IMG/VR virus record: IMGVR_UViG_3300037507_000830
Span: 1-35,299 of that record
Length of the DNA: 35,299 nt
Direction: 5' to 3' (one strand)
Origin: a virus
Positions 1 through 35,299 of the stretch are shown here, piece by piece (the stretch's first letter is position 1; the number at the start of each line of letters is the position of its first letter). Position numbers and translations under genes: made by a program. The notes beneath the pieces are model-generated. The model was not told the origin of the DNA. It saw only the letters and a program-made list of their open reading frames with translations, and ran no database searches.

Positions 1-236
1 GGCCCTTCGGCTCCATTGACCATTTCAATTGGAGGTGTTTCTGTTAATCCAACTGGGCCTTCTACTGGTGCTTCAAACTTGCCAGTCTCAAAATCATAAA
101 CCCAGCCAATGCCAGCAGGGTTTTCAGGTGTGTATTCAATCAAAGTGCAGTGTAATGCTGCCTCTGTTGCTTCCTTGTCATCTACCACAATTACATTTGA
201 AACTGTATTGCCACTCATCATTGCGTATGTTGCCAT
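1..236 (-). CDS. Small tail-fibre-associated protein, partial (copy at left end)
   Basis: The reading frame starts with ATG at 236 and runs off the left edge, so the C-terminus is missing here; the complete version is at 34952-35203. The protein begins MATYAMMSGN and contains ENPAGIGWVYDFETGKF, a signature shared with the 60-aa protein at 6448-6630. Such small proteins with a TPENPAGIGW-type motif commonly sit next to tail-fibre genes in phages; their exact job is unknown, and fibre assembly or decoration is a guess. It lies directly downstream of a glycine-rich fibre-like gene. Compared with the right-hand copy it lacks two residues and has a few substitutions. Confidence 0.8.
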   Translation of the reverse strand, partial: MATYAMMSGNTVSNVIVVDDKEATEAALHCTLIEYTPENPAGIGWVYDFETGKFEAPVEGPVGLTETPPIEMVNGAEG

Positions 237-332
237 TTATTTTCCCCTTAGTAGTAAAGATAAAGTACGCCATTGCCACCAGCACCTGATGTGCCTGAGT
301 TGTTGGCGGCTCCGCCTCCGCCTCCGCCATCT
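1..332. repeat. Terminal redundancy, left copy (matches 34962-35299)
   Basis: The first 332 bases match the last 338 bases of the window almost base for base. The match covers the small fibre-associated gene and the end of the glycine-rich gene. Differences seen are single substitutions (for example aatccaact versus aatcctact near base 51, and ctaccac versus ctgccac near 183) and a 6-bp insertion in the right copy around 35026-35040. This suits a circular or circularly permuted genome whose ends were assembled from slightly different strains. A true duplicated gene is the alternative. Confidence 0.85.
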
Positions 333-1177
333 CCGCCAGTTCCACCTGTGTTGCCTGATGCGTTACCGCCAACGGCAATAAAACCACCACCGCCACCACC
401 TGCTCCACCTGTGTTGGCTGCAGTTGATGCGCTACCAGTTCCGCCTGCGAACAAATCGCCAGTGCCACCAGCACCACCAGTTGCAGTTCCAGTTGGTAGA
501 GCGTTACCAAGAAAAGCACCGCCACCACCACCGCCGATTAAACCAGCACCACCTGCACCACCAGTTGAAAAACTTATTGCACCTGTTGACTGTGAACCAC
601 CACCACCACCACCTGATACCCCTGCGGCACCTGCTCCGCCATTGGCAGTGCCACCTGTACCTCCACTACCACCACCGCCACCATATCCAATGGTTGCAGC
701 CGCCGCGGCCGAAGTTGCAGCAGCAGCCGAAGGCGCACCTGTATAACTAACCCCACTTGCTGTTCCAGTTCTTGATGTAGTGCCATCAACACTTCCACCA
801 CCGCCTGCGCCACCCATAGTTCCAGCAGCAGGTGCAGTAGATGTTCCTCTACCAGCAGCACCGCCGCCTGCTAAAACCATTCCATAAACTGTTGCGCCAC
901 CAGCGTTGCCATTTGCAACAGATACTCCCGCACCGCCTGCACCTACGGTGCAAGTATTGGCAGCATAAGTCCAACCTGCAGAAAATGCCCCTGCACCACC
1001 ACCGCCACCTGCTATTGCAGATGAACCACCACTACCGCCACCGCCAATGCAAACTGCATAAACTCGTTGAATTCCAGCAGGGATTGTTACAGAACCGCTT
1101 GATGTGATTGTTTGTTGCAGCTTTAAGCCATAGGGGGTATCACTAAATGATGGATTGCTGTAAATAGATACGCTCAT
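248..1177 (-). CDS. Glycine-rich tail fibre/adhesin-like protein (309 aa)
   Basis: The N-terminus (about residues 15-50) carries LQQTITSSGSVTIPAGIQ followed by a hydrophobic strand and GGGGSGG. The rest is almost entirely Gly-rich runs (GGAGGGG, GGTGGT), and the protein ends in a hydrophobic LYLYY. This is the pattern of the phage glycine-rich (Gly_rich) domain of tail fibres and tip adhesins. Polyglycine runs of this type form packed polyglycine-II helices in some adhesins, for example the Gp38-type tip proteins of T-even phages, so receptor binding is inferred. It is the last of three tandem homologues (1190-2095 and 2105-2968 precede it). The start is ATG at 1177 with a weak GGAA ribosome site. 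Confidence 0.85.
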   Translation of the reverse strand: MSVSIYSNPSFSDTPYGLKLQQTITSSGSVTIPAGIQRVYAVCIGGGGSGGSSAIAGGGGGAGAFSAGWTYAANTCTVGAGGAGVSVANGNAGGATVYGMVLAGGGAAGRGTSTAPAAGTMGGAGGGGSVDGTTSRTGTASGVSYTGAPSAAAATSAAAAATIGYGGGGGSGGTGGTANGGAGAAGVSGGGGGGSQSTGAISFSTGGAGGAGLIGGGGGGAFLGNALPTGTATGGAGGTGDLFAGGTGSASTAANTGGAGGGGGGFIAVGGNASGNTGGTGGDGGGGGGAANNSGTSGAGGNGVLYLYY

Positions 1178-1189
1178 AGTAGTTCCATT

Positions 1190-2095
1190 CTAATAGTAAA
1201 TGTAAAGAATTCCTGCGCCGCCAACACCATTACTACCACCCCCACCACCACCACCAAGTCCACCTGCGCCACCAGTCGTTCCTGAAGCATTTGCTCCATT
1301 GCCTGCAATTCCTGCGCCACCGCCAGCAGCACCGTTTGTATTAGTTCCAGTAGAACCTGTTCCACCTGTGTAAACAGTTCCATCTATACCTAAACCGTTG
1401 CCACCATTGCCGCCTGTACGAGTACCTGTTGTGGTCGTAACGTAACCACCACCACCGCCTATTAAACCGTTTCCACCATTGCCACCAATTTGAGTTGATG
1501 AACCAGCACCTGATGCTCCGCCACCGCCGCCTCCAGAAATACCATTACCGCCGTTACCGCCAGTGCCACCTGCTGTAGTATTTGAAACTCCACCACCAGC
1601 GCCACCGCCTGAACCACTAACAACAGTTGCAGTGCCACCAGTACCTGGAGGCGTACCCCAATAATTGGTGATGCCAGCAGCGCCATTACCTGTATTCCCT
1701 CCACCACCACCTGCACCTACGGAGGCTCCAGCGCTACCATCTCCTACTCCACCACCACCTGCAATGATGTGACCATAACGAGAGTAACCACCGCTACTAC
1801 TTGAACCACCAGCGCCAATAATGCAAGTTGAATTTGCTAAAGTCCAACCCCAACTAACTCCGCCACCACCGCCGCCGCCACGGTTTCCATTTGAACCGCC
1901 ACCACCAGTCATAATGACATAAACCCAAGTAATTCCAGCAGGAATGGTTACTGAACCTGATGATGTAATTGTTTGGCGAAGCTGCAATCCATTAGGTGCA
2001 ATGAATGATGTGTTAGCAAAAGGTGTGACTGATCCACTTTGCATACCTGTTGAAACAGGATTGCTTGCCTGCCCTTTGCGTACTGGATTGCTCAA
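1190..2095 (-). CDS. Glycine-rich tail fibre/adhesin-like protein (301 aa)
   Basis: This is a paralogue of its neighbours. It has a short variable N-terminus (about 40 aa, SNPVRKGQ), then LQLRQTITSSGSVTIPAGIT, then Gly-rich repeats throughout, and ends AGILYIYY. The start is TTG at 2095, supported by AGGAG six bases upstream; no ATG fits. The N-terminal 30 residues resemble those of the 2105-2968 protein (xNPxRRGQ...PFANTSF), which suggests a shared attachment end. A role in host recognition as a fibre or tip component is inferred from composition and position. Confidence 0.85.
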   Translation of the reverse strand: MSNPVRKGQASNPVSTGMQSGSVTPFANTSFIAPNGLQLRQTITSSGSVTIPAGITWVYVIMTGGGGSNGNRGGGGGGGVSWGWTLANSTCIIGAGGSSSSGGYSRYGHIIAGGGGVGDGSAGASVGAGGGGGNTGNGAAGITNYWGTPPGTGGTATVVSGSGGGAGGGVSNTTAGGTGGNGGNGISGGGGGGASGAGSSTQIGGNGGNGLIGGGGGYVTTTTGTRTGGNGGNGLGIDGTVYTGGTGSTGTNTNGAAGGGAGIAGNGANASGTTGGAGGLGGGGGGGSNGVGGAGILYIYY

Positions 2096-2104
2096 TGTTT
2101 GCTC

Positions 2105-2968
2105 CTAATAAAAAATGTAAAGAATTCCTGCGCCGCCTGTGCCAGTTCCACCAGCTCCACCTCCTCCTAAGCCACCTGTTCCGCCGCTGTTACCGCCACC
2201 GCCGTTTCCGCCATTACCAGCAATCCCAGCTCCACCGCCACCTGCGCCGTTTGTACCTGTACCAGTCGCACCTGCACCACCAGTTGTTACTGCGCCAGTT
2301 AAAATGTTTATTCCATTTCCGCCGTTTCCGCCAGTTCGTGTACCAGTAGTTGTGCCCTGAGCACGACCCCCACCACCACCAGTAAGGCCAGAACCACCAA
2401 GTCCTCCTAAAGAGGTACCAGTGGACATGTTTCCACCGCCTCCTGACCCACCTGATATGCCATTTCCACCATCACCTCCTTGGAACCCTGCGTTTGCGTT
2501 AGAGCCGTTACCAGCGTTTGCTCCAATACCGCCATTAGCAGTAAAGCTTGAGTCTCCGTAAGAAATACCTGCTGGTTGTCCATAGTAATTAGCAGGTCTT
2601 GTTTGACCCCCTCTAGTTCCAGCACCAGTAGCAATTAAATGCCCGTACCTAGTGTATCCACCCGCATTTCCATCTGTACCACCTGCACCAACAATGCAAG
2701 TATTTTGAGCAAGTGTCCAACCCCAAGTTACTTCTCCGCCATTACCAGAATACCCAAAAAAACTACCACCACCGCCGCTTGTCATGATTGCATATACCCA
2801 AGTAATTCCAGAAGGAATTGTGACTGAGCCACTAGATGTAATTGTTTGGCGTAATGTCAATCCATACGGGTTCAAAAAAGATGTGTTAGCAAAAGGTGTT
2901 TCATCATCACCGCGAACGCTTCCCGATACTGGACCCGCAGACTGACCTCTACGGTTTGGATTTGCCAC
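2105..2968 (-). CDS. Glycine-rich tail fibre/adhesin-like protein (287 aa)
   Basis: This is the first of the three tandem polyglycine proteins. It starts at GTG 2968, whose G is also the last base of the upstream TAG stop, so the two genes are probably translationally coupled. The N-terminus ANPNRRGQ is followed by PYGLTLRQTITSSGSVTIPSGI, then Gly/Asn/Thr-rich runs, and it ends AGILYIFY. The conserved ends with a variable Gly-rich middle across the three paralogues suggest a shared fold with diversified surface loops. The adhesin role is inferred. Confidence 0.85.
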   Translation of the reverse strand: MANPNRRGQSAGPVSGSVRGDDETPFANTSFLNPYGLTLRQTITSSGSVTIPSGITWVYAIMTSGGGGSFFGYSGNGGEVTWGWTLAQNTCIVGAGGTDGNAGGYTRYGHLIATGAGTRGGQTRPANYYGQPAGISYGDSSFTANGGIGANAGNGSNANAGFQGGDGGNGISGGSGGGGNMSTGTSLGGLGGSGLTGGGGGRAQGTTTGTRTGGNGGNGINILTGAVTTGGAGATGTGTNGAGGGGAGIAGNGGNGGGGNSGGTGGLGGGGAGGTGTGGAGILYIFY

Positions 2969-3330
2969 TAGGAAATCCTGTTCACATAACCTGAAATTGT
3001 GATAACTGATGCAGTTGCGGCAAAAGCTGCAACAGTATTTGCTGCAGCACCAGTGCCTGTAAGCGGCAGTCCAGCAACGATCAAAACATCACCTGATTGT
3101 GGTGCAAGGGTAATCGGTTTTGCGTGTTGAACTGCGCCAGTGCCACCAAACTGCACCGTCAATAGAACAGGTGAAGATGAAGTGTTATTTGCATACAACC
3201 ACACCTCATCAAGTGTTGTTGATGATGTACCTGTTGCGTGGATAGTTGTACCAGTAGATGCCGTTGCAACAACTGTTATCGGCTGGCCTTGTGTTGAGCC
3301 GCTAAGAAGTACCTTTGTGAAAGTTGCCAT
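2968..3330 (-). CDS. Small tail-associated beta-rich protein (120 aa), fibre module
   Basis: This Thr/Ala/Val-rich protein alternates short hydrophobic strands (TVVATASTGTTIHATG, EVWLYANNTSSSPVLLTVQF), as expected for a beta-sandwich. It is similar in size, pattern and position to the 101-aa protein at 7527-7832: each lies immediately upstream of a glycine-rich fibre gene with a one-base stop/start overlap. A structural or connector role in the distal tail is inferred. No enzymatic motif is visible. Confidence 0.75.
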   Translation of the reverse strand: MATFTKVLLSGSTQGQPITVVATASTGTTIHATGTSSTTLDEVWLYANNTSSSPVLLTVQFGGTGAVQHAKPITLAPQSGDVLIVAGLPLTGTGAAANTVAAFAATASVITISGYVNRIS

Positions 3331-3339
3331 TGTCTTATC

Positions 3340-5154
3340 CTATCCGAATACTTGGTTGGCTAAAATGTTTTGGTCATCATCCGTTGGACCGCCACCGCCA
3401 CCGCCTGATGAGTTGATTGTGACATCACCTAATCCGCTGGTTGGGCTGATTGTAATGTTAGTTCCTGCAACAATGGATGTGACACCATTTGACCCTGCAG
3501 GTCCAGTAGCACCTGTTGCTCCAACAGGTCCAGTAGCACCTGTTGCTCCAACTGCACCATTTGAACCTGAAGGTCCAGTAGCACCTGTAGCTCCAACTGC
3601 ACCATTTGAACCTGAAGGTCCAGTAGCACCTGTAGCTCCAACTGCACCATTTGAACCTGAAGGTCCAGTAGCACCTGTTGCTCCAACTGCACCATTTGAA
3701 CCTGAAGGTCCAGTAGCACCTGTAGCTCCTATCGGTCCAGTTGCTCCAGTATCACCAGTAGCCCCAACAGGGCCAGTGGCACCAGTAACGCCAGTAGGTC
3801 CAACATCTCCAGTTACTCCTTGCGGTCCAGTAGCACCAATAGGTCCAGTTGCCCCAACTGCACCTTGAATTCCTTGAATACCTTGCGGGCCAGTGGCACC
3901 TGTCGCACCTGCAGGTCCAGTAGCACCTGCAGAACCCGTGGCACCAACTGAGCCAGTGGCACCAACAGGTCCAGTTGCACCGATTGGTCCAGTTGGGCCT
4001 GTAGCACCAGTTGAACCAATTGGACCAGTGGCACCTGTAGCGCCAATTGGACCAGTTGGGCCAACAATTCCAGCGCTAAAAATTACAAATATCACCTCTT
4101 GATTGTTGGAAAAGTTAGTAGTTCCTGTTCCACCTGATGTTGTAAATGTTACTGGAATTTCAACATAGTTTGTTTGCAGTGTTGGTGTAGCAGATACTGT
4201 CCACTTTTGGTAGTTGTTAGAATTATTGTTATCTTGAATGACTAAAGCATCGTTTTGCTTAATCAAAGCCAAGAAGATGTCAATATCAAAACCATCAAGG
4301 TCAATGTGATTTACATTGATTTGAGTTGCAGATATTTGTGTTGCATTGTTGTAAATAAGATGTGTGTTTCCAGGGTCACCTGATGTAATTGTGGTTTTGA
4401 CCTTGTAATCATAAAAGTTGGCACCGCCACCATCGGCACCCGTTGCACCTGTTGCACCAGTTGCACCAACTGGGCCAGTGGCACCTGTCGCACCAATTGG
4501 CCCTGTCGCACCCGTTGGACCGACTGCGCCTGTTGGACCGACTGCGCCTGTTGCCCCTGTTGTACCGACTGGACCTGTTGCGCCAACATCGCCTTGAATA
4601 CCTGTAGCACCCGTTGCACCAACTGCGCCTTGAATTCCCTGAATTCCTTGAATTCCTTGTGGACCTGTTGCACCTGTTGCACCAACTGCACCTGATACAC
4701 CTGTTGCACCAGCAGCTCCAGTTGCACCGACTGGACCTGTTGCGCCTGTTACACCTACGGCACCACTTGCACCCACGGCACCAGTTGCACCAATAGGTCC
4801 AGTAACACCTGTTGCACCAGTTACACCTACGGCACCAGTTGCACCAATAGGTCCAGTAGCACCTGTTGCACCTACTAAGCCTTGAATTCCTTGTGGCCCT
4901 GTCGGACCTGTTGCACCTATTGCACCTGTTGCGCCCGTTGCACCTGTTGCACCTATTGCACCTGTTGCGCCCGTTGCACCTGTTGCACCTGTTGCACCTG
5001 TCGGACCAGTAACGCCAGGAATCCCCTGCGGTCCTTGTTGATTGGAAACAACAATTTCTGCAGGGGTTGCATTGACGGTTGAAACCGTTACGGCATTGGG
5101 CGTTTGTGCGGTGACTGTCGTTGTTGTCGTTGGAACATAAACAATAGAAGTCAT
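3340..5154 (-). CDS. Collagen-like tail fibre protein (604 aa)
   Basis: An N-terminal segment of about 45 residues is followed by long Gly-X-Y arrays ([17 protein letters not shown]), a non-collagen domain at roughly residues 245-355, a second Gly-X-Y array and a short Gly-rich tail. Gly-X-Y arrays of this type form collagen-like triple helices in phage fibres and are a common feature of them, so a trimeric, flexible fibre is likely. The globular insert could be a trimerisation or receptor-binding domain. It begins two bases after the stop of 5157-5504. The array contains recent tandem repeats (3530-3709). Confidence 0.88.
3530..3709. repeat. Four tandem 45-bp repeats in the collagen-like gene
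   Basis: Four consecutive 45-bp units start at 3530, 3575, 3620 and 3665 and differ only at one or two bases. Each encodes the 15-residue unit [15 protein letters not shown]. Near-identity at the DNA level indicates recent expansion, so fibre length probably varies between strains. Confidence 0.9.
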
Positions 5155-5156
5155 TG

Positions 5157-5504
5157 TTATCGTGTCACTTCGGCTGAAACTACAAGTTCTCCCTGAACAA
5201 GTCGGGTCACAGTGCCACTGCCTGCAACCATTTCAAGATCATAAATATAGGTTCCAGCAGGCAATAAAGTAGTTTGTGCTGCACTTTGATCTAAGGTGAT
5301 TGTTCCTGCTACGCCACCAAGAGTGATACCACCGCCGCCAGTAGTCATTGAAAGCACTGTTTCTGTATCTTCAACATCAACGCGAGCCTGTAGGCGTGCA
5401 GTGTAATTTGTAAGGTTAACTGCGGTGCCGTTAACTTGCCAAGTTAAAACAAGGTTATATGTTGCCCCTTGCTCAATGCTTAAATCAAGTGTGCCTGCTG
5501 CCAT
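5157..5504 (-). CDS. Conserved phage structural protein (115 aa)
   Basis: The protein begins [20 protein letters not shown] and continues with [27 protein letters not shown] and [13 protein letters not shown] before ending [16 protein letters not shown]. This is a widespread phage and prophage protein with a beta-sandwich look, usually found near tail-fibre or baseplate genes; its biochemical function is not known. Here it sits between the holin-like gene and the collagen-like fibre, so a tail accessory role is inferred. Confidence 0.75.
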
Positions 5505-5530
5505 TTATTTACTCCAAAATTAGGGGTGGA

Positions 5531-5716
5531 TTACTTTGAACCTCTGCCAAAATCTACGGCTGAAGCATCTAGCCACTTGAGAACTGGACCAGCAGCGCCA
5601 GCAAGGGCAGCCATTCCAAGAGTCTTTAGATCAGTCTCGCCTGCAAGATACAGGGCAATTGCTGCCGCTGCTGCTGCGCGAAACCAAGAAAGTGTAATTT
5701 GCTTAAATTGTTCCAT
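5531..5716 (-). CDS. Holin-like small membrane protein (61 aa)
   Basis: A short protein with a hydrophobic Ala-rich segment (FRAAAAAAIALYLAG) and a second one (LGMAALAGAAGPVLKWL), ending in a polar tail. Small proteins with two hydrophobic segments next to an endolysin are typically holins, which permeabilise the inner membrane to release the endolysin. It is the last gene of the lysis cassette, 12 bases after the endolysin stop, with GGGAG seven bases before ATG 5716. Function is inferred from topology and neighbours. Confidence 0.7.
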   Translation of the reverse strand: MEQFKQITLSWFRAAAAAAIALYLAGETDLKTLGMAALAGAAGPVLKWLDASAVDFGRGSK

Positions 5717-5728
5717 TTGATTGCTCCC

Positions 5729-6226
5729 TTATTTCTTGCCGTGTAATTTGCAACAAGTGCAAACTTCGGCTTTGTCGGCTTTTTTAGCAGGAATCGGTAC
5801 GATTTTAGCACCAATTTGTGTAATTATTTTTGGCTGATTAAGCCACCAAAACCACGGTGAGGTGTCAGTTGAGAATTCTTCTTTGATAGAAATATGAAGG
5901 TGCTTGGTGTGCTTGTTGGAACCTGTGTATTTGCGGTTGCCTTCTTTAGCTCTTGCCTTTGACCAAATCTTGCCGTTAAAAATTAAATACTCAACGCGCT
6001 GATCTTCTTTTACCTTTTCAAAGATTTCAACGCAATCAATGCCACCTTTAGGGTCGTGGGTCAAGTCCACGGCTAGGCCAGTATTGTGATCTGACTTAGG
6101 ATTTTGAACCTGGTGGGCAGCAGATGGCAATAGGCCATCAGATAACTTCTTGCGCAATGGCTTCAGGGCAGTGGCTTGGCGTAGCACTGCCATTGCCGCT
6201 GGTGATGCCTTCTTTGTTAACTTCAC
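5729..6226 (-). CDS. Endolysin, M15-type zinc peptidase (165 aa)
   Basis: The motif SDHNTGLAVDLTHD (H47 and D54) with HTKHLHIS (H109/H111) matches the zinc-binding pattern of M15 D-Ala-D-Ala carboxypeptidase/L-Ala-D-Glu peptidase-type endolysins, which cut peptidoglycan stem peptides. A Lys-rich N-terminus precedes the domain, and the C-terminus has a Cys cluster (CTCC) that may bind metal or form disulfides. The start is GTG 6226, overlapping the upstream TGA as GTGA. No separate cell-wall binding domain is evident at this length. It is flanked by two small membrane proteins. Confidence 0.85.
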   Translation of the reverse strand: MKLTKKASPAAMAVLRQATALKPLRKKLSDGLLPSAAHQVQNPKSDHNTGLAVDLTHDPKGGIDCVEIFEKVKEDQRVEYLIFNGKIWSKARAKEGNRKYTGSNKHTKHLHISIKEEFSTDTSPWFWWLNQPKIITQIGAKIVPIPAKKADKAEVCTCCKLHGKK

Positions 6227-6417
6227 TTTGACTTCACCAACTCTAGGATTAACTCCATTTGGGCTTCAAGGCGATTAACTGAATCTTTTAGACTGCTGCC
6301 ACCATTGGGCTTGAGTTCGGCTAAGTAATGTTTTACAAGCCATCGAACTGCCCCTGCAAATCCTGAAATGATTGCGATGATAGATACGATCAAGCCTGCC
6401 CAGTTTGATGGTGTCAT
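6223..6417 (-). CDS. Small membrane protein with C-terminal coiled coil (second holin candidate)
   Basis: This 64-aa protein has one strong transmembrane segment (LIVSIIAIISGFAGAVRWLV) followed by a charged helix with heptad-like spacing (LKDSVNRLEAQMELILELVK). The layout resembles phage holins or antiholins and DUF2746-like proteins of actinophages. It overlaps the endolysin start by four bases, so the two are likely co-translated. Whether this or the 61-aa protein is the holin cannot be told from sequence. Confidence 0.65.
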   Translation of the reverse strand: MTPSNWAGLIVSIIAIISGFAGAVRWLVKHYLAELKPNGGSSLKDSVNRLEAQMELILELVKSK

Positions 6418-6447
6418 TTGCGCGGTTCTCCCGTTATGAGTTAGTTG

Positions 6448-6630
6448 TTAGATTTGTTCAGGTGTTGGTGCAATGAACTTTGTTCCGTCGTAAGTCCAGC
6501 CAATGCCAGCAGGATTTTCCTGCGTGTATTCTACGCAAGTAAAACCCACAATTTGTTCTGCAACTTCTAGTGAATCAGCAACAATGATGTTTTCAACAAT
6601 GCCTTTGTTTATAACTGCATAAGTAGCCAT
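6448..6630 (-). CDS. Small tail-fibre-associated protein (60 aa), paralogue of 34952-35203
   Basis: The protein starts MATYAVINKG and contains ENIIVADSLEVAEQI and TQENPAGIGWTYDGTKF, aligning along its length with the 83-aa protein at the window ends. As there, it is directly downstream of a glycine-rich fibre gene (6646-7527). Conservation of this gene pair at two sites suggests that it acts with the polyglycine protein, possibly in folding or attachment. That role is inference. Confidence 0.8.
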   Translation of the reverse strand: MATYAVINKGIVENIIVADSLEVAEQIVGFTCVEYTQENPAGIGWTYDGTKFIAPTPEQI

Positions 6631-6645
6631 TTTGTTACCTTTCTT

Positions 6646-7527
6646 TTAGTAGTAAATAAGAACTGCACCAGCGCCACCAGTGCCACCAGTTGTTGCTGCT
6701 GGGTTTCCGTTTCCAGAACCACCACCACCGCCACCGCCTGAACCGCCTGTAATACCTGAACCAGCGCCAACAAGCCCACCACCACCGCCACCAAATCCTG
6801 GATTTGCGGCAGTTCCTGTACCACCTGCTCCGCCATGACCTGCTCCGCCAGCAGTTGCTGTTGTACTGTTGTATGCCGCGCCACCGCCACAAAAACCACT
6901 TCCACCGCTTGAACCAATTGCGCCACCGCCAGAAGTCCAAGCCGCACCACCACCGCCACCTGATGCTCCGCTAGAACCTAAAGTTTGGTTAGCGCTTGCG
7001 GCAGAACCAATAGTTGGGCCACCTGCTGCACCAGCAGCGCTTTGTCCTATTGTTGCAGTTCCTGCAACCCAACCAAAACAATTTGATGAACCTGCTGTGG
7101 CGGCATAAGATGAACCAGTATGGAAAGTACCGCCACCACCTGCTGCGCCACCTAAATTGCCCGTGACGCCAAATGCTCCAGCACCACCACCGCCACCACC
7201 GCCACCGCCTGCAACTAGACCGCCAAAATAAGTTACTCCGCCAGTGCTGCCAGTTCCAGTGCTGCCAGTTCCACCTGCTCCAATAATACAAGTGTTTGTA
7301 GCGGCAACTTTTACCCAGCCGTAAGCAATACCGCCACCGCCACCACCGCCACCGCCTTGACCGCTACCAGTAGAACCGCCGCCAGCACCTCCACCACCGA
7401 CAACTACAACATAAGCCTGTGTAATTCCAGCAGGAATGTTTACGGTTGAAGTAGTGGTAATTGTTTGCTGCAAAGTTAAATTTTGTTGTCCAGCCGCACT
7501 AGGGGCAGGTACTTGTGATGAACCCAT
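6646..7527 (-). CDS. Glycine-rich tail fibre/adhesin-like protein (293 aa)
   Basis: It shares the layout of the three proteins at 248-2968: QQNLTLQQTITTTSTVNIPAGI near the N-terminus, a hydrophobic strand (AYVVVVGGGGAGGG), a long Gly-rich body and a hydrophobic end (AGAVLIYY). Tryptophans and Cys are interspersed (GGAAWTSGGG, GSGFCGGG). ATG 7527 overlaps the upstream TAA by one base. It is separated from the other three paralogues by the lysis cassette and the collagen-like gene. A receptor-binding role is inferred. Confidence 0.85.
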   Translation of the reverse strand: MGSSQVPAPSAAGQQNLTLQQTITTTSTVNIPAGITQAYVVVVGGGGAGGGSTGSGQGGGGGGGGGIAYGWVKVAATNTCIIGAGGTGSTGTGSTGGVTYFGGLVAGGGGGGGGGAGAFGVTGNLGGAAGGGGTFHTGSSYAATAGSSNCFGWVAGTATIGQSAAGAAGGPTIGSAASANQTLGSSGASGGGGGAAWTSGGGAIGSSGGSGFCGGGAAYNSTTATAGGAGHGGAGGTGTAANPGFGGGGGGLVGAGSGITGGSGGGGGGGSGNGNPAATTGGTGGAGAVLIYY

Positions 7528-7832
7528 TATGCGATCTCCATTCCTGAGATGTGGAAATTGACGGCAGTATTTGAAGCGCCACCTTTGATAGTCTTGGTTG
7601 TAGCCAATACTTGCTTGCAGTCAATGTAAATCGTTGAGTTGGCCGCAATAGTTGTTGCGGTATGGATAGCCACATCATCAAGGCTTATTGTGAAGGTGTA
7701 ACCTGTTGCAGATGTATTGGTCACCACGATGTTAGTCACAATCGTAGTAGTGCTGGCTGGCACCGTGTAAAGAAGTGTTGTTGTGGTTGTAGTAGCAGCT
7801 CCACGAAAGAGTGCCTTTGCCGTATTTGCCAT
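7527..7832 (-). CDS. Small tail-associated beta-rich protein (101 aa), fibre module
   Basis: Thr-rich strands (TTTTTTLLYTVPASTTTIVTNI, TISLDDVAIHTATTI, STIYIDCKQVL) suggest a beta-sandwich; similar proteins are seen near phage tail genes. It parallels 2968-3330 in size, composition and position ahead of a glycine-rich gene. ATG 7832 follows the stop of the 48-aa gene with no gap. The function is unproven; a tail tip or fibre attachment role is inferred. Confidence 0.72.
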   Translation of the reverse strand: MANTAKALFRGAATTTTTTLLYTVPASTTTIVTNIVVTNTSATGYTFTISLDDVAIHTATTIAANSTIYIDCKQVLATTKTIKGGASNTAVNFHISGMEIA

Positions 7833-7979
7833 TTAGTATGCTCCCATTGTTTGTGCAATAAAATTGTCTTGAACTGTTGAATCTGCAGATGAACCAAGAG
7901 TGCGAATTGCGCTGGCACCATTTTTTACAAGTGCCGTGTCATCAGGCGTTGGCCAGTTATAGTTTGTGGTTGTTGCCAT
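7833..7979 (-). CDS. Short fibre N-terminal-type protein (48 aa)
   Basis: This short frame begins MATTTNYNWPTPDDTALVKN and continues with GASAIRTLGSSAD. The sequence is recognisable as a motif often found at the N-terminus of phage tail-fibre or tail proteins (TPDDTxLVKDGAxAIRTLG); here it stands alone. It fills the gap between the tail hub gene and 7527-7832 exactly, with its TAA directly abutting the next ATG. It is probably a small virion component or an adaptor for fibres. Confidence 0.75.
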   Translation of the reverse strand: MATTTNYNWPTPDDTALVKNGASAIRTLGSSADSTVQDNFIAQTMGAY

Positions 7980-7987
7980 TTTTGCTC

Positions 7988-9139
7988 CTAGTCATAAGTT
8001 TCCCAAGTAAGGGTAGCTCCTACCGCGTTCCATTGCAGGGTTGCCAATGTATCTACCCAACGGGATGGACGGTAAGAATAAGTTTTGTCTGAACTGCGAA
8101 TTGTAATCTTAGCCATTACTGAATCAAATGAAATGTTCCAGCCTTCAACAAAGCCTTCATAGGCAGTATCGGTGATAGATACTGGCAAACCTGTAATTGA
8201 GATTGGCAGACCAAAATACACATTGAGCATTTCGTTCAAAGTTGTAGCATCAAGGCTGGGATTGTCTAGGCGCACATCAAAAGCTGAAATTGATGTTTTT
8301 GGGTATGAGCGCATACCAAGATAAACGCCAGCAAGGGTAGTTGCATCTGCCAAAGTTGCAATCTCGGTTGCATAGGTGCCACCAATGGTGCCATAAGTTG
8401 CAATTGATGAGGTGTTGCTTTGACCTGCATAAAATGAACTATTGTAGCCAATGTTGATTAGGTTAATCACATCAGAAAGATTGCGTTGGCTTTGGATGTT
8501 GTTCACGCTGATGTAGGCAGGGTCAATGGCAAAATAGCCGTTTAGATCAACATCTTTATTTCTGCGCTGTTCATTGGCATAACCGATTGTGTTTACTGTT
8601 GTTTCATACACCGCGCCAGTTGCCATTGCCGCGTATTGGTTCACAAGGGTTAAAGCATCGTTTGGGTTGACTGGTCGTTCCATAAGGGTATAAATGCCCT
8701 CATCAACCACATCAAGGTTGGCATTTGATTCAATCAAAATACGCTCAATGCGTTGACCTTCATTTTCAGATGGATAAACAGATGTTCCAACTGGCGAACG
8801 AGAAAGACTTGCAAAAGGACCTACTGAGGTTACTGTCACAGTGGCAACATCTGTTGAGGCAGTTGCAACCCGCATTGAACCTGCAACTTGGCTAACAGTG
8901 CCTGTGAAAATAGTAATGTCTGCGGTGTTAGTTGCGTTTTGAATCCTGATAACTACAGGGTCATTGATGTCAATGGGAAAACCTGTGTTGTCAACATCAA
9001 TAAGTCTGACAGTTGCAACAGATGCTCTTTGTTGATCCCATACATTGTTTCGGCCAAAATCAACGCTGAGTGCGCCGATGGCATCGTTTGTGTAGGCAAC
9101 ACCATCAATGGTTACGGATGCAACAATGTTCCAGGTCAT
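7988..9139 (-). CDS. Minor tail / tail hub protein (383 aa)
   Basis: It follows the tape-measure gene with an ATGA overlap (9136-9139), the usual place of the distal-tail or hub protein in siphoviruses. The sequence has an N-terminal beta-rich region (SVTIDGVAYTNDAIGALSVDFGRNN, VVIRIQ, ITIFTGTVSQV) and continues with mixed strands resembling phage hub or minor tail proteins. No enzymatic motif was seen. The specific component (Dit-like, Tal-like or hub) is not certain; the tail tip assignment rests largely on position. Confidence 0.75.
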   Translation of the reverse strand: MTWNIVASVTIDGVAYTNDAIGALSVDFGRNNVWDQQRASVATVRLIDVDNTGFPIDINDPVVIRIQNATNTADITIFTGTVSQVAGSMRVATASTDVATVTVTSVGPFASLSRSPVGTSVYPSENEGQRIERILIESNANLDVVDEGIYTLMERPVNPNDALTLVNQYAAMATGAVYETTVNTIGYANEQRRNKDVDLNGYFAIDPAYISVNNIQSQRNLSDVINLINIGYNSSFYAGQSNTSSIATYGTIGGTYATEIATLADATTLAGVYLGMRSYPKTSISAFDVRLDNPSLDATTLNEMLNVYFGLPISITGLPVSITDTAYEGFVEGWNISFDSVMAKITIRSSDKTYSYRPSRWVDTLATLQWNAVGATLTWETYD

Positions 9140-11286
9140 AGCAGGGTCACGGCTCGACTGACACCAATGCCCTGAAAGCCGCCTCTAATGTTTGTGCTGC
9201 TATTGATTGCATCAACGACTGCATCGCCAGCCTTTGTTGGGTCAACGGTTGTGATGTAATTGTTAATAACAGTGCCATTACCCATTTGTGCTGCGCCTTG
9301 CGCTGCATAACGGGAACCCGAAAGTGCTGCGCTAAGTGATGCTCCACCTGCAAGCCCTGATTCCAAAGATGTTTGTGCAATTGGGTTAGTAAGTTTGATT
9401 GAAGCAAGCATTTTTTCTTGCGCTGCTAATTGCGCTGCCGCTTGCGCTGCATAACGCATCCCTGAAATTTCCCCTGGTGTTAAGGTCGTTGGAACACTAG
9501 ATGGCATTGTTGATAAAATTTTATCTGCCTCTGCTGGTGTCAATGCTTCAATGGCTGCTTTTCCACTAATGCTGGCTGCATCTGGTGGAAGCGTGGTTGT
9601 TGAACCCTTTTTGAGTGCATCAAAGTATTCGTTGAGTTTTTTAAGGGCAGCATCCCAACCACTTGCTGCAGACAAACCTGGTGCATCAAGCCCTGCAAAA
9701 TCAGTCTGTGAAATTCCAGTAACTTTGCTGATGTAGGCAACAACTGCCTCGCGTGGGATTCCCCAGGCTTTTGCAAGTGCATCAATTTCCTCGGTTGTAA
9801 TCTTGCCGTCTTTGATAACTTTGAGAATGTCTGCATAACGCTGAGCATTTTCATTGGCCTTCATTTGCTTTTCAATAAAGGCAAGGTATGAGGCATCCAC
9901 TGCCTGAATCGCAAGATTTTGTTGTTTAATTAAATTCAGGCGTGCAGCTTCAAGTTGGATTGGGTCAGTCTCTGCAGTTGCCTTAACGCCAAATTCTTCT
10001 TGCAATTGCTTTTGAACTTTAAGTGAAAGTAACTGTTCAGCGGTAAGTTTTTTAACGGCGCCAGCGTTATCAAATGTAAATTTTGTGTTTGTATTAACAA
10101 CTTTATTTAACCCTGTCATTTGCTTGCCAGTGGTCATTGAGATGTTGCCCATACCCTTGAAGGATTTTGTGGCTTTATTTGCATTTTTAGAAGAAGCGGC
10201 TAAAGAAACACCAATAGCACCAGCAGTAACTGCAAATGCTCCAAGGGCTGCTGCGGCGGCGCCTGCTGAAAATCCACCAGTCAATAACGCGGTAGCAACA
10301 CCCGCTGAAGCTGCAGTAGCGGCAAATGTTCTAAGTGTTGGAATAAGCAACGCAATGGCTTTTGCAAATGCATAAACTTTTGAAGCAACAAAGATGCTTG
10401 CAATCAGTGTTCCAAAGATTTTTATTGTGGTCATATTGCGTGAAATGAAATCTACAAAACCAAAAACGGCTTTGCCCAAGGCAATTGCGTTTTCAGCAGC
10501 AGTTTTTAATCCACTTGCCAATTGATCTTTGTTTAAGTCAACCCAAGATTGAATTACTGGCAAAACATCTGTAATGATGTAATTGGCAAATTCTTTAATA
10601 ATTGGAAGAAGTGCATAACCAACTTGATCTGCAATTTGGTTAAAAGCCAATTGAAGTTTCATCAAGCCAAACTCTAAAGTTTCGGCACGCTTTTCTGCCT
10701 GACCTTCAAATGTTGCGCTTAGTGCTGCCAAAATTGCGTTTAAGTCTTTTGCTTTTACGGCGTTTGCATCGAGTGGAACACCCAAGCGAGTTAGAGCGCC
10801 AACATTACCCCCAACGGCCTTTGCAAGAGCTAGTGAAACGGCTCCCAAATCCTTTGTTGTGCCTGCCGAAATATCTAGGGCAAGGTTTTGCAATTGTTGC
10901 GCTGAAGTCACATCTTTAGTTGCCTGTGTAAGAATTTGCAGGGAAGGAATCAACTGGTTATTGTCAACGCCAACGAGTAATTCTAATTTGTCAAGGTAAG
11001 TAACCGTTGCTGCAATAGCCTCATCGGTGGCACCTGTTGTGTTTCGCAAGGCTGTTGCAAGAGCAATCTGTTGTTTCTGATCTTCTATTGCACCTTTAAC
11101 TGCATCAACACCAACTTTGACCGCGAAAGCCGCTGATGCTGCTGCTGCTAAACCAAATGCTTTTGTTGCTTTGCTGGCAAAGGCATCAAAGTTTTTGCCC
11201 AATTTGTTAATGTCTTTTGCTGCAGCTTTTGAGCCTTTGTCAGAATACTGCGTGAGGATGCGGGCAACAATTGAACCAACTGCCAT
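9136..11286 (-). CDS. Tape measure protein (716 aa)
   Basis: The longest tail gene, following the tail chaperones. The N-terminus is Ala/Lys-rich helix (KGSKAAAKDINKLGKNFDAFASKATKAFGLAAAASAAFAVKV), with repeated helical segments and central hydrophobic stretches (IFGTLIASIFVASKVYAFA, AAAAALGAFAVTAGAIGV), typical of TMPs that set tail length and pass into the host membrane. At about 0.15 nm per residue the tail would be near 105 nm (inference). No lytic domain is apparent. ATG 11286 lies three bases after the stop of 11290-11847. Confidence 0.9.
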   Translation of the reverse strand: MAVGSIVARILTQYSDKGSKAAAKDINKLGKNFDAFASKATKAFGLAAAASAAFAVKVGVDAVKGAIEDQKQQIALATALRNTTGATDEAIAATVTYLDKLELLVGVDNNQLIPSLQILTQATKDVTSAQQLQNLALDISAGTTKDLGAVSLALAKAVGGNVGALTRLGVPLDANAVKAKDLNAILAALSATFEGQAEKRAETLEFGLMKLQLAFNQIADQVGYALLPIIKEFANYIITDVLPVIQSWVDLNKDQLASGLKTAAENAIALGKAVFGFVDFISRNMTTIKIFGTLIASIFVASKVYAFAKAIALLIPTLRTFAATAASAGVATALLTGGFSAGAAAAALGAFAVTAGAIGVSLAASSKNANKATKSFKGMGNISMTTGKQMTGLNKVVNTNTKFTFDNAGAVKKLTAEQLLSLKVQKQLQEEFGVKATAETDPIQLEAARLNLIKQQNLAIQAVDASYLAFIEKQMKANENAQRYADILKVIKDGKITTEEIDALAKAWGIPREAVVAYISKVTGISQTDFAGLDAPGLSAASGWDAALKKLNEYFDALKKGSTTTLPPDAASISGKAAIEALTPAEADKILSTMPSSVPTTLTPGEISGMRYAAQAAAQLAAQEKMLASIKLTNPIAQTSLESGLAGGASLSAALSGSRYAAQGAAQMGNGTVINNYITTVDPTKAGDAVVDAINSSTNIRGGFQGIGVSRAVTLL

Positions 11287-11289
11287 TTG

Positions 11290-11847
11290 TTATGCTCGCT
11301 CTCTGTTTAAGTGTGTCTGTAATTCTTTTTTGGCATCATCTAAAGCATTTTTTACATTTGCTTGGATTCTGTCTTTATCTTTGTCAACTACTCGCCAAAC
11401 AACGCGGGATGCAGCACCAAATCTATTGCCAAGAGTTCGCAAAAATTGTGCGCTTGAACCGCCGCCTGAACCTGGTTTAGTTTTTCGACCTGCAACTTCA
11501 AAGATTGAACCCGCTGCAGACTTGTTGAGCAAAGCACCCGCGCTGGTTGTGTAATCACCCTTGCGAACCTTGCCTTGAGCCTTTGTCTTTGTAATCTTGC
11601 TTTTGATTTCGCCAGCGTTCCAGCCTGGCCAGCCTTCACCACCGCGAGTGCGGCCTTTGGCAGCATCTGCCTTACGCCAGCCACTCATCGGTGGTTCTTC
11701 ATCAATCAATCCTTTTGCATCGCGCTCAGCGCCAGCAAGTTCGGTATTGATCACTTTGTTAAAGCGCTTCACAACATCTTTATCAAATTCTTTTAAGGCA
11801 TCAAGAGTTTCTTTGATGCCGCTGAGAACAATAACTTCTTGAGTCAT
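11290..11847 (-). CDS. Tail component, possibly HK97 gp10-like (185 aa)
   Basis: The N-terminus (VIVLSGIKETLDALKEFDKDVVKRFNKVINTELAGAERDAK) has the look of HK97 gp10-type tail completion or minor tail proteins. It is followed by a basic middle (GRTRGGEGW, KSKITKTKAQGKVRKGDY) and a helical C-terminus. Its place between the tail chaperone and the tape measure is unusual for gp10-like proteins, which normally precede the tail tube gene. Assignment is tentative. It starts directly after the frameshifted chaperone stop (TAA then ATG). Confidence 0.55.
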   Translation of the reverse strand: MTQEVIVLSGIKETLDALKEFDKDVVKRFNKVINTELAGAERDAKGLIDEEPPMSGWRKADAAKGRTRGGEGWPGWNAGEIKSKITKTKAQGKVRKGDYTTSAGALLNKSAAGSIFEVAGRKTKPGSGGGSSAQFLRTLGNRFGAASRVVWRVVDKDKDRIQANVKNALDDAKKELQTHLNRERA

Positions 11848-12254
11848 TTATTTGCTCCGCGCTTTATTTCGTTCTTTCAGGAATATAATCATTGCTTCCA
11901 AGATGCCATCAGGGGCATCCATCAAATCAATGGGTGAAATCCCCGTTTCCACCGAAATAGCCGCCAAAGAATAAGTTAGGCTATCTCGGTGGATTCGAAA
12001 GAATCGTTTGCCACCAGTTCAACTGAAATTAGATCATCCAAGAAGTCAGGGCCGAAAGGTTTTACTACCTTGCCATTGGCTTTAAGAATTTCGTGGCCTA
12101 AGAAGTAGATATGCTCTAGTTTCTGTTCCTCGCCCAATAGCTTTGCAAAACCCTTGCCGTACTTCTGCTCAAAAGCAACGATGATTCTTGGCGTTAATGA
12201 ATAAGTGCCTTCGAAGCCATCTTTAGTTTTGACCTTGACTGATAATCCATCCAT
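11848..12254 (-). CDS. Tail assembly chaperone, frameshifted (GT-like) form
   Basis: In the -1 frame an open stretch runs from 12018 (after a TGA at 12021-12019) to TAA 11850-11848, encoding about 50 residues including SLTYSLAAISVETGISPIDL and ending ERNKARSK. It has no good start of its own and overlaps the end of the G frame. This matches the classic programmed -1 frameshift of tail chaperones in siphoviruses. Possible slip sites are TTCTTTC at 12003-11997 and GGCAAAC at 12012-12006; neither is a perfect XXXYYYZ heptamer, so the exact site is uncertain. Confidence 0.65.
11976..12254 (-). CDS. Tail assembly chaperone, short (G-like) form (92 aa)
   Basis: A small acidic-ended protein (LSVKVKTKDGFEGTYSLTPRIIVAFEQKYGKGFAKLL...) located between the tail tube and tape-measure genes, the conserved place of the G/GT chaperones that coat the tape measure during tail assembly. 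It ends NDSFESTEIA. A second open frame, -1 relative to it, begins just before the stop and gives the extended form described at 11848-12254. Start is ATG 12254 (MDGLSV). Confidence 0.75.
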   Translation of the reverse strand: MDGLSVKVKTKDGFEGTYSLTPRIIVAFEQKYGKGFAKLLGEEQKLEHIYFLGHEILKANGKVVKPFGPDFLDDLISVELVANDSFESTEIA

Positions 12255-12273
12255 TTGTTTCCCCCTAAGTTAG

Positions 12274-12681
12274 TTATGCAGTTGCTTTTGTGATTGTACC
12301 CGAAATTGGGAAAGTTGTGCTTACTGTTGCAAGTTCACCAACGCCACCTGAAAGTGGTTGCCACTCTGAGATTAGCGCTGAGAATGAGTAACTTGGATTT
12401 GTTGGGCCAACTGTTGTTGCATTTGGCTTCACAACTACTGTTACTGCAGTTCCCAATAGTGGGTAAATTGTTGCTTCAAGTGCGCTTGTTGCATAATCCT
12501 GATTCCATTCAAAGGAAACTGAATTGTCCTGCAAGCCTGCAATGCGCTTCTTTGCGGTATCGCCAAAACCTGTAGTTTCAACAATATCAAAAGTAGTGTT
12601 CAGCGCAACGCTTGTGCAATATGAGCTAAGATCGGTAGTTCCAAATACAACTGAAACATTAGTTAATACGATGCGTGGCAT
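12274..12681 (-). CDS. Major tail (tube) protein, paralogue 1 (135 aa)
   Basis: It shares most of its length with the next gene: MPRIVLT, VETTGF, AKKRIAGLQDNSVSFEWNQDY, ATIYPLLG, SALISEWQPLSGGVGELATV and a C-terminal PISGTITKAT. The pattern fits a phage tail-tube protein of the gpV/MTP type. The start was placed at ATG 12681 because it aligns with the paralogue's start; the frame is open further upstream but lacks homology there. It begins one base after the stop of 12683-13090. Confidence 0.8.
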   Translation of the reverse strand: MPRIVLTNVSVVFGTTDLSSYCTSVALNTTFDIVETTGFGDTAKKRIAGLQDNSVSFEWNQDYATSALEATIYPLLGTAVTVVVKPNATTVGPTNPSYSFSALISEWQPLSGGVGELATVSTTFPISGTITKATA

Positions 12682-12682
12682 A

Positions 12683-13090
12683 TTATGAAGTGGCCTTTGT
12701 GATAGCACCTGAGATTGGCCAGGTGACGGATGCGGTTGCTAATTCTCCAACGCCGCCTGAAAGTGGTTGCCATTCAGAAACCAATGCAGTGAAGGTGTAT
12801 GAAGGTGATGTAGCACTTGTTGTGGATGTAGGTGAAACAACAACTGTTGTTGTAGTTCCCAGCAAAGGATAAATTGTTGCTTCAACAAGTGAAGTTCCAT
12901 AATCCTGAGCAAAATCAATTGTTACTGAATTATCCTGCAATCCAGCAATACGAGTCTTTGCAGCCGTTGATGAAAAACCTGTGGTTTCAACAACATCTGT
13001 GGTCATGTTGAGCGTTACGCTAGTTCCCATCGTACTCAAGTTAACGCCATTGACTGTAATTTTTGCATCTGTTAATACTATGCGTGGCAT
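12683..13090 (-). CDS. Major tail (tube) protein, paralogue 2 (135 aa)
   Basis: Same length as, and clearly homologous to, 12274-12681 (MPRIVLT, VETTGFSSTAAKTRIAGLQDNS, EATIYPLLGT, SEWQPLSGGVGELATASVTWPISG). Tail-tube subunits polymerise around the tape measure. Having two in tandem could mean a mixed tube, a tube plus terminator-proximal ring, or a recent duplication. It starts at ATG 13090 directly after the stop of the 55-aa gene. Which copy forms the main tube cannot be told here. Confidence 0.8.
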   Translation of the reverse strand: MPRIVLTDAKITVNGVNLSTMGTSVTLNMTTDVVETTGFSSTAAKTRIAGLQDNSVTIDFAQDYGTSLVEATIYPLLGTTTTVVVSPTSTTSATSPSYTFTALVSEWQPLSGGVGELATASVTWPISGAITKATS

Positions 13091-13258
13091 TTATTTCGCT
13101 TCCTCTACTGTTGCTGGTTTGATTGGTGCATTGCTCTTAAGGTGATCGCCAGCAACGAGTGCTTCGGCATTTAACCCAAATTCAAGCAATTCTTTTTCGG
13201 TGATTGCCTCACCCTTTTTCTTCGCCTCGAAATTGTCCGAGGTAACTGTGTAGCTCAT
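13091..13258 (-). CDS. Small hypothetical protein in tail module (55 aa)
   Basis: A charged small protein (MSYTVTSDNFEAKKKGEAITEKELLEFGLNAEALVAGDHLKS). Start ATG 13258 is chosen because AAGGAG lies five bases upstream; a longer frame from 13276 would overlap the preceding gene and lacks such a site. Its function is not recognised. Its position between the tail terminator and tube genes suggests a virion or assembly role. Confidence 0.65.
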   Translation of the reverse strand: MSYTVTSDNFEAKKKGEAITEKELLEFGLNAEALVAGDHLKSNAPIKPATVEEAK

Positions 13259-13266
13259 TTTTCTCC

Positions 13267-13665
13267 TTATCCCCAAACGGTTAGGCGGTAACGGTATGAA
13301 AGGAACTCAATATCACCTGATACATAGGTTCCCGCTTCGGCTGATGTAACGCGCAAGGTGTCGCAAGCGCCACCCAGAGTTCTATCTGATTCAATTGCTG
13401 CCTTGATTGAGTAATCCCCACTGCCTGCAAGGTACTTATCAAGTTCGTTTTGGCCTGAACGCTCTGTGAAACGCTGAACCAAAACAACAACATCTAGATT
13501 TGCCTGGTCAAGTCCACGGGCATTGTTCAAATCAAAAGTAAAGTCCAACTGACCAACTATGGCTGCTGGTGCAACTGGCACGGTAGGTATTAACTCGTAC
13601 ACTCGCATACCCTGAATCGCCTCTAGGTTGGCTTTTAAGCCGTTTCTAACCTCACTTGGTAACAT
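13267..13665 (-). CDS. Tail terminator / tail completion protein (132 aa)
   Basis: It lies between the head-tail connector and the tail-tube genes, where siphoviruses encode tail completion proteins. The sequence starts MLPSEVRNGLKANLEAIQGMRVYELIPT and has alternating strands (LDFTFDLNNARG, LDVVVLVQRFTERS, LRVTSAEAGTYVSGDIEFLSYRYRLTVWG), compatible with the lambda gpU-like fold. ATG 13665 overlaps the connector stop by one base. Family assignment is from order and general look. Confidence 0.65.
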   Translation of the reverse strand: MLPSEVRNGLKANLEAIQGMRVYELIPTVPVAPAAIVGQLDFTFDLNNARGLDQANLDVVVLVQRFTERSGQNELDKYLAGSGDYSIKAAIESDRTLGGACDTLRVTSAEAGTYVSGDIEFLSYRYRLTVWG

Positions 13666-14273
13666 TAGACGGCCAAGCCATTGTTCTTGCGTAGTGGGCG
13701 CAATAGTGCCTCAACATCGGCATCTAGCTTTGCAACCAAGCGAACTGTTCCTAAATCTGTGTTGCCAGCAATTCCAAATGGTGATTGGTTACGCAAGAAA
13801 AGGCGTGCGGCTTGAATTTTTGCTGCAGTTTTTACTTCATAAGGCACTGCGCTCCAGCCAAAGATGCCTTTGATGCGAACAGATTGTGGCAATAGTTGTG
13901 GGAATACATAAGAACCAATTGCCAAGATACGAGTAAGAGGCCAACCGCGTGAAGGATTATTTATAGGCTCAAACATTCTGTCTGAAATAGTCCAAACTGT
14001 TGAATAACTTTGATCAAAATAATCATCTGTTGCTATCTCTGAAAGGCTCACAAAATCATCAACAGGCAAAATATACCAGTTGTCAGGTGTGTAATAACGA
14101 GTTGCTGGCGCACCTACAGTGCCATCTGTATAAAAGAAACGGCCACAATAATCATCTATTTGGCGTGAGGCGGTTGCAATCGCCATCTCAAGGGCTGCAT
14201 TATCAATTGAATCCTCAAGATTTAACGCAGCTTTTACATCATTGAGTGTCGTGTAACCGTTAGTTATCGCCAC
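13665..14273 (-). CDS. Head-tail connector protein, HK97 gp6-like (202 aa)
   Basis: The N-terminal pattern YTTLNDVKAALNLEDSIDNAALEMAIATASRQIDDYCGRFFY is characteristic of gp6-like adaptor proteins, which form a ring below the portal. A C-terminal helix (VKTAAKIQAARLFLRNQSPFGIAG) is also typical. The start is GTG 14273. It follows the glycosyltransferase gene, with a tiny frame (14260-14385) bridging the two. Confidence 0.8.
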   Translation of the reverse strand: MAITNGYTTLNDVKAALNLEDSIDNAALEMAIATASRQIDDYCGRFFYTDGTVGAPATRYYTPDNWYILPVDDFVSLSEIATDDYFDQSYSTVWTISDRMFEPINNPSRGWPLTRILAIGSYVFPQLLPQSVRIKGIFGWSAVPYEVKTAAKIQAARLFLRNQSPFGIAGNTDLGTVRLVAKLDADVEALLRPLRKNNGLAV

Positions 14274-14385
14274 GCTTTATTCTCGTTTCTACTTTGGGAA
14301 GCATTGCGCGTTCCAGTTGTGGAACGGCGGTAGCGGTTTCCTTTGATTTTACCTTAATTCTTAAAATTCGTTTTATGCGTTCCAT
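14260..14385 (-). CDS. Possible tiny basic protein (41 aa)
   Basis: An ATG frame at 14385 encodes a Lys/Arg-rich peptide beginning MERIKRILRIKVKSK. It overlaps the end of the glycosyltransferase by 13 bases and the start of the connector by 14, filling what would otherwise be a 100-base gap in a tightly packed operon. No strong ribosome site or family was recognised. It may be real or only a leader that couples translation. Confidence 0.35.
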   Translation of the reverse strand: MERIKRILRIKVKSKETATAVPQLERAMLPKVETRIKRGDN

Positions 14386-15050
14386 ATATCGTGCTGCCGA
14401 TCATCTAACCAATAGCTCTTTGAGTGAGGCAGTATCGCGCCTGTGTGAACATAGATTGGAAATCCAAGTGAACGAACACGGCGGCAAAATTGTAAATCTT
14501 CGCCAATCCAAATTCCGTCAATTGGCCCATCCCAAAACCAGCACCAACTATCGCCCTGATGTGGGTCTGCGTTATCTCTCATTGATTCCAAAACGCTGCG
14601 GTGGATAAGCAAACATCCAGTTCCTGCTGCATCTACTTGAAACAATGAATCTTTATCGTAATTGTTTAATGGCAAAAAACCTTCAGCAGCATCTTTGAAA
14701 ATTGTCGGCACTGGTTGTGGATAAGGCTGACCAATTTCAAAACTGGCAAAAACTAAACCTGCCACAATTGGGCGCTCTTTATCATGAGCAGCTTCAATCA
14801 ACTTATCAAATGCTTCAACAGATAGTTGCTCATCCGAATCCATCATCAAAAGCCAATCAGATTTGGTTTCCAAAAATTGTTTGACCAAACGATTGCGTTG
14901 CTTTGACAAAAGCCCTGAACCCTTAACGCGTACAAATGGGCCAAGTCGTGATGATCGTGCTTGTGCCAACTGAATTAAACTAAATGCAAACCCGCCGTTG
15001 ACATTGCCTGGGTCACAACTACCAATTGAGACTTTGTGTGCTGACTTCAT
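14373..15050 (-). CDS. GT-A type glycosyltransferase (225 aa)
   Basis: The segment LLMMDSDEQL supplies the DxD motif (D71-S-D73) that binds metal and nucleotide-sugar in GT-A (GT2-like) enzymes, and SGLLSKQRNRLVKQFLET precedes it as in family members. A C-terminal part (GEDLQFCRRVRSLGFPIYVH) fits the acceptor side. It lies between the capsid and connector genes, so glycosylation of virion proteins is plausible; modification of host surface sugars is an alternative. Its leader holds an inverted repeat around the ribosome site, shared with the other glycosyltransferase gene. Confidence 0.8.
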   Translation of the reverse strand: MKSAHKVSIGSCDPGNVNGGFAFSLIQLAQARSSRLGPFVRVKGSGLLSKQRNRLVKQFLETKSDWLLMMDSDEQLSVEAFDKLIEAAHDKERPIVAGLVFASFEIGQPYPQPVPTIFKDAAEGFLPLNNYDKDSLFQVDAAGTGCLLIHRSVLESMRDNADPHQGDSWCWFWDGPIDGIWIGEDLQFCRRVRSLGFPIYVHTGAILPHSKSYWLDDRQHDIWNA

Positions 15051-15051
15051 A

Positions 15052-15065
15052 GATTCCCCCGAATC
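15052..15065 (-). promoter_or_regulatory. Inverted repeat enclosing the ribosome binding site
   Basis: On the coding strand GATTCGGGGGAATC ends two bases before ATG 15050. GATTC and GAATC can pair around a GGGG loop, so the GGGGGA Shine-Dalgarno is inside a small hairpin. The same 14 bases precede the GT-B gene (34930-34943). This may control translation of both enzymes; the five-pair stem is weak, and chance reuse of a favoured ribosome site is the alternative. Confidence 0.45.
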
Positions 15066-15074
15066 ATTTAAGAA

Positions 15075-15116
15075 GTAAGAGGCGGGTTAGTCGGGGGAGA
15101 AAAACCCGCCTCTTAC
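15075..15116 (-). terminator. Strong hairpin after the capsid gene
   Basis: Perfect 14-bp arms GTAAGAGGCGGGTT (15075-15088) and AACCCGCCTCTTAC (15103-15116) with a 14-base loop, 17 bases downstream of the major capsid stop. On the minus strand it is followed by TTCTTAAAT, a weak U-rich tract. It probably works as a partial terminator or mRNA-stabilising end that raises capsid expression over downstream genes. Confidence 0.75.
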
Positions 15117-15133
15117 AATTTGTTAACTTTCGA

Positions 15134-16477
15134 TTAGAAAGTTGGTGCTACCAAACCAGTGCCTGAAATAATTGAGGCTGCTAGTGGGTAACGCCCTGCA
15201 GTGAACGCGCCGTAACCATAAACAACTGTTTTTAGAGTCAATGACCCTGCAATTGTCTGATCGAATGAAAGCGCGAATGGTGAACCAGCCTGCTCCCATA
15301 GGTGCATTTCAGGTGCTGCAACAACATAGATTTCATCCTGGTTAGTTGCTGCGCCGTATGCAGTGCCAACATTTGCATCAGTAACAACTGGTAGGCCCAT
15401 GATTGAGTAACCTGAGTTACCGTATCCTGGCAAACCTGCGCCTGCAGTTACTGAGTTCATTGGACCGTTTGCAGTTGGTACTGCGATTGGGCGGCCTGTT
15501 GTGTCTGATGAAGCCAAGATCGCCGCTAAGCGTCGTGGGTGCATGATGATGTGAGTTGGTGCAATGAAAACATTGCTCTCAACTTGCTGGTACGCATCTG
15601 CCAACTTTGAGTAAAGAAGTGCAGTTGTTGGTGTTGTTGCAGTGTAAGTAACTGCATTTCCACCAGCGTTGCGGATACCTGTGAACTGACCGTTTGAGCC
15701 TGTTCCATTGAGAACCTGAGCATCAACTGTTGTGTGCCATGAACGAATCAAGTCAGCAACAACAAATGTGTCAATGCCTGTTCCTCTTTCTACAGCCTGG
15801 CGGCTTAGATCAGCTTGGCCTGCAATCGTGCGTACAGGGATGCTGAGCAGGGTATCGTCAGGGTCTGTCAAAGAAACTGCAGTGTTCTGAGTTTCCTGAA
15901 TTGCAGTTGAAGTTCCTGTTGTCATACGGCTGATTTCCAATGACATACCAGCAGCAGGCAATGTGTGCTTGCTTGTTGCGAAGTCTGCAGTTGGACGGCC
16001 TGCGCGTGCAAATGGTGCAGCAAGGTCAACAAGATATTGTGGTATGACCAAACCTGCGAACGCAGATGTGCCAACCGCTCTGCGCTCAATTGTTTCTTCC
16101 TTTGTGTGGCGTGCTAAGCGCTCTTGTGCTGCATAGTCATTCTTGAACTGTGCGTTGAACGCATCCTTCACGAATGAAACTTCAGCCTCTGGTGAGTATG
16201 TGCGTGCTTCGCGTGTAACAGTTGTTCCACCAACAGGTGTTACTACTGCTGCTACTGCTGCGCGTGCTTCAGATGCCTTAGCATCTGCAGTTGCTTGTGC
16301 AGTTAGCTTTTCAATCTTTGAATCTAGTGCGCGTGATTCTTCAACAAGGGCATCAACCTTTGTTGTTTCTTCATCAGTTAGGTCGGTGCGTGATTCTGCG
16401 GCTACTGCCTCAAGAATTGCATCCATTTCAGCCTTAACTGCATCGCGGCGCTCTACTACATTGTCAAAATATGACAT
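15134..16477 (-). CDS. Major capsid protein, HK97 fold (447 aa)
   Basis: The N-terminal roughly 110 residues are charged helix (VVERRDAVKAEMDAILEAVAAESR, VEESRALDSKIEKLTAQATADAKAS), the delta/scaffold domain of HK97-type capsid proteins. The shell domain follows (AFAGLVIPQYLVDLAAPFARAGRPTADF, then FIAPTHIIMHPRRLAAIL and GLPVVTDANVG). The upstream protease gene supports cleavage of the delta domain, probably near residues 105-135. The ribosome site AGGAGA before ATG 16477 is among the best in the window, and a strong hairpin follows the gene, both fitting high expression. Confidence 0.93.
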   Translation of the reverse strand: MSYFDNVVERRDAVKAEMDAILEAVAAESRTDLTDEETTKVDALVEESRALDSKIEKLTAQATADAKASEARAAVAAVVTPVGGTTVTREARTYSPEAEVSFVKDAFNAQFKNDYAAQERLARHTKEETIERRAVGTSAFAGLVIPQYLVDLAAPFARAGRPTADFATSKHTLPAAGMSLEISRMTTGTSTAIQETQNTAVSLTDPDDTLLSIPVRTIAGQADLSRQAVERGTGIDTFVVADLIRSWHTTVDAQVLNGTGSNGQFTGIRNAGGNAVTYTATTPTTALLYSKLADAYQQVESNVFIAPTHIIMHPRRLAAILASSDTTGRPIAVPTANGPMNSVTAGAGLPGYGNSGYSIMGLPVVTDANVGTAYGAATNQDEIYVVAAPEMHLWEQAGSPFALSFDQTIAGSLTLKTVVYGYGAFTAGRYPLAASIISGTGLVAPTF

Positions 16478-16594
16478 TTAGTGATCTCCTATGAGTTGTG
16501 TGAATGTGGTTTTGAGGTGGTGGCGATTATTGCTCACGGCGCTAAAGGGTGTGAGGTCGCTCCGACTTCGCTCTGCTACGAGTGCAGCAGAAAT
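16478..16594 (-). other. Noncoding leader of the capsid gene
   Basis: A 117-base gap in an otherwise gapless operon. It holds a strong ribosome site (AGGAGATCACTAA before ATG) and small inverted repeats such as CTGCT/AGCAG and GTCG/CGAC on the coding strand. It may hold a capsid-specific promoter or RNA processing site, but no convincing -35/-10 pair was seen. Confidence 0.4.
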
Positions 16595-17887
16595 TTATTT
16601 TGTGTTGTTGATAATTGCTTGCGCTAAACGCAACGAAATTGAACGGCCTGCAGTTGCTTCTTCTACATCTGTTGGCTCTAACTCAAGTTCAGGTTCTTCA
16701 ACTTCAACTTCAGGCTCGCCACCTGTAAGCATTGCCATCATCTCAACGGCCTTCATAATGTAATCGTGGCCTTCGCTCAAATCTTCAAAGATAGAATTTA
16801 GAACAACCAAAGATTCACCTGTGACTTCACGGCCTTCTTTAACTGCATCAATTGCCTTGCGTAGTGCTTCGCGTGCCTCAACACTTGTTGTTGGGTAGGC
16901 AGGATAAGTAACCACTGAAACATCTCCATCTGCTAGTGAAACTTCAGTAAGTGTGCGTTGAGAACGATCATCATTGTATTTTTGACGAATGACACGGAAA
17001 GCAAAACTCATTTGGTCAACATCTCCGCGCTCAACTAACTTGTAAAGGTCGCGCCCCTCTGATGTGTCTGCAATTGTTGCATCCATATACAAACCGCGAT
17101 CATCTTCGGTAAGTGTAAGAGTGCCATTTTTGGTTCTGGCGAGAGGTAATCCAGAATGGTTAATCAATAATCTAACATCAGGTGTTTCCATCAAAGTCTT
17201 ACGAAACGCACCAGGGGCGATTGTTTCAATGAATGGTAGGGGAACACTAGCCTCATTGAACACTGCAGCGTATCCACGCAAACGCATTGTTCCATCTTCG
17301 GCCTGTCTTGCTTCAACATCGCGCACTGTAAATGTACGGCGTTCAATCTTTTTCATTTTGCTCCTTGAATCGGCTTCAGCATCTAGTGCATCAATTTTGC
17401 GTTGCGCCCAGTTTTGCGCCCTATCAGAAAAGTTGGAATCTCCACCCCACAACAACCAAGCAACTAAACCTGCGCCTGGATATTGAGCATCTGACGGATT
17501 ATTGTTTTTTGGTGCTTGTCCATCTACTTGATGGCGTGCAAACCACGGTGCCATCTTACGAACTTTGTTTTCACTTACTCGACCTGCTGCCATCTCGCGT
17601 GCTTCACGCTTTGTGCCTTCGGTTAAGCCATCTCCCCCGAAACCTTCTTTGAGATAATCCAAACCGCGTTGTGCGTTCTCACGGATAAATGCGGGAACGC
17701 TTAAATCAACTGCTCGAACTTCTCCACCTGGTTCCATATCTTCAGCAATTGAAACTGCAACCATCTGATCTATTGCATCTTGTTTTGTGTCGTGACAAGC
17801 AAGAGTTGTATAAGAACCATCTGATTCTTCTTTAACGGTTGCCCATCCTGAACAATCGGCTTGCTTATCACTGACAAAATAAGGCAT
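16595..17887 (-). CDS. Prohead protease (HK97/U35 family) with extra N-terminal domain (430 aa)
   Basis: Residues 178-430 form a standard prohead protease: RLRGYAAVFNEAS, then LLINHSGLPLARTKNGTL with catalytic H244, and DQMSFAFRV with catalytic S294. It cleaves the capsid delta domain during maturation. Residues 1-177 are an added region (MPYFVSDKQADCSGWATVK, later FIRENAQRGLDYLKEGFGGDG and GAGLVAWLLWGGD) seen in some actinophage head genes, of unknown function. An internal ATG at 17356 (M178) has AAGGAG five bases upstream, so a 253-aa protease may also be made. ATG 17887 overlaps the portal stop. The C-terminus has a Glu-rich stretch. Confidence 0.88.
   Translation of the reverse strand: MPYFVSDKQADCSGWATVKEESDGSYTTLACHDTKQDAIDQMVAVSIAEDMEPGGEVRAVDLSVPAFIRENAQRGLDYLKEGFGGDGLTEGTKREAREMAAGRVSENKVRKMAPWFARHQVDGQAPKNNNPSDAQYPGAGLVAWLLWGGDSNFSDRAQNWAQRKIDALDAEADSRSKMKKIERRTFTVRDVEARQAEDGTMRLRGYAAVFNEASVPLPFIETIAPGAFRKTLMETPDVRLLINHSGLPLARTKNGTLTLTEDDRGLYMDATIADTSEGRDLYKLVERGDVDQMSFAFRVIRQKYNDDRSQRTLTEVSLADGDVSVVTYPAYPTTSVEAREALRKAIDAVKEGREVTGESLVVLNSIFEDLSEGHDYIMKAVEMMAMLTGGEPEVEVEEPELELEPTDVEEATAGRSISLRLAQAIINNTK
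17351..17367 (-). promoter_or_regulatory. Internal ribosome site and start inside the protease gene
   Basis: On the coding strand AAGGAG is followed five bases later by ATG (17356-17354), in frame at codon 178, exactly where homology to the canonical protease begins (MKKIERRTF). This predicts a second, shorter protein from the same gene. Confidence 0.6.
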
Positions 17888-19281
17888 TACTTAACCTCAT
17901 ACACGGCCGCTGGGTCGGCTGGGTCAATTGTTGATACTTGCTGCAGTTGGCTAGATGGAACGCCAGTGTGCTTCATATCAGGCAAGCCAACTGCCTGTGT
18001 AACTGCTGCTGGGTCAAAGCCAACTTGAATTAAACTTGCTGCAATTTCAGTGCGTAGCTTTAAGCCAACATCCTTTGCATCTGCTGCATCAATGTTTTGC
18101 AACGGCACACGGTATTGATCGCCAGCCTCAATTGGTGCCATATCTTCGTAAGCATGAACATCGTTGAGTGAAAGGAAACCTTCACGCAATCCCTTTGTGT
18201 AAGACTCATAACGCTCAAGTGTTGTGCCACGAAGTAGCGCATCTAAATTGAAACGAATGAATCCGTCTTTTTCAGGCAGCAATGATGACATTGCCTGTTC
18301 AATGCGTTCCAAGATTGGGCGCAATGAATACTGAACAAATGAAAGGTTTTGTGCTTCAACTGATGCAAATGACATTGCACCAGCAACAGGATGGCCAATC
18401 AATGCCAATGGAACGCGGAAAATTCTGCAAACTTCTTCAACACTGAAGCGCCTTGATTCCAAAAGTTGAGCATCTTGGGCGTTAATTGTTAGTGGCTCAA
18501 ATGATGCACCACCTGAAAGGATGCCAATTTTGCCTGCGCGGTATGGGCCAACATGGGTTAAGTTCCAATTGCGCCCAATGTCTTGTGCCTGCTCTTGTGT
18601 TAACTCACCAGGAACTGCGATCACACCACCAGGGTTTGCTGCGTTTCCAAAGTATGAAGCGGCATAAGTATCTGCTGCCATTGCTGCACCGATAGTTGTT
18701 CGGCAAGCCGCAATTGGTGAAAGGCCATAAAGTTCACCAGGCAAACGGAAATCAGGAATGTGCAAGATATCGCGAGCGCCTATTTTTTGCTCATACAAGC
18801 CTTGTTCATCTCTGATTTTTACATAATAAATTAAAGGCTCGCCTGGTGCTTGGCGTTCAATGCGAACATTACGCGGGTCAAGCACATAAGTTTCCATTAC
18901 TTCATCTTTATCATCACGAACCAAAAGAATAAATGCGTTGCCATTTAGTTTGAATGAGGTAATGATCTGCTCATAAAATTCCATTTTTGTTGTTTCAGGA
19001 TTAGGATTTTGAACCCAATTTGGAATCTCACCATAAACTGCAGCATAAGAAAGGCGGGCGCGACCACGGCGAACATAAGCGCTGACTGGCAAAGATGAAA
19101 TTGTGTCAGACAAAAGGCGGATGCAAGAATAAACAGTTGACATTCTGATTGCGGTTTCGTCATCAACAACAACGCCTGCCAAAGTTTCATAGGCAGGGCG
19201 GCCTGGAATCAGTGGTTCAATAAATTGATTATTGCCTGAACGCTTCTCACTATTGTCGCGCAATCGGTTTGATAAACTCAT
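17887..19281 (-). CDS. Portal protein, HK97 family (464 aa)
   Basis: Recognisable portal features: STVYSCIRLLSDTISSLPVSAYVR near the N-terminus, NPNPETTKMEFYEQIITSFKLNGNAFILLVRD, LDPRNVRIERQ, LHIPDFRLPGELYGLSPI and FSVEEVCRIFRVPLALIG. The portal is the dodecameric ring through which DNA enters and leaves the head. Length is normal for the family. ATG 19281 overlaps the stop of the small membrane protein gene, and its own stop overlaps the protease start, so this block is tightly coupled. Confidence 0.93.
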   Translation of the reverse strand: MSLSNRLRDNSEKRSGNNQFIEPLIPGRPAYETLAGVVVDDETAIRMSTVYSCIRLLSDTISSLPVSAYVRRGRARLSYAAVYGEIPNWVQNPNPETTKMEFYEQIITSFKLNGNAFILLVRDDKDEVMETYVLDPRNVRIERQAPGEPLIYYVKIRDEQGLYEQKIGARDILHIPDFRLPGELYGLSPIAACRTTIGAAMAADTYAASYFGNAANPGGVIAVPGELTQEQAQDIGRNWNLTHVGPYRAGKIGILSGGASFEPLTINAQDAQLLESRRFSVEEVCRIFRVPLALIGHPVAGAMSFASVEAQNLSFVQYSLRPILERIEQAMSSLLPEKDGFIRFNLDALLRGTTLERYESYTKGLREGFLSLNDVHAYEDMAPIEAGDQYRVPLQNIDAADAKDVGLKLRTEIAASLIQVGFDPAAVTQAVGLPDMKHTGVPSSQLQQVSTIDPADPAAVYEVK

Positions 19282-19421
19282 TAGTTAGCCTTTTCTGTAA
19301 TCCACACTAGAAAAACACCTGCAACAATTAAAGCTAATGGCACTGAAATCATTGCAAGGCCAGTTGTTGCAAGAGTTACACCCACAACTTCAACTGCAAC
19401 TGATAGATCAATCTTCTTCAT
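19281..19421 (-). CDS. Small membrane protein between terminase and portal (46 aa)
   Basis: ATG 19421 with GGGAG upstream gives MKKIDLSVAVEVVGV followed by hydrophobic segments (LATTGLAMISV and LALIVAGVFLVWI) and a charged end (TEKAN). Its coding potential is supported by exact packing: it starts eight bases after TerL and its TAA overlaps the portal ATG. No family was recognised; a membrane location is predicted. Confidence 0.6.
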   Translation of the reverse strand: MKKIDLSVAVEVVGVTLATTGLAMISVPLALIVAGVFLVWITEKAN

Positions 19422-19429
19422 TATGCTCC

Positions 19430-20959
19430 CTATACCTGAATTGAAAAATACCGAGCAACTGGTGCTGGCGGTTCGGCTGGTTGTGTAGCGCGATCATAAC
19501 CAAAAATTGAAGCAACGGCGGCATCCACCTTACGCCTGCTACTTGCTTTGGCAACCATAACACCACGGCTAGATTGTTTTGTTACGCAGTTTGCAACATG
19601 GCGTGCAAGTCGTTCATCTCCATCGTGCGTGAATGATTTATTCACAACGGCTTCGTAGAACTTTTGTGTTGCGGGTACCATATTTGCAGCACTATTGGGG
19701 TAACTAACAACTGGCAAGCCTTCTTCATCAAGAACCATAAAAGTTCGTTGCCATCTTGCTGGGTCGAATACGATTTCTTTAACATTGAATCGTTCATCTC
19801 TGAATGTGCTAACAATCGTTTCTTCAACCTCTGCAACAGGGATGTGCCAACCTTGTTCAGCATCATCGGGGCGTTCCCATAATCCAACAACCATCAGGTG
19901 AGGCTTTTCGCCACCCAATAACCACATCACTAGCGCGGTTGAGTCGTTTGAAAACGCACCATCAAAGGCCAAAATAACTTCTTCGCCAGGTTCAGGAAAT
20001 CTATCTGTGTCCTTGAGCGCTTCCCAAGCACCAGTTGGCAACCACGCAACTGAAGTATTTACAAAACAATTGAGGCGCTTGGTGCGAAACTCAGCTTCAG
20101 GTGTGCGCAAAACTGCGCTTTGCATTTCTTCTTTGTCGAGCAAATCGTCATAACCTGGGTTTGCCTCTTGCCACAATGATTCGTCACGGTGATCGGCTTC
20201 AGGTTGTGTTGGCTCCCACCACGAAAAGAAAAATGATGGGTCTTTTTTCTCACCCTTTACAACCTGTTGGCCGTATTGGTAAAGCGAGTAACAAAGAGAA
20301 TCTTGGCCGTTGCTTTGTGTCTTAACGCCTGCAGTTGTGATGCCCAAGAGAAGTGAATCGGCACGCGCACCACCAGCAAGGCTAAGAACATTCCACAATT
20401 CCCAAGAAGGCTGGGCGTGAACCTCATCAAAGATTACAAGCGGTGAAGGGTTCAAACCTTCTTTTGAATAAGCCTCTGCAGAAAGTACGCGGTACACGCT
20501 GCCTTTATCTTTGAACTCAATTGCATCGCGGTAAAGCGTGAACATTGAAGATAGTTCTTCATCTAGTTCAATCATTCGCTTTGCAGTTCCAAAGACAATG
20601 CGTGCTTGATCGCGGTCTGCTGCGCAAGAATAAATTTCTGAACCGTTGCCGCCAAGTGTTAAACCAGCCAAGCCCATTGATGCTGCCAGCGCCGATTTTC
20701 CATTTTTCCTACTCATGCCCACCAAAGCGGTTCTATGACGAAATCTGCCATCTTCACGGCGGGCAAGAGTGTGTTTCAATAATTCCTTTTGCCATCCGCG
20801 CAGTTCAAGCAACTTGCCTGCAGGTGATGCAACAGAATCTTTTGTTACTCGACAAACGGCTTCGGCAAAGTTTGCATACAACTCGCCATCGCCACGAATC
20901 TGATCTTCAATTGGCACTGGCGTTAACCAGCGCGGTGGCCAACCAGGTACTTCAGCCAT
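19430..20959 (-). CDS. terL: Terminase large subunit (509 aa)
   Basis: Walker A-type GMSRKNGKSA (81-90) and Walker B LVIFDEV (174-180) mark the packaging ATPase. AFDGAFSND (D333) and a late Asp in KVDAAVA (D479) fit the RNase H-like nuclease that cuts the concatemer. It follows TerS with an eight-base overlap. The length is typical of P27-TerS-associated large terminases of actinophages. Confidence 0.93.
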   Translation of the reverse strand: MAEVPGWPPRWLTPVPIEDQIRGDGELYANFAEAVCRVTKDSVASPAGKLLELRGWQKELLKHTLARREDGRFRHRTALVGMSRKNGKSALAASMGLAGLTLGGNGSEIYSCAADRDQARIVFGTAKRMIELDEELSSMFTLYRDAIEFKDKGSVYRVLSAEAYSKEGLNPSPLVIFDEVHAQPSWELWNVLSLAGGARADSLLLGITTAGVKTQSNGQDSLCYSLYQYGQQVVKGEKKDPSFFFSWWEPTQPEADHRDESLWQEANPGYDDLLDKEEMQSAVLRTPEAEFRTKRLNCFVNTSVAWLPTGAWEALKDTDRFPEPGEEVILAFDGAFSNDSTALVMWLLGGEKPHLMVVGLWERPDDAEQGWHIPVAEVEETIVSTFRDERFNVKEIVFDPARWQRTFMVLDEEGLPVVSYPNSAANMVPATQKFYEAVVNKSFTHDGDERLARHVANCVTKQSSRGVMVAKASSRRKVDAAVASIFGYDRATQPAEPPAPVARYFSIQV

Positions 20960-21413
20960 TCTTCTTTTGCTGCTCTAACAACTGGGCCAACTTGCCCTTA
21001 GCCGTTACTTCAGCAACCCCCAACTTACTGCGATCAATTGGCGTTAAGCCAAGCAATGAAAGCAATTTAATAATGTCACCTTCAACGGTGTTTAACATTC
21101 CAAACAACGGGTTTGCATACGCGTAGCCTTTGTCGGTGTAAAGAACAAAATCTGATTGAGCCATCTTTGCCTGTAGCTCGTACTTCTTATCCATCTTTTC
21201 ACAAAGTTCAATGAGCAACTTACTATCGCTGGTTGCAATCCACGGTGCCATCTCGCGCACATCGGACCAAAGTTTTTTACCGTTGTCGCTCAAATGGATT
21301 GGCGCATCGCCTTTGATTTGTGGCAACGCAATCACATTCTTTAGATCGGGCAGTTTCTTTTTACCTGGGTTTCCATTCTTGCGTTTAACTTCATTCGGTT
21401 TTGCTGCGCTCAC
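20952..21413 (-). CDS. terS: Terminase small subunit, P27 family (153 aa)
   Basis: A basic N-terminus (PNEVKRKNGNPGKKKLPDL) is followed by a helical core with IATSDSKLLIELCEKMDKKYELQAK, and ends with LLGLTPIDRSKLGVAEV, the hallmark C-terminal pattern of P27-family TerS. It recognises the packaging site and recruits TerL. The start is GTG 21413, preceded by a weak GGAAACA site. The noncoding repeats just upstream may be its binding site. Confidence 0.85.
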   Translation of the reverse strand: MSAAKPNEVKRKNGNPGKKKLPDLKNVIALPQIKGDAPIHLSDNGKKLWSDVREMAPWIATSDSKLLIELCEKMDKKYELQAKMAQSDFVLYTDKGYAYANPLFGMLNTVEGDIIKLLSLLGLTPIDRSKLGVAEVTAKGKLAQLLEQQKKNG

Positions 21414-21649
21414 TTGTTTCCATTCGCTCAGGAATCTAACGCCCCCGTTAGTTTCGATTACCTTGCTTTTTCAAATTCGGACATTTAAGACAAATCAGTT
21501 CAAACCAGTTCAAACCAGTTCAAACCAGTTCAAACCCGCCACCCCCCACACATCGGCGATATGCGTTTGCAGGGCATCGGGGTTTATACCGCGCCTGTTT
21601 GCGCAACTTTTACCCCGTACGGGGGATTGCCACGGGGGGTATATGCGTG
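21414..21649. other. Noncoding region upstream of terS (cos/pac candidate)
   Basis: This is one of the longest gene-free stretches. It holds four 10-bp direct repeats (21496-21535), a hairpin CTAACG-CCCC-CGTTAG (21436-21451), a GC-rich part with the 12-bp palindrome CCCCGTACGGGG (21613-21624) and G runs. An HNH nuclease gene on one side and terS on the other match the usual neighbourhood of a cos site. Whether cutting happens here is inferred. Confidence 0.5.
21496..21535. repeat. Four 10-bp direct repeats (cagttcaaac)
   Basis: Four perfect copies lie head to tail at 21496, 21506, 21516 and 21526, preceded by part of a fifth. A 10-bp period puts each copy on the same face of the helix, as expected for a multimeric binding protein such as TerS. 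Confidence 0.9.
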
Positions 21650-21955
21650 CTAAGAGTTACCTTTGCGACTGTTGTGCATACGGCAAAGAACTTTTAAGTT
21701 AGAAATTTCAAGGCGCAGATAGGGCGCTTCACTTAAAGGAATTATGTGGTCAACAGTTAAATCTTTATTGGTGCAACCTGGTATTGAACAGAAAGGTTGT
21801 TGCTCTCTTAGTTGCTTACTTAGCTTGTTCCAACTGTAATCATAACCACGATCAGTACGACTAGGACGGGCGCGATCTTTAACTCTTTGACATTCAACAC
21901 ATCTACTTGCTCGCACTACTCGACCACATCCTGCACACGGTCTAGGCAATACCAT
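21650..21955 (-). CDS. HNH endonuclease (101 aa)
   Basis: Two N-terminal zinc-type CxxC pairs (CAGCGR, CVECQ) are followed by FCSIPGCTNKDLTVDHIIPL and NLKVLCRMHNSRKG, the HNH/ββα-metal fold with its DH and C-terminal HN. Phage HNH proteins next to terminases assist cos cleavage by TerL in HK97-like systems, so a packaging role is likely. The start ATG 21955 is chosen because homology begins at MVLPRPCAGCG; an ATG at 21997 would overlap the previous gene far more. It overlaps 21942-22316 by 14 bases. Confidence 0.85.
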   Translation of the reverse strand: MVLPRPCAGCGRVVRASRCVECQRVKDRARPSRTDRGYDYSWNKLSKQLREQQPFCSIPGCTNKDLTVDHIIPLSEAPYLRLEISNLKVLCRMHNSRKGNS

Positions 21956-22316
21956 CGTGCTTCTCCAAGTATTCAATCGCATACGATAAGAACACAACAG
22001 AATCTTTGAACTGTCCTAAACCTAAGTTGCAACTGTTGCATAACAATCCACGCACTTGATTAGTTTCGTGGTTATGGTCAACGCTTAACTTCTTTGTTGT
22101 ATCGCTTTGATTGATTCCACAAATAGCGCAAGAGTTGTTTTGTTCTTCAAGCAAATCTTTTCTATGACTTGATGAAATGTTGGTAACTCTTTTGTGATGG
22201 TTTCTGCAATCATTGCAAGTAGTTCTTCTTTTGTTAGGTGTTCGCTTATCGTGATGAAACTTTGTTATTGGTTTATCTATGTTGCATTTGTTGCAAATCT
22301 GTGTGTTACTCATCAT
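21942..22316 (-). CDS. Recombination endonuclease VII-like protein (124 aa)
   Basis: The region CAICGINQSDTTKKLSVDHNHETNQVRGLLCNSCNLGLGQFKDS matches the endonuclease VII family, with zinc Cys pairs and the DHNH-type active site. An N-terminal zinc motif (ICNKCNIDKP, TCNDCRNHHK) precedes it. Endonuclease VII of T4 resolves branched DNA before packaging. Here it forms a pair with the HNH gene. Start ATG 22316 or 22313. Confidence 0.85.
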   Translation of the reverse strand: MMSNTQICNKCNIDKPITKFHHDKRTPNKRRTTCNDCRNHHKRVTNISSSHRKDLLEEQNNSCAICGINQSDTTKKLSVDHNHETNQVRGLLCNSCNLGLGQFKDSVVFLSYAIEYLEKHDGIA

Positions 22317-22485
22317 CCTCTGTTAGAGATTCCAAATCCTCATTTACAACCACATAACGATTGTAAGCATCAAGAGTTGAATTAGTCGCTCTCAACAACA
22401 ATGTTTCAATTCCTTCAAATGACATTGGCTGATCTGTCACAATATCTGTTGACACATCACCGACTGTTACCGCAATGCTTAGCAT
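22306..22485 (-). CDS. Small acidic hypothetical protein (59 aa)
   Basis: ATG 22485 opens a frame beginning MLSIAVTVGDVSTDIVTDQP and ending with an acidic ESLTEDDE. It overlaps both neighbours by a few bases (22479-22485 and 22306-22316), as usual in phage operons. No family was recognised; the acid-rich tail suggests a protein-binding or DNA-mimic type, but that is speculation. Confidence 0.6.
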   Translation of the reverse strand: MLSIAVTVGDVSTDIVTDQPMSFEGIETLLLRATNSTLDAYNRYVVVNEDLESLTEDDE

Positions 22486-22625
22486 TTGGTTAGCTCCAAT
22501 CGGCTATCAAGTAGATCGTCAATAAATTTATCAACGATGTGTTTTTTGGAATCAATTGTTTTGGAGCGAGTATCTACGGCGTGTGATAACGCCTCATCAA
22601 TCTCTTGTATTGTTTCGGTATCCAT
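22479..22625 (-). CDS. Small charged hypothetical protein (48 aa)
   Basis: ATG 22625 gives MDTETIQEIDEALSHAVDTR, then SKKHIVDKFIDDLLDSRLEL, predicted to be mostly helical. It is the first gene after the putative terminator at 22647-22669 and overlaps the next gene by seven bases. No family is recognised. Confidence 0.55.
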   Translation of the reverse strand: MDTETIQEIDEALSHAVDTRSKTIDSKKHIVDKFIDDLLDSRLELTKC

Positions 22626-22646
22626 ACCTATCCCATAAATGAATAA

Positions 22647-22669
22647 AGCCCAAACCTATTGGCTGGGCT
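22647..22669 (-). terminator. Rho-independent-like terminator or attenuator
   Basis: On the minus strand AGCCCA and TGGGCT flank an 11-base loop and are followed by TTATTCATTT. It lies between the DNA-binding protein gene (22737-23468) and the small acidic genes, and probably ends the replication operon. Confidence 0.55.
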
Positions 22670-22700
22670 GATTAAGTGGATGGCAATACCTGTTAACGAA

Positions 22701-22733
22701 AGTGTAGCAAAGCAATTAGAACTTTTCTGTCAA
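22701..22733 (-). promoter_or_regulatory. Possible promoter for the late operon
   Basis: TTGACA (22733-22728) and CTACACTT (-10 TACACT at 22706-22701) occur on the minus strand, but the spacer is 21 bases, longer than usual. The same CTACACTT occurs before the proteasome-like gene. It lies upstream of the hairpin at 22647-22669, so the RNA would pass through that structure. Confidence 0.35.
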
Positions 22734-22736
22734 GTT

Positions 22737-23468
22737 TTATCTGTTGGCAATGACTGCTGCCAAGTCATACAAACTGCCACGGCGTTCAATGTTGTTGGCC
22801 TTGATTATCTTATGCACTTGGCGTTGAGTGATGCCAAGCCACAATCCAATTGCCTCTGCATCTAAAAAGAACTTACGACTTGGATTGGACATTGCCAAAG
22901 CTACAAGGCGCAATACTGTCCAAGATTCCTTGCACCCAAAGCAAGTCACATCTTGCATAAGGTTTTCAGCATCAATAACTACATACTTGCCACAATCATC
23001 TGTTGGGCATGGGATGCGGCGGGGTTGCTCAACAAATTGCTTCGCAGCAGCCATTCCTTTTGCGTGCTGCTCTTTAATCTCAACATAGAAATCTGATGCC
23101 CAATCTTGACCAAGTGTCCAATCAAGGTGGGCAATCTGAAAATCGCAGGCAACCTGAACTTCTTGGTCAATGCTGGATTCCTTCTTGAGCAAAGCGGGCG
23201 GTGTCAATGCCCTAGCGCTGCGAATCTCCGACTCCCAACTATGCAAGATGCCTAGCAACTCATTGGCCATTGAATAATCCAGCGCGTTGACATTGACACC
23301 AATGTTGCGTTCGGCGCTGACGGTGCCTGAACCTGATCTGCCAGGTGCCACGAAATCTTCAGCCTCACGGCGCAAGAACGGAATTGCCATTAGCCACCCA
23401 ATGATTGCCTGATGACACCCTCGGCAGGTGGTTGTCTCTGTTGGGCGCTGGCAGATGTTGCAGTTCAA
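22737..23468 (-). CDS. Zinc-finger/helix-turn-helix DNA-binding protein (243 aa)
   Basis: An N-terminal CxxC-x(8)-CxxC (CNICQRPTETTTCRGC) and a central Cys set (CPTDDCGKYV, CFGCKE) suggest zinc ribbons. The C-terminus (DAEAIGLWLGITQRQVHKIIKANNIERRGSLYDL) is a helix-turn-helix with MerR-like or terminase-like shape. Proteins of this layout are found near replication genes in actinophages. The start is TTG 23468, which overlaps the upstream TGA as TTGA. It is likely a transcription regulator or replication helper; the exact role is unknown. Confidence 0.65.
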   Translation of the reverse strand: MNCNICQRPTETTTCRGCHQAIIGWLMAIPFLRREAEDFVAPGRSGSGTVSAERNIGVNVNALDYSMANELLGILHSWESEIRSARALTPPALLKKESSIDQEVQVACDFQIAHLDWTLGQDWASDFYVEIKEQHAKGMAAAKQFVEQPRRIPCPTDDCGKYVVIDAENLMQDVTCFGCKESWTVLRLVALAMSNPSRKFFLDAEAIGLWLGITQRQVHKIIKANNIERRGSLYDLAAVIANR

Positions 23469-23806
23469 AATGGCACCTTCTCACTGGTTGTGGATAACTT
23501 TACCCGATTGAAATAATCAGGTGCTTCTTCGGCAAATACAGTTAAGGCTCGGCAAGTATGGGTGGCAAGCACAATTGGCTGCGCCACCTTCATCCGCGTT
23601 GCCGTTCTTCGAGTAGCTTCAAATGAAACGGCGGTGCGATGGATTTGATAGGTGGCTAGGCCAGCCGTGAGTGCCAAAATTTCTTGCACAAGGTTGAGTC
23701 GAGCCGTATCAAGTTTAATGTCGCACCGACTGGATGCACTGACCCCTGCCCAAATAAGATTGCCACACTTTCTGCAATCAATAGGTTTGAAATCTAACTC
23801 ACTCAT
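23465..23806 (-). CDS. Hypothetical protein with N-terminal CxxC (113 aa)
   Basis: Starting at ATG 23806 (MSELDFKPIDCRKCGNLIWAGVSAS), it has one CxxC and a helical remainder (LNLVQEILALTAGLATYQIHR, RTATRMKVAQPIVLATHTC). A longer frame upstream would run through the palindromic repeat region and is not favoured. It overlaps the downstream TTG start by four bases. Function is unknown; co-expression with the zinc/HTH protein is likely. Confidence 0.6.
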   Translation of the reverse strand: MSELDFKPIDCRKCGNLIWAGVSASSRCDIKLDTARLNLVQEILALTAGLATYQIHRTAVSFEATRRTATRMKVAQPIVLATHTCRALTVFAEEAPDYFNRVKLSTTSEKVPF

Positions 23807-23946
23807 TAGGCGTACCTGTACCGAGTGTGATGGTGTACCTATTTCCGCATATATACATATGCGGAACAGTACGCACACCGATCACGCTCAAAACTGCCTG
23901 TGTACCTAAAATAAAAAGGTACACAAAAGGTACAGTACGGTACACC
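23807..23946. other. GTAC-repeat noncoding region with a large inverted repeat (origin/operator candidate)
   Basis: In 140 bases the tetramer GTAC occurs nine times, mostly as aGGTACa or its complement: 23812, 23818, 23835, 23902, 23918, 23929 and 23939 for the GGTAC/GTACC form. The three on the right are 10-11 bases apart. It also contains the 24-bp inverted repeat at 23843-23866. It lies between the primase-helicase gene and a small gene. Origin of replication, or an operator for a phage regulator, are both possible. Confidence 0.6.
23843..23866. repeat. 24-bp inverted repeat with perfect 10-bp arms
   Basis: Arms TTCCGCATAT and ATATGCGGAA are perfectly complementary and separated by ATAC. 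A dimeric repressor or origin-binding protein is the usual ligand of such a site; a cruciform is also possible. Confidence 0.85.
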
Positions 23947-26058
23947 TTAGTTCACCTTCAATTGGGTAATTTCGGCATCCAAAAGGTTGAAATGGCTCTT
24001 GCCTAAGTCGGTGATGTATAGAATAAATGACCTGTCATTGCCACGGTTTTCTATCCAACCGCCTGCAACAAGGTCACTGATTCGCTCCCCAATGGCATCC
24101 TTTGAACCAGTAATTCCTTCAGCCACCAATCGCCGTGAAGCCCCTGGATGGTTGTGGATAAACTCGGCAACCTCTTTTTGCTTCTTGAACTCTTTGTTGC
24201 TTTCTAGCTCGTCCTCAAGCAATGGCACACCAATCACATACTGCATCTGCGCCCTAGTTGAGTCAATAGTGAAAACTGCTACTTCTTGAGTGCGGTCAGA
24301 TTTGCGCCACATTCCACCATTTTTGCGAATTGCACCGTGGCGATCTTTGGTCACTCTCATTGTCAGCGTTCCAGTTCTACCTGGTGCCAATGCCTCTAAA
24401 GGTTCAATGAGAAATGCAGCACCGTCAATGGTTGCTAACTTGGCTTGGCCGCCAATGGCAAACCGCCCCCGTGTCTCGGCGTTTTTGGTGATGTGGTCAA
24501 TAAGCACAACGGCAGCGCCACTGGCGGTGGCTACTGTTCTTGGAAATATGCGCATCCAGCGGGTGATGGCATCGTTATCTTTAGTCTCGCCACCCCACAT
24601 TGTCAGGGATTCGGTAACACCATCAATAATGACCAATTCGGCACTGTCAGCTTCAAGGATGGCTTTCCAGTATGGGTCATCGGCATCGCGTGGACCGTCA
24701 GGGCGGATGTAGGTGAAGTATTGCAAAAGGTTTGCTCTGCTCACACCTAGCGCCTTGAGGCGGTTCACAATGTCAATCGCATCTGATTCAAAATCAATGT
24801 AGATCACCTTTTTGTCAACCTTGAGACATTCTGCCGTGGCAATCTGAGCAACCCACGATTTACCCGATTCGGATTCACCATAAATTGAGTGGACTCGGCC
24901 AGTGTAGATAAGGCCGTGACCATCTGAGCGCTTCAGAATCGTTGCAATGGGTGCCTGAAATAAGCCGTCATAGTAATCCTTTAGGGCGATTGGTTTCCAA
25001 CTTGATTCATCCTCGCCCAAATCGCCTTGTGTGGCTTGTGGTGGGGTCTGTAGTGTGTTTGCAGGCATCAGATTATTGCTTAAATCAAAAGAATTAAGCC
25101 CCTGCGCCCCGTAGCCTTGATTTCGCAAATCATTGGCTGCTGCCTTGAAGTCTCCCCCGTGCTTGAGCGTGGCGTAAAAGGCAAACTTGGAATATGAAGT
25201 TTCTGCATCAAATTGCGTTGATGTTGAGAATACATAGAACTTATCGTTGCCATTGAAGTTGGTGGTAGCACTGATGCCTTCGGCCTTGCCTGGTCTGCGC
25301 CACACCGTTGCTTCGCTTTTGCGATAGACAACGCTCCAGCCAAGAGGCAGTAGCAATTCTTCCCAAGTAGTGCGGGCGTTGTAATCATCGCCAGGGGTGA
25401 GAATTCCATCGTGCTTAGTGGCAACTTCTTGTTGCAGGCTTTCAGCTTTAGGCATCTCATCAAACATTGCAAAAATGGTGTGAAGTGCCGCCCGTTCTTC
25501 CATTGTGATTGTTGGAATTCTATGAATTGCTCCACCTATCAGTGTCCAATTGCCCCCGCTTGGGTGGGTAGTGCCACCTGAAGGTGCCGTGATAGTAAAG
25601 CCACCCTCTGATCTTGTTTCCGCCCACACATCAACCCCACCGTTTTCACCAGGCTTACGGGCTAACTTAGTATTACCTGGCAACTCACCATTTGAAACGC
25701 GGTAAAGCCAATGAAGCCCACCTGAAGGTGTGATCTCGACATAACCAGCGTTAAGGGTATCCCACAAATAACTTAATCCTGAATTAGTTGCAATCTCTGC
25801 AATCTCAAGGTGCATTTTTTGAGCTACGGCGCGACCTTCAAGTTCAAGCATCTCTAGGTTGCCTGAAACTTTGCCAGTGATTACACCAATGCCAGTTACA
25901 TCATCTTTGAACCACATCAGTAATTCATCAGGTGTTGGCAATTCTTGCTGGAATCTCTGCCAAGCAAATGCAGGCCTTTTGGAACCATCATTGGCAACTG
26001 GCACTACTGAAATGCCTTGTGCTAAAAATCGCAGGGCGATTGGTAATAGTTGACTCAT
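23947..26058 (-). CDS. Primase-polymerase/helicase fusion protein (703 aa)
   Basis: Residues 1-165 resemble the bifunctional primase-polymerase domain (ALRFLAQGISVVPVA, SGGLHWLYRV with H116, GVDVWAE with D143). A RecA-type ATPase follows, with Walker A GESESGKS (394-401) and Walker B LVIIDG (475-480), plus VVLIDHITK. The C-terminus (EFIHNHPGASRRLVAEGITGSKDAIGERISDLVAGGWI) is a winged helix. It would prime and unwind phage DNA. ATG 26058 overlaps the methyltransferase stop as ATGA and has GGGGGC upstream; an ATG at 26103 is less likely. In motif I the usual Asp-x-Asp/Glu reads LELEG. Confidence 0.85.
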   Translation of the reverse strand: MSQLLPIALRFLAQGISVVPVANDGSKRPAFAWQRFQQELPTPDELLMWFKDDVTGIGVITGKVSGNLEMLELEGRAVAQKMHLEIAEIATNSGLSYLWDTLNAGYVEITPSGGLHWLYRVSNGELPGNTKLARKPGENGGVDVWAETRSEGGFTITAPSGGTTHPSGGNWTLIGGAIHRIPTITMEERAALHTIFAMFDEMPKAESLQQEVATKHDGILTPGDDYNARTTWEELLLPLGWSVVYRKSEATVWRRPGKAEGISATTNFNGNDKFYVFSTSTQFDAETSYSKFAFYATLKHGGDFKAAANDLRNQGYGAQGLNSFDLSNNLMPANTLQTPPQATQGDLGEDESSWKPIALKDYYDGLFQAPIATILKRSDGHGLIYTGRVHSIYGESESGKSWVAQIATAECLKVDKKVIYIDFESDAIDIVNRLKALGVSRANLLQYFTYIRPDGPRDADDPYWKAILEADSAELVIIDGVTESLTMWGGETKDNDAITRWMRIFPRTVATASGAAVVLIDHITKNAETRGRFAIGGQAKLATIDGAAFLIEPLEALAPGRTGTLTMRVTKDRHGAIRKNGGMWRKSDRTQEVAVFTIDSTRAQMQYVIGVPLLEDELESNKEFKKQKEVAEFIHNHPGASRRLVAEGITGSKDAIGERISDLVAGGWIENRGNDRSFILYITDLGKSHFNLLDAEITQLKVN

Positions 26059-26522
26059 TCTTGCCCCCTCATAATTACTACTGCAGATGGAAACGGCGCA
26101 CAATTTTTTTGATTTCCAAATTTCAACCTGCCACGCATAAATCTGATCTCATGTTGGATGCAATACTCATGCCACCATGAAGTGTCTGTTCTACTAGGAA
26201 CTAAGCACACAATTTGCCCCCCCCCGCAATTGGCTTCAAGGTTAGCCTTTTGCATCCAACTTTTTATCGTTCGCCCGTATGGTGGATTCAACCAAATGTT
26301 TCCCTTAGCATCTTCCTGCCAATTGCGTTCAAAAGCATCTCGCAATTCAGGTGTTTCGTGATCGGGTCCATACCAAAGATTGCAAAGCGCTGAAGATTTC
26401 AAAGCTGCTGCATCAAGAGTAAATTGAAATTCATCGTTTAGTGCATCAAAAAACGCTCTTGGTGTTGTCCAAGTATCATCTAATGAGGATTTATATGCCT
26501 CACCTGAATAGAAACCTTGCAT
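26055..26522 (-). CDS. Phage DNA N6-adenine methyltransferase (155 aa)
   Basis: WTTPRAFFDALNDEFQFTLDAAA and IWLNPPYGRTIKSWMQKA are diagnostic for the phage Dam-like family; NPPY is the catalytic motif. It would methylate adenine in phage DNA and may protect it from host restriction. ATG 26522 overlaps the stop of the upstream gene by one base. A run of nine C at 26217-26225 (G9 in the coding strand) lies inside the frame. Confidence 0.88.
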   Translation of the reverse strand: MQGFYSGEAYKSSLDDTWTTPRAFFDALNDEFQFTLDAAALKSSALCNLWYGPDHETPELRDAFERNWQEDAKGNIWLNPPYGRTIKSWMQKANLEANCGGGQIVCLVPSRTDTSWWHEYCIQHEIRFMRGRLKFGNQKNCAPFPSAVVIMRGQE

Positions 26523-27205
26523 TATTCTGCCACCATCCGCGAGATAATCCACTCAACAACAGGCACCGCTACCGCGTTGCCCATTTGCTTATAGCGGTTT
26601 GAATCGGCCTGCCCATCTGTCCAACCATCAGGGAACCCTTGAAGGCGCTCACATTCCATTGGCGTTAACCTGCGCACAACTGCAGATTTAAAAACAGTTC
26701 CCATTTTGTCTAAATCTGAGCCTGTTCTTAAAGTCTGATTTGTTTCTGAAATTGTGTGGTTGTAAGCATCAAAGGCAAGAACTGGTGAATTGTTGTTTGT
26801 CATTCCAGCCTTGAGTGTTCCGACACCTTCAGAATAATTAGCAAAATCTGATGGTGAAAAAGCAACTACTGCAGGTGCTTGCTGGCGATCTAATGTATAG
26901 GCAGGTGCGCCTTCGGCACCAATGCCAGTTCCGTTTTGGTGCTTTTCTAATTCTCTTGCATCATCAATAGGAAATACCATTGGCACATTCCCACCCCCTG
27001 TTCCATATCGTGAAATAACTGTTGGCACAATGCCATCCTCATAAACGCGCACATCATTTACACGCGTTCCATCAATAATTAAAACTGTTGCGTAAGCCTC
27101 ACCATTGTTATCCATTGCGTTCAATGTTGGCACTACCCCCCCCGCAATCCAAGATTCATAATCGTTAACATTTTGCGCCCGCTTAGCTTTCGTGAAGAAG
27201 AACAT
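26522..27205 (-). CDS. DNA cytosine-C5 methyltransferase, C-terminal part (227 aa)
   Basis: The C-terminal part contains RRLTPMECERLQGFPDGW (motif IX) and KQMGNAVAVPVVEWI (motif X). Before it are repeated target-recognition-like units (FANYSEGVGTLKAGMTNN, TLNAMDNNGEAY). The catalytic part is on 27183-27914 in another frame, overlapping by 23 bases. It could be a second subunit, as in naturally split enzymes such as M.AquI, or one gene broken by a one-base shift. An in-frame ATG at 27205 exists, without a strong ribosome site. Confidence 0.8.
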   Translation of the reverse strand: MFFFTKAKRAQNVNDYESWIAGGVVPTLNAMDNNGEAYATVLIIDGTRVNDVRVYEDGIVPTVISRYGTGGGNVPMVFPIDDARELEKHQNGTGIGAEGAPAYTLDRQQAPAVVAFSPSDFANYSEGVGTLKAGMTNNNSPVLAFDAYNHTISETNQTLRTGSDLDKMGTVFKSAVVRRLTPMECERLQGFPDGWTDGQADSNRYKQMGNAVAVPVVEWIISRMVAE

Positions 27206-27914
27206 TATCTTCAGGCCTTTTGTATGAAGTAGCGGTAAGGGTTGTTATTCCTTCGGTGTATTTTGAGAATCCTGATTGGCCAAATGCTGCAACGCTTGTT
27301 CCAGTTGCACTGGCAGTGTCTTTTCCCTTCGATTTGCTCTGCGCAAGATACCTTGCGCGGCTTTCGGGGATAGCAAGTATTTCTTCAGGTGATCTCCCTG
27401 AGTCTCCAAGACATCCGACAATGAACACTCTACGACGGCGTTGGGGTACTCCGAAGTGTTGAGCATCAAGCACCCTGTAGGCGATGCGATACCCGCGCTC
27501 AACCAACGCTTCAAGAACAACGGCCATATCTGCGCCTTGATTGCTGGAAAGTAAACCAGGGACATTTTCGAGGATAAAATTTTGCGCTCTTGTTTCGTCA
27601 AGCAATCGGCAGATTTCCCAAAATAATCCTGATCTAGCACCACCCAATCCTGCTCGTTTTCCAGCCACTGATAAATCTTGGCAGGGGAATCCACCTGTGA
27701 TGATTCCATTTCTAGGTTCAAATCCTGCTGCAATGAGTTGTTCACCTGTTACCCCCGTTATGTCTCCGAATATAGTTGATTGTGGAAAATGCTTCTTCAA
27801 TACTTCTTGTGCTTTTTTATCTATCTCAACTGATGCAACTACTCTCACACCATTGCGTTCCAAAGCTAGATCAAAGCCACCAACACCTGCAAATAAACTA
27901 ACTGCAGTTCTCAC
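27183..27914 (-). CDS. DNA cytosine-C5 methyltransferase, N-terminal catalytic part (243 aa)
   Basis: SLFAGVGGFDLAL (motif I, AdoMet binding), GGFPCQDLS (motif IV, catalytic Cys), ENVPG (motif VI) and QRRRRVFIVG (motif VIII) are intact. The frame then ends after NVLLHES, before motifs IX and X, which are in the overlapping next frame. Start GTG 27914 is chosen because it overlaps the upstream TGA (GTGA) and has GGGGGGAA at good distance; an ATG at 27929 is the alternative. It probably acts against host restriction or to mark phage DNA. Confidence 0.85.
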   Translation of the reverse strand: MRTAVSLFAGVGGFDLALERNGVRVVASVEIDKKAQEVLKKHFPQSTIFGDITGVTGEQLIAAGFEPRNGIITGGFPCQDLSVAGKRAGLGGARSGLFWEICRLLDETRAQNFILENVPGLLSSNQGADMAVVLEALVERGYRIAYRVLDAQHFGVPQRRRRVFIVGCLGDSGRSPEEILAIPESRARYLAQSKSKGKDTASATGTSVAAFGQSGFSKYTEGITTLTATSYKRPEDNVLLHES

Positions 27915-28081
27915 TTGCTTCCCCCCCATCCATCACCCTTAAAGATAGTTCCCCCAAGTGAATACTTGCGTTGCATTAACTTCTTTTTGCAACCTTCGCA
28001 GATGATTCTCTTTTCATCATCCATTTGAAAAAACACTTCAGCACTATGCCCACAATCGCAAGTAAATTCATAAAAAGGCAT
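27911..28081 (-). CDS. FmdB-like zinc-ribbon protein (56 aa)
   Basis: ATG 28081 with GGGGGAA upstream starts MPFYEFTCDCGHSAEVFFQM. Cys 8, 10, 28 and 31 (CDCG, CEGC) form a zinc ribbon, and the end GTIFKGDGWGGSK matches the C-terminal pattern of the FmdB-type family. These are small putative regulatory proteins of unclear function. Its TGA overlaps the GTG of the methyltransferase. Confidence 0.75.
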   Translation of the reverse strand: MPFYEFTCDCGHSAEVFFQMDDEKRIICEGCKKKLMQRKYSLGGTIFKGDGWGGSK

Positions 28082-28108
28082 CTGTTCCCCCGTTCGTTAG
28101 TCTTGCGT

Positions 28109-28179
28109 GGCGTTGCAGGAATCGAACCTGCAGTTGCACCCCCCGATGCAATCCCTCATCTGTGAACCATCACAACGCC
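28109..28179 (-). tRNA. tRNA-like element (unusual or degenerate)
   Basis: The minus strand has a convincing T arm (GCAGG-TTCGATT-CCTGC), and a 5' segment GGCGTT that pairs with AACGCC at the 3' side, 71 bases apart, as in a tRNA. Other parts are odd: the best anticodon stem (TTGCA/TGCAA) has an eight-base loop TCGGGGGG, the D arm is unclear, the variable loop is only about two bases, and there is no encoded CCA. It may be a decayed or deviant tRNA, a tRNA-like RNA, or an attachment-site relic of a host tRNA end. Confidence 0.4.
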
Positions 28180-28183
28180 GATC

Positions 28184-28214
28184 TCTTGGGGCAGAAAGGA
28201 CAAGCACCCCAAGA
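28184..28214 (-). terminator. Hairpin after the SSB-like gene
   Basis: Perfect 8-bp arms TCTTGGGG and CCCCAAGA with a 15-base loop, three bases after the stop of 28218-28673 and just before the tRNA-like element. No U tract follows on the minus strand, so RNA processing or stability is as likely as termination. Confidence 0.5.
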
Positions 28215-28217
28215 AGT

Positions 28218-28673
28218 TTAGTTAACTGGTTTTGCTCCCAATTGTGCCAGCAACGCCTGCACTGCAGGGTCGTTGATGTTGGCACTGGCAGTTGCCGCTG
28301 GCGCAGGCGCTTGCGCACCGCCACCTGCGATAAATGCGTTGGCCTTAGCCACTGCATCAGCATCGCCTGTTGCATCTACAAGAATCCACGGCGCTGACTT
28401 TCCAGGCTTTGCCGTTCCCTGACCAATGCGTGCCAATACCTTTTGGCCGATCTTAGTTTTCAATGCGTTCTTCAAAGCTACATTGAAGAATAGAACTGAA
28501 TCGTGTGACTGGCCTGTGTCTAGGTCATTGATGCGTACTTCAATTGCATCTGCATCCCCGTGAACTGTTTGAATACCTGTTTTGTATTCCAATGGCTCAA
28601 GGATAAGCAAGTGTCCGTTCAAATCAGCAACTTTTACTGATTCTGTGTTGTTACTAGGTGCTGAAAATGCCAT
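28218..28673 (-). CDS. SSB-like ssDNA-binding protein (151 aa)
   Basis: The pattern VADLNGHLLILEPLEYKTGIQTVHGDADAIEVRI, then KIGQKVLARIGQGTAKPGKSAPWILVDAT, belongs to a family widespread in actinophages and usually annotated as ssDNA-binding. An Ala/Pro-rich linker (AQAPAPAATASA) precedes a short C-terminal helix, similar to the flexible tail of SSB proteins, although without the DDDIPF-type tip. Its place between nuclease and methyltransferase genes suits DNA replication or recombination. Start ATG 28673 has GGGGG upstream. Confidence 0.7.
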   Translation of the reverse strand: MAFSAPSNNTESVKVADLNGHLLILEPLEYKTGIQTVHGDADAIEVRINDLDTGQSHDSVLFFNVALKNALKTKIGQKVLARIGQGTAKPGKSAPWILVDATGDADAVAKANAFIAGGGAQAPAPAATASANINDPAVQALLAQLGAKPVN

Positions 28674-28709
28674 TTGACATTCCCCCGTTTCTTTTTGTTT
28701 GGGTGGTGC

Positions 28710-28823
28710 TTAGTTTGTTGGTAAATCCAACTCTGTAGGCGGTGTTAATTCCGCCAATTCTTTTGCTATGTCATTGATTGTTTTGGCTGGGATTTGGCAC
28801 CCGCAACCGTCACGCTCACACAC
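28710..28823 (-). CDS. Possible tiny Cys-rich protein (37 aa)
   Basis: A GTG frame at 28823 overlaps the end of the Cas4-like gene by eight bases and encodes CERDGCGCQIPAKTINDIAK, then a Pro/Leu end. The three Cys in the first ten residues may bind metal. Without it the 140-base gap would be empty. No ribosome site stands out, so this remains tentative. Confidence 0.4.
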   Translation of the reverse strand: MCERDGCGCQIPAKTINDIAKELAELTPPTELDLPTN

Positions 28824-29556
28824 CTGTATCACCGTTGCAGGCAACTGATAGATCAGTGCTGAAAGGTCGGTAATAAGGGCAATACATACACATACGGCTT
28901 GGGGTTGCAGGAATCAGTGGCCACATTTGTGGATTTTCTTCAACATCAATTGTTGAAAGCAACTCATAAACGCTATCCAAACGAGCAAGGGCAGATTGCG
29001 CTGCCGCTTCATCGTAATCAAATAGTTCAATGTGCATATCATCAATGGAACCGCCCGTTGGCAAGAAGATAAGGCCAACCTTATTTACTTGCACACCTTG
29101 CTGGGCTTTTCCGTAACCGTAAAGCTGAACTTGGGTAATCTGTTGTCTGGTGGCACCTTCACTTCGCTTGGCTTTGACACCTGCAGGTGATGTGGTTTTC
29201 CAATCCAACACATAACCCTTTTCTTTGTCGAAAAGGTCAATGGTTCCTGAAAGATTCGCTCTAATTTGAACTCGTTGTTCTACTTCATAGCGATCAGGAT
29301 GCTTGGCAAAAATATCTTCAAGAAATGAGTGGATGGCGGTGCCGACATTGGCAGCCCAGGAACCGCCACCCGACTCATTAGCCTTATCCCAATCCAGCAA
29401 CTTGTAAGCAAGCCTGCGTACACATTCTTGCCCTACTTCACTTGGCCCAATATAAACCTGTTGGCTTCTTGGTGACCACTTGCTTGCTTCGGTGATTATG
29501 TCAATCAACTCAAGGCTAAGTTCTTTTGCTGGTGTGTTCAAAGGTGCGAAAGTCAT
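28816..29556 (-). CDS. Cas4/RecB-like PD-(D/E)XK nuclease (246 aa)
   Basis: GTAIHSFLE (H76), SGTIDLFD (D107) and VLDWKTTS (D118, K120) form the RecB/Cas4 nuclease core. One Cys at 45 (ECVRR) with three at the C-terminus (C223, C226, C240 in CMYCPYYRPFSTDLSVAC) give the four-Cys pattern of an iron-sulfur cluster seen in Cas4 and AddB-type enzymes. It likely processes DNA ends for phage recombination or replication. Next to it lies a coiled-coil partner protein. Confidence 0.85.
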   Translation of the reverse strand: MTFAPLNTPAKELSLELIDIITEASKWSPRSQQVYIGPSEVGQECVRRLAYKLLDWDKANESGGGSWAANVGTAIHSFLEDIFAKHPDRYEVEQRVQIRANLSGTIDLFDKEKGYVLDWKTTSPAGVKAKRSEGATRQQITQVQLYGYGKAQQGVQVNKVGLIFLPTGGSIDDMHIELFDYDEAAAQSALARLDSVYELLSTIDVEENPQMWPLIPATPSRMCMYCPYYRPFSTDLSVACNGDTGV

Positions 29557-29559
29557 TTG

Positions 29560-29877
29560 CTAATCATCCTCATTTACAATTGAAAATCTACGAGAGGTTG
29601 ATTTTACCTCAAGTGCTTCAATTACCTGCGCAGGCAAGATTTCGCGGGCGCGTTTGGTGTCAAATCGTGTTGATTCAACAAATGACCATCTAACAACAGG
29701 TTTGTTTAAAAACATACCCATTTGATTATCTCCAAGTGCAGCCTCAATGTGTGCGCGAGCAACATCTGCTACTTCTTGAAGTTCTTTTATCTTGGCTACG
29801 GCATTTTTATATTGCTCCAGCCAAGCGGCGGTGTTGGCATCAAAGTCAACTACGCCTATTTCATTTTCCACGCTCAT
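29560..29877 (-). CDS. Recombination-associated protein, YqaJ-partner-like (105 aa)
   Basis: The N-terminus is a helical coil (YKNAVAKIKELQEVADVARAHIEAAL) followed by MFLNKPVVRWSFVESTRFDTKRAREIL and a KSTSRRFSIV end. This layout is known from small proteins located next to YqaJ or RecB-like phage nucleases. A role as nuclease partner is inferred. The start ATG 29877 is chosen because GGGGGT lies seven bases upstream; longer frames back to 29931 lack support. Confidence 0.6.
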   Translation of the reverse strand: MSVENEIGVVDFDANTAAWLEQYKNAVAKIKELQEVADVARAHIEAALGDNQMGMFLNKPVVRWSFVESTRFDTKRAREILPAQVIEALEVKSTSRRFSIVNEDD

Positions 29878-29888
29878 ATTGACCCCCA

Positions 29889-30275
29889 TCAATAGTACGA
29901 GTTTTTCAACCAAAAGGCTTTGGCAGCACACGGGCCACCTGAGCCATATCTGCGGCCTATGTAGGCCAGTGCTGCAATCGTTTGGGCAACAGTTGATTTA
30001 CTGCGCTTCATTCCAAGATTGCGATAAGTACCATCTAACAACTGCCCCACACCTGATGCGGTGCTGGTCGGGTTGTCCTTATCTTGCCAAGCGCTTTCTT
30101 TTCCCATTATGAATGAGAAACACTTGAACTGTTCGGTTGTTAGTAGCTCGCGGGCTACTTCTTTTGGATTTACCTGCATCAAAGGTGGTCGCTCTTTATA
30201 GATAACCAATTCAGGCACTGCAGGTGTTGCCGTAATTGTTTGAACGACCAATGAAGTGCTAACGCTAACCACCAC
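29889..30275 (-). CDS. Secreted lytic transglycosylase-like protein (128 aa or longer)
   Basis: CFSFIMGKESAWQDKDNPTSTASGVGQLLDGTYRNLG matches the lysozyme-like transglycosylase fold, with E60 (GKESAW) as likely catalytic acid. The N-terminus is hydrophobic, as for a signal peptide or anchor. GTG 30275 is the first standard start; the frame stays open upstream and adds a basic segment (DKRLIKRLAL) if translation begins at ATT 30320, which has AAGGAG seven bases upstream. It would remodel peptidoglycan; its place in the replication block rather than the lysis cassette is unusual. Confidence 0.7.
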   Translation of the reverse strand: MVVSVSTSLVVQTITATPAVPELVIYKERPPLMQVNPKEVARELLTTEQFKCFSFIMGKESAWQDKDNPTSTASGVGQLLDGTYRNLGMKRSKSTVAQTIAALAYIGRRYGSGGPCAAKAFWLKNSYY

Positions 30276-30277
30276 GA

Positions 30278-30727
30278 TTAGTGCCAGCCTTTTAATGAGT
30301 CTTTTGTCTGTTGGTGTAATGGTGCTGCTCCTTGTTCAGTTGCCGCCAACTTCTTCAACACTCGCCTGACATAGCCAGGTGAGGTGTGAAGTTGAACCGC
30401 AATTTCGTTGGCAAGAATTCCTTTTTTATGCAATTGAATAATCATTAGCGCCATCCCTTTGAAGGCGTAATCATTATCCTTTGCAGCAACGGCATCTCTT
30501 TCGGTTGGCGATTTGCCACCCCAAGTGCCGTATGGAATTTGCTTTTCTAGTGCGTACTCCAAACACTCCTTTTCGTGAATACAACTTGCGCATATTGCTT
30601 TAAGTTGGTGCAGTCTTTCTGCCTCTTGTGCGCGGTTGATGGGGAAAAAGAAATCTTTATCCTCAACATCTGCACACTTTGCTTCATCAAATCGTGGTAG
30701 ATCAACAAAGAAATCAAAACTTTTCAA
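30278..30727 (-). CDS. WhiB-family transcription regulator with extra HTH (149 aa)
   Basis: C18, C46, C49 and C55 in the typical C-x(n)-CxxC-x5-C order, with GTWGGKSPTERDA after them, define a WhiB iron-sulfur protein. These actinobacterial factors bind sigma-A and adjust transcription; phage versions can act on the host. After the WhiB core (residues 1-80) the C-terminus (MIIQLHKKGILANEIAVQLHTSPGYVRRVLKKLAA) looks like a helix-turn-helix, an addition not found in most WhiB proteins. TTG 30727 overlaps the upstream TGA as TTGA. Confidence 0.9.
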   Translation of the reverse strand: MKSFDFFVDLPRFDEAKCADVEDKDFFFPINRAQEAERLHQLKAICASCIHEKECLEYALEKQIPYGTWGGKSPTERDAVAAKDNDYAFKGMALMIIQLHKKGILANEIAVQLHTSPGYVRRVLKKLAATEQGAAPLHQQTKDSLKGWH

Positions 30728-31074
30728 TGCTTTTCATCCAACCATTGTTGAAGGTCCTGGATTACCCAGGCTTTTTCAATCCCAGCGTTTCGGCGCTTGA
30801 GAATGATGTAATGCAATGGAACCTCGGCTAAACCGCGTGCCTTTGCATAGTTTTCTGCCTCAACTTCAGCTTCACGCCAAAATTCAGGCAAACTTATTGT
30901 TTTACGATTCTTGAGTTCAAGAATGTATTGCTTGCCACCAATGATTGCGACTAAATCGCCTTCATCGTTCTTACCCGCCTTTACCAAACGCTCACATAAG
31001 GCACCAGCACTACGAAGCCAACGCATAACATCGGTTTCAAATTGTGCGCCTTTGCGCCCGTTTGGATTAGCCAT
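30724..31074 (-). CDS. PD-(D/E)XK nuclease, Holliday-junction-resolvase-like (116 aa)
   Basis: The N-terminus KGAQFETDVMRWLRSAGALCERL is followed by DEGDLVAIIGGKQYILELKNRK, giving the D-x(n)-ExK active site of the VRR/Hjc-type endonucleases. It may resolve recombination intermediates or debranch replicating DNA. ATG 31074 starts four bases after the stop of 31079-31444. Confidence 0.75.
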   Translation of the reverse strand: MANPNGRKGAQFETDVMRWLRSAGALCERLVKAGKNDEGDLVAIIGGKQYILELKNRKTISLPEFWREAEVEAENYAKARGLAEVPLHYIILKRRNAGIEKAWVIQDLQQWLDEKH

Positions 31075-31078
31075 TGAT

Positions 31079-31444
31079 TTATTTAACCGCCTTCAATGAT
31101 GGGTAGTTGGTGCCAGCCTCACGACTAATGCGGGCAAACTTAACTGCTCGAATCAAATCTTCAGCCAAAATAAGTGCTTCTTGCTCTGTCATATTGCAAA
31201 GCAATGGTGCGTTCTCGCCCAAGTTATCACGGGCATTATCTAGGCGTTCAAAGTAGTTTTCAGACTTCACGCCACGATCTGCACAATGGCGCAGTAAGTC
31301 CAAATCATCTAATTCGTAAGCACCAACAACATCTTGCACTAAATCCTTTACTGCATCTTGTTCTTCAAGATAAAGGGCAATGTGTCCGTCTGAATGATTA
31401 TGAATTGAAAATAGTGGGTCGCGTGGTTGCTTTTCTAAGTTCAT
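31079..31444 (-). CDS. Hypothetical protein (121 aa)
   Basis: An acidic, helical protein with N-terminal FSIHNHSDGHIALYLEEQDAVKD and a C-terminal segment TEQEALILAEDLIRAVKFARI. No known family or catalytic motif is recognised. It overlaps the tiny membrane protein gene by four bases (ATGA), and so belongs to the same early operon. Confidence 0.6.
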   Translation of the reverse strand: MNLEKQPRDPLFSIHNHSDGHIALYLEEQDAVKDLVQDVVGAYELDDLDLLRHCADRGVKSENYFERLDNARDNLGENAPLLCNMTEQEALILAEDLIRAVKFARISREAGTNYPSLKAVK

Positions 31445-31533
31445 CGGCCTTCACCGATTTCAAAAGCTGCAATGATGATGAGATACAAGCAAATAATGCC
31501 TATAAACCCACACGCTAAGCCTAACCAAAACAT
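31441..31533 (-). CDS. Tiny membrane protein (30 aa)
   Basis: ATG 31533 has a strong GGAAAGGA ribosome site and encodes MFWLGLACGFIGIICLYLIII followed by a short polar end, a single transmembrane segment. Its TGA overlaps the next ATG. The good ribosome site and coupling argue that it is real; function is unknown. Confidence 0.6.
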   Translation of the reverse strand: MFWLGLACGFIGIICLYLIIIAAFEIGEGR

Positions 31534-31595
31534 AGTTTTCCTTTCCGTTCAAAGTAGGTGCGCACATACTACACGCGATTGAACAGGGCAACCCG

Positions 31596-32129
31596 CTAGA
31601 CTCGCTGAACTTCAATCTGAAAAGGTTTGGCGGTGTTGATGTCATATTTGGCGGCAATGGCAAGTGCCTTGAGGATTTCAGCCCTGCCGACATTCGGCAC
31701 TGCCTGCGCCAATGCGCCAAGCGCGTAGGCACTGCCTGAGCCGACCCCGTACAGGCCATCTTCAGATTGGGTAACGCTCAAGTCATCGCCAATTTCAAAG
31801 ACATTGCCAGCAAAGGCCAACAGGTATGAGTAACTGATTCCTTCTTTGGTGTAATCAAATCCCTGCAACTTAAACGCTGCAATGATGCTGGGGATGATCT
31901 TTCGACCCATAAAGGTAACAGGGTTACTGCCATCGTATGCAGGCGGTGTCCAGTTGTAAGTGAGAATGTCACCTGGCCTGCAATCACCGCTTACTGCCAA
32001 AAGGTATTTCTTCAGCTTTACGATCTTTGGCGTGCTGGGCGAAATGATGCGCTTATCCCCATCGGTAACCTGAGAGTCTGCCCCTAGAATGGCAAAATCA
32101 GGCCCCTGGAAGGCTATTAGCGTGGTCAT
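31596..32129 (-). CDS. Proteasome beta/HslV-like Ntn-hydrolase (177 aa)
   Basis: From ATG 32129 the protein reads MTTLIAFQGPDFAILGADSQVTDG. Thr2 would be the N-terminal nucleophile after Met removal; D18 and K35 stand where proteasome and HslV peptidases have their catalytic Asp17 and Lys33 (within one residue), and YGVGSGSAYALGAL matches the conserved GSG loop. The end AAKYDINTAKPFQIEVQRV is also typical. Length is close to HslV. Targets are unknown: self-processing, virion maturation or host proteins are possible. An earlier in-frame start (32222) is rejected because it would bury Thr2. A -10 box six bases before ATG suggests leaderless translation. Confidence 0.8.
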   Translation of the reverse strand: MTTLIAFQGPDFAILGADSQVTDGDKRIISPSTPKIVKLKKYLLAVSGDCRPGDILTYNWTPPAYDGSNPVTFMGRKIIPSIIAAFKLQGFDYTKEGISYSYLLAFAGNVFEIGDDLSVTQSEDGLYGVGSGSAYALGALAQAVPNVGRAEILKALAIAAKYDINTAKPFQIEVQRV

Positions 32130-32141
32130 TGGCCAAGTGTA
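32130..32141 (-). promoter_or_regulatory. Putative leaderless promoter -10 region
   Basis: CTACACTT occurs on the minus strand with TACACT at 32141-32136, six bases before ATG 32129. In actinobacteria a TANNNT box at this distance often gives a leaderless mRNA starting at the ATG. There is no Shine-Dalgarno sequence upstream. No -35 consensus is seen; the repeats at 32148-32167 lie at that position. Confidence 0.5.
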
Positions 32142-32147
32142 GGGCAA

Positions 32148-32204
32148 GGCGTGGAAAGGCGTGGAAACCCTAGCAATTCCCCAATTTCTTTGGGTTCCCA
32201 CGCC
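32148..32204. repeat. Direct and inverted GGCGTGGAA repeats (binding-site candidate)
   Basis: GGCGTGGAAA occurs twice in tandem (32148-32157 and 32158-32167), and TTCCCACGCC, nearly its complement, lies at 32195-32204. The tandem copies cover the -35 position of the putative promoter at 32136-32141. They may be an operator or activator site controlling the early operon. Confidence 0.55.
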
Positions 32205-32336
32205 TAGATTTGAGCCTAACACGCTTAAATCCTGTTATCAAATCGTTATGTGTCTTGGGGTCAAATGTTGCCTGTCTGTATATACAGGTGCTAAGGTTAT
32301 CTCAATGGGGAACGGCCCCTAAGAACGGATAGCAAA
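32205..32336 (+). promoter_or_regulatory. Divergent control region, plus-strand promoter with palindromic operator
   Basis: TTGCCT (32268-32273) and TAAGGT (32292-32297) are separated by 18 bases, a reasonable -35/-10 pair for the rightward genes. The perfect 12-bp palindrome CTGTATATACAG (32276-32287) fills the spacer, an ideal place for repression. The RNA leader of about 30 bases contains GGATAG ahead of ATG 32337. Confidence 0.55.
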
Positions 32337-32528
32337 ATGAAGTTTCTAAAAATCTCACACACTCGTTACATATCACTTGATGGACAATTTGAAATTGTTG
32401 CAATCGGTCAAGGTCTTTGGACAGTAAGCAAGCAAAACGATAATGATAAGTATTTTTCACTTTACATTGATCGCCCTTTTAATGGTGCGCTTGAAGCAAT
32501 GGCAGAATTACGAAAGGTGGCTGCATAA
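32337..32528 (+). CDS. Hypothetical protein, plus-strand operon gene 1 (63 aa)
   Basis: The protein begins MKFLKISHTRYISLDGQFEI and has a beta-rich look (IVAIGQGLWTVSKQ, YFSLYIDR) with a C-terminal helix (GALEAMAELRKVAA). It is not assigned to a family. It is the first of seven small co-oriented genes, with TAATG overlap to the next. Confidence 0.65.
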   Translation: MKFLKISHTRYISLDGQFEIVAIGQGLWTVSKQNDNDKYFSLYIDRPFNGALEAMAELRKVAA

Positions 32529-32821
32529 TGACAAAGCCACGCAGAGTTCGTGTTTTCCTTGAAAACGATCAATACATTCTTGCGCCAAAGTGGGCAATCA
32601 AAGATTTAGTAGGTATTGATGAATTTGGAAATCTAATCATTACTGAAACTGAAGCACCATTTGCAGGACAATTAACAGGATTAACTTCTTGTTGCAATGT
32701 AACTGCAAAGGGTTGTGATGGATATACAGGTTGCAGAAATTGCTATCGCGAAGTTGAATCATATCTTGGTGCAGAAATGCGCCCAACTGATATTTACCTA
32801 AAAGTAAAGGCAGGTGCATAA
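32528..32821 (+). CDS. Cys-rich hypothetical protein, plus-strand gene 2 (97 aa)
   Basis: The N-terminal half contains VRVFLENDQYILAPKWAIKDLVGIDEFGN. The C-terminal half has a Cys cluster (TSCCNVTAKGCDGYTGCRNCYREV) that could bind zinc. Related Cys-rich small proteins are found in actinobacteria and their phages, with no known function. ATG overlaps the previous stop by one base, and TAA abuts the next ATG. Confidence 0.65.
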   Translation: MTKPRRVRVFLENDQYILAPKWAIKDLVGIDEFGNLIITETEAPFAGQLTGLTSCCNVTAKGCDGYTGCRNCYREVESYLGAEMRPTDIYLKVKAGA

Positions 32822-32944
32822 ATGTTTAGCACCAATTACACCTGCAAGTGCAATGCCTGCAAAGAAACATTTGAATCAGTTATGAAAGTCAATTTATGTC
32901 TGCCTTGTTTTGAGGCATACCTAGCGAATTTGGAGAATAAGTAA
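32822..32944 (+). CDS. Tiny zinc-ribbon protein, plus-strand gene 3 (40 aa)
   Basis: The frame MFSTNYTCKCNACKETFESV continues with VNLCLPCFEAYLANLENK. Cys 8, 10, 13 and the pair 26/29 (CLPC) form a zinc ribbon. ATG directly follows the previous TAA. It may bind DNA, RNA or protein; no family name is assigned. Confidence 0.6.
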   Translation: MFSTNYTCKCNACKETFESVMKVNLCLPCFEAYLANLENK

Positions 32945-32945
32945 A

Positions 32946-33119
32946 ATGGGTGCTATGAAATCTTTGGTAATTGATATTGCTGACACTATGTATCAAATCA
33001 GTCGTGATCTCAACGAAGCAAGCGAATCAGGCGATTTTGACGAGATGAAGCAATCACTTCGCAGGGCAATTGTTAATTCTGCACTTGCGATTGCATACCT
33101 TGAAGAATTGGAGCGTTAA
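32946..33119 (+). CDS. Small helical protein, plus-strand gene 4 (57 aa)
   Basis: ATG 32946 gives MGAMKSLVIDIADTMYQISR, then a helical acidic region ending AIAYLEELER. Start and stop fit tightly with neighbours. No family is recognised; a small regulatory or adaptor protein is possible. Confidence 0.6.
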   Translation: MGAMKSLVIDIADTMYQISRDLNEASESGDFDEMKQSLRRAIVNSALAIAYLEELER

Positions 33120-33120
33120 G

Positions 33121-33285
33121 ATGATTACAAAGCGTGGCAAGCGTGTACGAGCAATTGCAATTGCAGTTGGCCTGATTGTCATTTGGCAAGTTGCTGCAAA
33201 CCTTTGGTGGGTTGGCATTGATGCACCATCGGCTGAATTTCTTGGCTGGTGCTGGGGTTCAATGAGTGAGTGCGTGGTGCTATGA
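33121..33285 (+). CDS. Small membrane protein, plus-strand gene 5 (54 aa)
   Basis: The basic N-terminus MITKRGKRVRAIAIAVGLIV leads into a transmembrane segment (AIAIAVGLIVIWQVAANLWWV), then a periplasm-side tail with two Cys. ATG 33121 is preferred over a longer upstream frame that would overlap gene 4. It overlaps gene 6 by four bases (ATGA). Confidence 0.6.
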   Translation: MITKRGKRVRAIAIAVGLIVIWQVAANLWWVGIDAPSAEFLGWCWGSMSECVVL

Positions 33286-33353
33286 AGTATTTAATAGTAT
33301 GGGCAGTTGTTACTTTGGTACTTATTGTTTGGAATTATGCAAGGTGCAAATAA
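33282..33353 (+). CDS. Tiny membrane peptide, plus-strand gene 6 (23 aa)
   Basis: MKYLIVWAVVTLVLIVWNYA is a single transmembrane segment with a short basic end. It overlaps gene 5 by four bases and gene 7 by one base, so it is embedded in the operon; this packing is the main evidence that it is real. Confidence 0.5.
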   Translation: MKYLIVWAVVTLVLIVWNYARCK

Positions 33354-33484
33354 TGACCCCACTTAGATCAATCCGCGTTGATGCCGATTTGTGGCAACTA
33401 GCTTTAGAAAAAGCACGAAATGAAGGCACTACTGCAACTGCAATTATCATTAACGCGTTGCGTGATTATGTGAACAAACTGTAA
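33353..33484 (+). CDS. Ribbon-helix-helix DNA-binding protein, plus-strand gene 7 (43 aa)
   Basis: MTPLRSIRVDADLWQLALEK followed by ARNEGTTATAIIINALRDYV is a clear ribbon-helix-helix (CopG/Arc-like) pattern: a beta strand (RSIRV), helix A and helix B. Such proteins dimerise to bind short palindromes and often act as repressors. The palindrome CTGTATATACAG at the operon's own promoter is a natural candidate target. The start at 33353 fits the family; an upstream frame from 33266 is not used. Confidence 0.75.
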   Translation: MTPLRSIRVDADLWQLALEKARNEGTTATAIIINALRDYVNKL

Positions 33485-33492
33485 TTAAAAGC

Positions 33493-33536
33493 ACGAAACC
33501 GCCACTTGCAGGAACGGCTGCAGGTGGCGGTTTCGT
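33493..33536. terminator. Bidirectional terminator, 19-bp stem
   Basis: Arms at 33493-33511 and 33518-33536 pair over 19 positions with one T-G wobble around a GAACGG loop. On the minus strand the stem is followed by CTTTTAATTA, a good U tract; on the plus strand only TATG follows. It lies between converging genes (33353-33484 and 33563-33859) and ends both transcripts. Confidence 0.88.
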
Positions 33537-33562
33537 TATGGGGGCGATTTCGCGCCTAAGAG

Positions 33563-33859
33563 TTAATCTATATGTGTTGCAAGTTCAGCACAAATTGCAG
33601 CATAAGCCGCCAAATCTATTGCTGAATCTAAGTGGTTTGGTTTTGCAGAAAGTCGAGCAAGTTTCATTGCTGCCATACATAAAGCTGCAACTTCAGGTGG
33701 AACGGCATCGCCAGGTTGTGCGGTTTCAACATATCGTTCTAAAACAATGCCAAGTAAAACGCCAATGCGCTTATGGTTAATGCGTGGTTCATCGTAGGAA
33801 ACATTGCGATCACCATAAGTAAGGCGTTTGGCCTCATCTAAAACTTCGCCTCTATCCAT
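33563..33859 (-). CDS. DUF6378-like phage protein (98 aa)
   Basis: RGEVLDEAKRLTYGDRNVSYDEPRINHKRIGVLLG and ALCMAAMKLARLSAKPNHLDSAIDLAAYAAICAEL match a widespread phage family (DUF6378) of unknown function. Its predicted helical shape with conserved Asp/Glu recalls MazG-like nucleotide pyrophosphatases, but this is only suggestive. ATG 33859 is chosen because GGGGG stands six bases upstream; it overlaps the glycosyltransferase stop by eight bases. Confidence 0.75.
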   Translation of the reverse strand: MDRGEVLDEAKRLTYGDRNVSYDEPRINHKRIGVLLGIVLERYVETAQPGDAVPPEVAALCMAAMKLARLSAKPNHLDSAIDLAAYAAICAELATHID

Positions 33860-34928
33860 TTGCATCCCCCATTTCATACCAGCCATCGCCCCAAAGGGTT
33901 AACAGGCGCTTAAAGTAAGCCTCGTATTGAAGGCCGATAGTATCAAGGTTATAGAGCGAAACGGCACGATTGCGGATTTTGGCGCGATCTAGGTATTTGA
34001 CCCCTTCGGCTGCCTGCATAAATTCAGCCAAAGTGCGACACCTGAAGCCTGAAATCCCATCAGGATTGTTCTCTGTAAATGCACCCCAATCAGTTGTGAT
34101 TGTTGGTGTGCCACAAGCCTGCGATTCAATGACTACATTTCCAAAAGGTTCTACATAAAGTGTTGGTGCAAAGGTGGCAATGGCACCGCCCATTAGCTTT
34201 GCGCGTTGTTCAGGGCCAACTGACCCGACAAACTCGCCATACCCGCTTTGCTCACCTGGCCCTGCCAAGATGAGCCGCTTGCCTAATCGCTGGCAAACCT
34301 CTTGGGCAATTCTGTAACCCTTGCGATCAATCAGCCGACCAATAAACAGGTAATACTCGCCCTGCTCATCGCCTTGCCCGTCTCCCAATGGGAACATTTC
34401 GGGTTCTAAATAGCCAGGAATTACTGCATCATAAAATTGGCCATCTGCCGTTGTTGGGTTTTTCCACCCTGCATAGATTGAGTGCATCCAGGCATAGGAC
34501 TCAAACACCCGATACTTGGCAAACACGCCGCCGTAGCCAACGCCAAACTCCACGCTCATATGGGCAGGAAAGGCATCGGCAATTGGCTTTTGTGCGCTGC
34601 CACCGATTAAGCAAATGAAATCTTTTTCCTGAATTCGCTCACCGATACCTTCAATTGCGTTGGCATTGAACTCATCCCACAATGGCCCGTCAAATGGGAA
34701 CTGGGTGTAGTGGGCAAAGCCTTTTACTGCCTCGGCACGCTTTGAATCTGCAATGCAGGTAATTAGTTCAGTAACAGGTGCCTCAACAGATTCGCCAGCG
34801 TATAAAAATACTTCGTGACCTAGATCGTGCATCATTATGCAAAAGCGGCGCACCTTTTCAGTAAAGGCGCACCCTGCAAATTCTTTTGTTACCTGTGTGT
34901 GTGGCAGTGCCACAATATGAAACCGCAT
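33852..34928 (-). CDS. GT-B type glycosyltransferase, GT4-like (358 aa)
   Basis: The C-terminal half has YYLFIGRLIDRKGYRIAQEVC, KRLILAGPG and TLYVEPFGNVVIESQACGTPTITTDWGA, the E-x7-E donor-site motif of GT4-like retaining enzymes. The N-terminal half (VRRFCIMMHDLGHEVFLYAGES) is the acceptor domain. It would transfer a sugar to an unknown target. By wrap-around it follows the tail-fibre genes in the late transcript, which favours modification of virion proteins, or of the host surface to exclude other phages. Its ribosome site sits in the same inverted repeat as that of the other glycosyltransferase. Confidence 0.85.
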   Translation of the reverse strand: MRFHIVALPHTQVTKEFAGCAFTEKVRRFCIMMHDLGHEVFLYAGESVEAPVTELITCIADSKRAEAVKGFAHYTQFPFDGPLWDEFNANAIEGIGERIQEKDFICLIGGSAQKPIADAFPAHMSVEFGVGYGGVFAKYRVFESYAWMHSIYAGWKNPTTADGQFYDAVIPGYLEPEMFPLGDGQGDEQGEYYLFIGRLIDRKGYRIAQEVCQRLGKRLILAGPGEQSGYGEFVGSVGPEQRAKLMGGAIATFAPTLYVEPFGNVVIESQACGTPTITTDWGAFTENNPDGISGFRCRTLAEFMQAAEGVKYLDRAKIRNRAVSLYNLDTIGLQYEAYFKRLLTLWGDGWYEMGDANG

Positions 34929-34929
34929 T

Positions 34930-34943
34930 GATTCCCCCGAATC
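34930..34943 (-). promoter_or_regulatory. Inverted repeat enclosing the ribosome binding site, second copy
   Basis: GATTCGGGGGAATC ends one base before ATG 34928 on the coding strand and is identical to 15052-15065 upstream of the other glycosyltransferase gene. The pairing arms surround the Shine-Dalgarno sequence. Confidence 0.45.
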
Positions 34944-34951
34944 TTATTTTG

Positions 34952-35203
34952 TTATTCTTGCGGCCCTTCGGCTCCATTGACCATTTCAATTGGAGGTGTT
35001 TCTGTTAATCCTACTGGGCCTTCTACAACTACGGGCGCATCAAACTTGCCAGTCTCAAAATCATAAATCCAGCCAATGCCAGCAGGGTTTTCAGGTGTGT
35101 ATTCAATCAAAGTGCAGTGTAATGCTGCCTCTGTTGCTTCCTTGTCATCTGCCACAATTACATTTGAAACTATATTGCCACTCATCATTGCGTATGTTGC
35201 CAT
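34952..35203 (-). CDS. Small tail-fibre-associated protein (83 aa), complete copy
   Basis: MATYAMMSGNIVSNVIVADD, then TLIEYTPENPAGIGWIYDFE and an acidic Pro/Glu/Gly end (GPVGLTETPPIEMVNGAEGPQE). It aligns with the 60-aa paralogue at 6448-6630 over its first 60 residues and extends it by about 20. It is the intact version of the gene cut at position 1. Located between a glycine-rich gene and the GT-B glycosyltransferase, it likely belongs to the tail-fibre set. Confidence 0.82.
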   Translation of the reverse strand: MATYAMMSGNIVSNVIVADDKEATEAALHCTLIEYTPENPAGIGWIYDFETGKFDAPVVVEGPVGLTETPPIEMVNGAEGPQE

Positions 35204-35299
35204 TTATTTTCCCCTTAGTAGTAAAGATAAAGTACGCCATTGCCACCAGCACCTGATGTGCCTGAGTTGTTGGCGGCTCCGCCTCCGCCTCCGCCATCT
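34962..35299. repeat. Terminal redundancy, right copy (matches 1-332)
   Basis: The last 338 bases repeat the first 332 with a few substitutions and six extra bases, which add two Val to the small fibre-associated protein (APVVVEGP versus APVEGP). With the ends joined, gene order and strand run smoothly through the junction. Confidence 0.85.
35215..35299 (-). CDS. Glycine-rich tail fibre protein, C-terminal fragment
   Basis: The frame enters from the right edge and ends at TAA 35217-35215. It encodes the same C-terminal part as 248-332 (Gly-rich, ending GVLYLYY), so it is the overlap copy of the 309-aa protein rather than a separate gene, unless the terminal repeat is a true duplication. Confidence 0.75.
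   Translation of the reverse strand, partial: DGGGGGGAANNSGTSGAGGNGVLYLYY

Follow-up and report, generated by a model that had tools for sequence, protein, structure and literature searches.

We analysed a 35,299-nt stretch of viral DNA (IMG/VR record IMGVR_UViG_3300037507_000830, hereafter the window) that carries, on the minus strand at positions 31596-32129, a gene for a proteasome-like Ntn peptidase of 177 amino acids (group I, PHROG 1040). The reading frame runs from an ATG at 32129 to a stop at 31596, whereas the plus strand across the same interval is interrupted by stops. The assignment draws on the reading frame, PF00227, PHROG, an AlphaFold2 model and a fold search. The protein starts with MTTLIAFQG, and the Met-Thr-Thr start is common to every full-length relative; lengths of 177, 182 and 187 amino acids occur among relatives, and the H3-H4 tip varies. 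We rejected a 208-amino-acid form starting from a GTG at 32222, with the extension as a propeptide, because the extension is not conserved. Since the upstream frame carries stops in many relatives, we assigned the ATG at 32129 as the start.

Operon and promoter

The peptidase gene heads a minus-strand operon and is followed by genes for a small membrane peptide, a 121-amino-acid protein, a RusA-like resolvase, WhiB, a transglycosylase, recombination proteins and an exonuclease; divergent genes lie on its other side. We found 58 IMG/VR loci with full-length peptidase genes, and the operon-head position proposed in the preliminary description recurred in all window-type loci of sufficient length. 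Judging from its gene content, this operon is probably expressed early. A scan by resolvase recovered the peptidase in 67 of the 70 loci in which the stretch examined was long enough to judge. Three resolvase-bearing loci without an upstream peptidase (L227, L229 and L235) at first seemed to break this pattern, but comparison by eye showed that L227 and L229 have an early-region gene in common with Planktophila phages, and L235, the longest record of the three, has a peptidase gene elsewhere in the record.

The second gene of the operon (31441-31533, minus strand) encodes a 30-amino-acid peptide with a single transmembrane span, MFWLGLACGFIGIICLYLIIIAAFEIGEGR, and overlaps the next gene at an ATGA; its position and type are conserved in nearly all relatives inspected. 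The peptide found between the peptidase and the 121-amino-acid gene is 30-39 amino acids long with a single membrane span, and relatives differ in which of two versions, unrelated in sequence, they have at this place. The third gene (31079-31444, minus strand), always located downstream in the conserved gene order, encodes the 121-amino-acid protein, which had no match in Pfam or PHROG. We folded this protein as a possible partner, and the model was too poor to use (pLDDT 54.7). The same operon harbors the RusA-like Holliday junction resolvase (30724-31074, minus strand; phrog_244, E 4.8e-20) and the WhiB-family regulator, an actinophage marker (30278-30727, minus strand; phrog_472, E 3e-16).

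Comparison of 43 loci revealed a TANNNT box (TACACT, TACAAT, TATACT or TAAAAT) that ends 6-7 nt 5' of the ATG in nearly all of them and is retained even where the remaining upstream DNA is unrelated between loci. For L002 and L017 the script gave a second, nearer TANNNT match, and the TACACTT box was recognised by eye. The window has a -10-like TACACT element at 32136-32141 (minus strand), 6 nt before the ATG. Leaderless promoters in Actinobacteria have such a TANNNT box just before the ATG, and the leaderless-type promoter suggested earlier from the window alone is borne out by the comparison.

Several other features of the window were recorded. Its ends (1-332 and 34961-35299) match at 96% over 338 columns, to the last base; although IMG/VR labels the record linear, it probably represents a complete genome, circular or permuted, that was closed over strain variants. 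A C-5 cytosine methyltransferase seems to be divided between two overlapping minus-strand frames, the N part and C part at 26522-27205 and 27183-27929, representing either a frameshift or a real split gene. A 604-amino-acid protein (3340-5154, minus strand), rich in GATGATGP-type collagen-like repeats, is encoded near several glycine-rich tail-region proteins.

Family, fold and catalytic centre

The window protein scored 27.5 bits against PF00227 (Proteasome; curated cut-off 22.4, E 2.9e-6) and matched phrog_1040, 'peptidase HslV family' (E 3.8e-24), as expected from its description as a proteasome/HslV-like peptidase; PHROG 1040 was matched by 44/44 members of a multi-clade alignment that included it. 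The AlphaFold2 monomer model (pLDDT 91.8, pTM 0.87) returned an Ntn rather than a non-Ntn fold, and VIA-align gave the same Z of 19.8 to BPH 5ovt (170 residues) and to HslV 4hnz (167 residues), superposing model residue 2 on Thr1. The match to 20S beta and Anbu was only slightly lower, with Z of 18-20 across all four. Since HslV, BPH and 20S beta all match, the fold alone cannot pick among them. At an E of 0.001 or better the model also matched 38 viral structure models, some of them already named HslV or proteasome subunit.

The top-ranking sequence-profile matches were BPH 5ovu, covered over its whole length at 1.6e-10, and T. maritima HslV. The HslV NCBIfam equivalog models scored 29.6 bits against a cut-off of 137 and 25.8 against 157.75; the bacterial 20S beta equivalog gave no match up to E 10, and the archaeal beta model scored 14.7 against 224. 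Among the window proteins scanned, there was no second PF00227 protein that could be an alpha subunit partner, and PADLOC assigned no defence or counter-defence label. The proteasome/HslV-like Ntn assignment therefore stands by sequence, fold and invariant catalytic residues, but a true HslV finds no support, with scores far below the cut-offs and no HslU in the likely host class.

We counted residues in 136 distinct phage proteins, that is, 135 plus the window protein. Thr2, Asp18 and Lys35, corresponding to the Thr, Asp and Lys positions noted in the preliminary description, are each invariant (136/136), and no homologue in this set lacks any of them. Thr2 (codon 32124-32126, minus strand, as for all codons given here) is the predicted nucleophile; it would become Thr1 after removal of the Met and aligns with Thr1 of BPH and HslV. 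Asp18 (32076-32078) is the mature Asp17, and Lys35 (32025-32027), the counterpart of Lys33 through a one-residue insertion, aligns with the active-site Lys of HslV and BPH. Gly48 (31986-31988; mature Gly47, the oxyanion-hole glycine) occurs in 133 of the 136 proteins and T166 in 132. The GSGSAYALG loop that had also been pointed out contains the GSG motif of the peptidase, G130-S131-G132; position 131 (31737-31739) is Ser in 110, Thr in 25 and Cys in 1 of the 136, and we take Ser131 to be the counterpart of Ser129 of 20S beta. The median pairwise dN/dS of the window clade is 0.16. The invariant Thr, Asp and Lys, together with this dN/dS, suggest that the gene is kept as an enzyme and not as an inert decoy, and the sequences thus argue for a catalytically intact, active-looking peptidase.

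The subfamily is marked by R51 (134/136) and a PP pair at 62-63, between H1 and H2 (132-136 of 136), with no counterpart in E. coli HslV. In the model, a short H1 (50-59) is followed by the conserved PP insertion, H2 (70-88) and, leading to the next strand, a loop of 11 residues (QGFDYTKEGIS). Between the oxyanion strand and the strand after H2, the clade profile matches BPH in length and exceeds T. maritima HslV by about 14 residues. The pore loop is a short linker in HslV and long and acidic in BPH (PMC5777263); the H2-to-strand loop of the window protein is longer than that of HslV and not strongly acidic, and the Planktophila-phage clade has a longer loop rich in Asp. The short H1, the PP insertion and the variable H3-H4 tip suggest that ring contacts may differ.

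Relatives, unfoldase partners and host

The window clade had no match in bacterial genomes. A second clade includes LanE43AprE7 and F5, two phages isolated with Ca. Planktophila as host (PMC10202952); relatives in IMG/VR number at least 199. In this Planktophila-phage clade the homologue lies immediately behind the portal gene, both in the Planktophila phages (L078, 17155-17691) and in 80 of 80 related loci (L080-L159), and not in an early operon, indicating that the family as a whole does not share an early action. The two cultured Planktophila phages had no Peptidase_S78 match, and in this clade the homologue might serve as a virion or head protease. Phage DSL-LC01 belongs to a third clade, and Arthrobacter and Microbacterium phages have more distant homologues annotated 'protease'. 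Chromosomal relatives, counting any match, were present in 36 of 395 Actinomycetia genomes (up to 1e-43). The genomes of L242-L253 and further Actinomycetia, about 5-11 Mb in size, carry a single-copy chromosomal proteasome-like gene, MTCIVGV...FRMGQLLRYSLVPP.

In the tree, the window, DSL-LC01, Planktophila-phage and SEA-phage clades form a moderately supported group (86/87) that is separate from the MTC forms of chromosomes and proteobacterial phages (96/98); several branches are long, leaving the deeper joins unsure. We also tried a several-clade alignment as a source for scanning, and it contained no sufficiently conserved stretch.

Scanning of the 20 larger window proteins revealed no HslU- or Mpa-like ATPase, in agreement with the preliminary description, and the only ATPases among them were a Prim-Pol/AAA_25 helicase and the terminase. 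AAA_2 was absent from five related records (33-35 kb) and two cultured phages. Among the 395 Actinomycetia genomes, none had an HslU over the cut-off and 309 had a canonical 20S beta, which many genomes as small as those of streamlined freshwater hosts (1.0-1.5 Mb) lacked. The absence of HslU from all 395 excludes an HslUV pairing if the host is actinobacterial.

The window likely represents a freshwater virus of Actinobacteria. A Nanopelagicales host is a tentative proposal from WhiB, a GC content of 46% and the homologues in Planktophila phages; the window contained no tRNA and gave no host-genome match. The best cultured terminase match was a Pontimonas phage, making a freshwater Microbacteriaceae host also possible; the search of phages found no peptidase homologue in the Pontimonas phage.

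Proposed role and comparison with known systems

We favour, with modest confidence, the explanation that the peptidase is an ATP-independent, self-compartmentalising threonine protease that acts early; we infer its assembly, activity, ATP independence, timing and targets. Host methionine aminopeptidase would expose Thr1 with no propeptide, as the Met-Thr start and the lack of a conserved upstream frame suggest. The subunits would then close into a single or double ring like those of BPH or HslV, self-compartmentalisation being plausible by homology with both. Such a ring would work without a dedicated unfoldase, on small, unfolded or specifically recognised proteins let past the inner pore loop. 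BPH, too, combines a lengthened pore loop with the lack of an unfoldase partner; its mechanism was deduced from epoxomicin binding, and it was inactive on the model substrates tried (PMC5777263), so the fold alone does not establish activity. The leaderless promoter at the operon head may place the peptidase among the first proteins made after infection, and host proteins or short-lived phage regulators would then be the most likely targets. Tentatively, and with considerable doubt, this explanation could be extended to an early unfoldase-independent viral proteasome with which freshwater actinophages reshape the proteome of the host or clear away defence proteins; in a sister group of phages, a homologue would have been relocated among the genes for virion assembly.

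We weighed these proposals against four others. The peptidase might be a core that degrades folded host proteins with the help of an AAA+ unfoldase taken from the host (ARC/Mpa, ClpX or ClpC), given that Mpa-type ATPases are probably common in Actinomycetia, as 20S beta is found in 309/395 of the genomes. We consider this unlikely because the long pore-loop segment resembles that of the unfoldase-independent BPH, HslU is missing from the class and no co-occurring AAA+ was reported by Fuchs et al. (PMC8665760). The survey also places a monomeric ligase, connectase, among the proteasome-like relatives, so that the peptidase could conceivably be a connectase-like enzyme, perhaps monomeric, that processes or ligates one host or phage protein with high specificity; R51 and the PP motif, being specific to the subfamily, might mark the place where the target is recognised. 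The model, however, does not have the long insertion of connectase between the third and fourth strands, and the ring-forming BPH and HslV are the closest overall, leaving a specific enzyme as a minor possibility.

A role in the virion is very unlikely for the window phage. The homologue after the portal gene in all 80 Planktophila-clade loci, together with the two cultured phages in which no Peptidase_S78 was found, would suit a head-maturation or virion protease, but the window has its own prohead serine protease (Peptidase_S78, PF04586, E 2.9e-42) at 16595-17887 on the minus strand, between the portal and capsid genes, and its Ntn gene sits in the replication/recombination operon. The Ntn peptidase is therefore not needed for head maturation in the window phage. 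A decoy was also raised in the preliminary description; in the form of a decoy or poison subunit that inserts into and blocks the host 20S proteasome, the idea could draw on the presence of 20S beta in most sampled Actinomycetia genomes. We regard it as highly improbable, since a decoy has no need of three catalytic residues conserved in 136/136 proteins, sequence profiles place the protein nearer BPH and HslV than any of the bacterial 20S subunits, and many 1.0-1.5 Mb genomes are without 20S beta.

The peptidase is already known in kind, being covered by PHROG 1040, by the SEA 'protease' genes and by the proteasome homologues of phages and hosts (PPH) and the alpha-proteobacterial and actinobacterial homologues (AAH) of Fuchs, Alva and Lupas 2021 (PMC8665760). 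Phage proteasome homologues have so far been catalogued in databases and one survey without a function for any. What we add is a clade from actinophages that is both large and conserved and has homologues in Planktophila phages in culture, an unusually clean case with an invariant catalytic centre, a fixed position at the head of a probable early operon and a leaderless promoter. The homologues in phages cultured on Ca. Planktophila and Arthrobacter make the role of a viral proteasome testable.

At the family level, nothing separates the window protein from PHROG 1040 and PF00227. It resembles PPH and AAH in being a compact group I proteasome-like subunit, found in tailed phages and some hosts, with no AAA+ partner found; Fuchs et al. 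reported that no AAA+ interactor co-occurs with these families (PMC8665760). PPH are about 140 amino acids long and do not have H2 (PMC8665760), whereas the window protein has 177 and includes H2. No Actinobacteria-specific phage encoding an AAH was found in that survey (PMC8665760); the window clade consists of phages with actinophage markers and would fill this gap if it is AAH-like, PPH and AAH having been compared by their published descriptions and, for AAH, through chromosomal homologues of Actinobacteria whose label is unverified. BPH (5ovs/5ovt/5ovu) is the best structural and profile match, tied with HslV in fold, and likewise combines a long H2/pore-loop segment with no unfoldase. 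However, identity to BPH is about 20%, and the window protein has a less acidic loop, is phage-borne and carries the PP insertion after H1. HslV shares the fold, triad, GSG motif and Thr directly after Met, but the window protein scores far below the HslV model cut-offs, has no HslU in the phage or the likely host class, and has a longer pore-loop segment and the PP insertion. No cellular relatives closer than the chromosomal MTC-type Actinomycetia homologues were found (E about 1e-37 to 1e-43); these have the FR..QLL.....PP stretch in common with the window protein, but they carry Cys after Thr1 and fall in a separate part of the tree. The 'ATP-dependent protease subunit' of DSL-LC01 is homologous, 37% identical to the window protein and set in another gene neighbourhood; the 'protease' genes of the SEA phages Hum25 and Pitbull (Arthrobacter) and Pumpernickel (Microbacterium) are homologous too, remoter than DSL-LC01 and located in other neighbourhoods.
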